NCBI RefSeq assembly: GCF_001046635.1
Contig: NZ_KQ130454.1
Location: forward strand, 255,501-319,500
Reading direction: 5' to 3'
Origin: Novosphingobium barchaimii LL02
GTDB lineage: Bacteria > Pseudomonadota > Alphaproteobacteria > Sphingomonadales > Sphingomonadaceae
Length of the DNA: 64,000 nt
The notes under the pieces were generated by a model. That model did no database searches and was not told where the DNA came from. It saw nothing but the letters and a program-made list of their open reading frames with translations. The translations under genes were made by a program, and so were the position numbers. Shown piece by piece: positions 1 through 64,000 of this stretch (its first letter is position 1; each line of letters opens with the position of its first letter).

Positions 1-209
1 ATATCTTCGAGAACCCCGGCTTCACGCTGGACTTCGTCATGCGTCAGGGCATCGCTCTGGCCGGCACGGATGTCGAGCTGAAGTTTGAGGCGCGCAACAT
101 CACCGGCCGCAGGCATCTTGAGTATCAGGACTTCGAAGCTGGCCGTATCCAGGTCAACAGCTACGATGTCGGCCGCGTGTTCGCGCTTTCGGCAGCCGTG
201 ACCTTCTGA
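1..209 (+). CDS. TonB-dependent receptor, C-terminal end (partial)
   Basis: Only the last 68 codons are present, read from base 3 to the TGA at 207-209; the 5' part lies outside the window. The peptide alternates polar and hydrophobic residues as outer-membrane beta strands do (for example TDVELKFEARNITGRRH and RVFALSAAVTF) and ends in an aromatic residue, the usual C-terminal signal for insertion by the Bam complex. Strands of this kind closing on Phe are typical of TonB-dependent receptors, which are abundant in sphingomonads. The substrate cannot be told from this piece. A strong hairpin terminator follows 42 bp downstream. Confidence 0.7.
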   Translation, partial: IFENPGFTLDFVMRQGIALAGTDVELKFEARNITGRRHLEYQDFEAGRIQVNSYDVGRVFALSAAVTF

Positions 210-250
210 TTTTCAACGGGAGGGACCTGCCCTCCCGCTCCAACTGGAAA

Positions 251-285
251 GGCTCGGGCGCAGCAATGCACCCGGGCCTTTTTTT
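251..285 (+). terminator. Rho-independent terminator after the TonB receptor
   Basis: GGCTCGGGCG at 251-260 pairs with CACCCGGGCC at 269-278 (one G-T wobble, one mismatch) around an 8-nt loop, and is followed by seven T residues at 279-285. This is a textbook intrinsic terminator. It isolates the upstream receptor from the riboswitch that begins 40 bp further on. Confidence 0.85.
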
Positions 286-324
286 GCGCTTCCCAAGGCC
301 ATCCGGGGCGCGTAAGGGGCCCGG

Positions 325-454
325 GTCATCTGGGGAGTAGCCACCCGCGCTCCCGGTCTGCAAAGGCTTCGTGCGGGACCTGCCGTCAACATACTTGGCC
401 GAGAGGCCATGGCGCGCAGGAGGACGGTCGAACCGTCCGGGCGAGACCAATGAC
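325..454 (+). promoter_or_regulatory. yybP-ykoY (Mn2+) riboswitch
   Basis: The two conserved blocks of the yybP-ykoY class are present: GGGGAGTAG at 332-340 and GTCAACATACT at 385-395, the latter followed by a GGCC-GAGA-GGCC hairpin. A closing P1 helix can be drawn between GTCATcTGG (325-333, one bulged C) and CCAATGAC (447-454), with the class-typical GAGACC entering the 3' strand. This riboswitch class senses Mn2+ and commonly precedes UPF0016/GDT1 or MntP exporters, which matches the next gene. Because an ATG at 450 lies inside the P1 strand, it is unlikely to be the real start of that gene. The expression platform is probably 455-533. Confidence 0.9.
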
Positions 455-533
455 GCTTGCGGTTCCGCTCGGCCGGGCGGGTTCCGTACGCGTCGTTGCG
501 TCTGCCTTACGCCCGGCCCCGGAGTACCATGAC

Positions 534-1109
534 TTGGAAGCCCTGCTTACCTCCACGGCCGTCGTCGCGCTTGCCGAAATCGGCGACAAGACCCAGCTGC
601 TCGCGATCGTGCTGGCCACCCGCTTCAAGAAGCCCTGGCCGATCGTGGCCGGCATCTTCGTCGCCACGATCGCCAATCACTTCCTCGCCGCCCTCGTGGG
701 CGAACAGGCAGCCTCGTTCCTTGATGGCTTGTGGTTCCGCTACCTCGTCGCCGCCAGCTTCATCCTGATGGCCGCATGGACCCTTATCCCCGACAAGTTC
801 GACGAAAACGAAGACGCCAAGCCCAGCCGCTTCGGACCCTTCATGGCGACCGCGATCGCGTTCTTCCTGGTTGAGATGGGCGACAAGACGCAGATCGCCA
901 CCATCGCGCTGGGCGCCCGCTTCCAGAGCGTGGTCCCGGTGATGATGGGCACCACCATCGGCATGATGATAGCCAACGTGCCCGCCGTGTTCCTGGGCAA
1001 CGAGCTTATCAAGCGGGTGTCGCTGAGCATGGTGCGCACGGTAGCGGCGCTGCTCTTCCTGGTGATCGGCCTGTGGCTGCTGGCGCAGACCGCCGGCTGG
1101 CTGGGCTGA
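534..1109 (+). CDS. GDT1/TMEM165 (UPF0016) family divalent cation transporter, probable Mn2+ exporter
   Basis: This 191-residue inner-membrane protein has two copies of the family signature E-x-G-D-K-T, at residues 15-20 (EIGDKT) and 114-119 (EMGDKT), each inside a three-helix repeat, giving about six membrane helices. GDT1 proteins move Mn2+ (or Ca2+) out of the cytoplasm, probably against protons. The start chosen is TTG at 534, with GGAG ten bases upstream; it gives the usual N terminus MEALLTSTAVVALAEIGDKT. An in-frame ATG at 450 would add 28 residues but lies in the P1 stem of the riboswitch. The riboswitch upstream implies induction by excess manganese. Mn2+ as substrate is inferred from the family and the riboswitch. 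Confidence 0.9.
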   Translation: MEALLTSTAVVALAEIGDKTQLLAIVLATRFKKPWPIVAGIFVATIANHFLAALVGEQAASFLDGLWFRYLVAASFILMAAWTLIPDKFDENEDAKPSRFGPFMATAIAFFLVEMGDKTQIATIALGARFQSVVPVMMGTTIGMMIANVPAVFLGNELIKRVSLSMVRTVAALLFLVIGLWLLAQTAGWLG

Positions 1110-1117
1110 CGATCTTG

Positions 1118-1146
1118 GCGCCGTCCCGGGATAGCCGGGACGGCGC
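1118..1146. terminator. Bidirectional hairpin terminator between convergent genes
   Basis: GCGCCGTCCCGG (1118-1129) and CCGGGACGGCGC (1135-1146) form a perfect 12-bp stem around GATAG. It lies between the ends of the convergent transporter (stop at 1109) and response-regulator (stop at 1152) genes. There is no long T tract on either side, so termination strength is uncertain. Confidence 0.6.
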
Positions 1147-1151
1147 GATCT

Positions 1152-1838
1152 TCACACCGTATCGAAGACATACCCCAGCGAACGCACGGTGCGCAGCGGA
1201 TTGCCCGCTCCCACACCCTTGAGCGCGCGGCGCAGGCGGCCGATCCACACGTCAACCGTGCGCTCGTCCACCGGCGGTTCCTGCTTGCCGAGCGCGGAGA
1301 TCAGCTGGGTGCGGCTGAACACCCGCCCGGGATGCTCGATGAAATAGCGCAGCAGTCGCAGTTCGTTGGGCATCAGCGAGATCGGCTTGCCCTGGAAGCG
1401 CGCCTGAAAGGCCGCGACGTCCACCATCAACTCGCCCTGCGTGACCACGCGAATGCCCGCGCTGTCCTGTTCGCCAAGGTTGGCGCCCAGCACCCGGTCA
1501 AGCAGCGCAGTGCGGGTCAGCGGGCCAACCATATAGTCGTCCGCTCCCATTCGCAGCGCGCGCTTGCGGTCTTCCTGGTTGTCCTCTTCGAGAACCATGG
1601 TGACGTGGGCATGGGCGGTCAGCGCATCGGCGCGCAGGCGCCGGCACAGTTCCAGGCCCGACATTTCGGGCAGGACCCAGTCAATGAAGATCCACAGCGC
1701 ACCCTCGATCAGGGGTAACTCGGAAAAGTCTGTCCAGCGGTGGAGAACCACGTCGAACTGGTCGTGCCGGAAAGGCGCCAGCGCCCCCGCCGCGCCCCCG
1801 GAGAGTTCGCTTGCCAGCAATATGTCGATCCGCCGCAT
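1152..1838 (-). CDS. Atypical PhoB/OmpR-type response regulator with a degenerate receiver domain
   Basis: This 228-residue protein has a receiver-like domain (about 1-120) and a clear winged-helix DNA-binding domain (about 130-228, with NELRLLRYFIEHPGRVFSR and VDERTVDVWIGRLRRAL). The phospho-acceptor Asp is kept (D53 in FIDWVLPEMSG). The N-terminal acidic pair that holds Mg2+ is absent (ILLASELSGG in place of the VVEDD seen in the PhoB of this window), the switch Thr region reads MVLEED, and the conserved Lys of the KPF motif is Gly (G105 in ADDYMVGPLT). Phosphorylation-independent control is therefore likely. The ATG at 1838 follows an AAGGGG ribosome site. A triple Pho box lies 78-106 bp upstream, so the gene probably belongs to the phosphate regulon; its targets are unknown. 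Confidence 0.88.
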   Translation of the reverse strand: MRRIDILLASELSGGAAGALAPFRHDQFDVVLHRWTDFSELPLIEGALWIFIDWVLPEMSGLELCRRLRADALTAHAHVTMVLEEDNQEDRKRALRMGADDYMVGPLTRTALLDRVLGANLGEQDSAGIRVVTQGELMVDVAAFQARFQGKPISLMPNELRLLRYFIEHPGRVFSRTQLISALGKQEPPVDERTVDVWIGRLRRALKGVGAGNPLRTVRSLGYVFDTV

Positions 1839-1915
1839 CGCCCCTTGTTCGCCCTTCGTCCGGCTGAACGGCCCCCATATGGATCGTCGCACGGGCGGGC
1901 TTTTGCATCCCCAGT

Positions 1916-1944
1916 GTGACGAACGGGTGACATATCGATGACAT
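1916..1944 (-). promoter_or_regulatory. Triple Pho box in front of the atypical response regulator
   Basis: Read on the minus strand, ATGTCAT (1944-1938), ATGTCAC (1933-1927) and TCGTCAC (1922-1916) are separated by 4-bp spacers, giving exact 11-bp periodicity. This matches the PhoB consensus CTGTCAT-N4-CTGTCAC. The site lies about 78 bp upstream of the ATG at 1838. Confidence 0.85.
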
Positions 1945-1974
1945 GGCGGTGAAACCCGAAAGACAAGCTGGCCA

Positions 1975-2003
1975 GTGTCATCGAACCGACCCGCAACCGT
2001 CAC
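1975..2003 (+). promoter_or_regulatory. Pho box in front of the plcP/agt-like operon
   Basis: On the plus strand GTGTCAT (1975-1981), CCGACCC (1986-1992, degenerate) and CCGTCAC (1997-2003) recur with an 11-bp period. The site is about 60 bp upstream of the ATG at 2062. It faces the opposite way from the Pho box at 1916-1944, so the 220-bp intergenic region looks like a divergent PhoB-controlled promoter. Confidence 0.7.
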
Positions 2004-2061
2004 GCCCACGCAACGCCCTCATGGCAAAGGACCCTGAGCAGACAGCCGGGGACGACTGACA

Positions 2062-2943
2062 ATGCGCGATAATGTAGACACCCTTCTCGCACGTGAAGCC
2101 GAACGCCGCAGTGGCATTCCGGCCTGGCTCGACATCCCCGAGCCGAAAGGCTTCCGCCCCAAACGCAAATACCGCACGATCTGGATTTCGGACATCCACC
2201 TGGGCACGCGCGGCTGCAATGCCGCCATGCTGGTTGACTTCCTGAGCGCGGTGGAGTGCGAGACGCTTTACCTCGTCGGAGACATCGTCGACGGCTGGCG
2301 CCTGCGCAAGGGATGGTACTGGCCCGACGCCCACAACGAAGTGGTACGCCGCATCCTCAAGATGGCCCACCGTGGCACTCGCGTGATCTTCATCGCCGGC
2401 AACCACGACGAAATGCTGCGCGACTATGCCGGCCTCAGCTTCGGCGGCGTGGAACTGGCGCTGGAATCAGTGCACACCACGCTTGACGGGCGCCGCCTGC
2501 TGGTGACCCACGGCGACGCCTTCGACGGCGTGGTGCTCTATGCCCGCTGGCTCGCCTTCCTTGGCGACAAGGCATACGGCCTGCTGCTGAGGGCCAATAT
2601 CGTCTTCAACGCCGTGCGCCGCCGCTTCAAGATGCCGTACTGGTCGCTTTCGGCCTACATGAAGAAGAAAGTGAAGAACGCCGTCCAGTACATCGGCAGC
2701 TACGAGGAAGCGGTCGCCAATGAAGCGATCAGCCGCGGCTTCGACGGCGTCGTCTGCGGCCACATCCACTGCGCGGAAATCCGCGAGTTCGGCGGCATCA
2801 CCTATTACAACGATGGCGACTGGGTCGAAAGCTGCACGGCGCTGGCGGAGGACCTGACAGGCAACCTCGCGATCATCGACTGGATCGCCGAAACCGGCGG
2901 CCACACCGTCATGCCCGAGGCACTGGCGGAGGCTTCCGCGTGA
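2062..2943 (+). CDS. PlcP-like metallophosphoesterase (LpxH-related fold)
   Basis: This 293-residue calcineurin-like phosphoesterase has all dimetal motifs: SDIHLG (D44, H46), GDIVDGW, GNHDE, THGD and GHIH. Automated annotation usually calls such proteins UDP-2,3-diacylglucosamine diphosphatase (LpxH). However, the length, the roughly 35-residue N-terminal extension, the downstream glycosyltransferase with a 4-bp overlap and the Pho box at 1975-2003 fit PlcP (Sinorhizobium SMc00171 type). PlcP is the phospholipase C that degrades phosphatidylcholine and phosphatidylethanolamine head groups under phosphate limitation, so the resulting diacylglycerol can be glycosylated. The fold is certain; the PlcP role is inferred from context. 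Confidence 0.85.
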   Translation: MRDNVDTLLAREAERRSGIPAWLDIPEPKGFRPKRKYRTIWISDIHLGTRGCNAAMLVDFLSAVECETLYLVGDIVDGWRLRKGWYWPDAHNEVVRRILKMAHRGTRVIFIAGNHDEMLRDYAGLSFGGVELALESVHTTLDGRRLLVTHGDAFDGVVLYARWLAFLGDKAYGLLLRANIVFNAVRRRFKMPYWSLSAYMKKKVKNAVQYIGSYEEAVANEAISRGFDGVVCGHIHCAEIREFGGITYYNDGDWVESCTALAEDLTGNLAIIDWIAETGGHTVMPEALAEASA

Positions 2944-4010
2944 AGCTGGCACTGGCAACCGACGCCTGGTTGCCGCAAGTCAACGGCGTCGTCCGTTCGC
3001 TGACCTCCACCGTCGATCATCTGACCCGCCGCGGGCACCAGGTCGAGACGGTCACGCCCGACCGCTTCCTGACCCTGCCGATGCCGGGCTATGCTTCGAT
3101 CCGGCTGGCGATGGCGCCGCGCTTCGGGGTCCGCCGTATGCTCGACAAGGCAGCGCCGGACATTGTCCACATCGCCACCGAAGGCCCGATCGGGTGGGCC
3201 GCCCGGGGATGGTGCCTGTCGCGCGGTGTGCCGTTCACGTCGGCGTTCCACACCCGCTTTCCCGAATATGCCGCCGTGCGCACCGGCCTTTCGGCAGAAT
3301 ATTTCTGGCCCATCCTCCAGCGCTTCCATGCCGAGAGCCAGGCGGTGATGGTTTCCACCCGCAGCCTCGCCGGAGAACTGGGCGAGCGCGGCATCGGCCC
3401 GACGCGGGCCTGGAGCCGCGGCATAGACCATTCCCAGTTCCGCCCCGACGGCCCGCGCCATCCGGCGATGGCCTCCCTTCCCGGCCCGGTCCTGCTCAAC
3501 GTCGGCCGCGTCGCGCCGGAAAAGAACCTCGAGACGTTCCTCAATCTCGACGTGCCCGGCAGCAAGGTCGTCGTCGGCGACGGCCCGGCGCTGGAAACCC
3601 TGCGCCGCCGCTATCCGCAAGTGCTGTTCCTCGGCTCGCTTTCCGGGCAGGAACTGGCCAGCGCATACCGCGCCGCCGACTGCTTCGTGTTCCCGAGCCT
3701 GACCGACACCTTCGGCCTGGTCATCATCGAGGCGCTGGCCTGCGGCACGCCGGTGGCGGCCTTCCCGGTCACCGGCCCGATCGATATCCTCGGCCTCGAC
3801 GGGCGCGGGGTCGACCACCGCGTAGGCTGGGCGGCAGGCGCCCTCGACACCTCGCTGGCCCGCGCCATCGAAGGCGCGCTCACGGCAGAGCGCAACGACG
3901 CAGCAGCACTGGGCAACCTCTATTCCTGGGAACGCGCGACCGACCAGTTCCTGGCCGCCATCGAAGGTGCCCTGCACCATGCCGAACGCGGATTGCTCTC
4001 CGCCGCCTAA
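2940..4010 (+). CDS. GT4-family glycosyltransferase, probable glycolipid-forming Agt
   Basis: This 356-residue GT-B glycosyltransferase begins at GTG 2940, overlapping the stop of the phosphoesterase (GTGA), so the two are translationally coupled. The N-terminal acceptor domain starts MKLALATDAWLPQVNGVVRS, the family opening for GDP-mannose or UDP-sugar dependent lipid glycosyltransferases. The C-terminal donor domain has GRVAPEKN near residue 186 and the E-x7-E signature in SLTDTFGLVIIEALACGTP. In marine and rhizobial alphaproteobacteria a linked plcP-agt pair replaces phospholipids with glycosyl-diacylglycerol during phosphate starvation; the Pho box before the pair supports that here. The sugar donor is not evident. 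The stop overlaps the convergent IclR gene by 4 bp. Confidence 0.85.
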   Translation: MKLALATDAWLPQVNGVVRSLTSTVDHLTRRGHQVETVTPDRFLTLPMPGYASIRLAMAPRFGVRRMLDKAAPDIVHIATEGPIGWAARGWCLSRGVPFTSAFHTRFPEYAAVRTGLSAEYFWPILQRFHAESQAVMVSTRSLAGELGERGIGPTRAWSRGIDHSQFRPDGPRHPAMASLPGPVLLNVGRVAPEKNLETFLNLDVPGSKVVVGDGPALETLRRRYPQVLFLGSLSGQELASAYRAADCFVFPSLTDTFGLVIIEALACGTPVAAFPVTGPIDILGLDGRGVDHRVGWAAGALDTSLARAIEGALTAERNDAAALGNLYSWERATDQFLAAIEGALHHAERGLLSAA

Positions 4011-4819
4011 CGAAAACCAAGGCTGCGTGAAATCGCGGCAGCCTCTTCCCGCACCAGCTGTCCCAATTCGTCCAGCCGGCCTTGCGCGCGGCCGCTGGGC
4101 GCGGCGATCACCAGCGCCCCGACGACGCGGGCGGATGCATCGCGGATCACGCTGGCCGATCCGGTCACGCCCTCGGCCGCCTGGTCCACAGTCTGCGCAT
4201 AGCCCCGTTCGCGGACCTGATCGACGATCTGCACCAGTGCGGCAGGATGGGTCACAGTGGCCGGGGAGAGCCTTTCCAGTGCAGCGCGCTTGAGATAGAC
4301 GTCCACCGCCGCCGGTGAACAGGTCGAAAGCAGCGCCCGTCCGCCAGCCGTCGCGTAGAACGGCCGCCGGTCACCGATCGAGACGGAATAGCGCACGACA
4401 TTGGGGCTCTCGACGAGATCCACATAGGTCACCTGATCGCCGTCATGATCGCCCACGGCCAGCAGCACCGTTTCACCGCTACGCTCGCACAGCCGGCGCA
4501 TTCCCGCGCGCACGAGGTCGGAGCTTTGCAAGCGCCGCCTCGCCTCGGTAAGCGCGCTGCCCAGTCCAAATGCACCAGGGCCCAGCCGCCAGGCCCCTTC
4601 GGCCGCAGTTACGAAATCCTCATCCGCCAAGCCGCGCAACAGGGCCGCAAGGCTGCTCTTCGGCGTCGCGAGACGGCGACTGAGGTCCGCGAGCGATACC
4701 GGCTCGGTACTGACACATAGAGCTTCCAGCAGGCGGATGACGCGGGTAACCGATTGGGGCGAACCGCCGCGGCGTTCCTCCCCCTTCTCTGCGTCCGCGT
4801 TCTGGTCTTCCCTACTCAA
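4007..4819 (-). CDS. IclR-family transcriptional regulator
   Basis: The 270-residue protein has an N-terminal winged helix (QSVTRVIRLLEALCVST, LADLSRRLATPKSSLAALLRG) and a C-terminal IclR effector domain (RPFYATAGGRALLS, GYAQTVDQAAEGVTGSA, VVGALVIAAPSGR). The start chosen is TTG at 4819, with GTGAGG five bases upstream; an ATG at 4870 would add 17 residues without a good ribosome site and would overlap the coding-like fragment at 4827-5030. IclR proteins usually control a neighbouring catabolic operon, but no obvious target adjoins it, so the ligand and regulon are unknown. The 3' end overlaps the convergent glycosyltransferase. Confidence 0.85.
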   Translation of the reverse strand: MSREDQNADAEKGEERRGGSPQSVTRVIRLLEALCVSTEPVSLADLSRRLATPKSSLAALLRGLADEDFVTAAEGAWRLGPGAFGLGSALTEARRRLQSSDLVRAGMRRLCERSGETVLLAVGDHDGDQVTYVDLVESPNVVRYSVSIGDRRPFYATAGGRALLSTCSPAAVDVYLKRAALERLSPATVTHPAALVQIVDQVRERGYAQTVDQAAEGVTGSASVIRDASARVVGALVIAAPSGRAQGRLDELGQLVREEAAAISRSLGFR

Positions 4820-4826
4820 ACCGGCC

Positions 4827-5030
4827 TCACTGAAATGCCGGGAGCACCTGCCCGGCGAAGGTCCCGGCATATGCGAGGAAGCGCTTCGCCGGAAGCCCGG
4901 GCGGCATCATCATGGTGAAATGCTCCACCAGCGCCTTTTCCCGCGGATTGCAAAAATGGGCGATGGCCTCGCCGGGCGTCAGGATCTGTAGAATGCCGCT
5001 GGCCTTTGCTGCGGCAAGGCGCGGGGGCGA
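4827..5030 (-). pseudogene. Coding-like fragment without a start, upstream of the IclR gene
   Basis: About 65 codons read open on the minus strand to a TGA at 4829-4827. The last ~55 (for example LTPGEAIAHFCNPREK and PPGLPAKRFLAYAGTF) show the strong third-position GC bias of real genes here. No good start or ribosome site precedes it: the only in-frame ATGs are the MMM run about 30 codons before the end, and the phoB hairpin at 5041-5066 cuts off the upstream side. Its stop overlaps the ribosome site of the IclR TTG start, as in a coupled operon. I do not recognise the family. It could be the 3' remnant of a deleted gene or a very small protein. Confidence 0.35.
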
Positions 5031-5040
5031 TGAGTGGCTG

Positions 5041-5066
5041 ACCTCCCCGAGCAAGCTCGGGGAGGT
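5041..5066. repeat. Short GC-rich palindrome after phoB
   Basis: ACCTCCCCGAGC and GCTCGGGGAGGT are perfect complements around AA, 7 bp past the phoB stop. It probably acts as a terminator or 3' end stabiliser for the pst-phoU-phoB transcript. The core CCTCCCCGAG...CTCGGGGAGG recurs at 21751-21777 after the PEP-carboxylase-like gene, so it may be a dispersed short hairpin. Confidence 0.7.
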
Positions 5067-5073
5067 ACGGCGA

Positions 5074-5766
5074 TTACGCCACGTCCATCGCGTAGCCGGC
5101 CGCGCGCACGGTGCGGATCGGATCGGTATCACCGTCGCGGTTGATGGCCTTGCGCAGGCGGCGGATGTGAACGTCCACCGTGCGCTCGTCGATGTCGGAG
5201 TCCATGCCCCAGACGCCGTCGAGGATCTGCTGGCGCGAAACCACCCGGTTCGGGCGCTCCATGAAGTAGCGCAGCAGGCGAAATTCAGTCGGCCCAAGGT
5301 GCAGCGCCTCGCCGGCGCGGCGAACGCGGTGGCTGGTGGCGTCAAGCTCGATATCGCCCCACGACAGCACGCTGCCCGAAAGCGACGGCCGCGCCCGGCG
5401 CAGGAGCGCCTCGATCCGGGCCATCAGCTCGCGCGGGGAGAATGGCTTTGTGACATAGTCATCCGCGCCGGTCTTGAGGCCGCGGATCATGTCCTCTTCC
5501 TCGCCCCGCGCGGTGACCATGATGATCGGGATCTGCGCGGTTTCCTTGTCCTTGCGCAGCTGGCGGCAGACCTCGATACCGGGCACCTGCTCGATCATCC
5601 AGTCGAGGACGATGGCGTCGGGTACCTGTTCGCGCACCATCACCAGCGCCTCTTCACCGTCACCGGTGGAGCGCACGTCGTAGCCTTCGGCGCTGAGGTT
5701 CCAAGTGAGGAGTTCGCACAGGGCGACGTCGTCCTCGACGACGAGGACGGAAGCGTTGGCGCTCAT
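5074..5766 (-). CDS. phoB: Phosphate regulon response regulator PhoB
   Basis: This 230-residue OmpR-family regulator has an intact receiver domain: acidic residues E11-D12-D13, phospho-Asp D55 (VLDWMIEQVPG), switch Thr T85 (MVTARG) and K107 (VTKPFS). The winged-helix domain contains TEFRLLRYFMERPNRVVSR and DERTVDVHIRRLRKAI. It would bind the 11-bp-repeat Pho boxes found at four promoters in this window. It is the last gene of pstSCAB-phoU-phoB and overlaps phoU by 4 bp (ATGA). Its kinase phoR lies apart, at 12582-13571, beyond the phosphate porin. Confidence 0.97.
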   Translation of the reverse strand: MSANASVLVVEDDVALCELLTWNLSAEGYDVRSTGDGEEALVMVREQVPDAIVLDWMIEQVPGIEVCRQLRKDKETAQIPIIMVTARGEEEDMIRGLKTGADDYVTKPFSPRELMARIEALLRRARPSLSGSVLSWGDIELDATSHRVRRAGEALHLGPTEFRLLRYFMERPNRVVSRQQILDGVWGMDSDIDERTVDVHIRRLRKAINRDGDTDPIRTVRAAGYAMDVA

Positions 5767-6461
5767 GCCAGCATGCCCGTCGTATCGTCGGTCAGCGAAT
5801 CACGCTCGGTGCAATACTCGCCGGTGGCGGCGTAGTAGACCATCTCGGCCACGTTGGTGGCGTGGTCGCCGATGCGCTCAAGGTTGCGGGCGATGAACAG
5901 CAGCTGCGCGGCGCTGGTGATCGTCGCCGGGTTCTCCATCATGTGGGTCAGCAGCGAGCGAAACAGCGTGTTGTAGAACTGATCCAGCTTCTGGTCGCGG
6001 CGGATGACTTCGACCGCCAATGCCGCATCGCGCGAACCGTAGGCGTTGAGGACGTCGCGCACCATGCTCTCGGCGATCTCGGCCATGGTCGGGACCAGGG
6101 TGACCGGGTCGATCCGGGTGCGGCCTTCCAGGGCGTTGACGCGCTTGGCGATGTTCTTGGCGTAGTCGCCGATACGCTCGATGACGCCGGAGATCTTCAG
6201 CGCGGCAATGACGTCGCGCAGATCGTCGGCCATCGGCGCGCGCAGCGCGATGGTGCGAACCGCCAGGCGGTCCACTTCGGCTTCCAGCGCATCGAGGCGG
6301 GCATCCGCCGCCACGACCTGGGCAGCAAGCTGCTCGTCGTGCTGGACCAGCGCGGTGATGGCATCGCGAATGGCGACTTCGGCGAGCCCGCCCATCTCGG
6401 CGACGAGCCCGCGAAGCTGCCCGATCTCGCTATCGAAGGCCTTGACGGTATGATCGACCAT
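5763..6461 (-). CDS. phoU: Phosphate signalling protein PhoU
   Basis: The 232-residue protein is made of two three-helix PhoU repeats. The metal-cluster motifs are visible: RIGDYAKNIAKR in the first half and ERIGDHATNVAEM in the second. PhoU links the PstSCAB transporter to PhoR and keeps the regulon off when phosphate is plentiful; it also limits phosphate uptake. It sits between pstB (24-bp gap) and phoB (4-bp overlap), in the usual order. Confidence 0.97.
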   Translation of the reverse strand: MVDHTVKAFDSEIGQLRGLVAEMGGLAEVAIRDAITALVQHDEQLAAQVVAADARLDALEAEVDRLAVRTIALRAPMADDLRDVIAALKISGVIERIGDYAKNIAKRVNALEGRTRIDPVTLVPTMAEIAESMVRDVLNAYGSRDAALAVEVIRRDQKLDQFYNTLFRSLLTHMMENPATITSAAQLLFIARNLERIGDHATNVAEMVYYAATGEYCTERDSLTDDTTGMLA

Positions 6462-6485
6462 GACGTGTCCCTGTCAAATCACCAC

Positions 6486-7247
<762 letters not shown>

Positions 7248-7251
7248 GTCC

Positions 7252-8139
7252 CTACCAGCGGACTTCGAATTTGTTGCGAAGATAGATCGCAATACCATTC
7301 ATGGCGAGCAGGAAGACCAGCAGCACGATGATGGCGGCGGATGTGTTCTGGACGAAAGCCTTGTCGATTTCGTCGGACCACAGGAAGATCTGCATCGGCA
7401 GCACGCTGGACGGTGAAGTCAGGCCGTCAGGCGGGGTGGCGACGAAGGCGCGCATGCCGATCATCAGCAGCGGCGCGGTTTCACCCAGCGCGCGGGCCAT
7501 CCCGATGATGGTTCCGGTGAGGATACCCGGCAAGGCCAGCGGCAGGACGTGGTGGAAGGTGGTCTGCACCTTGCTAGCGCCGATGCCGTAGGCAGCTTCG
7601 CGGATCGAGGGCGGCACCGCCTTGATGGCGTTGCGGCCCGAGATCACGATCACCGGCATCGTCATCAGCGCCAGCGTCAGACCGCCGACCAGCGGCGAGG
7701 AGCGCGGCATACCCAGCGTGTTGATGAACACCGCCAGGCCCAGCAGGCCGAAGATGATGGAAGGCACGGCGGCGAGGTTGTTGATCGACACCTCGATCCA
7801 TTCGATCCAGCGCTTCTTCGGCGCGAATTCTTCCAGATAGATCGCGGCCAGCACGCCCATCGGGAAGCTAAGCAGCAAGGTGACGCCCATCGTCAGCAGC
7901 GAGCCCTTGGTCGCACCCCATACACCCGCGACAGTGGCTTCGGTGGAGTCCGAACCCGACAGGAAGCGCCAGTCGAGACCGGCGACGCCGTTCTTGAGCA
8001 TGATGACGAGAAGCAGGGCAAGGAACGAGAGGCTGAGGACAATCGCGCCAAGGCCGATCATCTTGAAGCGGAGCTCGGAAGCGTTGCGGCGCGCGATGCG
8101 CCGGGCCGCTTCGGGCGAATTCCAGTCTGATTTACTCAT
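7252..8139 (-). CDS. pstA: Phosphate ABC transporter permease PstA
   Basis: The 295-residue inner-membrane permease has about six helices, beginning with [19 protein letters not shown]. The cytoplasmic EAA loop that docks PstB is seen in [19 protein letters not shown] with the following [10 protein letters not shown]. It pairs with PstC to form the phosphate channel. The start overlaps the end of pstC by 8 bp, and pstB follows after 4 bp. Confidence 0.96.
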
Positions 8140-9505
8140 AGGCTTCGCGGAACCGCTTCACGACGCGCAGGGCGACGATGTTGAGGATGAGAGTGACGAC
8201 GAACAGCACCAGCCCCAGCGCGAAGGCCGACAGCGTCTTGGGGCTGTTGAACTCCTGGTCGCCGGTCAACATCTGGACGATCTGGTAGGTGACGGTGGTC
8301 ATCGAGGCGAGGGGGTTGGCCGAAAGGTTGGCGGCAGCGCCGGCGGCCATCACCACGATCATCGTCTCGCCGATGGCGCGGCTGATCGCCAGCATCACGC
8401 CCGCGACGATGCCAGGCAGTGCGGCGGGAAGCAGCACCTTCTTGATTGTCTCGGACTTGGTGGAGCCCAGGGCCAGCGAGCCATCGCTCATCGCGCGCGG
8501 CACGGCGGCAAGGGCGTCGTCTGCCATCGAGGAGACGAACGGAATGATCATCACACCCATGACCAGACCGGCGGCAAGCGCGCTCTCGGTCGAGGGGTTC
8601 TGCATGCCCATCGAGGCGGCGAAATCGCGGATCATCGGCGCGACGGTCAGCGCGGCGAAGTAGCCGTAGACCACCGTCGGAATGCCCGCGAGAATTTCCA
8701 GCATCGGCTTGAGCCACTTGCGCATGGCACCCGAGGCATACTGCGTCAGGTAGACCGCGCTCATCAGGCCCAGCGGGATCGCCACGATCATGGCGATGAT
8801 CGCGCCGATGTAGATCGTGCCCCAGAATAGCGGCACGGCGCCGAAGTTATCATTGATGTTGGCGCCCATAGTGCTCGCCGGCGACCAGTGGGTGCCGGTA
8901 AGGAAGGCGATCGGGGAGACGTCCTTGAAGAATAGCCCGGCCTCGAACACCAGCGAGCCGACGATGCCGAAGGTGGTCAGCACCGCCATGAGCGAAGCGG
9001 CCAGCAGCAGCGCCATGACAGCGCGCTCCACCTGGGTGCGGGCGCGGAAGTCGGCGCGGATGCGGGTGAAGCCGTAGCCACCCCCGGCTATCGCGACGAC
9101 CATGACCAGCAGCGCACCGATCAGGCCGAAGCGGGCCTGTGCGGCGCGGATCGGTTCGACCAGCACGCGCGCTTCGGGGTTGAAAGCCGTGGCGGACGGA
9201 TCGGACGCGAGGTTATGCGCCTCGGATACGATCGCGCCCAGCGTCATCGGATCGGTCGGCAGGCTGGCGGCAGCGGGGTCGGCAAAGACCGCGCCTTCGA
9301 CCAGCCCCGGCATGATCGCGGACCACACGCCCCAGGCAAGCAGCGCCGGAACGAGGATCCATAAGGCCATGTGCCAGCCGTGATAGGCGGGCATCGAATG
9401 CATCGACCCCCGCCCCGTGTAGAGCAGCCTGGCCCGGCCCCGAGCGGCGAACCAGCCGACCAGACCCAGGCCGAAGACGGCCAGGAGAACTCCTGTAAGT
9501 ATCAT
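8132..9505 (-). CDS. pstC: Phosphate ABC transporter permease PstC (long form)
   Basis: The 457-residue protein has the MetI-type permease core in its C-terminal half, with the EAA loop DGSLALGSTKSETIKKV and the following LLPAALPGIVAG. It carries about 140 extra N-terminal residues compared with E. coli PstC (319 aa), including two further membrane segments (LTGVLLAVFGLGLVGWF and ALWILVPALLAWGVW) and a probable periplasmic stretch. Long PstC forms of this kind occur in alphaproteobacteria; the role of the extension is not known to me. It follows pstS after 31 bp. Confidence 0.95.
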   Translation of the reverse strand: MILTGVLLAVFGLGLVGWFAARGRARLLYTGRGSMHSMPAYHGWHMALWILVPALLAWGVWSAIMPGLVEGAVFADPAAASLPTDPMTLGAIVSEAHNLASDPSATAFNPEARVLVEPIRAAQARFGLIGALLVMVVAIAGGGYGFTRIRADFRARTQVERAVMALLLAASLMAVLTTFGIVGSLVFEAGLFFKDVSPIAFLTGTHWSPASTMGANINDNFGAVPLFWGTIYIGAIIAMIVAIPLGLMSAVYLTQYASGAMRKWLKPMLEILAGIPTVVYGYFAALTVAPMIRDFAASMGMQNPSTESALAAGLVMGVMIIPFVSSMADDALAAVPRAMSDGSLALGSTKSETIKKVLLPAALPGIVAGVMLAISRAIGETMIVVMAAGAAANLSANPLASMTTVTYQIVQMLTGDQEFNSPKTLSAFALGLVLFVVTLILNIVALRVVKRFREAYE

Positions 9506-9536
9506 GACTGGCCGCCCGGCCCTTTCTTATCTTGGC

Positions 9537-10583
9537 TTACTTCAGCTCGGACGGATCGAGCGGGGTCATCTTGGCAGCGATATCCGCGTTCTTGGTGCGC
9601 ACGTCCTCTGGTGCGATAACCATGCCCTTCTTCTTGAGAAGGCCGTCGGCGCCCCAGGACTTCACCCATTCCGCCACGTAGCCCTGCAGGCCCTTGATAG
9701 GCGCGAGGTGCTGCTTCTTGACGTAGATGTAAAGCGGACGGGCACCAGGATAAGTGTAGTCCGAAATCGTCTGGTAGGTGGGCTGGACGCCCGACATCGG
9801 GATACCCTTGATGCTGTCAGGGTTTTCTTCGAGGAACGAGAAGCCGAAGATGCCGATGGCCTTGGGGTTCTGCGAGATCTTCTGGACTATCAGGTTGTCG
9901 TTTTCGCCTGCGTCGACGTAGGGACCATCTTCGCGGATGTCGTGGCAGGTTGCCTCGTACTTGTCCTTGTCGCTGTCCTTGAGCGCCTTGGTGGCGGCGT
10001 CGGTCTTGCAGCCGGCTTCGAGGATCAGTTCCTTGAGCGCATCACGCGTGCCCGAGGTCGACGGCGGGCCGTAAACCAGGATCGGCTCGTTCGGGAGCGA
10101 AGGATTGACGTCCTTCCAGGTCTTGGCGGTGTTTGGCTTGCCGAAGGGGTTGGCTGCAAGCGCCTTGTAGATGTCGGTCGGGGTCAGGGCGAAGCCGGGT
10201 CCGGTCTTCGATTCGGCGAAGGCGATGCCATCAATGCCCACCTGGATCTCGACGATCTCCTTGACGCCGTTTTTCTGGCATTCCTCGTACTCGGACTTCT
10301 TGATCCGGCGCGAGGCGTCCTCGATGTCAGGGTGCTGGGCGCCGACGCCGGCGCAGAACAGCTTCATGCCCGCGCCCGTTCCGGTCGATTCGATTACCGG
10401 CGACTTGCTGCCGCTGGACTTGGCATAAGCCTCGGCGACGGAAGTCGCGAAGGGATACACGGTCGAGGAACCGACGCCGCGCACGAAATCGCGCGCCCCG
10501 GAGCCGGAATTGCCCGAACCACCGCAGGCGCTGAGCGCGGCCACGGAAACGGCGGCAAAGATGATGGTCTTGGTCGAACGCAT
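9537..10583 (-). CDS. pstS: Phosphate-binding lipoprotein PstS
   Basis: This 348-residue periplasmic binding protein has a lipoprotein signal ending in the lipobox LSAC with Cys20, so it is lipid-anchored. The phosphate-binding motifs include RGVGSSTVYPFAT near the mature N terminus, IESTGTGAG and PSTSGTRDAL. It captures phosphate for PstCAB. It is the first gene of the pst operon; a triple Pho box lies 50-78 bp upstream of the ATG at 10583. Confidence 0.97.
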   Translation of the reverse strand: MRSTKTIIFAAVSVAALSACGGSGNSGSGARDFVRGVGSSTVYPFATSVAEAYAKSSGSKSPVIESTGTGAGMKLFCAGVGAQHPDIEDASRRIKKSEYEECQKNGVKEIVEIQVGIDGIAFAESKTGPGFALTPTDIYKALAANPFGKPNTAKTWKDVNPSLPNEPILVYGPPSTSGTRDALKELILEAGCKTDAATKALKDSDKDKYEATCHDIREDGPYVDAGENDNLIVQKISQNPKAIGIFGFSFLEENPDSIKGIPMSGVQPTYQTISDYTYPGARPLYIYVKKQHLAPIKGLQGYVAEWVKSWGADGLLKKKGMVIAPEDVRTKNADIAAKMTPLDPSELK

Positions 10584-10632
10584 TTTGAATACCCCTTGGG
10601 CTTCTACTGTGGGATGCCCCTATTGGCCTTCA

Positions 10633-10661
10633 ATGACACTTCCATGACGATAAAGTGACAT
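10633..10661 (-). promoter_or_regulatory. Triple Pho box of the pst operon
   Basis: On the minus strand ATGTCAC (10661-10655), TCGTCAT (10650-10644) and GTGTCAT (10639-10633) recur every 11 bp with 4-bp spacers. This fits the PhoB consensus and lies 50 bp upstream of the pstS ATG. Confidence 0.9.
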
Positions 10662-11049
10662 AGATGGGGCAACGCCGGTTTTGTTCGGCAAAAACGACGG
10701 TATCCGGCGAATTGGCCGCCATTGTGACAGCGTGCGCGACTGATTGCCCGTCAGTTGCCTGACAGCCGCGCCGCCGCCTGCTCCGGGCTTCGGTTTAGAA
10801 CCCACCACGACTCATGGCAAGCGGGCTCGGCCGGGTGCGACATTCGTGCAGCGCCTCTCCACGGCGCACGCATGCCTCGCTTTGCCTTGCGCGCGGCGTA
10901 GATAGCCGTTGGCGAGTCAGACTGTAATCTTGCGACCATGTTGCCGCGACAATGCCATCGCGTATCTCATCGGATCAGGGGCCGGACATACAACGACATC
11001 GGCGGGGGACTGGGCATGCCATACCAAACAGGACGAGCAACTGGGGTTT

Positions 11050-11089
11050 GTGTCCCCAAAGTGTCATTTAACCGTCACTTTGAGGTCAT
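11050..11089 (+). promoter_or_regulatory. Pho boxes of the phosphate porin
   Basis: GTGTCCC (11050-11056, weaker), GTGTCAT (11061-11067), CCGTCAC (11072-11078) and AGGTCAT (11083-11089) are spaced at exactly 11 bp. They lie 47-86 bp upstream of the ATG at 11136. Confidence 0.88.
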
Positions 11090-11135
11090 ATTGGGCACTC
11101 GCAAGACGGACCTCTTGCGAAAGACAGCAATTCCC

Positions 11136-12539
11136 ATGCGTACCATCCTTCTCGTCGCAGCGGCGGCAAGCGCGACCACATTCGCGCAGCCAGCTTTCGC
11201 GCAGGCCGTCGATGCACAGGAAGCCGATGCGATGCGCGCAGAAATTCGCGAACTTCGCACCCGGCTTGAGGCTCTGGAAAGCCGTCTCGGCGCTCCAACA
11301 GCAGTTCAGGCCGATACCGCCGCGCCTGCGCCTGCACTCGCAGCAACCGCTACCGCTCCTGCAAACGCAGCGAAAAAGCCTGCGGACGAACCCGAGATCA
11401 AGTGGAAGGGCAGCCCGCAGATTGTCCAGGGCGACCAGGCATTCAAGGTAAAGGGCCGCATTCAGGCCGACGCCAACTACGTCTCCGCGCCCAAGGGCCT
11501 GGCCGACAAGGGACTGGGCTTCGGCAGCGAAATGCGCCGCATCCGCCTCGGCGGCGAAGGCGCGTTCGGCAGCCACCTGTCCTACAAGCTGGAATTGGAA
11601 CTGTCGGACAACGCGGTCGACCTCGTAGATACGTACATCACCTTCAAAGACGGCCCGTGGCAACTGCAGCTGGGCAACCAGAACGCCTTCTGGTCGCTGG
11701 ACGAGCTGACCGGCGATACCTCGGGCAGCACAATGGAACGGGCCGCCTTCACCGATGCGTTCGCCTTCGAGCGCCGCCTCGGCCTTGGCGCGCAATACAC
11801 ACGCGGCGCGCTGATGGCGCAGCTGGGCGTCTTCACCGATGACATCACCGCGCTTGCCAACAGCAGCGACGGTGTCAACGGCGGCGATGAGAACAACAGT
11901 TACAGCGTCGATGGCAGGTTGGTCTATTCCCCCAAGATTGGCGACATACAGCTGCACCTGGGCGCCTCTGCCCACTGGCGCCGCCTTGGCCGACTGACCG
12001 AAGCGAGCACCCGTTATCGCCAGCGCCCTTACGTACACTCCAGCAATACCCGCCTGATCGGTACGCCCGCGATGAACGTGGAGGACGAGACGATGTACGG
12101 CGCGGAGCTCGCGGCGATCTCGGGCCGCCTGCACGGCGTTGCAGAATACTATACCCTGAGCGCCAACCGCGTGGACCTGTCCTCGGTGGCCTTCCACGGC
12201 GCTTACGGCGAAGTCGGGTATTTCCTGACCAAGGGCGATACGCGCGGTTACAAGGGCGGCATCTTCACCACCAACGCGCCGGCACACCCGCTGGGCGACG
12301 GCGGCATCGGTTCGGTGCAGGTGAACCTGCGCTACGACTGGCTCGATCTCAACGACCGCGACATCCGGGGCGGCACGCAGGACGGCTATATCGCCGCGCT
12401 GGTGTGGTCGCCCGTCCAGTACCTGCGCTTCAACGTGAACTACGCGCTGATGCACTACACCGGCGCGACCGCCCTGCCCTCGGGCGACCGCAACTACGAT
12501 GCCAACGTCTTCGCGACGCGCTTCGAGTTCGATTTCTGA
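11136..12539 (+). CDS. Phosphate-selective porin (OprP/OprO family)
   Basis: The 467-residue outer-membrane protein starts with a signal peptide (MRTILLVAAAASATTFAQPAF with an AQA cleavage site). Next is a short coiled-coil (EIRELRTRLEALESRLG), an Ala/Pro linker, and a 16-strand-type barrel with OprP-family stretches such as GFGSEMRRIRLGGEGAFG and LELELSDNAVDLVDTYI. It ends in aromatic RFEFDF. OprP/OprO porins pass phosphate or polyphosphate across the outer membrane under starvation. The Pho boxes just upstream fit this role. The ATG at 11136 is chosen because it begins the signal peptide; upstream in-frame codons cross the Pho boxes. Confidence 0.92.
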   Translation: MRTILLVAAAASATTFAQPAFAQAVDAQEADAMRAEIRELRTRLEALESRLGAPTAVQADTAAPAPALAATATAPANAAKKPADEPEIKWKGSPQIVQGDQAFKVKGRIQADANYVSAPKGLADKGLGFGSEMRRIRLGGEGAFGSHLSYKLELELSDNAVDLVDTYITFKDGPWQLQLGNQNAFWSLDELTGDTSGSTMERAAFTDAFAFERRLGLGAQYTRGALMAQLGVFTDDITALANSSDGVNGGDENNSYSVDGRLVYSPKIGDIQLHLGASAHWRRLGRLTEASTRYRQRPYVHSSNTRLIGTPAMNVEDETMYGAELAAISGRLHGVAEYYTLSANRVDLSSVAFHGAYGEVGYFLTKGDTRGYKGGIFTTNAPAHPLGDGGIGSVQVNLRYDWLDLNDRDIRGGTQDGYIAALVWSPVQYLRFNVNYALMHYTGATALPSGDRNYDANVFATRFEFDF

Positions 12540-12546
12540 GGAAGCT

Positions 12547-12575
12547 TGGCGCCCCGGGTCATTGCCGGGGCGCCA
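12547..12575. terminator. Hairpin between porin and phoR
   Basis: TGGCGCCCCGG (12547-12557) and CCGGGGCGCCA (12565-12575) form a perfect 11-bp stem around a 7-nt loop. It lies between the converging ends of the porin (12539) and phoR (12582), where it could serve both; a short TTT at 12581-12583 lies just past it. Confidence 0.7.
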
Positions 12576-12581
12576 GGACCT

Positions 12582-13571
12582 TTATTCAGCGGGCTTCAGC
12601 GGCAGCATCAGTGAAGCCGTCGTGCCAACGGCGGGGCGGCTCTCGATGTCGAAACGGCCGCGGTGGCGCTCGACGATGTGCTTGACGATCGACAGGCCAA
12701 GCCCGGTCCCGCCCGCCGCGCGGCTGCGGCTGGTGTCCGCGCGGTAGAAACGCTCGGTCACGCGCGGCAGGTGCTCGGGCTTGATGCCCTCGCCTTCGTC
12801 GCGCACCGAAACCAGCACCCAGCCCGTGCTCGCAGCCTCGACGAGAACCTCGACCGGGCCATCGGGACGGGCGTACTTACGCGAATTGTCGATGAGGTTG
12901 CGCAGCACCTGCGAAAGCTGCCCCCGGTCGCCCGCGATCACTGCAGCAGCGCAGTTGGCTCGGACCGAAACCTGCGTGCCGTCGCGAAATTCGCCAGCCA
13001 CTTCGTGCGCCAGCGCGACCATATCGATGCTGTCGTGCGGCGCTTCGTGCTTCACCGCCTCGATGCGCGAGAGCGACATGAGATCCGAGATCAGCGCCTG
13101 CATACGCTGCGCTTCGTGGCGGATCGTGCCCAGGAACCGGCCGCGCAGCGCCTCGTCGCCGCCCGCCTTCGGGTTCATCAGCGTCTCGCAGTACCCGATC
13201 ACGTTGGCGAGCGGGGTGCGCAGTTCGTGGCTGGCATTGGCGACGAAATCGGCATGGGCCTTGGCCACGCTGATACGCTCCGACAGGTCGTACAGGCTGA
13301 CGATCCGCTCGTTCGGGCCGGCAACCTTGCAATCCACCTCCCACTCAGAGCCGCCGGTGGACAGCCCCTTGATCCGCGCCGAACCGCCCTTCTCGCTGAG
13401 GATCGCGGCGACCGCGCGCGGTTCGCGGATGGCGATACGGACGTCCTGGCCAACGATATGCGCGCCCAGCAGCGCCTTCGCGGCGCTGTTGGCGAAGCGA
13501 ACCTGACCGCGCGATACCATCATCGCCGGGGTCTGGAGGTATTCGAGGAGGTGGACGCCCTCGATGGTCAT
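12582..13571 (-). CDS. phoR: Phosphate regulon sensor kinase PhoR, without membrane segments
   Basis: This 329-residue histidine kinase has a short PAS-like domain (about 5-100), a HisKA dimerisation domain with H115 in NASHELRTPLAN, and an HATPase domain (N-box LRNLIDNSRKYA, then DEGEGIKPEHL, and GGTGLGLSIVKHI). No hydrophobic helix precedes the PAS domain, unlike E. coli PhoR, so it should be cytoplasmic or recruited through PhoU/PstB. The gene is separated from phoB by the pst operon and the porin, and no clear Pho box precedes it. Confidence 0.9.
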   Translation of the reverse strand: MTIEGVHLLEYLQTPAMMVSRGQVRFANSAAKALLGAHIVGQDVRIAIREPRAVAAILSEKGGSARIKGLSTGGSEWEVDCKVAGPNERIVSLYDLSERISVAKAHADFVANASHELRTPLANVIGYCETLMNPKAGGDEALRGRFLGTIRHEAQRMQALISDLMSLSRIEAVKHEAPHDSIDMVALAHEVAGEFRDGTQVSVRANCAAAVIAGDRGQLSQVLRNLIDNSRKYARPDGPVEVLVEAASTGWVLVSVRDEGEGIKPEHLPRVTERFYRADTSRSRAAGGTGLGLSIVKHIVERHRGRFDIESRPAVGTTASLMLPLKPAE

Positions 13572-13896
13572 GCGCGTATCTCTCCGGTGGTTCGTGATTG
13601 GCCATGCGCCGGAATTGCAGGCCGATCCAGCGCGCGTGACATGGTTTCACTACATTCTTGTTGCAACATTCGTATTCAAACACCCGAGAAATGACATTTT
13701 CGTGGCGATCGCGCTGGTGACAGCTTTGGAAAACATGCTTTGCAAGGTCCAAGCGGGCTAGCGCTCCGCAGACGGCGTGGCTATGCTGCATCTGCGTGGC
13801 CCATGCGTCGATGAACGGACGTAGGGCCAAAGACAGCCAGACAATGGTACATGACGGAAGCGAGGAGGAGCGCGACCGTTCGGTGGAAAGGTATCC
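13572..13896. other. Divergent phoR/zwf intergenic region (325 bp)
   Basis: No gene is seen. A 10-bp palindrome TGTTGCAACA lies at 13659-13668. Single TGTCA-type half-sites occur on the minus strand but not at an 11-bp period, so I do not call a Pho box. The zwf ribosome site (GGAAAGG, 13885-13891) closes the region. Confidence 0.5.
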
Positions 13897-15339
13897 GTGA
13901 CGCAATTCACTTCCGATCGCCTGCTCCTCTTCGGCGCCACAGGTGATCTCTCCCGCAGGATGTTGCTCCCTTCGCTTTGCGCGCTCGACGCGGAAGGTCT
14001 GCTTGGTTCGCACATCGAAATCATCGGCACCGCCCGGTCCGACATGGATGACCTGGGCTTTCGTAATTTCGCGCGTGAAGCGCTTGAACAGTTCCTTCCT
14101 GCCAACCGGCGCGGCGGCATCGCCCAATTCCTCAATCGGTTGAGCTATCAGCCGCTCGACGCCAACGACATCGACCACTTCCAGGCCCTGGCCGAAAAAG
14201 TGGGCACCCCCGAAAAGGGCCTGTCGATCTTCCTGTCGACCGCGCCCAGCCTGTTCGAGGCGACCATCCATGGTCTCGAAAAAAGCGGCCTGGCCGGTCC
14301 CAACGTGCGGATCGGCCTGGAAAAGCCGCTCGGCATCGACCTTGCCTCCAGCAAGGTCATCAACGACGCCGTCCACCATGCCTTTCCCGAGGACCGGATT
14401 TACCGGATCGACCATTACCTCGGCAAGGAAACGGTCCAGAACCTGCTGGCGCTGCGCTTCGCCAACCTGATGTTCGAACCGCTATGGAACGCGGCGCATA
14501 TCGACCATGTGCAGATCACCGTGTCCGAGACCGTCGGCCTCGAATCGCGGGTCGGCTATTATGACGATTCGGGCGCGCTGCGCGACATGGTGCAGAACCA
14601 CATGCTCCAGCTGCTCGCGCTCGTGGCGATGGAGCCCCCGGTTTCATACGACGCCACCAACGTGCGCGACGAGAAGGTGAAGGTCCTGCGCTCCCTGCGC
14701 AAGGTCAACGTGGAGGACACCGTCACCGGCCAGTACCGCGCGGGCGCCATCGGCGGCCAGGCCGTGCCCGGCTACGACGACGAACTCGGCAAGGATTCGG
14801 ACACCGAGACCTTCGTCGCGATCAAGGCCCATATCGACAACTGGCGCTGGCAGGGCGTGCCCTTCTATCTGCGCACCGGCAAGCGCATGCCCAAGCGCAC
14901 GACCGAAATCGTCGTGCAGTTCCGCGATGTGCCGCACTCGATCTTCACCGGTCGGGGCGCGAAGACGGTGCCAAACCGCCTCGTCATCGGGCTCCAACCG
15001 GAAGAGAACATCACGCTCTCGCTGATGGCCAAGGTTCCGGGGCTGGACCGCAATGGCTACGGCCTGCGCTCGGTGCCGCTGGCGATCACCACGCCCGATG
15101 CTTTTGCCGGGCCGCAGCGGCGCATCGCTTACGAACGCCTGCTGCTCGACCTGATCGAAGGCGACCAGACACTGTTCGTCCGCCGCGACGAAGTGGAGGC
15201 TCAGTGGGAGTGGATCGACGCGATCCGGGCCGGCTGGGAGGAACAGCAGCAGACGCCCAAGACTTACACATCCGGAAGCTGGGGCCCCTCGGCCGCCATC
15301 GCGCTCGCCGAGCGCAATGGCGTCACATGGCACGAATAA
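13897..15339 (+). CDS. zwf: Glucose-6-phosphate 1-dehydrogenase
   Basis: The 480-residue enzyme oxidises glucose-6-phosphate to 6-phosphogluconolactone with NAD(P)+. The dinucleotide site is GATGDLSRR near residue 13, and the substrate-binding/catalytic signature RIDHYLGKE lies near residue 171. The start is GTG at 13897, with GGAAAGG five bases upstream. It heads the Entner-Doudoroff set zwf-edd-glk-eda, the main glycolytic route in sphingomonads. No 6-phosphogluconolactonase (pgl) gene is included in this cluster. Confidence 0.97.
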   Translation: MTQFTSDRLLLFGATGDLSRRMLLPSLCALDAEGLLGSHIEIIGTARSDMDDLGFRNFAREALEQFLPANRRGGIAQFLNRLSYQPLDANDIDHFQALAEKVGTPEKGLSIFLSTAPSLFEATIHGLEKSGLAGPNVRIGLEKPLGIDLASSKVINDAVHHAFPEDRIYRIDHYLGKETVQNLLALRFANLMFEPLWNAAHIDHVQITVSETVGLESRVGYYDDSGALRDMVQNHMLQLLALVAMEPPVSYDATNVRDEKVKVLRSLRKVNVEDTVTGQYRAGAIGGQAVPGYDDELGKDSDTETFVAIKAHIDNWRWQGVPFYLRTGKRMPKRTTEIVVQFRDVPHSIFTGRGAKTVPNRLVIGLQPEENITLSLMAKVPGLDRNGYGLRSVPLAITTPDAFAGPQRRIAYERLLLDLIEGDQTLFVRRDEVEAQWEWIDAIRAGWEEQQQTPKTYTSGSWGPSAAIALAERNGVTWHE

Positions 15340-15475
15340 GCCTGCCTTAAAGGCATCATGCTTTCGAATTGAGATCGGCCGCTGATGCGTGCCTCGTGCT
15401 TGCCCCATACGTTTCAAGGGGGAGCACGGGGCCGCACGGATCAACCGGGCCGCGCAAAAGACCAGGAGTGAATCC

Positions 15476-17302
15476 ATGAGCAACCTCAACCCGGCGGGCC
15501 TGAATCCGGTGGTGGAGCGCGTGACCCAACGCGTCATCGAGCGTTCCCGTCCGAGCCGTCAGCGCTACCTCGACATGGTCGAGCGCGAGGCGGACAACCA
15601 TTCCGACCGCAGTTTTCTGTCGTGCTCCAACCTCGCGCACGGCTTTGCCGCCTCGGGCGAGGACAAGGCCACGATCTCGGCGGGCAAGTCGATCAATCTC
15701 GGCATCATCACCGCCTACAACGACATGCTCAGCGCGCATCAGCCCTATGGTCGCTACCCCGACCAGATGAAGCTGTTCGCCCGCGAAGTGGGTGCCACCG
15801 CGCAAGTAGCCGGCGGCGTGCCCGCCATGTGCGACGGCGTGACGCAGGGCTTCGACGGCATGGAGCTGTCGCTGTTCAGCCGTGACACCATCGCCCTGTC
15901 GACCGCGATCGGCCTCAGCCACGCGATGTTCGACGGCACCGCGCTGCTCGGCATCTGCGACAAGATCGTGCCCGGCCTGTTCATCGGCGCAATGCGCTTC
16001 GGCCACCTGCCGGCGATCTTCGTGCCGGCAGGCCCCATGCCCAGCGGCATTTCCAACAAGGAAAAGCAGAAGACCCGCCAGCTTTACGCCGAAGGCAAGG
16101 TCGGCCGCGAGGAACTGCTCGCCAGCGAAAGCGCCAGCTACCACTCGGCCGGCACCTGCACCTTTTACGGCACCGCCAATTCCAACCAGATGATGATGGA
16201 ACTGATGGGCCTGCACGTGCCCGCATCCGCCTTCGTCCAGCCCAATACCCCGCTGCGCCAGGCGCTGACCCGCGAGGCCACGCACCGCCTCGCCGCGATG
16301 ACGCGCAAGGGCGAGGACTATCGCCCGATGGCCAAGGTGGTCGACGAGAAGGCGATCATCAACGCCATGGCCGGCCTGCTGGCGACCGGCGGGTCGACCA
16401 ACCATGCAATCCACCTGCCCGCCATGGCGCGCGCAGGCGGTATCCTGATCGACTGGGAGGACTTCGACGAACTCTCCTCGGTGGTCCCCCTCATCACCCG
16501 CGTCTATCCCAACGGCTCAGGCGACGTGAACCACTTCCAGGCGGCCGGCGGCATCGGGTGGGTGATCCGCGAGCTGCTGGGCGCAGGCCTTGCCCACGGC
16601 GACGTGCTGACCGTGGCGACAGGCGGCATGGCCGCTTACGCCAGCGAGCCGGTGATGCGCGACGACAAGCTGAGCTGGATTCCCATCCCCGAGACCACGG
16701 ACGACACGATGGTCCGCCCGGTCTCCAACCCGTTCCTGCCCGATGGCGGCATGCGCCTGGTCCAGGGCAACCTGGGCCGCGGCACCTTCAAGACCAGCGC
16801 CGTCGACGAGCAGCGCTGGACGATCGAGGCGCCGTGCCGCGTGTTCGATACGCAGGAAGGCGTCTCGCAGGCATTCAAGGCCGGCGAACTTGACCGCGAC
16901 GTGATCGTGGTCGTGCGCTTCCAGGGTCCACGCGCCAACGGTATGCCCGAACTGCACAAGCTGACCCCGCCGCTGGGCGTGCTGCAGGACAAGGGTTTCA
17001 AGGTGGCGCTGGTCACCGACGGGCGCATGTCGGGCGCATCGGGCAAGGTTCCCGCCGCGATCCACGTCACCCCCGAAGCGCTGGGTGGCGGCCCGCTGGC
17101 CTATCTGCAGGACGGCGACATCGTGCGCCTTTGCGCCGAGGACGGCACGCTGTCGACAACGGCGGACCTTTCCGCCCGCGAACCTGCGCCCTCCCCTCCC
17201 CCGGCAGTGGGCATGGGTCGCGAACTGTTCGCGATGTTCCGCATGAACGCGGGCGGCGCCGAGCAGGGCGGCTCCTCGATGCTGGAGCTGGCCGGGCTGT
17301 GA
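15476..17302 (+). CDS. edd: Phosphogluconate dehydratase
   Basis: This 608-residue Fe-S dehydratase of the IlvD/Edd family converts 6-phosphogluconate to KDPG. Family stretches include [68 protein letters not shown] and [12 protein letters not shown]. The cluster ligands appear as Cys in the [14 protein letters not shown] and AGTCTFYG segments. The ATG at 15476 has AGGAG eight bases upstream. A 136-bp gap separates it from zwf; glk follows after 20 bp. Confidence 0.97.
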
Positions 17303-17322
17303 GCGATAATACGGAGAGGAAA

Positions 17323-18297
17323 ATGACCGAACTGGTGGCCGTCGACATCGGCGGCACCCACGCGCGCTTCGCGCTGGCCACCATTGGCGATGACGGCGCC
17401 ATCACCCTGGGCGAACCGGCCACGCTGCACACCAAGGACCACGGCAGCTTCCAGCTTGCCTGGCAGGCGTTCCGCGACATGAACGGCGGCACCCTGCCCG
17501 ACGCCGTCGCCATGTCGGTTGCCGGTCCGGTGGGCAACGAGGTCATCAAGTTCACCAACAACCCCTGGATCCTGCGCCCCGCCAAGATCCAGGAAATGCT
17601 TGGCCCCACGCGCCAGACCATCATCAACGACTTCGCCGCCGTGGCCCATGCCGTCGCCTGCGCGCAAGAGGATGATTTCCTGCACCTCAACGGCCCTGAA
17701 GGACCGCTGCCGACCACCGGAACGCTCAGCGTCCTCGGCCCCGGCACCGGCCTTGGCGTGGCGCACCTGTGGAAGGACGGGAAAGGCGGCTACCACGTTC
17801 AGGCCACAGAGGGCGGTCATATCGATTATGCCCCGCTCGACCTGATCGAGGACGCTATCCTTGCCCGCCTGCGCAGGCGCCATAACCGCGTTTCGGTGGA
17901 GCGCGTCGTCTCAGGCCCGGCGATCGTCGACATCTACGCCACTCTCGCGGCGATGGAGCAAAAGGCCATCGCCGAGAAGACCGACGTGGAAATCTGGACC
18001 GCCGCCGCCAGCGGCGAGGACAGCATGGCCGTCGCCGCGGTGGACCGGTTCTGCCTGGCCCTGGGCGCGGCGGCGGGTGACTATGCCCTGGCGCACGGCG
18101 CCGGCGGCGTCGTCATCGCCGGGGGCCTGGGATACCGTATCCGCGAAACCATCCAGTCGTCCGGCTTTGCCGAACGCTTCCGCGCCAAGGGACGCTTCTC
18201 CGGCCTGATGGCCACCCTGCCCGTCAAACTCATCACTCATCCGCAGCCCGGCCTGTTCGGCGCAGCGGCAGCCTTTGCAAGGGAACACCTGTCATGA
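17323..18297 (+). CDS. glk: Glucokinase
   Basis: The 324-residue ATP-dependent glucokinase of the bacterial GlcK type phosphorylates free glucose to glucose-6-phosphate. It has the phosphate-binding [10 protein letters not shown] at residues 8-17, the Asp-bearing substrate segment [23 protein letters not shown] and EGGHIDYAP. The ATG at 17323 has GGAGAGGA just upstream. It lies inside the Entner-Doudoroff operon and overlaps eda by 4 bp (ATGA). Confidence 0.95.
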
Positions 18298-18935
18298 CCG
18301 CTATGCCCCCCCTTACACTTTCGGCTGCCGTCGAAAAGGTCATGCGCCTTGCGCCCGTCATCCCGGTGCTGGTGATCGAGGACATCGAACACGCCCTGCC
18401 GATCGCCGAGGCGCTCGTCGCTGGCGGCCTGCCCGCGCTGGAAGTGACGCTGCGCACCGAATGCGCGATCGAGGCGATCCGCATCATGAAGCAGGTTCCC
18501 GGCGCCATGGTAGGCGCGGGCACCGTGCTGACCCCGGACGACCTTTCCCGCTCGCTTGATGCGGGCGCGGAATTCATCGTCTCGCCCGGCCTTACCCCCA
18601 CGCTGGGCCAGGCCGCGCTTGACGCCGGTGTCCCCTTCCTGCCCGGCACCGCCAATGCCAGCGACGTGATGCTGGCGCTGGAAATGGGCTTCAACCGCCT
18701 GAAGTTCTTCCCGGCGATGGCGGCAGGCGGACCGCCCGCGCTCAAGGCGATCTCCGCCCCGCTGCTCGCCGCGAAGTTCTGCCCCACCGGCGGCGTCACC
18801 CCCGAGAACGCGGCCGAGTGGCTCGCCCTCGACGCAGTGCTCTGCGTCGGTGGCAGCTGGATGGTGCCCAAGGGCAAGCCGGACGCCGCCAAGATAGAGG
18901 CCGCCGCCCGCGTCGCTGCCGGGCTGGCTCGCTGA
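18294..18935 (+). CDS. eda: KDPG aldolase (2-dehydro-3-deoxyphosphogluconate aldolase)
   Basis: This 213-residue class I aldolase splits KDPG to pyruvate and glyceraldehyde-3-phosphate. The catalytic Glu is E50 in LEVTLRT and the Schiff-base Lys is K137 in RLKFFPA; the phosphate loop is near CPTGGV. It overlaps glk by 4 bp, and its TGA overlaps the ATG of the following PEP-carboxylase-like gene (TGATG). This makes a tight transcription unit edd-glk-eda-ppc-like. Confidence 0.97.
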
Positions 18936-21742
18936 TGGGCGCGCCGGGCCAAGCGAACCTGCGCACTGTCGATCAACTCGACGCGCGCCTCAAGGAGCTG
19001 CACAAGCTCACCGCGCAGACGCCGCTTTTCAACCCCGTGTTCCAGCTTGGTCTGGAATTGTCGCGGGCGCTGGAAAACGGCGAGATGACCCTCGACCATA
19101 TCGAGGCGCTCGTCGCCGAGATGGACTGCGAGGGGCTGCGCGCGCGTGCCGCCCGGCTCGACCGCATTCTCGAAACCGTACCGATTGCCGATAACGACAA
19201 GCTGCTCGATGAAGCCGCCGCGAAGACCGCGCAGGACGACGATTTCAGCGCCTTCGCGGTGCGCTGGCAGCGCCCCGCCGCGCATGTCGTATTCACCGCG
19301 CACCCTACCTTCCTGCTGAACGCCGCGCAGACCGAGGCGGTCGCGCATTCCGCCTCGAACGGTGATTTCAGCGAGGCTTCCGTCTGCGTGGCCTCATCCG
19401 AGCGCGATACAATCACGCTCGACAGCGAGCACGACGCCGCGATGGCCGCCATCGCGCGCGGCCAGAAGGCCCGCGACCGCATCACCGGCCACCTGCTGGA
19501 CATCGCCGCCGCCCGCTGGCCCAAGCGCTGGAAGGGCCTCAACCCGATGCCGGTGCGCTTCGCCCACTGGGTCGGCTACGACATGGACGGCCGCACCGAT
19601 ATCTCGTGGTCGACCTCGATCCGCTACCGGCTTGAGGAAAAGGCGACACGCCTTGCCGGTTACGCCGCCGCGCTCGAAAAGGCCGCGCCGGAAGTGGCAG
19701 CACAGCTTTCCCGCGCTCACGCGCATACTGCCGAGGCCGCCAGCGCCTTCCGGCAGGACCTGACCGACCCGGAAGCGCTTTCCGCCGCCGCCAACGGCCT
19801 GACCGCCGCCCACCCCGACAAGATCGTCAGCCTTGAGCCGATCATCACCCGGCTGGAGGAAGACGCCCGCCACGCCGATCACGAACAGGCCCGCGCGCTC
19901 CTGGTCGCAGCCGCCGCCATGCGCAGCGACGGCCTTGGCATGGGCTGGATTCATTTCCGCGTGAACGCCTCGCAGCTGCAGAACGCGATCCGCCGCCGCA
20001 TCGACCCGGACGGCAAGCTCAGCCTTGCCAGCCAGGCCGCGCTGGTGCGGATGCGCGAACTGCTGGCCGAAGTGAAGCCGCTCACCTCGAATTTCGCCGC
20101 GCTGGCGATCGAGAACAGCACCGCCGTGCGCCAGTTTCTGGCCATGGCGCAGATCCTCGGCCACATCGACGCCGATTCGCCCATCCGCATGCTGGTGGCC
20201 GAATGCGAGGAACCCACCACCGTCCTTGCCGCGCTCTATTTCGCGCGCATGTTCGGGATCGACGACAAGGTCGATGTCTCGCCCTTGTTCGAGACCGAAA
20301 CCGCGCTGGAACACGGCGGCCGCTTCCTCGATGCGGTGCTGGCAGAGCCGGCCTACCGCGATTACGCCCGCAAGCGCGGCCGCGTGGCGATCCAGACCGG
20401 CTTCTCCGACGCTGGCCGCTTCGTGGGGCAGGTTCCCGCCGCGCTGGCGATCGAGCGTCTTCAGGGCCGTCTCGCCGAAGCGATGGCCGCCAACGGCCTG
20501 TCGGACGTGTGCGCGCTGATCTTCAACACCGGCGGCGAATCGATGGGCCGGGGCTGCCACCCCTCAAGCATCGACGACCGTTTCGACTGGCAGATGTCCC
20601 CCTGGGCGCGCCGCCGCTTCCTGCGCGCGTCGATCCGGCTGGAGCCGGAAGTCTCGTTTCAGGGCGGCGACGGCTACCTCTGGTTCGGCTCCGACGAACT
20701 GGCGCTCGCCACCCTCACCCGCATGACCGAGCGGCCCTTGTGGGACGCAGACGTAGGCGCGCCGACCGATCCGTTCTATCGCCGCACCGACCTAAGCCTC
20801 GATTTCTACCGGGCGATCCGCGGCATCCAGCACGAGCATCTGGAATCCAGCACCTATAGCCGCGCCATCACCGCGTTCGGGCTTGGCCTGCTGAACGACA
20901 CCGGCAGCCGCAAGGCGCGCCGTCAGTCGGACCTCGCCTCCGACCGGACGATGAGCCTGCGCCAGATCCGCGCAATCCCGCACAATGCGATCCTGCAGCA
21001 GCTGGGCTATCCAGTGAACGTGATCGCCGGCATTGGCACGGCAGCGGACGGCAACCGCGAGGAAATCGCAGGTCTTTTGCGGGACAGCGCACGCGGCCGG
21101 CAGATCGTGCGTCTGGCCCGCGCGGCCAATGCGCTCGCCTCGATCAAGACCGTCTCGGCTTATGGTGAGCTGTTCAACTCCGCCTACTGGGCCAGCCGGC
21201 CCTATCGCGGTGACGAGCAGCAGATTTCCGACGCCTGCCTCAAGCTGGCCGAATATCTGACCAAGGACGACCGCACCGGCGTCTACCGCCGCCTCGCGTC
21301 GCGCCTGCGGGTCGATGCGCTGAAGCTGCACCGCCTGCTGGACCTGATCCCCGACGAAGCCCCGCTCAAGGACCGCGAGCATACGCGCCGCAGCCTTGGT
21401 GTGCTGCATTCCTTGCGGATCGCGCTGTTCCAGCACATGTTCCTGCGCGCGGTCATGGTCCCGGCCTTCAGCCGCGCCAACGACATCAGCCGCGACGACG
21501 TGCTGGAGATGTTCTTCACCCTGCGCGTCGAGGACGGCCTGGCCCAGCTGCGCCGCGCCTTTCCCATCCACTTCCCCTCGATCAGCGATTTCGCGGTGGA
21601 AGCGCCCAGCGAATACCCCGATTCCAGCGCGACGGGGTATGCAGGCATCCACAAGGACTACATCGACCCGATCGCCCGCTCCCACGCGCTGTCCCTGCGG
21701 ATCACCACGGCGCTGGCGAACGAGTTCGGCGCCCACGGGTGA
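18935..21742 (+). CDS. PEP-carboxylase family protein with degenerate active-site motifs
   Basis: This 935-residue protein has PEP carboxylase length and fold-like stretches: FTAHPT with H123 near the N terminus, [33 protein letters not shown] and a C terminus [19 protein letters not shown]. However, the family's catalytic loops are altered. The usual GYSDSxKDAG reads [10 protein letters not shown] (about residue 488), the FHGRGG-(S/T)-xGRGG loop reads [16 protein letters not shown] (about 530-545) so the catalytic His and Arg are missing, and the GxDRDGNP loop reads GYDMDGRTD. Normal oxaloacetate synthesis is therefore doubtful. It starts on the stop of eda, so it is tied to the Entner-Doudoroff operon. 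Family membership is clear; function is open. Confidence 0.85.
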
Positions 21743-21750
21743 CGCCCATT

Positions 21751-21777
21751 TCCTCCCCGAGTTTGTCTCGGGGAGGA
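21751..21777. repeat. Short GC-rich hairpin after the PEP-carboxylase-like gene
   Basis: TCCTCCCCGAG (21751-21761) and CTCGGGGAGGA (21767-21777) form a perfect 11-bp stem around TTTGT. It lies between two convergent genes and has the same core as the palindrome at 5041-5066. A terminator role is likely, though there is no T tract. Confidence 0.65.
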
Positions 21778-21781
21778 TCGC

Positions 21782-22831
21782 TCATCTCCGGCACATCGCC
21801 AGTTCTTCCCGCAAGGTTTCAACCAGCTGCGCCGCCGGCATAGGCCGCGCCAGCGGAGCGCCCTGCCCGGCCCACTGCGCCCCGAAACCATGCTCCCCTC
21901 GCGCCTTGGCGGCGGCGTTGAGTGCTTTTCCGGCGTCATAGGCAATCGGATAGTCCGGCACCGGCACATCGCCAGCCAAGGCGGTGAAGCGGTTCGCCAG
22001 CGCACGGGCCGGCCTCCCCGAAATCAGCGGCGTCAGCACGGTGCGATAGGCCCCCGGCCCCGCCAGCGCCGCGCGATAGGCCTCGTCCGCCGCCGATTCG
22101 GGGCAGCCGACAAAGGCCGTTCCCATCTGCGCCGCCACCGCGCCGAGATCGAGCGCGGCGGCAATTCCCGCCCCGTCCATGATCCCGCCCGCCGCGACCA
22201 CCGGCAGCGAACCTTCGCGCACCACAAGCCGCGTCAGTGCCATCGTGCCAAGCTGCGCGTCAGGCGCGGCAGGATCGAACATGCCCCGGTGCCCGCCCGC
22301 CTCGATGCCTTGTGCCACCACCACGTCGATGCCCGCCGCTGCGGCGGCCCGCGCCTCGTCGAGGCTCGTCACGCTCGCCAGCAGCAGCGCGCCGCGCCCG
22401 CGCAGCGCCGCAATCGCCTCCTCCGACGGCAGGCCGAAATGGAAGCTCACGACGGGCGGCGCCTGCTCCACCAGCAGCGCGAGCATGTCCGCATCGTCGG
22501 CAAAGCTGCGGTAGATCGTGCGCAGCGCCTTTGGCGGCTCGGCGCCGAATTCGACGAACAGCGAACGCAGCCACTGCGTCCACGCCGTCTCACGCGCGGG
22601 ATCGGCAACGGGCGTTGAATGGACGAACACGTTGACGTTGAACGGCCGGTCTGTCCGCGCCCGAACCTCGGCGATCATCGCCCGCGCCCCGGCGGCATCG
22701 GTGGCGCCCACCGCGATCGAGCCCAGCGCACCTGCATCCGATACCTGCGCCGCCATTTCGGGCGTGCTCGTGCCCGCCATCGGTGCCTGAATCAGGGGAA
22801 TACTCAGGCCGAGCCGCTCAAGGAAATTCAT
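21782..22831 (-). CDS. Nitronate monooxygenase family protein
   Basis: This 349-residue FMN-binding TIM barrel has family motifs IQAPMAGTSTPE, VFVHSTPVA, VVAQGIEAGGHRG (flavin/active-site loop), VVAAGGIMDG and AAQMGTAFVGCPES. Such enzymes oxidise alkyl nitronates, including the toxin propionate-3-nitronate, to carbonyl compounds and nitrite. The ATG at 22831 follows GAGAGGG. It lies downstream of a beta-hydroxyacid dehydrogenase-like gene on the same strand with a 66-bp gap; no shared pathway is evident. Confidence 0.88.
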   Translation of the reverse strand: MNFLERLGLSIPLIQAPMAGTSTPEMAAQVSDAGALGSIAVGATDAAGARAMIAEVRARTDRPFNVNVFVHSTPVADPARETAWTQWLRSLFVEFGAEPPKALRTIYRSFADDADMLALLVEQAPPVVSFHFGLPSEEAIAALRGRGALLLASVTSLDEARAAAAAGIDVVVAQGIEAGGHRGMFDPAAPDAQLGTMALTRLVVREGSLPVVAAGGIMDGAGIAAALDLGAVAAQMGTAFVGCPESAADEAYRAALAGPGAYRTVLTPLISGRPARALANRFTALAGDVPVPDYPIAYDAGKALNAAAKARGEHGFGAQWAGQGAPLARPMPAAQLVETLREELAMCRR

Positions 22832-22897
22832 CGCACCCTCTCGTTCGCTATGGCGTCCGGGTGCGGATATAGGTACTCCCCGGCAGGCGACCAAGAA

Positions 22898-23707
22898 TCA
22901 GTTCGCCGCGCCGGTTGCTCGCAGCAGGAACGATTTCGCTGCATGTTCAAGCATCGCGGTGTCGGGCGAGCCTGGCAGGATCGCCGCCAGCAGATCGGTG
23001 TCCTTGAGCAGCATCTTCGCTCCATGTTCGAAGGCGCGCGGCTGGGCAATGCGCGCATAGACCTCAAAGCCGAAGCTGCGGCCCGAACTGGCCTTGACCA
23101 GAGCCGCCAGCGCCTCCCGGTCCACTCCCAGCGCCTCGCCCGCCTGCAAGGCCGCCTGCGCCAGCCCCATGTTCGCGGCCATCAGCGCATTGTTGACGAT
23201 CTTGGCCTTCTGTCCTGCGCCCGCCGGGCCAAGCAGGACGATCAGCGCGGCGAAACTTTCGAACACGGGGCGGGCCTGTTCGAAAGCCGCGCGCGAACCG
23301 CCGCACATCACCGTCATAGTCCCCGCTTCTGCGCCGGGCGCGCCGCCGCTGACCGGGGCATCGACCATTGCGATACCTCGGCGCGAGCACAGTCCCTCCA
23401 CCGCATCGGCAGTCTGCGGCAGAACCGTGGAATGGAGCGCAAGCAGGCTGCCCGGCTTCATCGCGGGGACCAACCGGCCGCAGATATCCAGCACGTCCGT
23501 ATCGTTGACCACGCAGAGCCCCACATGATCGCAGGCGGCGCCCAGTTCCTCCACGCTACCGGCAACCGCGGCGCCTTTCTGCGCGAACTCGGCCGCCGCG
23601 TCGGGCCGCCGCGCCCAGACGGTCAGCGGGAACCGCGCCAGCATCCGGTACGCCATCGGCGCGCCCTGACTGCCGATGCCGATAAAGCCTGTGCGGATGC
23701 CGGTCAT
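22898..23707 (-). CDS. NAD(P)-dependent beta-hydroxyacid dehydrogenase family protein
   Basis: The 269-residue protein starts with a Rossmann nucleotide site, GFIGIGSQGAPMAYRM. The substrate signature is VDAPVSGGAPGAEAGT and the catalytic Lys is in KIVNNALMAANMGLAQ. These place it among 3-hydroxyisobutyrate / tartronate semialdehyde / 2-hydroxy-3-oxopropionate reductases. The exact substrate is not evident. The ATG at 23707 has AGGAGAG six bases upstream. It is divergent from the AST operon with a 219-bp gap. Confidence 0.88.
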   Translation of the reverse strand: MTGIRTGFIGIGSQGAPMAYRMLARFPLTVWARRPDAAAEFAQKGAAVAGSVEELGAACDHVGLCVVNDTDVLDICGRLVPAMKPGSLLALHSTVLPQTADAVEGLCSRRGIAMVDAPVSGGAPGAEAGTMTVMCGGSRAAFEQARPVFESFAALIVLLGPAGAGQKAKIVNNALMAANMGLAQAALQAGEALGVDREALAALVKASSGRSFGFEVYARIAQPRAFEHGAKMLLKDTDLLAAILPGSPDTAMLEHAAKSFLLRATGAAN

Positions 23708-23926
23708 ACGCGTCTCTCCTCGCCCCCGTTTTGCCGAGCAAAGCGTGCGCGGAAGCAACTGTCCAGTAACCCGCCTTCCACCATCGCCCTGGCGGCTCGC
23801 GGGGAAAAAATCCGCCATTTTCCGCAGGATTCTGGCGGGTTTGCGCGTTCCCATCACTACGATGGACTTCGGCCCGCTGCTTTCCTATGTTTCGCTTACA
23901 CGCAATAATTTTACAACGAGGATGGC

Positions 23927-24958
23927 ATGGCACCTGCCTCGCGCACCGCCGCGCAAGACCTGAAAACGCTCCGCGACCTGCTCGCACCCATCGTCGGCGA
24001 AGAACGCGCCGTATGGGTGCTGGACACGCTGGAAATCGACCCTGCCCTCGGCGGCGGCAAGGACCGCGCAAGCCGCGCGCAAGTCGCGATGGCGCTCAAC
24101 GCCGCGCTGTTCCTCGACCTGCTGGACCGGGTGCCGACCGCAGCGCGCTACGTCAGTGAAATGCGCGAAAAGGGCGAGGCCATCGTCTTCGACCACGGCG
24201 CCCTGCGCACCATCGCTGGAGAGACCGGCGCGCTGCCTTCGGGCCACGAGGCATTCCTGCGCTTCCTCGCGCCTTTGGGCTACGAAGTGCGCGGCCTCTA
24301 TCCGCTGCCCGCGCTGACGATGACCGGCCGCGCCTTCGTGCAGACCGACCTGCCGGAAACGGTGCCGCAGTTCTTCGTTTCCGAACTGCACATCGACCAG
24401 CTGGCCCCGCCCGCGCAGGACGCCGCCGCAAGGATCTTCGGCGCTTCGAGCGACCCGCTCGGCGAAGCGGAATGGCTCGCGCTCAATGCGATCGGACGGC
24501 ACAGCGACTGCACCATCGCAGACGGCATCACGATCCTGAAGGGCGCGCTCGCCGCTTTCGCCCGCCAGCATCCGGCCCCGGCGCTGGAGGATTACCAGAC
24601 CCTGCTCGAACACAGCAAGGAAGGCGCCTGGATCGCTACGGAAGGCAATGCTTTCAATCACGCAACCACCCGCGTCGCCGACGTGCAGGCCCATTCCGAG
24701 GAGCTGAAAGCCGCCGGCTACCCCCTCAAGCCCGCCGTCGAAATCTCCCGCAACGGCCGCGTGCGCCAGACCGCGATCCTGGCGGACAAGGTGGCCCGGC
24801 CCTTCCGCCTGGCTGATGGCGGCGAAACGTCGCAAGACGTGCCCGGCTCGTTCTACGAATTCATCACCCGCGATATCGACCCGGAAACCGGCAAGCTCGA
24901 CCTCACCTTCGACAGCGGCAACGCCACCGGCATCTTCGCCGTGACCAGAGGCGCATGA
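23927..24958 (+). CDS. DUF1338 (2-oxoadipate dioxygenase/decarboxylase, HglS-like) family protein
   Basis: This 343-residue protein has DUF1338 landmarks: FDHGALRTIAGETGALPSG, PLGYEVRGLYPLPALTMTGR and PQFFVSELHIDQL, the last two with likely metal His/Glu residues. The characterised HglS/YdcJ branch is an Fe(II) VOC-type enzyme converting 2-oxoadipate to D-2-hydroxyglutarate in lysine breakdown. Here the gene is the first of an arginine succinyltransferase operon and overlaps astD by 4 bp, so its substrate may be a 2-oxo acid of arginine or ornithine breakdown (inference). GAGG lies five bases before the ATG. Confidence 0.85.
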   Translation: MAPASRTAAQDLKTLRDLLAPIVGEERAVWVLDTLEIDPALGGGKDRASRAQVAMALNAALFLDLLDRVPTAARYVSEMREKGEAIVFDHGALRTIAGETGALPSGHEAFLRFLAPLGYEVRGLYPLPALTMTGRAFVQTDLPETVPQFFVSELHIDQLAPPAQDAAARIFGASSDPLGEAEWLALNAIGRHSDCTIADGITILKGALAAFARQHPAPALEDYQTLLEHSKEGAWIATEGNAFNHATTRVADVQAHSEELKAAGYPLKPAVEISRNGRVRQTAILADKVARPFRLADGGETSQDVPGSFYEFITRDIDPETGKLDLTFDSGNATGIFAVTRGA

Positions 24959-26379
24959 CCATGCTGCAATCCTTCGATCCCGCTACCGGCGAAACCGTGT
25001 GGGAAGGCGAGATCGCCGGACCGCAAGCCGTCTCCGCCGCCCTCCTTCGTGCCCGCAAGGCCTTCCCCGCCTGGGCCGCCCTGCCGGTTGCCGAGCGCGT
25101 TGCCGCGGCGCAGCGCTACAAGGCCGCGCTGGAGGCCCGCAAGGACGCCATCGCACAAATCATCGCGCGCGAAACCGGCAAGCCTATGTGGGAAACCCGG
25201 ACCGAAGTCGCCTCGATGATCGGCAAGGTCGGCCTGTCGATCACCGCGCAGGCGGAGCGTGCCGGTGACAGGCAAAGCGCCATGCCCTTCGGTCAGGCCG
25301 TCCTGCGCCATCGTCCGCACGGCGTGATGGCGGTGCTGGGTCCGTTCAACTTCCCCGGCCATCTTCCCAACGGGCATATCGTCCCCGCCCTGATCGCGGG
25401 CAACACGGTGGTGTTCAAACCTTCCGAGATGACCCCCGCCACCGGCGCGGCAATGGCCGAGTGCTGGGCGGAGGCACTGGCAGATCACCGCCATGTCTTT
25501 CAGTGCATACAGGGCGCGCGTGAAACGGGCGAAGCGCTGGTCGCCGGACATATCGACGGGCTGCTGTTCACCGGCTCGGCAGGGGCAGGCGCGCACTTCC
25601 GGCGCATCTTCGCTGACCGGCCAGACGTGATCCTCGCTCTCGAACTGGGCGGCAACAACCCGCTGATCGCATGGGACTCTGCGGACGTGGACGAGGCCGC
25701 TTCGGTCGTCGTCCAGTCGGGCTTCATCACCACCGGCCAGCGCTGTTCCTGCGCCCGGCGGCTGATCGTGCCCGACAATGCCTTCGGCGCCGCGCTGGTG
25801 GACGCCGTGGCCGGGCTCGCTGATCGCATCGTGATCGGCGCATGGAACGAAACGCCGGAACCATGGATCGGCCCGCTGATATCGGACGCCGCAGCGCAGG
25901 CCGCCAAGGCCCGGTTTGCCGAACTGGTTGAGCGCGGCGCCAAGGTGATCCGTCCCCTGAACGGCGTGGAAGGCCGTTCAGGCGCCTTCGTGACCCCGGC
26001 CATACTGGACGTCACCGGCATTTTCGTCCCTGACGAGGAAATCTTCGCGCCGGTCCTGCAGATCAGCCGCGTGCCGGACTTCGATGCCGCGATCGAGGCC
26101 GCCAACAACACCCGCTTCGGCCTTTCCGCCGGCCTCATCAGCGCCGACGATGCGCTATGGCAGCGCGTCCTCGTCGAGGGCCGCGCCGGGGTGGTCAACC
26201 GCAACCGCCCTACCACGGGCGCCGCTGGTTCGATGCCCTTCGGCGGCCTCGGCGAAAGTGGCAACCACCGTCCCAGCGCCTACTACGCCGCCGATTACTG
26301 CGCCTATCCCGTCGCCAGTTTCGAGGCGACGGATGCCAGTGGCAACAGCGGCGCCCTCGCCGGCAAGCTGCGGGCATGA
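24955..26379 (+). CDS. astD: Succinylglutamate-semialdehyde dehydrogenase
   Basis: This 474-residue aldehyde dehydrogenase oxidises N-succinylglutamate semialdehyde to N-succinylglutamate with NAD+, step 4 of the AST arginine pathway. Motifs: GPFNFPGHLPNGHIVPAL (typical of AstD), FTGSAGAGAHF for cofactor, catalytic Glu in LELGGNN and catalytic Cys in TTGQRCSCARR. It overlaps its neighbours by 4 bp on each side (ATGA), so it is translationally coupled to the DUF1338 gene before it and the M20 hydrolase after it. Confidence 0.95.
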   Translation: MTMLQSFDPATGETVWEGEIAGPQAVSAALLRARKAFPAWAALPVAERVAAAQRYKAALEARKDAIAQIIARETGKPMWETRTEVASMIGKVGLSITAQAERAGDRQSAMPFGQAVLRHRPHGVMAVLGPFNFPGHLPNGHIVPALIAGNTVVFKPSEMTPATGAAMAECWAEALADHRHVFQCIQGARETGEALVAGHIDGLLFTGSAGAGAHFRRIFADRPDVILALELGGNNPLIAWDSADVDEAASVVVQSGFITTGQRCSCARRLIVPDNAFGAALVDAVAGLADRIVIGAWNETPEPWIGPLISDAAAQAAKARFAELVERGAKVIRPLNGVEGRSGAFVTPAILDVTGIFVPDEEIFAPVLQISRVPDFDAAIEAANNTRFGLSAGLISADDALWQRVLVEGRAGVVNRNRPTTGAAGSMPFGGLGESGNHRPSAYYAADYCAYPVASFEATDASGNSGALAGKLRA

Positions 26380-27581
26380 GCCTCACCGTCGAAGAACAGG
26401 GCCTCATCGCGCCGGTAGAGCGGGCGCCCATCCTCGCGCGCACGCTGGAATGGGCGTCGATCAACAGCGGCACCGGCAATCTGGAAGGCCTCGCGGCGAT
26501 GGCCGGATATCTTGCCGACGCCTTCGCACAGCTTCCGGGCGAAGTGCGACTGGTCGATGCCGCCCCGGTCGAAAAGGTCGACGGCAGGGGCCAGCTTCAC
26601 GAAGTCGGCCACGGCCGCCACCTTGTCCTCTCGGTCCGCCCCGCCGCAGAACGCCGGGTGATCCTGACCGGCCACATGGACACCGTGTATTCGCGCGAAC
26701 ACCCCTTCCAGACCTGCGCCTGGCTGGACGGGGACACTCTGAACGGCCCCGGCACCGCCGACATGAAGGGCGGGCTCTCGCTGATGCTGGCGGGGCTGGC
26801 CGCCTACGAACAGGACGCGCCCACGCTCGGCTACGATGTCCTCATCAACAGCGACGAGGAAACCGGCTCGCTCTCCTCCGCCGCGCTGATCGCACAGATG
26901 GCGCAGGGCAAGCTGGCGGCGCTGACGTACGAACCCGCCCTGCCCGATGGCTCCATGGCCCGCGCCCGGCCCGGATCGGGCAATTATTCCGCTGTCGTCA
27001 AAGGCCGCTCCGCCCACGCCGGGCGTAACCCGCAGGACGGGCGCAACGCTCTTGTCGCCGCCAGTGACCTTGCCATGCGCCTCGCCGCCGGAGTTCGCGA
27101 GGGGCTGTCCATCAACCCCGCACGGATCGAGGGCGGCGCCCCCAACAATACCGTGCCCGACCTCGCGATCCTGCACTTCAACCTGCGCCCCCGCACGCCC
27201 GCCCTTGCCGAAATCGCCGGCGCCCTGATCGACGAGGCGGTGGCCGCAGTCAGCGCCGCGCATGAGGTGCAGATCCACCTCCACGGCCACGTCTCCCGCC
27301 CGCCCAAGCCGATCACGCCGCGCACCGAGGCGTTGTTCGGCCTCGTCAGCCAAGCCGCCACCGACCTTGGCCAGCCGATGCGCTGGCAGGACACCGGCGG
27401 CGTGTGCGACGGCAACAACATCGCCGCCTGCGGTGTGCCCGTGCTCGACACGATGGGCGCGCTGGGCGGCTCCATCCATTCCGCGCAGGAGTTCATGATC
27501 GCCAGTTCGCTCGACGCCCGCGCCCGCCTCACGGCATTGGTGATGCACCGCCTCGACCGTTACGGAGTGCCGCCCGCATGA
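26376..27581 (+). CDS. M20-family metallohydrolase in the AST operon
   Basis: The 401-residue dizinc hydrolase has the M20 ligands in order: H and D in GHMDTVY, D in GTADMKGG, the Glu pair in SDEETGS, and the distal His in GSIHSAQEF. A dimerisation domain (SGNYSAVVKGRSAHAGRNPQ) lies in the middle. M20 enzymes remove acyl groups or split peptides (ArgE, DapE, carboxypeptidase G2). Since astE is missing here and this gene sits between astD and astA with 4-bp overlaps, it may be the succinylglutamate desuccinylase of this operon (inference). A general amidohydrolase role is the alternative. Confidence 0.88.
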   Translation: MSLTVEEQGLIAPVERAPILARTLEWASINSGTGNLEGLAAMAGYLADAFAQLPGEVRLVDAAPVEKVDGRGQLHEVGHGRHLVLSVRPAAERRVILTGHMDTVYSREHPFQTCAWLDGDTLNGPGTADMKGGLSLMLAGLAAYEQDAPTLGYDVLINSDEETGSLSSAALIAQMAQGKLAALTYEPALPDGSMARARPGSGNYSAVVKGRSAHAGRNPQDGRNALVAASDLAMRLAAGVREGLSINPARIEGGAPNNTVPDLAILHFNLRPRTPALAEIAGALIDEAVAAVSAAHEVQIHLHGHVSRPPKPITPRTEALFGLVSQAATDLGQPMRWQDTGGVCDGNNIAACGVPVLDTMGALGGSIHSAQEFMIASSLDARARLTALVMHRLDRYGVPPA

Positions 27582-28591
27582 CCTTCCTGCTTAGAACCGC
27601 GCAGGAGCGCGACCTCGAATCGCTGTATCGCATGGCCAAGGGCACCGGCGGCGGCTTCACCAACCTGCCGCCCGACCGCCCCACCCTTCAGGCCAAGCTG
27701 GAACGCGCCGCCAAGAGCTTCGCCCGCGATGATGGCCAGATCGCCAACGACCTGTTCGTGTTCATCCTCGAAGACACCGCCGACGGCAAAGTGCGCGGCA
27801 CTTGCCAGGCGTTTTCGCAGGTCGGCACCGAACTGCCGTTCTACTCCTACCGCATCGGCCGCATCACCCAGCATTCCAAGGAACTGGACCGCACTTTCCG
27901 CGCGGAAATGCTCACCCTTTGCACCGACCTTGACGGGGCGAGCGAAGTGGGCGGGCTGTACCTCGACGCCACCGAACGCTCGGCTGGCGTGGGCAAGCTG
28001 CTGGCACGCAGCCGCTACCTGTTCATCGCCGCGCACCGGGACCGCTTCGGCGACATGACCCTGGCCGAACTGCGCGGCGCCATCGACGATGCCGGAAACT
28101 CGCCGTTCTGGGACGGGCTTGCGGGCCGGTTCTTCGACATGAGTTTCCGCGATGCGGACGAGTTCAACGGCACTCACGGCAACCAGTTCATCGCCGACCT
28201 CATGCCCAAGCATCCCATCTATACCGCGCTGCTTTCCGAAGGCGCGCGGCAGGTTATGGGCCAGCCGCACTACTCCGGCCGCCCCGCAATGCGGATGCTG
28301 GAAAGCGAGGGTTTCGCCTTCCAGAACTACGTCGATATCTTCGACGGCGGTCCGACCATGATCGCCCGCACCGACCAGATCCGCACCGTGCAGGCAGCGC
28401 GAACGGCGAAGATCGGCGCGATCGGCCCAGTCAGCAAGGGCGAGGCGACGCACCTGATCGCGACCGGGCGACTGGCCGATTTCCGCGCCTGCCTTGGCCA
28501 GATCACCGGAGACGGCGTGACGCTGGACGAAGATGCCGCCGCCCTGCTCGGCGTGGGTCCGGGCGATACGATCACTTACGCACCGGCCTGA
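27578..28591 (+). CDS. astA: Arginine N-succinyltransferase
   Basis: The 337-residue GNAT-related enzyme transfers succinyl from succinyl-CoA to L-arginine, step 1 of the AST pathway. Recognisable stretches are GTGGGFTNLPPDRPTL, GTCQAFSQVG with FYSYRIGRI, EVGGLYLDATERSAGVGKLL, NPFWDGLAGRFFDMSF-like NSPFWDGLAGRFFDMSF, and GQPHYSGRPAMRMLESEGF. It overlaps the M20 hydrolase by 4 bp; astB follows after 10 bp. Confidence 0.95.
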   Translation: MTFLLRTAQERDLESLYRMAKGTGGGFTNLPPDRPTLQAKLERAAKSFARDDGQIANDLFVFILEDTADGKVRGTCQAFSQVGTELPFYSYRIGRITQHSKELDRTFRAEMLTLCTDLDGASEVGGLYLDATERSAGVGKLLARSRYLFIAAHRDRFGDMTLAELRGAIDDAGNSPFWDGLAGRFFDMSFRDADEFNGTHGNQFIADLMPKHPIYTALLSEGARQVMGQPHYSGRPAMRMLESEGFAFQNYVDIFDGGPTMIARTDQIRTVQAARTAKIGAIGPVSKGEATHLIATGRLADFRACLGQITGDGVTLDEDAAALLGVGPGDTITYAPA

Positions 28592-28601
28592 AAGAGACGT
28601 C

Positions 28602-29864
28602 ATGCTCACCGAGATCAACTTCGACGGCATCGTCGGCCCCAGCCACAATTACGCTGGCTTGAGCCTTGGCAATCTCGGCTCGGCGAAGAACTTCGGCAAA
28701 GTTTCGGCGCCCCGCGCGGCAGCGTTGCAGGGCCTCGCCAAGATGCGCGCCAATCTGGAGCGCGGACTGCCGCAGGGCCTGTTCCTGCCCCAGCGCCGCC
28801 CGGACGAGGCATGGCTGAGCCTGCTGGGCACCACGGTGGAGGATGCGAGCCTGACCCTGCGCGCCAATGCCTTGTCAGCCTCCTCGATGTGGGCCGCCAA
28901 TGCCGCAACAGTCTCGCCCGCACCGGATAGCGCGGACGGGCGTTGCCATCTGACCGTCGCCAATCTGGGCACGATGCCCCACCGCAGCCACGAATGGCGC
29001 GAAACGCTGGCGCAGCTGCAAATCGCTTTCGCAAACCCCCAGCATTTCGCCGTCCACGCCCCGGTCCCGCCGCCGTTCGGGGACGAAGGCGCCGCCAACC
29101 ACATGCGCCTTTGCGCCGGGCACGGATCGCAGGGCATCGAGGTCTTCGTCTACGGCGTGGCGGGCGGTCCCTTCCCCGCGCGCCAGCACCGCGAGGCGAG
29201 CGAGGCGGTCGCCCGCATCCATGGCCTCGCCCCCGAACGTACCGTTTTCGCGCGGCAATCGGACGAGGCCATCGCCGCCGGCGCCTTCCACAACGACGTG
29301 GTCGCCGTCGCTAACGAGCGCGTGCTGTTCACGCACGAACTCGCCTTCGCAGACCGGGACGCGCTCTATGCCCAGCTGCGCGAAAAGCTGCCCGAGATCG
29401 AGATCGTCGAAGTCCCCGCCGCTGCGGTCAGCCTGGCGGATGCGATCAGTTCCTACCTGTTCAACGCCCAGCTGGTGACCCTGCCATCAGGCGAAATGGC
29501 GCTGGTCCTGCCCGGCGAAGCACGCGAAACGCCTGCGGTTTGGCAGTGGCTGGAAGCCCACGTCGCCGGGAACGGCCCGATCCGACACCTCTTCGTCCAC
29601 GACCTGCGCGAAAGCATGGCGAACGGCGGCGGCCCCGCCTGCCTGCGCCTGCGCGTGGTGGCAGACCCGGACGCGGTCGACCGCCGCTTTATGGCCACGC
29701 CGGAAAAGCTGGACCGCATCGAAGCGCTGGTGACCCGCGTCTGGCCCGAACGCATCACGGTGGAGGACCTGTCCGACCCCGCACTATGGCGCGCCTGTCT
29801 CAACGCGCGGGCCGCGCTCTGCGCCGAACTCGGCCTGGAGGAACTGGACCGGGCATCGTTCTGA
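28602..29864 (+). CDS. astB: N-succinylarginine dihydrolase
   Basis: This 420-residue enzyme of the amidinotransferase fold turns N2-succinylarginine into N2-succinylornithine, CO2 and two NH3. It opens with the family N terminus INFDGIVGPSHNYAGLS. The catalytic set is visible: Glu/His region MPHRSHEW, second His in GAFHNDVVAVAN, and the nucleophilic Cys in GGGPACLRLRV. It is the last gene of the operon. No astC (aminotransferase) or astE follows. Confidence 0.95.
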   Translation: MLTEINFDGIVGPSHNYAGLSLGNLGSAKNFGKVSAPRAAALQGLAKMRANLERGLPQGLFLPQRRPDEAWLSLLGTTVEDASLTLRANALSASSMWAANAATVSPAPDSADGRCHLTVANLGTMPHRSHEWRETLAQLQIAFANPQHFAVHAPVPPPFGDEGAANHMRLCAGHGSQGIEVFVYGVAGGPFPARQHREASEAVARIHGLAPERTVFARQSDEAIAAGAFHNDVVAVANERVLFTHELAFADRDALYAQLREKLPEIEIVEVPAAAVSLADAISSYLFNAQLVTLPSGEMALVLPGEARETPAVWQWLEAHVAGNGPIRHLFVHDLRESMANGGGPACLRLRVVADPDAVDRRFMATPEKLDRIEALVTRVWPERITVEDLSDPALWRACLNARAALCAELGLEELDRASF

Positions 29865-29936
29865 TCTTCTGTAATTCGCAACAGCAGGTTCGTGCTTTGC
29901 AATGGTCCCTCCACAAACAGTCTTCATATTGAGACC

Positions 29937-30638
29937 ATGGCCACTTTGACCCGAACCGCGCGCTCGTCCGCCCTTCCTGATCCAATCCGCGCCGTCATCT
30001 TCGACATGGACGGTACCCTGCTTTCAACCGAGGCCGCTCAGCACCGCGCTTTCGAGGAGGCCGGGGCCGCGCTGGGTTCGCCGGTGCCCGAGGAGGTTCT
30101 GGAAGCCATGATCGGCGTCAGCCGCGATGCGAACGAAGTCATGCTGGCAGAAAGGCTCGGCCCGGAGTTTCCTCTGGCGCGGTTCTATGCCGATTCCGAC
30201 GTGCTGTTCGAGGCGGCGATCGATGCCGGACTGCCGCTTCGTCCCGGCGCGCAGGCCATCCTCCGGCACTTCCGCGATGCCGGTGTCCCCTTGGCGCTGT
30301 GTACCTCCACCCAGGGCGGCAAGGCACAGGAGCGGCTGGCGAAGGCCGGGCTGCTGGATTACTTTGACGTCGTGGTCACCCGCAGCGACGTTACCAACGC
30401 CAAGCCGCATCCCGAACCCTACCTGCTGACCGCAAGCCTGCTGGGCGTCGACCCCGCCCACTGCGTAGCAGTGGAGGACAGTTATGCCGGAGTGCGCTCG
30501 TCCACGGCCGCAGGGATCGCTACCGTCATGGTCCCGGATATGCTGCCGGCCACCGAGGAGCAGATACTGTTGGCGGCGGAAATCCTGCCCAGCCTCTCGG
30601 CCCTGCGCGACTTGCTGCTGGCACCCGCCGAAAGCTGA
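29937..30638 (+). CDS. HAD-superfamily hydrolase, beta-phosphoglucomutase-like
   Basis: The 233-residue protein has HAD motif I FDMDGTLL (nucleophile and acid/base Asp), motif II CTSTQGG, motif III Lys in NAKPHPEPYLL and motif IV VEDSYAGVRSS, with a helical C1 cap. This matches sugar-phosphate phosphatases and beta-phosphoglucomutases. The exact substrate cannot be read. The ATG at 29937 gives the standard length; an earlier ATG at 29892 lies in AT-richer promoter-like sequence. Confidence 0.88.
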   Translation: MATLTRTARSSALPDPIRAVIFDMDGTLLSTEAAQHRAFEEAGAALGSPVPEEVLEAMIGVSRDANEVMLAERLGPEFPLARFYADSDVLFEAAIDAGLPLRPGAQAILRHFRDAGVPLALCTSTQGGKAQERLAKAGLLDYFDVVVTRSDVTNAKPHPEPYLLTASLLGVDPAHCVAVEDSYAGVRSSTAAGIATVMVPDMLPATEEQILLAAEILPSLSALRDLLLAPAES

Positions 30639-30658
30639 AACGTCAACAAGTCGGCCGA

Positions 30659-31315
30659 TCACCCTACCGGAGAATCAGGCTGGTTGTCCGGGTGAGCTGC
30701 GACGAACGCCGGGTCGGTCAGGCAAGCTGCCTCGATCCTTGTCATATGCGGGTAAGCCGCAAGGTCGAAGGCGAAACGACGCGCGTTGTATAGCTGCGGA
30801 ACCAGCACGCATTCGAAATAGCCCGGCCCATCAAACAGGAAATCGCCGGTCCCGCGCTGCGCCAGACGCGCTTCGACGGCGGTCAGGGTCTTTTCCAGCC
30901 AGTGCCAATACCAGATGTCGACTTCCGCCTGAGCATGGCCGAGGTCCAGCTTGAGGTATTCAAGCACAGGCCCGTTCAGCGGCGCATGCAGTTCGGTGGC
31001 AATTCCCATCGCCAGTTCGCGCGCAGCGAAACGGTCCGCGATACCGGCTGGCAAGAGCGGCCGTTCGACAAAACGCTCGTCCAGCCATTCCAGGATCGCC
31101 ATCGACTGGGCCATGACCACGCCGTCCGCCTCCAGCGTCGGTACTCCGGCGAAAGGATTGCGGGCGCGGAACGCTTCGCTGCGCTGTTCCCGGGCGAGCA
31201 GGTTCACCGGCACAATCTCGTGGTCCAGCCGCTTCAGATTCAGCGCGATGCGCACCCGGTAGCTGGTGGAACTGCGATGATAGCCATGGAGGCGGAGCGG
31301 CGCGCCCATGGCCAT
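30659..31315 (-). CDS. maiA: Maleylacetoacetate isomerase (zeta-class GST)
   Basis: This 218-residue glutathione transferase has the zeta-class active-site signature HGYHRSSTSYRVRIALNLK near the N terminus and QSMAILEWLDERF in the thioredoxin domain. It isomerises maleylacetoacetate to fumarylacetoacetate in homogentisate breakdown, using glutathione. Its ATG overlaps the TGA of the VOC gene (TGATG). Homogentisate dioxygenase and fumarylacetoacetase are not in this window. Confidence 0.88.
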   Translation of the reverse strand: MAMGAPLRLHGYHRSSTSYRVRIALNLKRLDHEIVPVNLLAREQRSEAFRARNPFAGVPTLEADGVVMAQSMAILEWLDERFVERPLLPAGIADRFAARELAMGIATELHAPLNGPVLEYLKLDLGHAQAEVDIWYWHWLEKTLTAVEARLAQRGTGDFLFDGPGYFECVLVPQLYNARRFAFDLAAYPHMTRIEAACLTDPAFVAAHPDNQPDSPVG

Positions 31316-31866
31316 CAGCTTTCCGCCGCGATCTTTTCGTGGAGCCAGGCGGCGTGGCGCGGGGCCTTGCGTGTCACCGCCCATTCGTCGAGCATGTCGA
31401 GCGCCACCGCCTTGAGGCTGGCCATCTGGTCCGCCGAACCGAACTGCCAGGCCAGTTCCAACCGGTGGCCGTTGGGATCGAAGAAATAGACCGACTTGAA
31501 CACGCCGTGGTGCGTGGGGCCGACCACCTCCAGCCCGGCCGCCTCGGCGCGGGCCTTGGCGGCGAGAAGGTCCGCCTCGCTGTCCACCTTGAAGGCAATG
31601 TGCTGTACCCAGGCGGGGGTCGCCTCGTCGCGGCCCATTTCGGGGGCGTTGGGCAGTTCGAAAAAGGCCAGCACATTGCCGCCTCCGCAGTCGAGGAAGA
31701 CGTGCATGTACGGGTCCGGCGCGCCGGTGGAGGGCACGGTGTCCTCGGCGATGGCGAGCATGAAATCCATGCCCATCACATCGCGGTAGAACGTGACCGT
31801 CTCCTTCGCATCACGGCAGCGATAGGCCACGTGGTGGATGCCGCCCAGGTTTGGCGCTTGCTGCAT
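31315..31866 (-). CDS. VOC-family (glyoxalase/extradiol-dioxygenase fold) protein
   Basis: The 183-residue protein has two beta-alpha-beta-beta-beta modules with candidate metal ligands in GGIHHVAYRCRD, AWVQHIAFKVD and HRLELAWQF. It is placed between hppD and maiA and is coupled to maiA, so it probably acts on an aromatic ring-cleavage step or detoxifies an intermediate (inference). A homogentisate-type dioxygenase activity cannot be claimed. GGGAGAG precedes the ATG at 31866. Confidence 0.85.
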   Translation of the reverse strand: MQQAPNLGGIHHVAYRCRDAKETVTFYRDVMGMDFMLAIAEDTVPSTGAPDPYMHVFLDCGGGNVLAFFELPNAPEMGRDEATPAWVQHIAFKVDSEADLLAAKARAEAAGLEVVGPTHHGVFKSVYFFDPNGHRLELAWQFGSADQMASLKAVALDMLDEWAVTRKAPRHAAWLHEKIAAES

Positions 31867-32002
31867 CGTCTTCTCTCCCGTCGTGCCGGGGCTTTGCGCG
31901 CCGCTCGTGCTTCGACACTTCCAGCATGAGCGGGTCAGGGGGTAAGTATCAACCCCCTTTGTGATGCCCCGGTCTAAATCATCGCCGAACCCGGCCTTGC
32001 GT

Positions 32003-33100
32003 TCACTCCGCCGGCTCCACCTTCAGCACGCCGCGGCGGACCTGGTCGCGCTCCATGCTTTCGAACAGGGCCTTGAAGTTGCCGTTGCCGAAGCCATCGT
32101 CGCCCTTGCGCTGGATGAACTCGAAGAACACCGGCCCCACCCGCGCTTCGGCGAAGATCTGGAGCAGAAGGCGCGGGCGGCCATCTTCGACGGTGCCGTC
32201 GAGCAGGATGCCGCGTGACTGCAACTGATCGACCGGCTCGCCGTGGCCCGGCAGGCGCTCGGCCAGCATCTCGTAATAGGTTTCCGGCGGCGCGGTCATG
32301 AAGGGCACGCCCAGCGCCTTGAGGCGGTCCCACGCAGTGACGAGATCGTCGCAGATGAGCGCGATGTGCTGAATGCCCTCCCCATTGAAGGCGCGCAGGA
32401 ATTCGTCGATCTGACCTTTCCCGCCGTCCTTTTCCTCGTTGAGCGGGATACGGATCTTGCCGTCGGGCGCGGTCAGCGCCTTGCTGGTCAGGCCGGTATA
32501 TTCGCCCTTGATATCGAAGTAGCGGATCTCGCGGAAGTTGAAGAGCTTCTCGTAGAAGTCCGCCCAGTAGGCCATGCGCCCGCCGTAGACGTTGTGCGTC
32601 AGGTGGTCGATCTCGGCAAAGCCCGCGCCAACCGGGTGGCGGTCAACGACCGGGATGTACTCGAAATCGATGTCGTAGATCGAAAGCGCGCCGTTGCCGT
32701 CCTTTTCATAGCGGTCGATCAGATAGATGATCGAATTGCCGATGCCGCGAATGCCGGGAAGGTGCAGTTCCATCGGCCCGGTGCCGACCATCACCGGCTC
32801 GGCCGAGCGGGCGAGCAGTTCGGCATAGGCGGCGCGGGCATCGGTAACGCGAAAGCCCATGCCGCAGGCCGAGGGGCCATGTTCGCGGCTGAAGTACCAG
32901 GCCGGGCTATGCGGCTCGTAATTGGTGATGAAATTGATCGCACCCTGCCGCCACAGCTCGACGTCCTTGGAGCGGTGGCGCGCGATCTTCGTAAAGCCCA
33001 TCGCGGTGAATACCGGCTCCAGCAGACCTTTTTCGGGCGCGGAGAACTCGACGAATTCGAAGCCGTCCAGGCCGATGGGATTGTCGAACAGATCGGTCAT
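32003..33100 (-). CDS. hppD: 4-hydroxyphenylpyruvate dioxygenase
   Basis: The 365-residue Fe(II) VOC-fold dioxygenase converts 4-hydroxyphenylpyruvate to homogentisate. The iron ligands lie in IDHLTHNV (His), [11 protein letters not shown] (His) and [20 protein letters not shown] (Glu), the last being the family signature near the C terminus. It overlaps phhA by 4 bp, so phenylalanine is hydroxylated and the tyrosine-derived keto acid is oxidised by products of one mRNA. Confidence 0.97.
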
Positions 33101-33954
33101 GCGGGTTCTCCAGCGATGGGAATTTCGCCCGGCAGCGTATCGCCGGCAGGCAGCGGCGCGTGGGTGCGCCAGGTTTCGTAGACGGGGCCGAAATCGAGGT
33201 GCACCAGCGCCTCGATCAGCTGCGGCAGGCTTTCGAGGACAAAGTAGGTCTTCTGGAAGCTGTCGATCATGTAGCCGGTGCGCATCACCCGCACCGCCTC
33301 GAACGGCAGGCGCAAAACCTTCGCGTCCTCGATCGAAAAGCGGGTTTCGCCCGAGGAGGATATGATACCGGCGCCGAAGACCTTCAGGCCGCCCTCCTCG
33401 CGCACGAGACCGAATTCGATCGTGTACCAGTAGATGCGCGCCAGCATGTCCAACGCGTCCATCGCCATCGCCCTTTCGCCGGCTTTACCGTAAAGCTCCA
33501 GGAAATCGGCGATTGCGGGGTTCAGCAGCATCGGCACGTGGCCGAAGAAATCGTGGAACACGTCAGGCTCGACAAGGTAGTCCAGCTCATGTTCCTCGCG
33601 CAGCCAGCGGGTAACCGGGAAGCGGCGGTGGGCAAGATGGTCGAAGAACACAGCGTCCGGGATGAAGCCCGGCACGGCGACCAGCTGCCAGCCCGTAGCG
33701 GCACCCAGAATGACATTGGCATCCTCGAAACGCGGAATACCCTGCGCGCAGTCTAGCCGCGCCAGTCCATCGCGGAAGGCGGCGCAGGCGTGGGTCTTCA
33801 CCAGTGCCGACTGGCGCGCGAACAGGCGGCGCCAGCGCTCGTGCATCTGCGGAGTATAGGCATGCCAATCCTGCCCGACGGTGTAATCGTCAGCCGCGCC
33901 TTCGTACTCTCCTCGAAGGCCGCTGCCTGATGTCTGGGTGCGGGGCTTCTTCAT
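33097..33954 (-). CDS. phhA: Phenylalanine 4-monooxygenase
   Basis: This 285-residue pterin-dependent hydroxylase makes tyrosine from phenylalanine. The catalytic iron ligands are the two His in [13 protein letters not shown] and the Glu in [10 protein letters not shown]; the pterin region is nearby ([19 protein letters not shown]). Length matches the bacterial monodomain enzyme, with no regulatory ACT domain. It is first in the operon phhA-hppD, divergent from an Lrp-type regulator. No clear ribosome site precedes the ATG. Confidence 0.97.
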
Positions 33955-34019
33955 GAAAAGGACAATACTACAGGCCCTGCTTCAGTTCCGTGCGATTGTG
34001 CGGGGCGGGAAGCGTGGTA

Positions 34020-34036
34020 TTGGTGAAATCCACCAA
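34020..34036. promoter_or_regulatory. Candidate Lrp/AsnC operator between phhA and the regulator
   Basis: TTGGTG (34020-34025) and CACCAA (34031-34036) form a perfect inverted repeat around AAATC. It lies 25 bp upstream of the regulator's GTG and 65 bp upstream of phhA. AT-centred inverted repeats of this size are usual Lrp/AsnC sites. Confidence 0.6.
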
Positions 34037-34061
34037 ACCAATCCCATCCCTGAGGTGATCC

Positions 34062-34523
34062 GTGCAGCTGGACGAATTCGACCGCAAGATCATCGCCGCC
34101 CTGCGCGAAGATGCCCGCATGCCCGTGGCGCAAGTGGCCGAGCGCGCGGCGCTATCGGCCACGCCGGTCAGCCGCCGGATCAAACGACTTGAGGACGAGG
34201 GCGTGATCCGGGGCTACGCGCCGGTGCTGGACCCACGCAAGCTGGGCCTCGAACTGGAAGCCTATGTGCTGATAAATCTCAACGCCCACATCGACGAGAA
34301 CATCGCCCGCTTCGAGCAGGCCATCGCCGAGAACCCGCACGTCATCGCCTGCCATGCGGTGACCGGCGACATGGATTACCTGGTGCGGGTGATGGCGCGC
34401 AACGTCGAGCATCTCTCGCAGATCACCCTGCGCACCTTGCTGCGCATTCCGGGGGTGCGCGATGTGAAGTCGATCATCGTGCTGGAAACGGTAAAGGAAA
34501 CGCAGCCCGTGCCCCTGGATTGA
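34062..34523 (+). CDS. Lrp/AsnC-family transcriptional regulator
   Basis: The 153-residue protein has an N-terminal helix-turn-helix (DEFDRKIIAALREDARMPVA, ATPVSRRIKRLEDEGVI) and a C-terminal RAM/AsnC ligand domain (HVIACHAVTGDMDYLVRV). It is divergent from phhA-hppD, with an inverted repeat between the genes, so it probably controls aromatic amino-acid breakdown in response to Phe or Tyr (inference). The start is GTG at 34062, after GAGGTGAT. Confidence 0.9.
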   Translation: MQLDEFDRKIIAALREDARMPVAQVAERAALSATPVSRRIKRLEDEGVIRGYAPVLDPRKLGLELEAYVLINLNAHIDENIARFEQAIAENPHVIACHAVTGDMDYLVRVMARNVEHLSQITLRTLLRIPGVRDVKSIIVLETVKETQPVPLD

Positions 34524-34537
34524 GCGGCGCGGGGCAG

Positions 34538-34563
34538 GCCCCTTCCTCAGCTGAGGAAGGGGC
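34538..34563. repeat. 26-bp perfect palindrome between convergent genes
   Basis: GCCCCTTCCTCAG is followed directly by its exact reverse complement CTGAGGAAGGGGC. It is 14 bp past the Lrp-type gene and 10 bp before the end of the glutamate dehydrogenase gene. It is probably a bidirectional terminator. Confidence 0.7.
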
Positions 34564-34572
34564 AAGGCCTGT

Positions 34573-37500
34573 TTAACGTGCCAGCAGGTTGCGCGCCTGG
34601 CTGGCGATCTGCGCGAGCATCGCCGGGCTGACCACCACTGCGTTCTCCGCCCGGTGGACGATCGCGCGGAAGTTTTCCAGCGCGCTCAGATGGTCGCGGC
34701 CCCACTCCTCGGTAGCAGCCAGCGGGTCGCTCTTGCCCGCCTTGGTGCGTGCTATGGTACGCAGGAAGTCCAGGCGCATCTGCTGGAAGTCGCGCGCAAG
34801 GCCGGCGACCAGCAGGCGCTCCCAAGGATCGGACGGGCTCATCATGGCCGCGCTCGCCTGCGCCCAGTCGAGGCCCAGCCCGGCACCGATGCGGGTGAAG
34901 GCGGTGACCAGCTTGCGCGGGGCAATACCCGTTTCGCTGGCCAGCGCCGCCACGCCCACCGCCCCGTCGAGGTCGAACAGGTTCGCCACCTGGCCTGCCA
35001 CGTCTTCAGGTGCGCCCAGATCGGTCAGGCCTGTGCGCAGCTTGCGCGAGTGGGCCAGGGTACGTTCGCCCAGCAGTTCGACGGTGTCGGTGGAGAGGGC
35101 GGCGATGCCCTTCTCCAACCGCGCCGCCAGTTCGGACGGAGCGATCCGGCCGGCGCCCGCGCGCAGCAGATCGGCCATGTGGCCGCGTACCGAGTTGGCC
35201 ACCATCTCGAACAGAGCCACACGCGCCGTCTCGGCCATGGGGGCAACTTCAAGCTGCTCCCACAGCGCGTCCAGCCCGAACAGCTGTTCTGCCAGCGCGA
35301 AGGCCGCGGCGATCTGGGCAAGCGTGGCGCCCTCTTCCTCGGCCAGTTCGAACGGGGTGACGATGCCCAGGCGATTGACGATGCGGTTGGCCAGCTTGGT
35401 GGCGATGATCTCGTTCGCCAGGCGGTGGCCCTTGATGAAGCGCGCGTACTTCTTCTGCATGGCCTGCGGGAAGGTGGCGATCAGCATGTCCGACAGGCTG
35501 GGATCGGCGGGCAGATCACTACCCTCGATCGCGGCCTGCAGCACCAGCTTGCCGCTGGAAAGCAGCACCGCCAGTTCAGGCCGGGTCAGTCCGCGCCCAT
35601 CCTGCGCGCGGCGCGCCAGCACGTCATTGTCGGCAAGGCCTTCGGTGCGGCGGTCAAGATGGCCGCCTTCCTCCAGCGTCTCGATCAGGCGGATGTGCGA
35701 AGGCATGACCTGCGCCCCGCCGCGCTGCGCGATCGACAGCGCCAGCGCCTGAAGGCGGTTGTCCTCCAGCACCAGCGCGCCGACTTCGTCGGTCATCGAG
35801 CGCAGCAGTTCCACGCGCTGCGGTTCGGACAGCTTGCCCGCCCGCTTGGCGGCGGCCAGCGCGATCTTGATGTTGACCTCGTTGTCCGAGCAGTCGACCC
35901 CGGCCGAGTTGTCGATGAAATCGGCATTGATGCGCCCGCCGCGATCGGCGAATTCGATGCGCCCGGCCTGAGTCACGCCCAGGTTGGCGCCTTCGCCCAC
36001 GACCTTCACGCGCAGTTCGTTGCCGCTGATGCGCAGGCCGTCGTTGGTGGGATCGCCCACCTGCACATTGTTCTCGGCGGAAGCCTTCACGTATGTGCCG
36101 ATGCCGCCGAACCACAGCAGGTCGACCGGCGAACACAGGATCGCCGTGATCAGCGAATCGGGGTCGATCTCGCTCGCGCCGATGCCCAGCACGGCGCGGG
36201 CTTCCTCGCTCAGCGGGATGGATTTCAGGCTACGCGGGAACACCCCGCCACCCTTGGAGATCAGCGCCTTGTCATAGTCGTTCCAGCTGGAAACCGGCAG
36301 GTCGAACAGGCGCTGGCGTTCCTCCCAGCTTTTCGCCGCATCGGGATCGGGATCGAGGAAAATGTGGCGGTGGTCGAACGCGGCGACCAGTTTCAGCGAC
36401 TTCGACAGCAGCATGCCGTTGCCGAACACGTCACCCGACATATCGCCGCAGCCGACGACGCGCACCGGATCGACCTGGACGTCCACGCCCATTTCCAGGA
36501 AGTGGCGCTGCACCGAAAGCCAGGCGCCCTTCGCGGTGATGCCCATGGCCTTGTGGTCGTAGCCATTGGAGCCGCCGCTGGCGAACGCATCGTCGAGCCA
36601 GAAATCGCGGCCCTCGGCAATGCCGTTCGCCACGTCGGAGAACTTCGCGGTGCCCTTGTCGGCGGCGACGACGAAGTACGGGTCCTCGCCGTCGAGGATC
36701 ACCACGCCTTCGGGGTGGACCACCTTGTCGGCCACGATATTGTCGGTGATCGACAGCAGGGTATCGACGAAGACCTCATAGGACCCCTGCCCTTCGGCGG
36801 CCCATGCAGCGCGGTCGCGGGAGGGATCGGGCAGCAGCTTGGGATAGAAACCGCCCTTCGCGCCGGTCGGCACGATGACCGCGTTCTTCACACGCTGCGC
36901 CTTCATCAGGCCCAGGATTTCGACGCGGAAATCGTCGCGCCGGTCGGACCAGCGCAGGCCGCCGCGTGCGATCGGCCCGGCGCGCAGGTGGATGCCCTCG
37001 ACCCGCTGCGAATAGACGAAAATCTCGCGCCACGGCACGGGTTTGGGCAGGCCGGGGACAAGCGCGGAATCGAACTTGAAGGCCAGCGCGACATGGCCCG
37101 CGGCAGCGAAGGCATTTGTGCGCAGCATGGCCAGCACGATGTCGCGGAAGGCGCGCAGCAAACGGTCGTCGTTGATAGCGCCCACGCCGGCAAGGCCCGT
37201 GCGGATCGCTTCCTCCGCATCCTTGCGGGCAAGCGCGCGGTCGCCATCGAAGGCGGGGTCGTGGATCGCCTCGAACAGGTCGACGATGCCGCGCGTCACC
37301 GCCGGCGCGCCCAGCAATGCATCGACCACGGTGGGAATGCCGAAGTGCGTGCCCGCCTGGCGCAAGTAGCGATACCAGGCGCGCAGCCAGTTGGCCTCGA
37401 CGCTATTCAGGCCTAGGCCGGGGACAAGGCGGTTGAAGGCGTCGTTCTCGCCGCCGCCGTTGAGCACGGCGCGCAGCGCATCCTCGATCATCGGCGCCAG

Positions 37501-39363
37501 TGCCAGAACCTCGTGCGCCGGGCGTCCGCCCTGCAATTCCAGCGTGAAGTCGTGGATCGTGCCCAGCTTGCCCTTGTCGAGCGATGTCGGCACTTCGCCC
37601 AGCACCCGGAAACCGAAGTTCTCCAGCGCCGGCACGGCGTCCGACAGCGGCAGGCTGCCTTCCGACTGGTAGATCTTGAGACGCAGTTGCCCGGCCGCAT
37701 CGTCGTCGCGCGCATGAAGGCGCACGTCGCGGTTGCTCTCGCTCGCCTCGCCAGAAGCGGCGCGGCGCAAGTGGGCGATGTCGAGCGCGGCTTCGGACGC
37801 ACCGTAGTCGCTGCGATAGCCCATCGGGAACGCTTCGGCATAACGCCCGGCCACCGCTGCCGCGCGGCCTGCCTCCAGCACCGGCGTCAGCGCCGCCTCG
37901 ACCGCCTCGGTCCAGCCGCGCAGCATCAGTTGCAAGGCGCTGTCGAGGTCCGCCTCGGAAGGTTCGTGGTTTCCCTCACGCACGTCGAGGGTGTAGCGCA
38001 GCATGGCCAGATTGCCTGCTTCGACCTGCAGGCTCCAGTCGAGCGTGGGGGCCTGCGCAGCCTCCTCGATCATGCCCTGGATGCGGCGCTGCATCTGGGT
38101 GGAGAGCATGTCGCGCGGCAGCCACACGAAGGCAAAGACGTGGCGCATGAGCGGCGATCGGGTGATCAGCAGGCGCGGGCGCGGGCGATCGACAAGGCCG
38201 GTCATCGTCATCGCAAGGCGTTCGACGTCAGCCTCGCCCAGCCCCATCACCAGATCGTGGGGCAGGCTGGTCAGCGCATGTGCCAGGGCCTTGCCGGTGT
38301 GCCCGGCGGGATCGAGTTCGAGACGCTGCGAGAAAGCCGCCAGTTGACCGCGCAGGCGCGGCACCCGGTCAGGCGTGGCGGCCAGCGCGGCGCTGGTCCA
38401 CATGCCGACATGGACGGAAAGCGCGGTGACCTTGCCCGCTTCGATCACCGGCACCAGGAACAGGTCAATCGGCACGCGGCGGTGGACGGTGGCGATGCGG
38501 TTGGCCTTGATCGCCATCGGCGCATGGACATTGCCCACCGCCAGAGCAGCATCGAAAGCCGCGAAAGCACGGGTATAGCTGACGTCGGAAAGGACATCCT
38601 CCTCGTCGATCCGGCACACGCCAAGGCGCTCGGTCCGCACCCCTTCGCGCGTGCGGGTGACGTGACCCAACTGGGTGAGCATTCCGCCGGCGAACCAGCG
38701 CAGCAATTCCGCGCCTTCCTCGTCGATCACAGCCGTGTCGATCCGCTCTGCATCGGCACGCATCGCCTCAACCATCTGCGGCCAGTCGGCCACGGCGGCG
38801 CGCACATCGGCCAGCGTGGTTTCCAGCGAGCGCAGCAGGTCCCGCCGCTGACGGGCATCCGCACGCGGGGTCTCGACATAGATCATCGATTCGCGCCCCG
38901 TCGCATCGGCCGCGGCGCCAGGCATGCCGGTCAACTTGCCCTTGGCGTCGCGCAGCACCGGCACCACAGGGTGGACGAGGCGGTCGATCACGAGGCCGGC
39001 CTCGGCAATCGCGGCCGCGACCGAATCGACCAGGAAAGGCATGTCGTCGTTGACCAGCGCGATGCGCAACAGGCGCCGCTCCTCATTGGCGGAGGCAAGC
39101 TCGATAACCGGCTCCCCGGCATTGCGCTGCTGCGCCGCCGCCAGCAGGAACCGCGCGGCTTCGTCGATCCAGGAGCCGCCCTCGGAGCCGGCATCGTCGG
39201 GCCCGTCGCCGGGGAGGAGCGCGCCGCGCACCTCTTCGACAATCGTATCATGCAGTTCGGAGGATTTACGCGCAGTGGCCGCCTTGGCGCCCTGCTTCTT
39301 CGTGCCAGCCTTTTCGCCAGCAGTCCGGGTCTTGCCGGAAACGGTCAGTTCGCCTGCGCTCAT
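34573..39363 (-). CDS. NAD-specific glutamate dehydrogenase, large (about 180 kDa) class
   Basis: This 1,596-residue protein is the GDH-180 type (Streptomyces/Pseudomonas/Caulobacter class) that deaminates glutamate to 2-oxoglutarate with NAD+. The N-terminal ~700 residues carry ACT-like regulatory domains. The catalytic core includes IARGGLRWSDRRDDFRVE, PTGAKGGFYPKLLPD, CGDMSGDVFGNGMLLS (dinucleotide region) and LWFGGIGTYVK. A basic Lys/Ala-rich segment of about 35 residues begins the protein. The ATG at 39363 has GGAG seven bases upstream. It would recycle glutamate from the AST arginine route and aromatic transaminations encoded nearby. Confidence 0.96.
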   Translation of the reverse strand: MSAGELTVSGKTRTAGEKAGTKKQGAKAATARKSSELHDTIVEEVRGALLPGDGPDDAGSEGGSWIDEAARFLLAAAQQRNAGEPVIELASANEERRLLRIALVNDDMPFLVDSVAAAIAEAGLVIDRLVHPVVPVLRDAKGKLTGMPGAAADATGRESMIYVETPRADARQRRDLLRSLETTLADVRAAVADWPQMVEAMRADAERIDTAVIDEEGAELLRWFAGGMLTQLGHVTRTREGVRTERLGVCRIDEEDVLSDVSYTRAFAAFDAALAVGNVHAPMAIKANRIATVHRRVPIDLFLVPVIEAGKVTALSVHVGMWTSAALAATPDRVPRLRGQLAAFSQRLELDPAGHTGKALAHALTSLPHDLVMGLGEADVERLAMTMTGLVDRPRPRLLITRSPLMRHVFAFVWLPRDMLSTQMQRRIQGMIEEAAQAPTLDWSLQVEAGNLAMLRYTLDVREGNHEPSEADLDSALQLMLRGWTEAVEAALTPVLEAGRAAAVAGRYAEAFPMGYRSDYGASEAALDIAHLRRAASGEASESNRDVRLHARDDDAAGQLRLKIYQSEGSLPLSDAVPALENFGFRVLGEVPTSLDKGKLGTIHDFTLELQGGRPAHEVLALAPMIEDALRAVLNGGGENDAFNRLVPGLGLNSVEANWLRAWYRYLRQAGTHFGIPTVVDALLGAPAVTRGIVDLFEAIHDPAFDGDRALARKDAEEAIRTGLAGVGAINDDRLLRAFRDIVLAMLRTNAFAAAGHVALAFKFDSALVPGLPKPVPWREIFVYSQRVEGIHLRAGPIARGGLRWSDRRDDFRVEILGLMKAQRVKNAVIVPTGAKGGFYPKLLPDPSRDRAAWAAEGQGSYEVFVDTLLSITDNIVADKVVHPEGVVILDGEDPYFVVAADKGTAKFSDVANGIAEGRDFWLDDAFASGGSNGYDHKAMGITAKGAWLSVQRHFLEMGVDVQVDPVRVVGCGDMSGDVFGNGMLLSKSLKLVAAFDHRHIFLDPDPDAAKSWEERQRLFDLPVSSWNDYDKALISKGGGVFPRSLKSIPLSEEARAVLGIGASEIDPDSLITAILCSPVDLLWFGGIGTYVKASAENNVQVGDPTNDGLRISGNELRVKVVGEGANLGVTQAGRIEFADRGGRINADFIDNSAGVDCSDNEVNIKIALAAAKRAGKLSEPQRVELLRSMTDEVGALVLEDNRLQALALSIAQRGGAQVMPSHIRLIETLEEGGHLDRRTEGLADNDVLARRAQDGRGLTRPELAVLLSSGKLVLQAAIEGSDLPADPSLSDMLIATFPQAMQKKYARFIKGHRLANEIIATKLANRIVNRLGIVTPFELAEEEGATLAQIAAAFALAEQLFGLDALWEQLEVAPMAETARVALFEMVANSVRGHMADLLRAGAGRIAPSELAARLEKGIAALSTDTVELLGERTLAHSRKLRTGLTDLGAPEDVAGQVANLFDLDGAVGVAALASETGIAPRKLVTAFTRIGAGLGLDWAQASAAMMSPSDPWERLLVAGLARDFQQMRLDFLRTIARTKAGKSDPLAATEEWGRDHLSALENFRAIVHRAENAVVVSPAMLAQIASQARNLLAR

Positions 39364-39672
39364 AGCTTTCTCCGCGATCCTCGATTTTTAGGCCTTGGTG
39401 GTCGATCCCGCTTCTGTGTCGGGCCCGATCCTGTGCCGGGTATTGCAGCATTGTGACCATATAGGTCAGTTGGAGCGATACTCCACCCATCAGGCGGAGG
39501 AATTACCCAGCCATCGGGCAAGATGATGACAACCGTGCTGCGGCCCGAATGGTGCGACCCGAAGGGCGGGACATAAGCGCGGGTGAACTTGACGTGGCTG
39601 TAACACAATTCCCGTCCGGCGCAATATTAGTTCAACAGTGCGCAAGTTGTTTCAGGGCTGCTCCGATAGTGG
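39364..39672. other. Intergenic region upstream of glutamate dehydrogenase (309 bp)
   Basis: This should hold the promoter of the leftward dehydrogenase gene and the 3' end signal of nothing else obvious. I see no gene, riboswitch or strong hairpin; open frames here lack ribosome sites. Confidence 0.5.
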
Positions 39673-40593
39673 TCAGGCGCCCGCGAGTGCCCTGGCCGGA
39701 GCCCGGCGATCCTCAAGCGCGCGGGCGGCAAGGATCAGCGCGCCCATCGGCCCGGCATCATCGCCCAGCAGCGGCGGAGTTATCATGCCCGCCAGCTTCT
39801 CACGCGTGCAGTCGCGCAAGTATCCACCCAGCAGCGCGGGTACACGGGCAATCGCCATGGGCAGAAGATGGGGCTGCTTGCCGGCGACCCCGCCGCCCAC
39901 GACGATGCGCTGCGGAGACACCGTCAGAATCAGCATCGCGAACAGTTCGGCAAGGTCGTGCGCGGCCGTTTCCCAGGCCGGATCGTCCGCTGCCACCCGC
40001 GACGGGTGTGTGCCCAGCCGGGCGGCAAGCGCGGGACCGCTGACGAGGCCCTCCATGCAATCGCCATGAAAGGCGCAGGCCCCCTCGAACGTATCGCCGG
40101 GGGCGCGGCGTAGGCGGACGTGGCCGATTTCGGGGTGCAGCAATCCATGCGCCGGCTCCCCCGCGATCAGCACGCCGCCGCCAAGGCCGGTGCCGATGGT
40201 GAGGTAAACCATGCTCTCGCAGCCGCGTGCGGCGCCGAAGCGGTGCTCGGCCAGCGCGGCGCCGTTGACGTCGGTGTCGAGGCCGACCGGGCAGCCAAGT
40301 GCCGCGGCGACAGGCCCGGCCACCGCCGCCCCGCTCCAGCCGGGCTTGGGGGTATCGAGCATGAAACCATGGTCGGATGCCTCATGCGAGACGCGCAGCG
40401 GGCCAAAACTGGCGATCCCCACCGCGTCCACCGGCTTGTCGTCACGCCAGCTTCGGATCGCGTCGATGGCGCGGTCCAGCGTTTCGGTCGGTCCGGTGGT
40501 GGCAAATTCCAGACGCTCGTCGATCCGGCCCGGCTGGCCGAGTACGACCACCGTCTTGGTGCCGCCCAGTTCGATGCCCGCCAGCTTGTGCAT
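39673..40593 (-). CDS. ROK-family fructokinase
   Basis: The 306-residue sugar kinase has the ATP-binding IELGGTKTVVVLG at the start, the sugar-binding GIASFGPL and GLDTDVNGAALAEH, and GTGLGGGVL. The ROK zinc site is present as C-x-F-H-x-D-C (ACAFHGDCMEGLVSGPA). This Zn arrangement and the N terminus match Zymomonas/Bacillus-type fructokinases. It is transcribed after the GH68 enzyme, from which it is 19 bp apart, and would phosphorylate fructose released from sucrose. Confidence 0.9.
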   Translation of the reverse strand: MHKLAGIELGGTKTVVVLGQPGRIDERLEFATTGPTETLDRAIDAIRSWRDDKPVDAVGIASFGPLRVSHEASDHGFMLDTPKPGWSGAAVAGPVAAALGCPVGLDTDVNGAALAEHRFGAARGCESMVYLTIGTGLGGGVLIAGEPAHGLLHPEIGHVRLRRAPGDTFEGACAFHGDCMEGLVSGPALAARLGTHPSRVAADDPAWETAAHDLAELFAMLILTVSPQRIVVGGGVAGKQPHLLPMAIARVPALLGGYLRDCTREKLAGMITPPLLGDDAGPMGALILAARALEDRRAPARALAGA

Positions 40594-40612
40594 GTTCGCC
40601 TGATCCGTGTTG

Positions 40613-41770
40613 TCAGCGCCCGCTTTTCAGCGTGGCGCGTGTACCATCGAGACGCAACTGCAGGAACGGCGCGAAAGTTCCGCCAAAGTGCGTTCTGCCG
40701 GCCGGTTTCTGCTCCGCTTCGGCGTCATCCATGCCCCAGTAATCGACGAAGCTGGTCACCGAAAGATCAGGCAGGACCCACCAGCTATAGGCCTGGAACG
40801 GCTCGGCAGCGGGATTGGCGAAGACCAGGCCGTGCCCGTTGAGCAATTGCCACGGCCCCTCGATCCGGTCGGCGACGGCGCCGTAGAGCCCCGTGGGCGC
40901 GGCGATGCCGGGGGCAAAGACCTTGGCCTGGGTTGACCAGAATAGGTAGAGCCGCCCGCCGTACGCGACGACATGAGGTCGCTCCAGTTCGTTGTTAATG
41001 CCCGATGCGTCGATCAGCGGCGGCAGGTTTTCGAACTTTCCGGTGCCACCTGCGGCCCGCCGGGCACAGCCGATGACCCCGTTGTAGCGGCCCAGGTGCC
41101 GGGCGGAGGATGCGGTGAACAGGAGGTATTCATCCCCTTGCTGGGTGCGCCAGGTTGCGGGATCGCGGAACGCCTTGATCTCACCCACCCGCCCGGTCGC
41201 ATCGTGGCGGCTCATGTAGATCAGATCGACCGGGACGGCCAGTTCCACCGGGTGGGTCCAGGCTTCGAAGACCGCGCCGTCCTGCCCCTCGTCCACAAGC
41301 CGCGTGGTCGCCGCGAACAGGCGCTGCTGGAACGTCAGCTCCGCCTCCCCGCGCGTTCCGGCAGAGGTGAAGTACAAGGTGACATCACCGCCACCATAAT
41401 GAGCCGAGCCGGACCATTCGCGGCTGCCGGGCGTGAAGCCGTCGGGAAAAGTCGCTCCGAGATGGATGAAACGCCCGTCGATGCGGTGGAAATGATGGAT
41501 CCGCGCCGCGCCGTGCCGCGCCTCGGGATCGTCGAATGCCGGAGCGGCCAGCGCGAACCACAGTTCGCCCCCGCGCCAGCGCACCGGCATCCCCCTGCCG
41601 CAGGCCAGTGGCCAGGCGTCCCATACGTCGAGGTCCTCTGCAACCCGCCGTATGTCACCCGCGACCAGAACCGGGGGATGGGGCAGCGGCTGCGCTGCAA
41701 GTTCACCCAGGTCCTGAGCAGTCCATTTCAGCGTCACGGGACAATCGGTAAAGGCGTCTGGAAGAGGCAT
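40613..41770 (-). CDS. GH68 levansucrase/inulosucrase-type fructosyltransferase, no signal peptide
   Basis: This 385-residue five-blade beta-propeller has all GH68 catalytic features: nucleophile D51 in VWDAWP, the EWSGSA motif at 118-123, transition-state Asp D203 in FRDP, and acid/base E263 in ELERPHVV. GH68 enzymes split sucrose, releasing glucose and either building fructan or giving fructose. No signal peptide or membrane anchor is visible, so it is either cytoplasmic (as a sucrose hydrolase fed by the neighbouring carrier) or exported by another route. A CAATCGATTG operator lies 15 bp upstream of the ATG. Confidence 0.93.
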   Translation of the reverse strand: MPLPDAFTDCPVTLKWTAQDLGELAAQPLPHPPVLVAGDIRRVAEDLDVWDAWPLACGRGMPVRWRGGELWFALAAPAFDDPEARHGAARIHHFHRIDGRFIHLGATFPDGFTPGSREWSGSAHYGGGDVTLYFTSAGTRGEAELTFQQRLFAATTRLVDEGQDGAVFEAWTHPVELAVPVDLIYMSRHDATGRVGEIKAFRDPATWRTQQGDEYLLFTASSARHLGRYNGVIGCARRAAGGTGKFENLPPLIDASGINNELERPHVVAYGGRLYLFWSTQAKVFAPGIAAPTGLYGAVADRIEGPWQLLNGHGLVFANPAAEPFQAYSWWVLPDLSVTSFVDYWGMDDAEAEQKPAGRTHFGGTFAPFLQLRLDGTRATLKSGR

Positions 41771-41784
41771 CGGCCCGCTTCGTA

Positions 41785-41794
41785 CAATCGATTG
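41785..41794. promoter_or_regulatory. LacI-type operator, levansucrase side
   Basis: CAATCGATTG is a perfect 10-bp palindrome with a central CG, as in LacI/GalR operators. It is 15 bp upstream of the GH68 start, where it could block the promoter or leader. A near-identical site is at 41964-41973. Confidence 0.6.
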
Positions 41795-41963
41795 AATTTC
41801 GTTGTAAATGAAAAATATACAAAGTCAGTAGGTTCACCGAGGACCGTAATTTTCCTTGGCCGCAGCGCCTGCTACGCACATGACCTAGGAGACCGTTTGA
41901 AGATGCGCACAAGAGCGCATTTGGAATGCGGCACCAGCCCACTCCGCCTAGCCCAGAGCCTTG

Positions 41964-41973
41964 CAATCGATTC
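41964..41973. promoter_or_regulatory. LacI-type operator, transporter side
   Basis: CAATCGATTC shares nine of ten bases with the site at 41785-41794. It is 76 bp upstream of the MFS carrier start, so each arm of the divergent sucrose module has one copy. Confidence 0.55.
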
Positions 41974-42048
41974 TTATGAATCCGTCCCTGTGCGGCGCTC
42001 TGCTTTACCTATAGGCCCGGTGCGGCTTCACACACGAAGGGGCTTCGC

Positions 42049-43377
42049 ATGTCGACCGGCTCCAGGCCGCACCTTTCGCTGCTGCGCATCATCGAGATGA
42101 ACGTCGGCTTCTTTGGGCTACAGTTCAGTTTCGGGCTGCAGCAGGCGAACATGGGACCGATCTATGCCTATCTCGGCGCGAGCGAGGCGATGATACCCCT
42201 GCTCTGGCTGGCCGGCCCGATGACCGGGCTGCTGGTCCAGCCGCTGATCGGCGCGATGAGCGACCGCACGCTGTCCCCGCTTGGCCGCCGCACGCCCTAT
42301 TTCCTGGTGGGCGCCGTGCTGTGTTCGGCCGCGCTTTTCGCGATGCCCCGCTCCTCGGCGCTATGGATGGCGGCAAGCCTGCTCTGGCTGCTGGACGCCG
42401 GTAACAACGTGACCATGGAACCTTATCGCGCCTATGTCGCCGACCGGCTCCCGCCGCATCAGCGCTCGGCCGGGTTCCTCACGCAGAGCGCGTTCACCGG
42501 GCTTGCCCATACGGCATCCTACCTTGCCCCGTCACTGTTCACCGGGATAATCGACCGCCACCTGCTAGGCCCCAGCGGCATTCCCGATATCGTGCGGCTG
42601 GCCTTCCTGATCGGCGCCGTGCTGTCGCTTTCGACCATTCTCTATTCGGTGCTGCGCGTGCCCGAACTGCCGCTGAGCGCCGGCGAACGCGCCGCCATCG
42701 CCGCTCGCCCCCTCACCGCCCGGAACACGCTGGCGGAAATCCGCGCCGCCATCGCCGAAATGCCCGGCCCGATGCGCCAGCTGGCTCTGGCCATGCTGTG
42801 CCAGTGGTACGCGATGATGGTCTACTGGCAGTACATCGCCTTTGCCCTCTCCCGCTCGCTTTACGGCAGCGTCGATACCGCGTCCGAAAACTTTCGCGAT
42901 GCGGTACTGACCGGGCAGCAGCTGGGAGCAATCTACAACGCCGTCGCCTTCGTCTGTGCGCTGACGCTGATCCCCGTGGTCAGGCGGCTGGGCGCGCGCA
43001 AGGTCCATGTCGCCTGCCTTGCCGCAGCCGGCGCGGCGATGATCGCAGTCCCGTTTACCGCGTCGTTCCCGGTGCTCGCCCTGCTGATGGTGGGGATAGG
43101 CCTGGGCTGGGCCGGCATGATGGGCAATACTTACGTGATGCTCGCCGATTCGATCCCACCGGCGCGCAACGGCATCTACATGGGCATCTTCAACATGTTC
43201 ATCGTCATTCCGATGCTGCTTGAAAACCTGACGATGCCGCTGATCTACACGCCGCTTCTGGGGGGAGACGCCCGCAATGCGCTGATCCTCGCCGGGATGC
43301 TCATGTTGTTGGGCGCAGCAGCCACCCGTTTGGTCAGCGTGGGCGGCCCGCCGAACCGAAACTCAGGTGCTAACTGA
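42049..43377 (+). CDS. MFS carrier, sucrose-transporter (GPH/SUT-like) type
   Basis: The 442-residue protein has about 12 membrane helices. It opens with [20 protein letters not shown] and has the MFS loop 2-3 signature [20 protein letters not shown], in the form typical of plant SUT / SLC45-related disaccharide-H+ symporters. The neighbours (GH68 enzyme, fructokinase, LacI regulator) make sucrose the likely substrate, taken across the inner membrane by proton symport. Confidence 0.88.
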
Positions 43378-43422
43378 ACAAGTTACTTCCGGCAACGCGA
43401 TCGTGGTGATAAGGCTCCGAAC

Positions 43423-44490
43423 ATGGCGGCAGGGTCGGGCAAGAGCAACGGGGAAGACAGCGGTACGGACACGTCCGTGCCCCAAGTAGAGGTACGTACA
43501 CTGGCAGACCTGGCGCGCGTCGCCGGGGTTTCTGCCGGTACGGTTTCACGCGCGCTTGCCGGCAAGTCGCTGGTCAACACGGAAACGCGCGAACGCATTC
43601 AGGCGCTGGCGCGGCAATATGGCTTCCGCCCCAACCAGATGGCCAGCAAGCTGCGATCGCGGCGCACGGGCGTCATTGGCGTGGTCATCCCGTTGGGCCA
43701 CGAAAAGCGCCAGAGCATTTCCGATCCGTTCTTCCTGACCCTGCTCGGACAACTCGCCGACCAGCTGACCGAGAGCGGCTATGACCTCATGCTCAGCCGC
43801 GCCATCCCCGATGGGACGACCGACTGGCTGGAGCGCATCACCGGATCGGGCATGGTCGACGGCGTGCTCGTGATCGGCCAGTCCGACCAATCCGAGATAA
43901 TCGACCGGGTCGCGGCGCATTACCGCCCATTGGTCGTCTGGGGGAACCACCGTGAAGGGCAGGTCCACTGCGTGGTTGGAACCGACAACGAACATGGCGG
44001 GCGGCTCAGCGCCGAACACCTGATCGCATCGGGCGCGCGCCGCCTGGCCTTTCTGGGTGACACCACCGGCATCGAGATCGCGATGCGCCGCCGCGGCGCG
44101 GCCGCAGCCGCGCAGGACGCGGGCCTGCCGCTCACCCATATCCCCGTCGCCCTCGCCAATGCCGAGATGGGGCCGCAGATCAAGGCCGCGCTTGCCATGC
44201 CGGACCTCGACTACGACGGGATCGTCTGCGCCTCCGACCTGATCGCCATGTCGGCGCTGCGCGTCCTTTACGAAACGGGCCGCGCGGTGCCGGACGACAC
44301 CCAGATCGTCGGCTTCGACGACCTGCCGCTCGCCGCGCAGACCATGCCCCCGCTCACCACGATCCGGCAGGAGATCGGTGATGGCGCGCGGGTGATGGTG
44401 GAAAAGCTGAAAAGCCGGATCGAGGGCGAAGATACGTCCAGCCTGGCGATGGCGCCGACGCTGATCGTGCGGCGCACCACGCTGCGCTAA
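43423..44490 (+). CDS. LacI-family repressor of the sucrose module
   Basis: This 355-residue regulator has an N-terminal tail of about 24 residues, then the LacI headpiece (TLADLARVAGVSAGTVSRAL and the hinge region FRPNQMASKLRSRRTG), and a periplasmic-binding-like ligand domain (GVVIPLGHEK, VVGTDNEHGG, VCASDLIAMSAL, QIVGFDDLPLA). It follows the carrier after 45 bp. The two CAATCGATT sites in the divergent promoter are its likely operators, with a sucrose or fructose-derived inducer (inference). Confidence 0.92.
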   Translation: MAAGSGKSNGEDSGTDTSVPQVEVRTLADLARVAGVSAGTVSRALAGKSLVNTETRERIQALARQYGFRPNQMASKLRSRRTGVIGVVIPLGHEKRQSISDPFFLTLLGQLADQLTESGYDLMLSRAIPDGTTDWLERITGSGMVDGVLVIGQSDQSEIIDRVAAHYRPLVVWGNHREGQVHCVVGTDNEHGGRLSAEHLIASGARRLAFLGDTTGIEIAMRRRGAAAAAQDAGLPLTHIPVALANAEMGPQIKAALAMPDLDYDGIVCASDLIAMSALRVLYETGRAVPDDTQIVGFDDLPLAAQTMPPLTTIRQEIGDGARVMVEKLKSRIEGEDTSSLAMAPTLIVRRTTLR

Positions 44491-44607
44491 ACATCCCGGC
44501 GAGGGATTTCGCCCTTTACCCTTCGCCCGCGATGCCGCTAGTCACACGTTCAGGTCCCGGTGCAATCTGAGGAAACGTGTGGTTCTGATCATAATTGGTG
44601 CTCCCGG

Positions 44608-46314
44608 ATGCTGATCGGGATTGACCTCGGCACGACCAATAGCGCGGTCACCATCTGGCGCGAAGGCGAGGCGCAGCTGGTCCCCAATGCGCTGGGCGAA
44701 CTGCTCACCCCTTCGGCAGTAAGCATTGCAAGGGACGGGCAGGCCTGGATCGGCACCCCGGCGCTGGACCGCATGGCGGCCCATCCGCTGGACACCGCCA
44801 CCAGCTTCAAACGCATGATCGGCACCCAGCGCACCGCGCGCCTTGCCGGCAAGGAATACAAGCCGGAGGATATCTCGGCCATCGTTCTGGGCGCCCTTGT
44901 CCGCGATGTCGAGGCGCTGACCGGCGAAAAGCCGACCGAGGCGGTCATCACCGTGCCTGCCTATTTCAACGACCGTCAGCGCAAGGCCACCCGGCGCGCT
45001 GGCGAACTGGCGGGCCTTTCCGTGCGCCGCCTCATCAACGAGCCGACCGCCGCTGCCCTCGCTTTCGGCCTGCAGGACAAGGGCGACCGCGAGCCGTTCC
45101 TCGTCTTCGATCTGGGCGGCGGCACCTTCGACGTATCCGTGGTCGAGATGTTCGACGGCATCGTCGAGGTTCGCGCCTCCGCCGGCGACAACCGGCTGGG
45201 CGGGGACGACTTCGACGAAGCGCTGGCCGCTTTCGCCAAGCCGCGCGTCGATCCCGAGGGCCTGCTGGCCAAAGTGCCGGACGAGCGCCGCGAGGCCCTG
45301 CTCAAGCGCGCTGCCGAAACCTGCCGCCGCGCGCTGAGCAGCGCCGGCGAAGCCGAATTCGCGCTGACCGTCGATGAAACGCGCCTCTCCGCGATTATCA
45401 CCGAAGCGGAGTTTGAAACCGCCTGCGAACCGCTGATCCGCCGCCTGCGCGATCCGGTGGTGCGCGCCTTGCGCGACTGCGCGATCGAGGCGGCGGAGCT
45501 GTCCGACGTGGTCCTCGTCGGCGGCGCCACGCGTATGCCGGTGGTACGCAAGGCGATCACCCGCCTGTTTGGCCGCTTCCCCAATTCCTCGGTCCATCCC
45601 GATCATGCGGTGGCGCTGGGCGCCTCGATCCAGGCCGGCCTTGTAGGCCGCGACGCGGCGCTTGAGGAAATCCGCATCACCGACGTATGCCCTTTCACCC
45701 TGGGCATCGAAGTGGCGGAGAACGACCGTTACGGCGGCCTCCAGCGCGGATTGTTCTCTCCCATCATCGAGCGCAACACCCCGGTCCCGGTCAGCCGCGT
45801 CAGCAGCTATTCGACCATGGGCGACGGGCAGAAGCAGATCGAATTCGGCATCTACCAGGGCGAGGCGCGCGAGGTTTCCGGCAACGTCAAACTGGGCCAG
45901 ATCGCCGTTCCCGTACCGCCGCGCCCGGCGGGCGAGGTGAGCGCGGAAGTGCGCTTCTCCTACGACAGTTCCGGCCTTCTGGAAGTCGACGTCCACGTTC
46001 CGCTGAGCGGCAAGAACCACAATCTCGTCATCGTCGACGAAGAGGACCGCCCCGGCCCCAAGGATATCGAGAAGCGCCGCGCCGCTCTTGCAAAGCTCAA
46101 GTTCCATCCGCGCGAGGAGGCCGGCAACGCAGCCCTGATGGCCCGCGCCGAACGCGCCTACGAGGACCACATCGGCGAAATGCGCCAGATGATCGGGCAC
46201 TGGATCACCCAGTTCGCCGGCGCGCTCGACACGCAGGACCCGCGCCGTATCGCCGATGCCCGCGATTTCCTCACCGGGCAGCTGGGCGAAATCGACAGCT
46301 CCAGCCCGCTGTGA
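44608..46314 (+). CDS. HscC-type Hsp70 chaperone
   Basis: The 568-residue Hsp70 has the ATPase signatures LIGIDLGTTNSAV at the N terminus, FDLGGGTFDVSVVEMF, and VGGATRMPVV, then a short substrate-binding domain (TLGIEVAENDRYGG, NTPVPVSRVSSYST) and a reduced helical lid. It lacks the EEVD-like tail of DnaK. This is the HscC subfamily, whose E. coli member partners with J-proteins DjlB/DjlC. The ATG at 44608 (after a ggtgctcccgg leader) gives the proper N terminus. The next gene, 31 bp on, encodes a J-like protein. Confidence 0.92.
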   Translation: MLIGIDLGTTNSAVTIWREGEAQLVPNALGELLTPSAVSIARDGQAWIGTPALDRMAAHPLDTATSFKRMIGTQRTARLAGKEYKPEDISAIVLGALVRDVEALTGEKPTEAVITVPAYFNDRQRKATRRAGELAGLSVRRLINEPTAAALAFGLQDKGDREPFLVFDLGGGTFDVSVVEMFDGIVEVRASAGDNRLGGDDFDEALAAFAKPRVDPEGLLAKVPDERREALLKRAAETCRRALSSAGEAEFALTVDETRLSAIITEAEFETACEPLIRRLRDPVVRALRDCAIEAAELSDVVLVGGATRMPVVRKAITRLFGRFPNSSVHPDHAVALGASIQAGLVGRDAALEEIRITDVCPFTLGIEVAENDRYGGLQRGLFSPIIERNTPVPVSRVSSYSTMGDGQKQIEFGIYQGEAREVSGNVKLGQIAVPVPPRPAGEVSAEVRFSYDSSGLLEVDVHVPLSGKNHNLVIVDEEDRPGPKDIEKRRAALAKLKFHPREEAGNAALMARAERAYEDHIGEMRQMIGHWITQFAGALDTQDPRRIADARDFLTGQLGEIDSSSPL

Positions 46315-46345
46315 CGGTGCAGTTAGTACCGGCAGGCGCACGAAC

Positions 46346-48133
46346 ATGAGCAGTCGGGGTTTCCCGTGGTCGCTGCTGGGCATAGCGGCGACCAGCGATA
46401 CCAAGGCCATCCGCAGCGCCTATGCCGCCCGCATCAAGGCGATGGACCTCGACAGCGACGTCGAAGGCTACGCACAACTGAGAGGCGCCCGCGACACCGC
46501 GCTGCGACTGGCAAAGACGATGCCCCCGCCGGCCGCAGAGCAGGCGCCCGAACCGGGTGCTGAACCCGAGTGGCAGCTGGCTCCTGAAACGGTGCCCCCA
46601 CCAGCCCCGGAAACGCAGGCGCACCTGTCCAAACCTCCCGCTCCGCCGCCGCCGCCGCCGGAGCCACTGGCATCGCCGCAATGGCCCCATGCCGCGCCCA
46701 CGCTTGGCGGTGATTGGCAGGCCGACCCCGCACTCTCGGCCCGCGCTGCCCAGCCGCAAGGCGACCAACTGCTAGGCCGCGTATCGCCCGAGCCTACCGC
46801 CTCCAGCGAAACTGCAGGCCGCGAGGCTGCGGCGCCGACCAGCGCCGACCCTTTCGCCGTCCCCCTGCTCGAAGGCTTCGAAAACGCCGCGGCGGTGGGC
46901 CAGCAATCGCAGCAATCGCCCTTCGCCCGGCTCGCCGCGATGCTGGACGCCGATGCCCCGGCGGGCCTTTCCCCGATGGACGAGGGCGACGAAGCCCGCG
47001 CCCGCATGCTGCTGGGCGAGGTTCTCGAAACCGTCCACCACTCCGACATCGGGCGGCAGGGCGAGATGGAAACCTGGCTCGCCGGGCTGCTGGCCGATGC
47101 CTGGCCCCGCAGCGCACCCCTGCTGGAAGATGCCGCCGCTGCTTTCGACTGGGAACGCGAATGGGGCAAGATCGACGCGCGCCCCGCCATCGACTATCTG
47201 GGCGCGCGCCTTCGCGGCTATCGTTTTGAACGCAAGGTCCGGCAAAAGGGCCACCGCTACCACAAGGCCTGGACCGAACTGGCCCGTCCGGGAAAAGCCG
47301 GTCCGCTGCGCCACCTGCGCGCCAACGGCGCCGATGTGCGCGGCCTGCTCACCGGCATTCGCAAGCATTTCCCGGAGCTGGAGGAGCGCCTCGACGCACG
47401 GCGGATCGCATCGTGGGAAGGCGGCAACAGCTGGCTTACCGGGACGATCGTGCTGGGCGGATTGATCATCCTCGGCTTTCTGGTCAGCCTGGCGGATTCC
47501 AGGGGCGGTGGACCCGATGCGCGCGCGCAGGCCCTCGCCGCGACGGTGGCCGACGTCTTCGGGCTGCCCCATGATCCCGACTGGCTGCGCCAGCACCAGC
47601 CCGAATTAGCGGCCAAGCTGGCGGACAGCGCCCAGTTCACGCCCGACGGCAAGGCGGACCTCACCGCCAGCATGATGCGGGGTCTCGATATCGTCCGGGG
47701 GCGGACCTACCTCGTCGGCCGCCAACTTGAAGGCGAGGATTTCGAGACGACGATGCGCCTTCGCCTCGCTCTTCTGAAGGCCGCACAGGCGGACAGTGCC
47801 ATCGCCTGCCACACGATGATGACCTTCGCCTCCACCCCGCCGACCACACTGGTCCCCCTGGAAGTGCGCGGGAAAGAACGCGCTTTTTACGCCAGCCTTG
47901 CATCGCGCGGGCTACTGAAGGTGCCCGCAAAGCTCGAAGGCTCCTCGGCCAGTGTACCGGGCGTACTGGTGGCCAAGGTCATCGCCGCGACGAAACTGAG
48001 CAAGCAGGAGGTCGGCCTGGCCATGCAGGGCAAGAGCAACGACGCCCACCGCTGCGCCGCCACGGTGGCGCTGCTGGAGGCCACACTGGATTGGAAGGGC
48101 GAAGGACGCCAGGCAATACTGCGAACGCTTTAA
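46346..48133 (+). CDS. J-like membrane protein partnered with the Hsp70
   Basis: The 595-residue protein begins with a degenerate J domain (FPWSLLGIAATSDTKAIRSA, then YAARIKAMDLDSDVEGYAQL) resembling DjlB/DjlC, but the HPD tripeptide needed to stimulate Hsp70 ATPase is not present. A Pro/Ala-rich linker (about 54-115, with PPAPPPPPPEP) follows, then a helical middle domain with DWEREWGKIDARPAIDYLGARL-like sequence. One membrane helix lies near 365-385 (TGTIVLGGLIILGFLVSLA), followed by a C-terminal domain of about 200 residues. I do not recognise the last domain. Its tight spacing after hscC suggests a functional pair. Confidence 0.75.
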   Translation: MSSRGFPWSLLGIAATSDTKAIRSAYAARIKAMDLDSDVEGYAQLRGARDTALRLAKTMPPPAAEQAPEPGAEPEWQLAPETVPPPAPETQAHLSKPPAPPPPPPEPLASPQWPHAAPTLGGDWQADPALSARAAQPQGDQLLGRVSPEPTASSETAGREAAAPTSADPFAVPLLEGFENAAAVGQQSQQSPFARLAAMLDADAPAGLSPMDEGDEARARMLLGEVLETVHHSDIGRQGEMETWLAGLLADAWPRSAPLLEDAAAAFDWEREWGKIDARPAIDYLGARLRGYRFERKVRQKGHRYHKAWTELARPGKAGPLRHLRANGADVRGLLTGIRKHFPELEERLDARRIASWEGGNSWLTGTIVLGGLIILGFLVSLADSRGGGPDARAQALAATVADVFGLPHDPDWLRQHQPELAAKLADSAQFTPDGKADLTASMMRGLDIVRGRTYLVGRQLEGEDFETTMRLRLALLKAAQADSAIACHTMMTFASTPPTTLVPLEVRGKERAFYASLASRGLLKVPAKLEGSSASVPGVLVAKVIAATKLSKQEVGLAMQGKSNDAHRCAATVALLEATLDWKGEGRQAILRTL

Positions 48134-48206
48134 CGCGGGCGTTCACGCCTCACTCATCCGCGCTGCGGTACACCGCTGTTCATATAGTGGAACAGGAGAG
48201 TGCCTC

Positions 48207-48875
48207 ATGCCGATCCGACCCTTGCCGCTTGTCGCCCTGACCGCCGCCCTGTGCCTTGGCGCGGCCGCCGTCGCCGCCTGGCCCGAAACGCCCGCCAACG
48301 CTGCCGCCTTCCCTGCTCCTCCGGCCGAGAAACCCGGGATCAAGGGGGATCAGGTCGCCGTGCTGGCCGGCGGATGCTTCTGGGGCATCGAAGGACTGTT
48401 CGAACACGTTCGCGGGGTGAAGTCCGTGACCGCCGGTTATGCCGGGGGCGTGAAGGCGGATGCCACCTACCGAGCCGTCTCCACCGAAAAGACCGGCCAT
48501 GCCGAAGCGGTGCGCGTGGTCTACGATCCATCGCAGGTAAGCTACGGCACCTTGCTCAAGGTGTTCTTCTCGGTCGGCCACGATCCTACGCAGGTCAACC
48601 GCCAGTTCCCCGATGTCGGCCCCAGCTACCGCTCGGCCATCTTCCCGCAGAACTCCGCCCAGCGTGAAGTCGCCGCCAGCTACATCGCGGCGCTGGGCAA
48701 GGCGCAGGCGTTTTCCAAACCGATCGCCACGAAGATCGAGACAGGCGCCTTCTATCCGGCGGAAAGCTACCATCAGGACTTCCTGCGCAGGAACCCCGAT
48801 AACGGCTACATCCGCCGCTACGACGCGCCCAAGCTGGCCGCACTGCGCACGACCTGGCCGGCGCTCTATCGATAG
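48207..48875 (+). CDS. msrA: Peptide-methionine (S)-S-oxide reductase MsrA, probably exported
   Basis: The 222-residue protein has a signal peptide (MPIRPLPLVALTAALCLGAA, then AVAAWPETPANA) and the MsrA catalytic domain with nucleophilic Cys in AGGCFWGIEG, GYAGG, GHAEAVRVVYDP and YHQDFL. It repairs methionine sulfoxide. The signal peptide suggests a periplasmic location, unlike cytoplasmic MsrA of E. coli; the electron donor in the periplasm is not evident. It stands alone, 73 bp after the J-like gene. Confidence 0.93.
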   Translation: MPIRPLPLVALTAALCLGAAAVAAWPETPANAAAFPAPPAEKPGIKGDQVAVLAGGCFWGIEGLFEHVRGVKSVTAGYAGGVKADATYRAVSTEKTGHAEAVRVVYDPSQVSYGTLLKVFFSVGHDPTQVNRQFPDVGPSYRSAIFPQNSAQREVAASYIAALGKAQAFSKPIATKIETGAFYPAESYHQDFLRRNPDNGYIRRYDAPKLAALRTTWPALYR

Positions 48876-48923
48876 GTCCTCGTCCGGGGGCGGACTGAAT
48901 TGACAGTTTTTGATAGGGCAAAT

Positions 48924-49016
48924 ACCGTCATCCTGAACTTGTTTCAGGATCCATCTATCCGGTCGAGCGGCAGTGTGAGCGGCAAGATAGACCCTAGAAC
49001 AAGTTCAGGGTGACGG
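48924..49016. repeat. Interspersed inverted repeat, copy A
   Basis: The left arm ACCGTCATCCTGAACTTGTT continuing to 48960 is matched, inverted, by the right arm ending AAGTTCAGGGTGACGGT near 49016. Each arm also contains its own small palindrome CCTGAACTTGTTTCAGG. Copies B and C are at 52035-52126 and 61550-61685. All lie between genes. Confidence 0.8.
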
Positions 49017-49073
49017 TGTGAACGGGTGGACGGCCGGATTTTTAGACAAAGCCGAATGTCGATCGACTCTGGA

Positions 49074-50261
49074 TCAGATCGCCAGTCCGGCCGCCCGCGC
49101 GCTCGCCCAGGCCCACTGGAAGTTGTAGCCGCCCAGCCAGCCGGTGACGTCCACCGCCTCGCCGATCGCGTAAAGGCCCGGGCTCTTGCGTGCTTCCATC
49201 GTCTTGGATGAAAGCTCGGCGGTGTCGATGCCGCCGGCGGTGACTTCGGCTTTCGCAAACCCTTCCGAGCCATCAGGAACGAACGGCCAGCGCGCCAGCC
49301 GCGCCTCTGCCGCGCCCAAAGCCTTGTCGGACAGATTGCCGATCTCTCCTTCGATGCCTAGCCGTTCGCACAGGGCATCGGCCAGCCGTTCGGGCAGGCC
49401 ATCGCCCATCGCCTTGCGGAAGGAGAGGCGTGGCCGCTCGCGCTTCACGGCTTTCAGCCAGCCTTCTGGCCGGTCCGGCACGAATTGCGCGGTTACGGTA
49501 TCGCCGCGCTTCCAGTAGCTGGAAATCTGCAGGATCGAGGGGCCGGAAAGCCCGCGGTGCGTGAACAGCGCCGCCTCGCGAAAGGCGGGCGCCTTGGCCG
49601 CACTGGGCCCGCACCGCACGACGATCTCGGTGGAAACGCCTGACAGGTCGCGGAACAGCGCTTCCTCGCCCGGCAGGGTCAGCGGCACCAGCGCCGGGCG
49701 CGGCTGCACCACCTTGAGGCCGAACTGGCGCGCAAGGTCATAGGCGAAGGCCGTCGCGCCCATCTTGGGGATCGACGGGCCGCCGGTGGCGATCACCAGC
49801 GCCGCAGCGCTCGCGCTGCTTTGCCCGTAATCGACCCGGTAACGCCCATCGGCATACTCGACCCCGCCGACCCCATCGCCGCAATGGACGGTGACATCGC
49901 CCTTGGCGCATTCCTCCAGCAGCATCGCGACGATCTGCTTGGCAGAGCCGTCGCAGAACAGCTGGCCCAGCGTCTTTTCATGCCAGGCGATGTCGTAGGC
50001 TTCGATCAGCGCCAGGAAATCCGCCGGAGTGTAGCGGCTGAGCGCGGACTTGGCGAAATGCGGATTGCTCGCCAGATAGCGGTCCGGCGCGGTGTGCAGG
50101 TTAGTGAAATTGCACCGCCCGCCGCCGGAGATGAGGATCTTCTTGCCCGGCTGGTCGGCATGGTCGAGCAGCAGTACCCGCTTGCCGCGCTGGCCGGCCG
50201 TGGCCGCGCAGAACAGGCCGGCGGCACCGGCGCCCAGAATGATGGCGTCGTATTCGTTCAT
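49074..50261 (-). CDS. HI0933/BaiN-family flavoprotein
   Basis: This 395-residue FAD protein has the dinucleotide site AIILGAGAAGLFCAATAG, the family signature ISGGGRCNFTN, ATGGPSIPKMGATAFAYDLA, and the closing GEAVDVTGWLGGYNFQWAW with FAD contacts. The family (HI0933, YhiN, BaiN) includes flavoprotein reductases, but most members have unknown physiological substrates. The ATG at 50261 lies 8 bp past the stop of the next flavoprotein gene upstream, so the two form an operon. Confidence 0.88.
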   Translation of the reverse strand: MNEYDAIILGAGAAGLFCAATAGQRGKRVLLLDHADQPGKKILISGGGRCNFTNLHTAPDRYLASNPHFAKSALSRYTPADFLALIEAYDIAWHEKTLGQLFCDGSAKQIVAMLLEECAKGDVTVHCGDGVGGVEYADGRYRVDYGQSSASAAALVIATGGPSIPKMGATAFAYDLARQFGLKVVQPRPALVPLTLPGEEALFRDLSGVSTEIVVRCGPSAAKAPAFREAALFTHRGLSGPSILQISSYWKRGDTVTAQFVPDRPEGWLKAVKRERPRLSFRKAMGDGLPERLADALCERLGIEGEIGNLSDKALGAAEARLARWPFVPDGSEGFAKAEVTAGGIDTAELSSKTMEARKSPGLYAIGEAVDVTGWLGGYNFQWAWASARAAGLAI

Positions 50262-50269
50262 GGCGAAAC

Positions 50270-51904
50270 TCACGCGCCTGCTTCCACCGGCACGAGGTCG
50301 AGCGCGAGCGCCTCGGCCACACGGATACCGTCGACGGCGGCGGACAGGATGCCCCCGGCGTAGCCCGCGCCTTCGCCCGCCGGGTAAAGCCCGCGCGTGT
50401 TGAGGCTCTGGAAATCGCGGCCGCGCGTGAAGCGCACCGGCGAGGACGTGCGCGTTTCCACCCCCGTCATGACGACGTCGGGGTGATCGTAGCCGGGCAC
50501 CTGCCGGCCGAACACCGGCAGCGCCTCGCGGATCGCCTCGACCACATAGTCCGGCAGGCACTGCGCAAGATCGGTAAGGTGGACGCCGGGCTGATAGCTG
50601 GGGATCACCTCGCCAAGTTCGGTCGAAGCGCGGCCGGCAAGGAAATCGCCCAGCTTCTGGCCCGGCGCCTTGTAGGTGGACCCTCCGGCGGTGAAGGCCA
50701 GCTTCTCGAACTTGCGCTGCAGGGCGATGCCCGCCAGCGGGTGGCCGGGGAAATCGCGCTCGGGCGTGATGTCGACGACGAGGCCCGAGTTGGCGTTGAA
50801 TTCGGCGCGCGAATACTGGCTCATGCCGTTGGTGACGACGCCGCCCTCCTCGCTGGACGATGCCACCACGCGCCCGCCCGGACACATGCAGAAGGAATAG
50901 ACGGTGCGCCCGTTACCGGCCTGGTACGATGTCGCGTAAGACGCCGCGCCCAGGATCGGATTGCCGGCGCAGGGGCCGAAGCGCGCCTTGTCGATCCAGC
51001 TTTGCGGATGCTCGATGCGCACACCGATGGCGAAGGGCTTGGCCTCGACATGGACGCCGCGTTCGTGAAGCACCTCGAACGTATCGCGCGCGGAGTGTCC
51101 CACCGCCATGATGACGTGACCGGTTTCCAGAAATTCGCCGTCCGAAAGGTGCAGGCCCTTGAGGCGGCGGGTTCCGTCCGCGTCTTCCTCGATGGCGAAA
51201 TCGTCCACGCGGGTGCTGAAGCGGTATTCGCCGCCCAGCGCTTCGATCGTCTCGCGCATCGACATCACCATGGTGACGAGGCGGAAGGTGCCGATATGCG
51301 GGTGGGCCTCGGTCAGGATGTCATCGGGGGCGCCGGCCTTGACGAATTCGGTCAGGACCTTGCGGCCCAGATGACGCGAATCCTTGATGCGACTGTAGAG
51401 CTTGCCGTCGGAGAACGTGCCTGCCCCGCCCTCGCCGAACTGGACATTGCTTTCCGGGTTCAATTCCGAGCGGCGCCACAGGCCCCAGGTATCCTGGGTC
51501 CGTTCCCGCACCGCCTTGCCGCGCTCGATGATGATCGGTCTGAGGCCCATCTGCGCCAGCACCAGCGCGGCAAGCAGGCCGCACGGCCCCGCCCCGATCA
51601 CCACCGGACGCGGCCCCGCATAGCCTTCGGGCGCACGCGTGACGAACTTGTAGGCGGTGTCGGGCGCAGGTCGCACATGCTGGTCGCCGGCAAAGCGAGC
51701 GAGCACATCGGGTTCATCGCGCACTTCGACGTCGAGCGAGTAGATCAGCTTGATCGCGTTCTTGCGCCGGGCGTCGTTGCCCCGGCGCACCACGGTCACC
51801 CGTTCAAGGTCGGTGGGCGCGATTTCCAGGCGCGAGGCTACCGCCGCGTCGAGGTCGGCGGGGGTGTGGTCAAGGGGCAGGGCAAGATCGGTCAGGCGAA
51901 GCAT
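50270..51904 (-). CDS. COG2509-type FAD-dependent dehydrogenase
   Basis: The 544-residue protein has an N-terminal domain of about 100 residues (LRLTDLALPLDHTPADLDAA), then the FAD site PVVIGAGPCGLLAALVLAQM, NVQFGEGGAGTFSDGKLYS, VIMAVGHSARDTFEVLHERG, SFCMCPGGRVV and LYPAGEGAGYAGGI. This matches the uncharacterised COG2509 oxidoreductases. The ATG at 51904 has AAAGG eight bases upstream and is preferred to an ATG at 51922. Function unknown. Confidence 0.88.
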   Translation of the reverse strand: MLRLTDLALPLDHTPADLDAAVASRLEIAPTDLERVTVVRRGNDARRKNAIKLIYSLDVEVRDEPDVLARFAGDQHVRPAPDTAYKFVTRAPEGYAGPRPVVIGAGPCGLLAALVLAQMGLRPIIIERGKAVRERTQDTWGLWRRSELNPESNVQFGEGGAGTFSDGKLYSRIKDSRHLGRKVLTEFVKAGAPDDILTEAHPHIGTFRLVTMVMSMRETIEALGGEYRFSTRVDDFAIEEDADGTRRLKGLHLSDGEFLETGHVIMAVGHSARDTFEVLHERGVHVEAKPFAIGVRIEHPQSWIDKARFGPCAGNPILGAASYATSYQAGNGRTVYSFCMCPGGRVVASSSEEGGVVTNGMSQYSRAEFNANSGLVVDITPERDFPGHPLAGIALQRKFEKLAFTAGGSTYKAPGQKLGDFLAGRASTELGEVIPSYQPGVHLTDLAQCLPDYVVEAIREALPVFGRQVPGYDHPDVVMTGVETRTSSPVRFTRGRDFQSLNTRGLYPAGEGAGYAGGILSAAVDGIRVAEALALDLVPVEAGA

Positions 51905-52034
51905 CGCAGCGCCTTTATACATTCATGCCGCCCAGCGCCATCACCGCCTTGCAGGGCGGCGATGGCGCGAGCGAGCAGGCAGCAAAACGGCCCGGTTGTT
52001 CTTGGACGGGTAGCGGGGCCAATCGACAATCCAC

Positions 52035-52126
52035 ACCGTCATCCTGAACTCGTTTCAGGATCCATCCATCCGGCCGGGCGGTAGTGCTGATGGCAAGATG
52101 GACCCTGAACCGAGTCCAGGGAGACG
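52035..52126. repeat. Interspersed inverted repeat, copy B
   Basis: The left arm ACCGTCATCCTGAACTCGTT extends to about 52074; the inverted right arm ends GAGTCCAGGGAGACG near 52126. Sequence and arm layout match copy A almost base for base, including GGATCCATC next to the left palindrome. Confidence 0.8.
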
Positions 52127-52180
52127 TTGCGGGATATTGGACGGCTGCGCTATTCGAGAAAGGTCAATGCCCCACTTCCC

Positions 52181-54163
52181 TTAACCCGCCAGCTTGCAGG
52201 TCCGGCGGTAGAGCAGCGCCGTCAGCGCGAAGAACAGCGCGGTGCCGCCCACCAGCGCCGGAACCTCGAAGCCCTCGCCCACCAGCGCCAGCGGCGCGTC
52301 GCTGCCCGATGCGGCGACGATGCCGGCGAACGTCACGCCCCACAGGCTTTCGCCCACGATCAGGCCGGTCGCGGTCAGCACGCCCATGCGCAGCGCGAAT
52401 TCCGGGTCCCTGCGGCGCCCGGCCCAGGTTTCGTAGAAATGGCCCAGCACCGATCCGATGACCACGGGCAGGATCGCGGCCATCGGCAGGTAGATGCCGA
52501 TGCCCACGCCCAGCGGCGGCAGGCGCAGCTTGCCCAGCGCGCCCAGCACTTCGTCGAGAATCACGAAGACCACTCCGGCCGCAGCGCCCCAGCCGATCAT
52601 CGTCCAGTTGAGATCGCCGCCCAGCACGCCCTTGGCCAGCGACGAGATCAGCGCGGCCTGCGGTGCGGGCAGCGCATTGGGTCCGGCGCCCGGCATACCG
52701 GCGAAACCGAAGGCGGTGTTGAGCAGGTCCAGCACCGGCGGGATCACCAGCGAGCCGAAGATCACGCCGATCACCAGCGCGACCTGCTGCTTCCACGGCG
52801 TCGCGCCGACGAGTTGCCCCGTCTTGAGGTCCTGCAGATTGTCGTTCGAGATCGTCGCCACCCCGAAGACCACGCCGGTGACGATCAGCGCATAAGCGAC
52901 CAGCGCCTCGGTCGTCGCGGCGCCCTGCTCGCGGCCAAACAGGCCCACCAGCATCAGCGATGCCGCGACGACAGACAGGATGCCGATGCCCGAAACCGGC
53001 GAGTTGGAGGCACCGATCAGGCCCGCCATATAGCCGCAGACCGCCGCGATCATCAGCCCGAATACGACAATGAACACAACCGCGCCCGCGATCAGCGCCA
53101 CCTCACTGCCCGCCAGCGGACCACCGGCGATGACACTCCACAGCAGGATCGCGATCGGCACCAGCATCGCCAGCGAGCCGAAGAACACCGCCGAGATCGG
53201 CAGGTCGCGCTCCTCCAGCGCCAGCGCCTCTCCCGAATGGCGCGCGCGGCTGGCGGCCATGGCGGAACGGATGCCGCCCACCACTGGCCCGGCGATACGC
53301 AGCAGGGTCCATACCGCCGCGACGCCGATCACGCCGGCACCAAAAAAGCGCACGTCGGCGGAGAATACGCTCCCGGCCCAGGCCGCAACATCGCCGCTCT
53401 GCGGGTTCTGCGCGGTCAGGATGGGGAGCAGCACCCACCAGCCGATGGCCAGGCCAAGAAACATCGCCATGCCCACCGAAAGGCCGACCAGATGCCCGAC
53501 GCCCAGCAGGGCAAAGGAAAGCCCGCCCGAAATGCCGGTCGCACCCGCACCGGCGCGGAACCATACGGCGGCCTCGCCCGCGACCAGCCGGGTCTGGGTC
53601 AGGATCGCGAAGCCCACCGAGGCCAGCGAATTCCAGATCAGCACCGACAGGCCCTTGGCGCTTTCCTCGGCCCCTTCGCGTGAACCGGAACCTATGCGCA
53701 GCACTTCGGCGGCGGCGTGGCCTTCGGGGTAAGGCAGCGGTGTGTCGACTACCAGCGCCCGGCGCAGCGGCACCGAGAACAATACGCCCAGAATGCCGCC
53801 AGTGCCGGTGATCGCGGCGGTGGTCCAGTAGGGGAAGCCCTGCCACCAGCCGATCATGACAAGGCCCGGGAGCACGAAGATGATCGCCGCCAGAGTGCCC
53901 GCCGCGCTGGCGACGGTCTGGACGATGTTGTTCTCCCAGATCGTCGAATCGCGAAAACCGCGCAGGATCGCCATCGAGATGACCGCAGCCGGGATCGAGG
54001 TGGCGAACGTCAGCCCGACCTTCAGGCCGAGATAGACGTTGGCGGCAGTGAACAGCAGCGTGATCAGCCCGCCCAGAACGACGGCGCGGAAAGTCAGCTC
54101 TCTGGCGGAGCGGGCCCCAGTCTGCGCCTGCCCAGCCTGTGCCTGTACCGTTTCGCCTGCCAT
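52181..54163 (-). CDS. OPT-family oligopeptide transporter
   Basis: The 660-residue membrane protein has about 14-16 hydrophobic helices and OPT-family stretches such as FTAANVYLGLKVGLTFATSI, PLPYPEGHAAAEVLRIG, ASNSPVSGIGILSVVAASL and NDNLQDLKTGQLVGATPWKQ. Bacterial OPT proteins import small peptides or metal chelates with protons. The ATG at 54163 has AGGA five bases upstream and follows the soluble N terminus MAGETVQAQAGQAQTG; an ATG at 54238 would add 25 residues. Confidence 0.92.
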   Translation of the reverse strand: MAGETVQAQAGQAQTGARSARELTFRAVVLGGLITLLFTAANVYLGLKVGLTFATSIPAAVISMAILRGFRDSTIWENNIVQTVASAAGTLAAIIFVLPGLVMIGWWQGFPYWTTAAITGTGGILGVLFSVPLRRALVVDTPLPYPEGHAAAEVLRIGSGSREGAEESAKGLSVLIWNSLASVGFAILTQTRLVAGEAAVWFRAGAGATGISGGLSFALLGVGHLVGLSVGMAMFLGLAIGWWVLLPILTAQNPQSGDVAAWAGSVFSADVRFFGAGVIGVAAVWTLLRIAGPVVGGIRSAMAASRARHSGEALALEERDLPISAVFFGSLAMLVPIAILLWSVIAGGPLAGSEVALIAGAVVFIVVFGLMIAAVCGYMAGLIGASNSPVSGIGILSVVAASLMLVGLFGREQGAATTEALVAYALIVTGVVFGVATISNDNLQDLKTGQLVGATPWKQQVALVIGVIFGSLVIPPVLDLLNTAFGFAGMPGAGPNALPAPQAALISSLAKGVLGGDLNWTMIGWGAAAGVVFVILDEVLGALGKLRLPPLGVGIGIYLPMAAILPVVIGSVLGHFYETWAGRRRDPEFALRMGVLTATGLIVGESLWGVTFAGIVAASGSDAPLALVGEGFEVPALVGGTALFFALTALLYRRTCKLAG

Positions 54164-54328
54164 CGTGTCCTGCCTGCCTGTCTGAACTTGCCGGCGTTCT
54201 TGGCATGGCGGCAAGGATCGCGACAGCGCAAATCGCACGGCCAGCGCTGCGCGATTTGTTGCCTGCCACGCGAAAAGGTCGTGCCGGTTTCACGACCCCG
54301 TCACATCGCACCCGGATAAGGGCCGACC

Positions 54329-55225
54329 ATGGATAAATCGACGCGATCTGTGTCCGGGCCTAACCCGGCGGAACGAATACGTGGCACAGCGCCGCTGCGG
54401 GTGATCGTGCTTGCCGGTGGGAAAGCCGGTGCGGACCCGCTCGCGCAGGCTTTCGGCATGTCGCACCGCTGCCTGATCCCTTTGGCCGGGCGCCCGCTGG
54501 TGGCCCACGTATTGCAGATCGCCGCGCTCCACCCCGCGGTGGAAAGCCTGGCCGTATCGGTTGAGCGGGAGGCCTTCGAAGGCCTGTTCGACGTACTTTC
54601 GCAGCTTCCCGGCCGCGGCATCGTCAAGCTGGTGGAAGCGCGCGAAAACATCGTCGACAGCGTCCAGGCCGCAGCGCAGGGCTGGGACGGCCCGCTGCTT
54701 ATCACCACCGCCGACCATGCCCTGCTTTCCGCCGGATCGATCGACGCCATGATCGAGGCGCTGGGCGCTGCCGGCGGGGCTCAGGTCGCCGTCGCCATGG
54801 CCCGCCGCGAAACCGTGCGCAGCGCCAACCCGGACGACACCCTGCTGTTCCACGAATTCGCCGACGACGCCTATGCCAGCTGCAACCTCTACGCGCTGGC
54901 CGGGCCGGACGCGCTGGCCGCAGCCCAGGTCTTTCGCGGCGGCGGGCAGTTCGCCGGCAATGCCTGGCGGGTGATGCGCGCCTTCGGATTCGTCAATCTG
55001 GTGCTGCTGCGGCTGCGCGCGGTGACGCTGGCCGATGCCATGGTCCGCGTCTCCGCCCGGCTGGGCCTGCGCATCGCGCCGGTGGTGCTGGACGACGGAT
55101 CGCAGGCGCTCGACGTCGACGACGTGAACAGCCATGCGCTGGCCGAACGCCTCCTCGAAGCGCGCGCCGGGCTGGCCGGCGCTGCCTCGAAGAACCCTGC
55201 CAAAACGTGGCGAGCCCTGGGCTAG
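54329..55225 (+). CDS. MobA-like NTP-transferase domain protein
   Basis: This 298-residue protein has a nucleotidyltransferase fold beginning VIVLAGGKAGADPLAQAFG near residue 26, then CLIPLAGRPLVAHVLQIAAL and a likely metal Asp in LLITTADHALL. It resembles MobA-like and sugar-phosphate nucleotidyltransferases, but the classical GGxSxRMG loop is altered. It is divergent from the OPT gene; the substrate is unknown. The stop at 55225 is 4 bp from the end of the convergent TonB receptor. Confidence 0.8.
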   Translation: MDKSTRSVSGPNPAERIRGTAPLRVIVLAGGKAGADPLAQAFGMSHRCLIPLAGRPLVAHVLQIAALHPAVESLAVSVEREAFEGLFDVLSQLPGRGIVKLVEARENIVDSVQAAAQGWDGPLLITTADHALLSAGSIDAMIEALGAAGGAQVAVAMARRETVRSANPDDTLLFHEFADDAYASCNLYALAGPDALAAAQVFRGGGQFAGNAWRVMRAFGFVNLVLLRLRAVTLADAMVRVSARLGLRIAPVVLDDGSQALDVDDVNSHALAERLLEARAGLAGAASKNPAKTWRALG

Positions 55226-55229
55226 CCGC

Positions 55230-57752
55230 TTAAAACTTCACCCCCACCCGCGCATAATAGAACCCGCCGTTGAGACCGAACGGCGCGAACCCGCCGTATT
55301 GGCCAGAGCCGTCGAAAGCGATGGCGCCATTCTTGTCGGGGTAGGTGTCGAACAGGTTGTTGGCGCCCACGGCAAGGTCGAGCGCCGATGTCAGCTGATA
55401 TCCGATCTCGGCATCCGCGATCCACTTGCCGCCGAACGTGCGATCGGATGCAGCCACATTGCTGGACTCGGTATAGCCCCCATAGCGGGTGGCCCGCGCC
55501 AGCACCTTCACCGGGCCGGATGACCAGTTGCTGGTCAGCACCACCTTGCTGCGCGGCGTCGCGGCGACAAGATCGCGCCGCGCCTGACGGCCGAACAGCG
55601 TGACGTTCAGGCTGCTCAGTTCAGCGGGATTGTCGATGACGCTGAGGATCTTCGTCTTGTTGTAGCTATATGCCGCGCTCAGGCGGAAGGTGCCGACGGA
55701 GGCGGTGTCCAGCGTATATTCGCCCACCACGTCCACGCCGCGCGTGCGGGTGTCGATGGCGTTGGTGAAGAACTGGGCGCTGTCCACGTCCTCCACGCCG
55801 TTGTCCTCCAGAATCGCCTTGATCGCCGAGCCGCCGTTCGACGCGGTGCCGAGGAATTCGGTCTTCACGATGCGGTCGTCGATGCGGATCTGGTAGGCAT
55901 CGACGGTCAGCCGCAGCGGGCCGCTTTCATACGTGATGCCGGCGGTGAAGTTGAGCGACTTCTCCGGCTTGAGCGGCTTCGCGCCCAGCGCCAGCGCGGC
56001 GGCGCTGGTGACCGGCAGGAACTTCGAGACCGTCAGCACACGCTCGTCGCCGATCACGGTGACGGTGTTCTGCGTGGTGGAGAACCCGGTCTGCGCCAGC
56101 GACGGCGCGCGGAAACCGGTGTTCACGCCGCCGCGCAGGGCAAGGCCCGGCGCCAGTTCGATGCGGGTCGATGCCTTGGCGCTGAAGGTGTTGCCGGCGC
56201 TGTCGGAATAGTGTTCGAACCGGCCCGCGAGGCCCACGAACCAGCCCGGCGTCAGGTCCGTCGACAGATCGACGTAGGCGGCCAGATTGTTGCGGCTGAG
56301 GCTGATTTCATCCGCCGGCGAGGTACCGGTGAAAGAGACGAGGCCGGGTGAAGGCGAACGCCCGCCGTAAAGCTGGCCGAACGGGGTGCCGTCCGCCGGG
56401 ATGATGTAACCGCCGTCGCGGTAGCTGTCCGGCTCGCCCGCGATGTTCTGGAAGCGCTCCCAGCGGTGTTCCACGCCGAAGGCCACGTTCAGCGGCTTGG
56501 CGAAGCCCACATCGTATTCGCGGCTGACATCCAGGTTGTTCACCCACAGGTCCTGCTTCTGGCGGCCCATGAAGAAGTCGACCGGGCTGCTTGGCCCGAG
56601 CGAGGGGTTGAGCGTGTTTTCCGCGCCCAGCTTGACGTTGTCCTGCCCGTAGCTGGTCGACAGGTCGACATCCCATCCCGCCAGCTGCGAGCGGATGCCG
56701 ACGGCGGCCTGATAGTCCCACTCGCGAATGCGGCGATAGGCCTGGAAGCCGCCGGGATAGATCTGCGGCAGCACCGAGGCGCCCTGGGTATTGGCCTGCC
56801 CGCCATAGCCGGTGGCAGCGGCGACCGAGGCGCCGCGGGCATCCTTGATATCGCGGTAGCTTACCGTCGAGAACGAATAGAGCGTGGTATTCTCGCCCAG
56901 CGGCAGCTCTGCATTGTAGCCGGTGTTTATGATCTTGTCGCGGTTGGAGCGGCCATAGCCCCCGGCGATCACATGGTCGGCGCCGGCTTCGCGCGGGTCG
57001 GGCTGGCCGTTCACCAGCGGATAAAGGTACGGGATCGGCTCGGCCGCCGACTTGGCGCGGTCGTGGTACTTGGCCTCAAGCGACAGACGCAGGAAACCGC
57101 CGTCGCCCAGCGGCGCGCCGTAGGAGCCGGAAAGCTGCACCAGCTCGCCCCCGCCCGCATATTGCTGGCCGCCGGTGATCGACAGGTCGCCGCCATGCGC
57201 GGTGTTATCCAGAATGATATTGATGACGCCCGAGATCGCGTCCGAGCCATACTGCGCGGCGGCGCCGTCGCGCAGGACCTCGATGTGGCCGACGCCGCTG
57301 GTCGGAATCAGGTCGATATCGACCGGGGTGGAGCCGCCGGAGATGCGCGACAGGTTGTTGATGAGCGAGGTGGTATGCCGCCGCTTGCCGTTGACCAGCA
57401 CCAGCACATAGTCGCCCGAAAGCCCCCGAATCGAGATTGGCCGCACGCTGGCCGAGGTGCCGCCACCGCCCAGCGCGGGCATGTTGAGCGAGGGGATGAT
57501 GTTGCCCAGGATTTCCTTCAGCCCGGTGCGCCCGGTTGATTTCAGCTCGGCCGGGCCGATCACGTCCACCGGCACCGGGCTGTCCGCCACCGATCGCTGC
57601 GTCTGCCCGCGCGCGCCGGTGACGATGATGGCGCTGCCTTCCGCCTCCGCTGCGGCATCGACTGCGGCATCTGCGGCCGCTTCGGCATGGGCCGCGGTGA
57701 TGGGAATCAGGGAAACACTGGCGGCTAAGGCAAACGACTTGAGGATTGTCAC
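55230..57752 (-). CDS. TonB-dependent receptor, probably for an organosulfur compound
   Basis: The 840-residue outer-membrane receptor has a signal peptide (MTILKSFALAASVSLIPITA, AHA cleavage), a TonB-box-like AIIVTGARG, a plug domain (LKEILGNIIPSLNMPALGGG, ISIRGLSGDYVLVLVNGKRR, IEVLRDGAAAQYGSDAISGV) and a 22-strand barrel ending YYARVGVKF. It lies downstream of, and co-oriented with, the SsuD/TauD/SsuA genes, so it likely imports sulfonates or sulfate esters (inference). Two related inverted repeats lie in the 516-bp gap before it. Confidence 0.93.
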   Translation of the reverse strand: MTILKSFALAASVSLIPITAAHAEAAADAAVDAAAEAEGSAIIVTGARGQTQRSVADSPVPVDVIGPAELKSTGRTGLKEILGNIIPSLNMPALGGGGTSASVRPISIRGLSGDYVLVLVNGKRRHTTSLINNLSRISGGSTPVDIDLIPTSGVGHIEVLRDGAAAQYGSDAISGVINIILDNTAHGGDLSITGGQQYAGGGELVQLSGSYGAPLGDGGFLRLSLEAKYHDRAKSAAEPIPYLYPLVNGQPDPREAGADHVIAGGYGRSNRDKIINTGYNAELPLGENTTLYSFSTVSYRDIKDARGASVAAATGYGGQANTQGASVLPQIYPGGFQAYRRIREWDYQAAVGIRSQLAGWDVDLSTSYGQDNVKLGAENTLNPSLGPSSPVDFFMGRQKQDLWVNNLDVSREYDVGFAKPLNVAFGVEHRWERFQNIAGEPDSYRDGGYIIPADGTPFGQLYGGRSPSPGLVSFTGTSPADEISLSRNNLAAYVDLSTDLTPGWFVGLAGRFEHYSDSAGNTFSAKASTRIELAPGLALRGGVNTGFRAPSLAQTGFSTTQNTVTVIGDERVLTVSKFLPVTSAAALALGAKPLKPEKSLNFTAGITYESGPLRLTVDAYQIRIDDRIVKTEFLGTASNGGSAIKAILEDNGVEDVDSAQFFTNAIDTRTRGVDVVGEYTLDTASVGTFRLSAAYSYNKTKILSVIDNPAELSSLNVTLFGRQARRDLVAATPRSKVVLTSNWSSGPVKVLARATRYGGYTESSNVAASDRTFGGKWIADAEIGYQLTSALDLAVGANNLFDTYPDKNGAIAFDGSGQYGGFAPFGLNGGFYYARVGVKF

Positions 57753-57800
57753 GAAAATCTGGCCCCTGGGATCATGGTTTGTAGGGGCCCTGATGACATG

Positions 57801-57817
57801 TCTACTAATTTGGTAGA
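57801..57817. promoter_or_regulatory. Inverted repeat upstream of the TonB receptor
   Basis: TCTAC (57801-57805) and GTAGA (57813-57817) flank TAATTTG. The site is 49 bp upstream of the receptor ATG and shares ACxxxTTTGGTxx with the site at 58237-58251, so both may bind one regulator. Confidence 0.5.
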
Positions 57818-58236
57818 AATTGTTATCGCTAATGCGTTCTCAAGTTTTTCTTGATCGTGGGCGAAAGGCCGGCACGCCTGCGCGCCCGCCGGCGAACGCG
57901 GGATAACGCCAGGGGAAAAGCGGACGGGCTGCGGCCGGCGCTTGGGACCGCCAGCGACAGGCGGCAGTGCTGCGATTGCCTTTGATTGCGAACGACCGGC
58001 GAAGGGCAACCTTCGAAACTCACCGGCTCGGCCCTGTGGTGCGCGGGGGTGACGGGGCGGGCTCGCTCCCCTGCCGTCGACCCTGAGGGCATACCCTCAA
58101 GTTCATCCGCGCATCCGTAACTGCGGCTTTGTCCGGTATCCGCTACCGGGCGCCGACCACGCACGGGAAACGCAAAGCGTCAGCTACACGCTCCCGTCCC
58201 GCCGCTGGTATCGACCGAAATCGACAAGGGAGCATG

Positions 58237-58251
58237 TAACCTATTTGGTTA
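58237..58251. promoter_or_regulatory. Inverted repeat just past the ssuA-like gene
   Basis: TAACC (58237-58241) and GGTTA (58247-58251) are perfect arms around TATTT. It lies 18 bp beyond the ssuA-like stop in an AT-rich patch that could be a promoter for the TonB receptor with a long leader. Confidence 0.45.
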
Positions 58252-58268
58252 TATAAGTCAAGTTTCGC

Positions 58269-59204
58269 TTATAGTTTGAGGACGAAGGCATCCTTCACGG
58301 GCCGGTCAGCCTTCACTTCCCCGAACTGGCGGAATGTATCGAAAACGACCTGCTGGCGTTCAATAACATTCCGGTCGATCGGCACGCGAAGGCGGCTGCC
58401 GGTGCTGGCCATTTCCTTCGCAATCGCGGGCGGCAGGCCGGTTTCCTGGGAGAGCACGCGGGCGAAGTCATCAACATGCGCGCTCGCCCATTGCAGCGCC
58501 TTCGCCTCGCGTTGGAGGAAATCGGCGAGCAGTGCGCGCTTGTCGCGAATCGCGCTTTCGTGGGCGATGTCGAAGCCGTATCCCTGCGTCAGCCCGCGTC
58601 CATCGATGGCGATCCGGTCACCTTCGGCAAGCGAGGTCGCGACATAGGGCTGCCAGGTCGACCAGCCATCCACCGCGCCGGTCTGCATCGCGGCGCGCGA
58701 ATCGCTGGGGGCAAGGAACACCGTCTTCACGTCCTTGGCCGACAGCCCGGCCGACAGCATCGCGCGCAGCAGCAGGTAGTGGCCGACGCTGCCGCGCGTG
58801 GCGGCGATGCGCTTGCCCTTCAGGCCCTTGGCATCGCGGATCGGCGAGGCTGCGGGCACGACCAGCGCGATGGCGCCGGGCACCCGCTGCTGCGTCGTCT
58901 GCGCGCCGATCGCCTTGATCGGGCTGCCGGCCTGATAGGCGAACTGGAACGGCGCATCGCCGACCAGCCCGGTGTCCACCGCGCCGCTGCCGATGGCCTC
59001 AAGCAGGTTCTGCGCGGCCGGAAATTCCGACCACTCGATCTTGTAAGGCGCCCCGTCCAGCGCGCCGGAGGCCAGCATCAGCGACTTGGTGCCGCCCTTC
59101 TGACTGCCCACGCGCAGCACGCCTTCACCGCCGCCGCCCCGGCCGCAAGCGGCCAGGGCAAACGTCGTCGCAATCCCTGCAAGCAGGTTACGCCTGTCGA
59201 TCAT
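58269..59204 (-). CDS. SsuA-type sulfonate ABC transporter substrate-binding lipoprotein
   Basis: This 311-residue protein has a lipoprotein signal ending LAAC with Cys20 and the fold of aliphatic-sulfonate binding proteins: RVGSQKGGTKSLMLASGALD, FPAAQNLLEAIGSGAVDTGL, GDAPFQFAYQAGSPIKAIGA, RGSVGHYLLLRAML and DGWSTWQPYVA. It would deliver alkanesulfonates or taurine to an inner-membrane ABC importer. No SsuB or SsuC gene is in the window. It follows the TauD-type gene after 3 bp. Confidence 0.9.
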   Translation of the reverse strand: MIDRRNLLAGIATTFALAACGRGGGGEGVLRVGSQKGGTKSLMLASGALDGAPYKIEWSEFPAAQNLLEAIGSGAVDTGLVGDAPFQFAYQAGSPIKAIGAQTTQQRVPGAIALVVPAASPIRDAKGLKGKRIAATRGSVGHYLLLRAMLSAGLSAKDVKTVFLAPSDSRAAMQTGAVDGWSTWQPYVATSLAEGDRIAIDGRGLTQGYGFDIAHESAIRDKRALLADFLQREAKALQWASAHVDDFARVLSQETGLPPAIAKEMASTGSRLRVPIDRNVIERQQVVFDTFRQFGEVKADRPVKDAFVLKL

Positions 59205-59207
59205 AAA

Positions 59208-60068
59208 TCAGAGGTCCGTCCATAGTGGTTCGTCAGCGATCAGGATGCGGTGCAACTCGCGCGGGAAATCGCCGTAATTGCGCACCGCGTAATGCACCGC
59301 CGCGCGGTTGTCCCAGAAGGCCACCGTGCCCGGCCGCCATGAGAACCGCGCCTGCACGTCAGGCCGCTTGTACTGGCGCAGCACTTCGTTCAGCAACTCG
59401 GCGCTTTCCGAAAGCTCCAGCCCCAAAATCTGCGGCTGCTGCTGGAAGTTGACCCAGAGGATCTTCTGCCCGGTCTCTCGGTGCGTGCGCACCACCTTGT
59501 GGCTGACGATGGGGTATTCGTGGCCCGAAAGTTCCAGCGAGTCCGTGAAGTTATGCGTCACGTACTTGCCTTCGAGGCGCTGCTTCAGGTCGTCCGAAAG
59601 CGTTTCGTAAGCCAGGTTGCCGTCTACCCAGATGGTGTCGCCGCCAACTTCCGGCAGGTTCACGTCGCGCAGCACCGCGCCCCAGGTCGGGACCAGACGC
59701 CAGCTGGTGTCGGTGTGGTAGGCGTCGCCGGCCTTGAGCTTGCGGCCCAGCTTCTTCTCGTATTCGCGGTCGTATTTCGCGGCGATGGCGTGAACTTCCT
59801 TGTTCGCCGCGTCGTGCCGGGTGGTGGGGTGGGTGTAGAGCGGGCCGAAGTTGCCCGCGAACGCCGCCTGGCTCGCATCGTCGAGCGACTGGTCGCGAAA
59901 GAACACGACCTTGTATTTGAGCACGGCGGCCCGGATCGCGGCGCGCAGATCGTCGGTCAGCGGCCTGGACAGGTCGATGCCCTCGATCTCGGCGCCGTGG
60001 GAAGGCTGGACGGGCCGGATCACGAGGCCGGCATTGGCAAAGTCGAAAGTTGTGGCGGAAGTGGCCAT
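59208..60068 (-). CDS. TauD/TfdA-family 2-oxoglutarate-dependent dioxygenase
   Basis: The 286-residue Fe(II) enzyme has the facial triad H118-x-D120 in YHTDTSW and the distal His in ELHRILIADEP, with the 2-oxoglutarate Arg nearby. Family members open taurine, other sulfonates or alkyl sulfates to release sulfite or sulfate. The ATG at 60068 has GGAGA about seven bases upstream; an ATG at 60074 would touch the ribosome site. It lies between an NtaA/DszA-type monooxygenase and the SsuA-type gene, which supports a sulfur-scavenging role; substrate not defined. Confidence 0.92.
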   Translation of the reverse strand: MATSATTFDFANAGLVIRPVQPSHGAEIEGIDLSRPLTDDLRAAIRAAVLKYKVVFFRDQSLDDASQAAFAGNFGPLYTHPTTRHDAANKEVHAIAAKYDREYEKKLGRKLKAGDAYHTDTSWRLVPTWGAVLRDVNLPEVGGDTIWVDGNLAYETLSDDLKQRLEGKYVTHNFTDSLELSGHEYPIVSHKVVRTHRETGQKILWVNFQQQPQILGLELSESAELLNEVLRQYKRPDVQARFSWRPGTVAFWDNRAAVHYAVRNYGDFPRELHRILIADEPLWTDL

Positions 60069-60090
60069 GGTCATTCTCCTCTCTAATCGT

Positions 60091-61425
60091 TCAGGCGGCG
60101 ACGCGCGCAGTGCGTGCGGCGGTGTTGCGGTTGGCCGGCACGTCAAGGCCGAGGTTTTCGCGCAAGGTCGTGCCGGCATAATCCCGCTTGTAGATCCCCC
60201 GGCTCTGGAGGATCGGCACCACCTCATCGACGAAGATCTCCAGCTGGCCGGGCAGCGATTCGAACAGGTTGAACCCGTCGGACCCGCGCTTTTCCAGCCA
60301 TTGCTGAAAGCGGTCGGCGAGCTGCTCGGGCGTGCCGACGAAGCCGCCCTTGGGCGTCGCCACGCGCAGCGCGATCTGGCCCAGCGTCAGGCCCTCGCCC
60401 GCCCATTTGAGGATGCGTTCGGACGCGCTCTGGTTGCTTTTGCGCCCTTCCTCGGCGACCTGCACGGGGAAGGCGGCGTCGGGATCATAGACGCTGAAGT
60501 TGTGGTCGTTGAACGAGCGGCCCAGCGCCCGCAGCGCATTTTCCAGACTGACCAGTCCCGCCAGTTCCTCATGCAGCCGCTCGGCCTCCGCCTCGGTCGA
60601 GCCGACCACGGGGCGCGCGCCGGGCAGGATCAGCAGCTGCTCGGGATCGCGCCCGAAACCGCGCGCCCGCGCCTTGAGGTCGGCGTAGAAGGCCTGGCCC
60701 TCGGCAAGGTCTTCCTGATGGGTGAAGATCGCCTCGGCATGACGCGCGGCGAAAGTGCGGCCGTCCTCGGAGGAACCGGCCTGGAAGATCACCGGCTGGC
60801 CCTGCGGCGAGCGGCTGATGTTGAGCGGGCCTTTCACCTGCAGGAACTCACCCTTGTGGTTGAGTTCGTGCAGCTTGTCGGGGTTAAGGAACTGACCTGT
60901 CGCCTTGTCGCGCACCAGTGCATCGTCTTCCCAGCTATCCCACAGGCCCTTGACGACATCGAGGTATTCGTCGGCCAGGCGGTAGCGTTCGGCGTGGCCG
61001 AGGTGGTCGGTCTTGCCATAATTGGCGGCGCTGCCCGCCAGCCACGATGTCACCACGTTCCAGCCCGCACGGCCGCCGCTCAGATGGTCGAGCGAGGCGA
61101 ACTGGCGGGCCAGGTTGAAGGGTTCGTTATAGCTGACCGTCGAGGTGCCGACGAGGCCGATGCGCTGCGTCACGGCCGCCACGGCGGAAAGGATCGTCAG
61201 CGGCTCGAACCGGTTGAGGTAGTGCGGCGAGGAGCGCGCGTTGATCGAGACGCTGTCGGCCACGAACAGGTAGTCGAACTTGCCGCGCTCGGCCGCCTGG
61301 GCCTGGCGGGTGTAGAACGCGAGGCTCGTACTGGCATCGACCTGCGCATCGGGGTGGCGCCAGTCGTCCCAGCCGGGACCGACCCCGTGCAGGATGAAAC
61401 CGAGCTTTAGCTGTCTGTCTGACAT
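60091..61425 (-). CDS. NtaA/SnaA/DszA-family FMN-dependent monooxygenase
   Basis: The 444-residue luciferase-like enzyme has family stretches GFILHGVGPGWDDWRHPDA, FDYLFVADSVSI, NLARQFASLDHLSGGRAGWN with VVTSWL, and GQPVIFQAGSSEDGRTFAA. NtaA/DszA-type enzymes use FMNH2 from a partner reductase to cleave C-N or C-S bonds (nitrilotriacetate, dibenzothiophene sulfone). In this cluster a sulfone or sulfonate is likely. AGGAGG precedes the ATG at 61425. No flavin reductase gene lies in the visible part of the operon. Confidence 0.9.
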   Translation of the reverse strand: MSDRQLKLGFILHGVGPGWDDWRHPDAQVDASTSLAFYTRQAQAAERGKFDYLFVADSVSINARSSPHYLNRFEPLTILSAVAAVTQRIGLVGTSTVSYNEPFNLARQFASLDHLSGGRAGWNVVTSWLAGSAANYGKTDHLGHAERYRLADEYLDVVKGLWDSWEDDALVRDKATGQFLNPDKLHELNHKGEFLQVKGPLNISRSPQGQPVIFQAGSSEDGRTFAARHAEAIFTHQEDLAEGQAFYADLKARARGFGRDPEQLLILPGARPVVGSTEAEAERLHEELAGLVSLENALRALGRSFNDHNFSVYDPDAAFPVQVAEEGRKSNQSASERILKWAGEGLTLGQIALRVATPKGGFVGTPEQLADRFQQWLEKRGSDGFNLFESLPGQLEIFVDEVVPILQSRGIYKRDYAGTTLRENLGLDVPANRNTAARTARVAA

Positions 61426-61549
61426 GTCATTTCCTCCTATTTGCTGGGGTCAGTCTATGGGTGGGGATGGGGGTGGACCAACGCGAAGGACTGATAGGAA
61501 ATTGAGTTTTCGCAATGGGTTGAGTGCATATTCGCGGCCCAATACCTTG

Positions 61550-61685
61550 CGTCACCCTGAACTTGTTTCAGGGTCCATCAGACCGCATACCCGGTGCCTC
61601 AATCAGCGAACCGAGGGCGCCGGTGGTGAAGCTGACCTTCCGGTCCAAACCGCCCGATGGACCCTGAAACGAGTTCAGGGTGACG
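61550..61685. repeat. Interspersed inverted repeat, copy C
   Basis: The left arm CGTCACCCTGAACTTGTTTC continuing to GGTCCATC (61579) is mirrored by GATGGACCCTGAAACGAG through GTGACG (61656-61685). The arms are nearly perfect complements over 30 bp, and the 76-bp centre differs from copies A and B. It sits in the 297-bp gap between two monooxygenase genes of the sulfur cluster. Confidence 0.82.
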
Positions 61686-61722
61686 GGCTTTTTGGGTGAT
61701 AGGTCCGCCCTCGCCTCCGCCC

Positions 61723-62811
61723 TCAGCCCGCCAGCGCGACCTTGCGTTCGTCACGCCGCCCCACCTTTTCGCGCACCAGAGGGATCAGTTCGCGGCCATA
61801 GTCGATCGCATCGGCGAGCGGTTCGAAGCCGCGGATCAGGAAGTTGTCGATGCCGATGTCGTAGTATTCCAGCATCGCATCGGCGACCTGCTCCGGTGTG
61901 CCGACAAGCCCGGTGGAGTTGCCCGCCGCGCCGGTAAGCTGGGCCACGCCGGTCCGCAGGCGGCTGTCGCGGCGCTGCGAACTTGCGGTTTCGAGCAGGC
62001 GCAGCGATCCGGCATTGGGCGGACGGTGGCCGGAAGTGGGCAGCCCGGCCGCCTCGCGGTTGGCGCGGACCTGCTCGACGATGGCGTCCGCCTTCTTCCA
62101 CGCGGCTTCCTCGGTATCGGCGATCACCGGGCGCAGCGAGAGCGAGAATCCCGGATTGCGGCCATGCTTCGCGGCGGCGCGGCGCACGGTGCGCACAGCC
62201 TCGCCGACCTGCTCCAGCGTTTCGCCCCACAGCGCGTAGACATCGGCATGGCGGCCCGCGACCTCGATGGCCTCGGGAGAGGAGCCGCCGAAGAACACCG
62301 GCAGGTTATCCGGCTTGATCGCGCTGAACGCACCGCGCGCTTCATAAAAGCGGCCGGAATGGTCGAAAGGCTGCTTTTCCGACCATTCGCGGCGCAGGAT
62401 CTCGATATATTCGTCGCTGCGCAGGTAGCGTTCGGCCTTGAGGGTGTGGACGTCGCCGTCGCGGGCCATTTCCTCATCCGCGCCGCCGGTGATGATGTGC
62501 ACCGCCACGCGCCCGCCCGAAAGCTGGTCAAGCGTGGCAAGCTGGCGCGCCGCCAGCGTGGGCTGGGTGAAGCCGGGGCGATGCGCGACGAGGAAGCCGA
62601 GCTTCTTGGTGATCGCCGCCGCATGGGCCGCCACGATCTGGCTTTCGGGCGAGGCCGAACCGAACGGGATCAGCACGCGGTCGAAGCCGCCCTTCTCCTG
62701 TTCGATCGCGGCTGCGTCGACGTATTCGCGGTCAAGCACGCGCGAGCGGGCGGCGTTGTGGATTTCGGAGGTATCGTTGAAGCCGATATAGCCGATGAAC
62801 TTGACGGTCAT
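61723..62811 (-). CDS. ssuD: FMNH2-dependent alkanesulfonate monooxygenase
   Basis: This 362-residue luciferase-like enzyme matches SsuD: FIGYIGFNDTSEIH-type start, RPGFTQPTLAARQLATLDQL, SGGRVAVHIITGGADEEMARDGD, SAIKPDNLPVFFGGSSPEA and GTPEQVADAMLEYYDIGIDN. SsuD splits alkanesulfonates into aldehyde and sulfite using FMNH2 and O2. GGGGAG lies eight bases before the ATG at 62811. It follows the multi-rhodanese gene after 26 bp. Confidence 0.92.
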   Translation of the reverse strand: MTVKFIGYIGFNDTSEIHNAARSRVLDREYVDAAAIEQEKGGFDRVLIPFGSASPESQIVAAHAAAITKKLGFLVAHRPGFTQPTLAARQLATLDQLSGGRVAVHIITGGADEEMARDGDVHTLKAERYLRSDEYIEILRREWSEKQPFDHSGRFYEARGAFSAIKPDNLPVFFGGSSPEAIEVAGRHADVYALWGETLEQVGEAVRTVRRAAAKHGRNPGFSLSLRPVIADTEEAAWKKADAIVEQVRANREAAGLPTSGHRPPNAGSLRLLETASSQRRDSRLRTGVAQLTGAAGNSTGLVGTPEQVADAMLEYYDIGIDNFLIRGFEPLADAIDYGRELIPLVREKVGRRDERKVALAG

Positions 62812-62837
62812 TGTGAAGGACTCCCCTTGAGGATGGA

Positions 62838-64000
62838 TCAGATGACGAAGAAGCCGTGGGTGCCGTCGCGCGCGAGCTGGGCGACGAGGCCGTATTCCCA
62901 GTCGAGATAGGCCTGCATGGCGGCCTGCGGATTGTCGGTGCCTTCATAGGGCCGCTTGTAGCGCCCCTCGGGTCCGCGCGGGGCCGGGCCGCCGTCGGGG
63001 CCGGTCTCCAGTTCCCCGTCGAACCCTTCGAGGACCAGCACTTCCCAGCCCAGTTGGGCCAGCCAGGATGCGGTCATGTCGGCGCGCGGGCCAAGGTCGT
63101 CGGCCAGCACGATGCGGGCTCCGCGCACGGGGGCGAAGTGGTCGGTTTCCTGTACCAGCTGGCCGCCTGGAGCATTGCGAAAACCCGGCAGGTGGCCGGC
63201 GCCGTAGGCATCCGGCTGGCGCACGTCGAAGCGGTAGAGGGTGCGATGCGTCTCCGCCTCGATCGCGGCAAGGCCGGCGGCATCGATGCGGCGCACGCCC
63301 GCGCGGTAGGCCACGTCGCGGGCGCGGCTGCGGGCATCGTCCGCCTCGCCGGGCAGGTCCACGCTTTCCTGACGGCCCTGCTCCAGCGTCTGGCCCGCCA
63401 GCGTCCAGCCGATTGTGCCGTTGCGCAGCGCGAAGACGCGGTTGGGCACGCCCGCATTGATGAGCGACTGCGCGCCGATGATGGAGCGGGTGCGCCCGGC
63501 GCAGTTGACGATGATCGTGGTGTCCGGGTCCGGCGCGGCCACGGCGGCGCGCAGCACCAGTTCCGCGCCCGGCACGCTGCGGCCGGTGGGGATGCTCATC
63601 GTCGCGTATTCCTCGAAGCGGCGTGCATCGAGGATGGCGATATCGGCCTTCTCGTCGATCAGCGCCTGCAGGTCGGGCGCGGGCAGCGAGGGCGTGCCGC
63701 GCCGATGCTCGACCAGTTCGCCGAACGCCTTGGAATAGCTGTTGACGTCCTCGAACAGCTCGTACCCGGCATCGCGCCAGCCCTGCAGGCCGTTTTCCAG
63801 CACATCGACATTGGTGAAGCCAAGGCCGCGCAGTTCCTCCACCGCGAAGGCGGCCAGCCCCTCGCTATCGTCGTAGACCACCACGGCCACGTCCTTGCGG
63901 GGGATGCGCCACTTTGCCTCGGCGGAGATGCGCGCCAGCGGGATCTGGGCGGCGAACAGCGGGTGTCCGGCGGCGAAGGGTGCTTCATTGCGCACGTCGA
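62838..64000 (-). CDS. Multi-domain rhodanese-type sulfurtransferase (partial)
   Basis: The reading frame runs off the right edge: the last bases encode DVRNEAPFAAGHP, the inner part of a rhodanese domain, so a GTG at 63995 is not the start. At least three rhodanese domains are visible. Only the middle one has the active-site Cys (VNCAGRTRS, codon at 63501-63503); the first has VVYDDSEG and the third VLADDLGPR at the equivalent loop. The protein ends WEYGLVAQLARDGTHGFFVI. It is co-oriented with ssuD and probably carries or detoxifies sulfite or thiosulfate sulfur (inference). Confidence 0.85.
   Translation of the reverse strand, partial: DVRNEAPFAAGHPLFAAQIPLARISAEAKWRIPRKDVAVVVYDDSEGLAAFAVEELRGLGFTNVDVLENGLQGWRDAGYELFEDVNSYSKAFGELVEHRRGTPSLPAPDLQALIDEKADIAILDARRFEEYATMSIPTGRSVPGAELVLRAAVAAPDPDTTIIVNCAGRTRSIIGAQSLINAGVPNRVFALRNGTIGWTLAGQTLEQGRQESVDLPGEADDARSRARDVAYRAGVRRIDAAGLAAIEAETHRTLYRFDVRQPDAYGAGHLPGFRNAPGGQLVQETDHFAPVRGARIVLADDLGPRADMTASWLAQLGWEVLVLEGFDGELETGPDGGPAPRGPEGRYKRPYEGTDNPQAAMQAYLDWEYGLVAQLARDGTHGFFVI

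Follow-up and report, generated by a model that had tools for sequence, protein, structure and literature searches.

Introduction

In the established view, PhoR and PhoU control the phosphate response through their action on PhoB. Pho boxes such as the pstS sites consist of tandem TGTCA-type units spaced at 11 bp. In E. coli PhoB the bases are contacted by T194, V197, R201 and R219, and the substitutions W184R and G185R abolish activation (PMC3973317).

Several described systems resemble parts of the locus reported here. In Erythrobacter sp. NAP1, plcP is followed by agt and the lipids MGDG, GADG and DGTS rise under P limitation; putative Pho boxes are described in plcP clusters (PMC4796936). 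The term "response regulator" is absent from the main text of that paper. ChxR and HP1043 are regulators with a degenerate receiver active site and a retained winged-helix effector (PMC3960148). In Caulobacter the lipoprotein ElpS (CC0170), which is made under phosphate starvation, is encoded beside the TonB receptor CC0171 (PMC2996285).

The DNA analysed was a stretch of 64,000 nucleotides from Novosphingobium barchaimii LL02 (the window), and the feature under study is an intergenic gap of 223 bp (1839-2061) flanked by the gene of a PhoB-like response regulator, RR, on the minus strand and by a phosphoesterase gene on the plus strand. The gap proved to be real, conserved and largely explicable. 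What appears to be new, reading from the sequence, is a PhoB-like atypical regulator, found mainly in part of the Sphingomonadales, whose gene is preceded by a conserved Pho-type box of its own; a lipoprotein-TonB receptor pair is its neighbour more often than lipid genes are. No literature on RR was found by title or abstract start, in a search with most subscription journals outside its coverage, and the phrase "atypical response regulator" was absent from the 8 papers listed of 1,345 matches.

Results and discussion

The gap lies close to the core phosphate genes. Beyond the lipid genes described below there is an IclR-type regulator (4007-4870, minus), followed within the first 13.6 kb of the window by PhoB, PhoU, PstB, PstA, PstC and PstS (all minus), a phosphate-selective porin (plus; PF07396) and a PhoR-like kinase (minus). 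The PhoB (5074-5766, minus) is canonical, matching TIGR02154 with 333.4 bits, above the cut-off. PstS was recognised by PF12849 and by a TIGR02136 hit below cut-off, and the kinase is likewise below its NCBIfam cut-off.

RR (1152-1838, minus, with its ATG at 1838-1836) is a protein of 228 aa containing the Pfam domains Response_reg, matched from residue 50 only, and Trans_reg_C. Its best NCBIfam match was PhoB itself (TIGR02154, 151.8 bits), followed by another PhoB model at 107.5, and it falls well short of the TIGR02154 equivalog cut-off of 296.2 bits. The nearest homologue, 97% identical, is from Novosphingobium sp. 18050. A tree of 41 regulators, 13 of them RRs, placed the RRs in one clade (94/91); joined at their base by a more diverged protein, L216 (100/99, branch 1.52), they grouped with PhoB (90/81).

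The receiver of RR is altered. The phospho-accepting D53 is retained in 80 of 81 aligned rows, but the switch threonine is replaced by leucine and the lysine by glycine, each in 80 of the 81; the first residue of the acidic pair is absent from every row, while 76 rows have Glu or Asp at the second. RR may still be phosphorylated to some extent, as this acidic residue and the aspartate are kept. An AlphaFold model built from 40 sequences (mean pLDDT 85.9) had no helical segment across residues 9-60, so that receiver alpha1 and alpha2 are missing from it; the blocks in this region had mean pLDDT values of 70-89. A canonical response regulator has the acidic pair, phospho-Asp, switch Thr/Ser and Lys all present; RR does not, and combines a degenerate receiver active site with an intact effector domain, as an atypical response regulator does. 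In this it resembles ChxR and HP1043, but ChxR, in the account given in PMC3960148, is without the phospho-accepting aspartate that RR keeps, and RR differs from both in grouping with PhoB, in keeping the base-reading set of PhoB and in having a Pho-type box upstream.

That base-reading set, T194, V197, R201 and R219 in E. coli PhoB numbering, is invariant in 40 aligned RRs. Among the 21 OmpR-type proteins of Sphingomonas sp. IC081 (genome G002) the four residues occur together in just three: PhoB, RR and one other. RR probably binds Pho-type sites, to judge from these residues. H198 and R200 of PhoB are replaced by W and G respectively, which may change affinity or target. The activation surface is also changed, positions 184 and 185 being G and K in all 81 rows, whereas at V190 and D192, the other two positions at which activation of PhoB is abolished, RR is the same as or similar to the PhoB of the window. 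Loss of W184 is no proof of lost activation because residue 184 varies across the OmpR-type family (W in 5 of the 21 proteins of G002).

On the other side of the gap is a calcineurin-type, PlcP-like phosphoesterase (2062-2943, plus; Pfam Metallophos), whose stop is overlapped by 4 bp by the gene of an Agt-like family-4 glycosyltransferase (2940-4010, plus; Pfam Glyco_transf_4 and Glycos_transf_1). Of 35 fetched loci, 34 had all five metal-site motifs of the phosphoesterase and one had four of them, and the glycosyltransferase gene followed directly in all 35. The protein is only distantly related to LpxH (TIGR01854, 42.5 bits against a cut-off of 190.35). The calcineurin-type metal site, together with an operon containing a gene for a non-phosphorus lipid, identifies the first gene as plcP-like from sequence alone, and the position of the family-4 glycosyltransferase gene directly after it identifies the second as agt-like. 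Thus the preliminary description was right in placing an atypical PhoB-like regulator on one arm and a PlcP-like phosphoesterase with a glycosyltransferase on the other, and in proposing a phosphate context. Homologues of the phosphoesterase, one each at 57-61%, were found in Erythrobacter- or Porphyrobacter-titled genomes (loci L049, L060 and L076). The likeness to the operon described in PMC4796936 is one of gene type and gene order, with a Pho-type box upstream; what differs is the divergent regulator gene that adjoins it in Novosphingobium-type loci. The plus-strand box in front of a plcP-agt-like operon adds a further example to a type of arrangement already described, and by analogy the operon would serve the replacement of phospholipids by glycolipids.

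The gap contains two arrays of 11-bp period in opposite orientations. The array directed towards RR (1916-1965, minus) has units starting, in the direction of RR, with TGTCT at 1965, TTTCA at 1954, TGTCA at 1943, TGTCA at 1932 and CGTCA at 1921; its core is the triple at 1916-1944 that had been noticed initially. The best triple agrees with three TGTCA units at 14 of 15 positions, a score that first-order Markov shuffling of the gap did not reach on either strand in 5000 trials. The box directed towards the phosphoesterase gene (1976-2003, plus) reads TGTCATCGAAC CGACCCGCAAC CGTCAC. Against the bare consensus it scored only 11/15, a value reached by 5.1% of shuffles on either strand and by 1.3% on the plus strand; the score is weaker because the middle unit, CGACC, is degenerate. 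In this degenerate unit the box departs from the usual Pho box, as the minus array does in preceding a gene for a PhoB-like protein other than PhoB itself; in other respects both arrays match the Pho boxes of pstS and the porin, with a canonical PhoB encoded nearby.

A 29-bp matrix that takes account of the spacers was trained on 25 of 29 pstS promoters of relatives, the 25 being those retained by the bare-consensus criterion, with no gap sequence included. The minus array scored 18.1 and the plus box 17.3, and neither score was reached in 1000 Markov shuffles of the gap. Among some 128,000 positions of the window these scores rank 4 and 6, and in the eight best positions listed for each strand scores above 10 were confined to the gap boxes and the pstS and porin promoters. 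In the 64-kb window three places have triples that match TGTCA at 11-bp spacing with at least 12/15: the array towards RR, the pstS promoter (box at 10632-10660, minus, for pstS at 9537-10583, minus) and the porin promoter (box at 11051-11089, plus). Both gap boxes are thus of the pstS type, the plus box only when the spacers are taken into account. The true start of the porin reading frame (10938-12539) probably lies downstream of its box. No sigma-70 consensus promoter was found in 1100-2200, which fits PhoB-type promoters without proving them.

Conservation was assessed in an alignment of 39 gaps, namely that of the window and those of 38 of the 41 phosphoesterase-bearing loci among the best 80 of 468 relatives (L022, L023 and L024, which have longer gaps, were omitted). 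Of 51 window columns at least 80% identical, 37 fall in the boxes, 6 at 2009-2014, 3 at 1904-1906 and 5 are scattered. The outermost unit of the minus array (1965) is not conserved. The commonest form towards RR is (C/T)GTCACCGATA TGTCACCCGTT CGTCACA and that towards the phosphoesterase TGTCAYNGAAC TGACCCGCAAC CGTCAC. The six columns at 2009-2014 (CGCAAC, plus) follow the final unit of the plus box by one 11-bp step and are possibly a weak fourth unit. The short patch at 1904-1906, just beyond the minus array, may be a promoter element.

When the pstS matrix was applied to the loci, all 41 RR upstreams with a phosphoesterase neighbour scored at least 12 and 40 of the 41 phosphoesterase upstreams at least 10, compared with 13 of 800 random 200-bp segments at this lower threshold. 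The claim that two opposite Pho-type repeats share the gap has thus withstood consensus scoring, an independently trained matrix and comparison with relatives. The boxes are almost certainly real and very probably driven by PhoB.

At one locus, L025 (Novosphingobium sp. HII-3), an IclR-type match was seen 5' of 8001 at the place expected for the phosphoesterase; the locus gave no phosphoesterase or glycosyltransferase hit, yet its RR upstream scored 18.3.

In loci lacking a phosphoesterase hit the picture is different. Here only 12 of 39 RR upstreams scored at least 10 by the pstS matrix, "no hit" referring to the locus sequence compared, which in some cases is short on that side. Nevertheless a core pattern chosen after inspection of the loci, GTCAY-N6-GTCAY, was found upstream of RR in 37 of these 39 and in 78 of the best 80 of 468 relatives overall, compared with 6 of 800 random segments; as the loci and genomes are related to one another, these counts are not independent. 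Relative to the estimated RR start, 25 of the 39 have the core at -55 to -60 and 9 have it at -44 to -46. The minus box can thus be assigned to RR irrespective of a phosphoesterase neighbour because of this distribution of the core. Outside Novosphingobium-type loci the first letter of the box tends to be A or C rather than T, giving (A/C)GTCAC; as this is unlike pstS, the RR box might be another class of site. Of the pstS promoters in 14 other RR-bearing genomes, 6 had a perfect pair of TGTCA units 11 bp apart and 8 a GTCAY pair.

These observations raise the possibility that the minus array is an autoregulatory site of RR, that PhoB controls the plus box only and that the sharing of one gap is an accident of gene order. 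The persistence of the core whatever the neighbour, its drift towards (A/C)GTCAC and the rarity of a phosphoesterase near RR (see below) are what such a site would lead one to expect. However, the minus array scores at least 12 by the pstS matrix in every locus with a plcP-like neighbour, and within the window it ranks, with pstS and the porin, among the three top places. This explanation is considered rather doubtful.

The distribution of RR was examined in 147 Sphingomonadales genomes, the order-wide searches for RR, the phosphoesterase and the lipoprotein covering 147 genomes each and being taken as one set. RR was present in 25 at E 7.1e-47 or better, the cut being made between this value and 3.2e-42. 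The weakest of these, e.g. G138 (44% identity), may hold a second paralogue instead. A class-wide search of 240 genomes at E 1e-42 returned RR only from the starting genome. A few of the 80 RR loci are in records with other titles, and the record of L045 is titled, as given, Actinobacteria.

The usual neighbour of RR is not the phosphoesterase. A lipoprotein gene was found within 10 kb of RR in 22 of the 25 RR genomes (not in G124, G151 or G138), and in the best 80 of 468 relatives a TonB receptor was present in 64 loci and the lipoprotein in 59. The order RR, receptor, lipoprotein, convergent with RR, was seen in 58 of the 59 loci having both. The lipoprotein (12405-14015 in locus L010, and its relatives; 536 aa) had no match in Pfam, NCBIfam or the PDB, the last searched to E 1. 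A box of the form TGTCAY-N5-CGCCAACA-N3-TGTCA lies upstream of its gene in 19 of the 59 loci with a lipoprotein hit. It is conceivable that RR serves as a dedicated regulator of the adjoining lipoprotein-TonB receptor locus, as its proximity, the fixed gene order and the Pho-like boxes in front of many lipoprotein genes suggest. RR-less genomes, however, likewise contain the lipoprotein gene with Pho-like boxes, and a search for a site peculiar to RR-bearing genomes found none, which makes such a role rather unlikely. That RR binding is marked by the degenerate middle unit seen in the plcP and lipoprotein boxes was considered and rejected, as such units are present in RR-less genomes too, e.g. 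G104, G042 and G087.

The lipoprotein-receptor pair recalls ElpS and CC0171 of Caulobacter, as described in PMC2996285, in that a lipoprotein gene adjoins a TonB receptor gene. The likeness is in gene order only. Type II secretion genes flanking the lipoprotein gene, as in Caulobacter, were looked for among 10 ORFs from 4 loci and none was present. Five of these 10 ORFs had Pfam hits, all to TPR, lytic transglycosylase or TrbC/VirB2. In L050 and L060 a TPR protein and a lytic transglycosylase are encoded on the far side of the lipoprotein gene, joined in L050 by a TrbC/VirB2-like pilin gene. In some RR-less genomes (e.g. G083, G062 and G080) a single open frame, some 900-1000 codons long, contains two lipoprotein-like matches and so represents a fused or tandem form.

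The preliminary description had regarded RR as the local controller of the PlcP-Agt lipid operon, in a local circuit adjusting lipid replacement. This was only partly right, because a phosphoesterase is near RR in very few genomes and the lipoprotein gene in most: the Pho-type boxes on both arms stand, but the role assigned to RR is not supported. A divergent RR/phosphoesterase arrangement is indeed found in 41 of the 80 RR loci (the best 80 of 468 relatives), with the RR-ward box scoring in all 41 and the plcP-ward box in 40. Order-wide, however, the phosphoesterase lies within 10 kb of RR in 2 of the 25 RR genomes (G001 and G152), and of the 73 genomes containing it 21 are among the 25 with RR and 52 among the 122 without. 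Local control of the lipid operon by RR is unlikely; the common thread of the two is the Pho regulon. That the repeats are chance matches, for which only the 11/15 of the plus box on the bare consensus speaks, can be dismissed, as their matrix scores were never reached by shuffles and they are conserved in relatives.

The explanation that we favour, and consider probable, is a two-way promoter of the Pho regulon combined with a degenerated PhoB duplicate that reads Pho-type sites and more likely damps PhoB. Under phosphate limitation PhoB on the plus box would switch on the phosphoesterase-glycosyltransferase operon, and on the minus array it would switch on RR. RR, as a duplicated and degenerated PhoB independent of ordinary phosphorylation and still reading TGTCA/GTCAC-type sites, would then act in feedback on the promoter of its own gene as well as on other Pho promoters. 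It would more likely damp the output of PhoB than add to it, because the base-reading residues are kept whereas two activation residues and much of the switch are replaced. That RR acts mainly as a brake is nevertheless put forward tentatively from these residues, and activation through another contact is possible. More speculatively, RR may be a lineage-specific decoy PhoB, induced by PhoB through a Pho box and reading the same boxes without much of the phosphorylation switch or the usual sigma contact, and so a kinase-independent brake. If true, a copy of PhoB with the reading head and without much of the switch would place a separate, protein-level ceiling on the phosphate response, and one class of site would link the core phosphate genes of a single bacterial group with an operon for lipid remodelling and with a lipoprotein-receptor pair of the outer membrane.

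L216, from Sphingomonas sp. IC081 (protein start near 1051, plus), is a second atypical PhoB-like regulator. It has the same LGK loop as RR and the same receiver leucine and glycine, and its upstream region has no strong Pho box (best matrix score 4.1). As a second, more diverged paralogue it would make decoy PhoBs a small family.

On the far side of RR the window begins within a TonB-dependent receptor gene, of which only the C-terminal part (3-209, plus) is included, as judged by eye from the reading frames; the same receptor is present at the matching place in locus L001. Between it and RR is a GDT1-type transporter gene (450-1109), and directly upstream of this gene a yybP-ykoY manganese riboswitch was found (319-438, plus; Rfam RF00080, 46.6 bits, cut-off 45).
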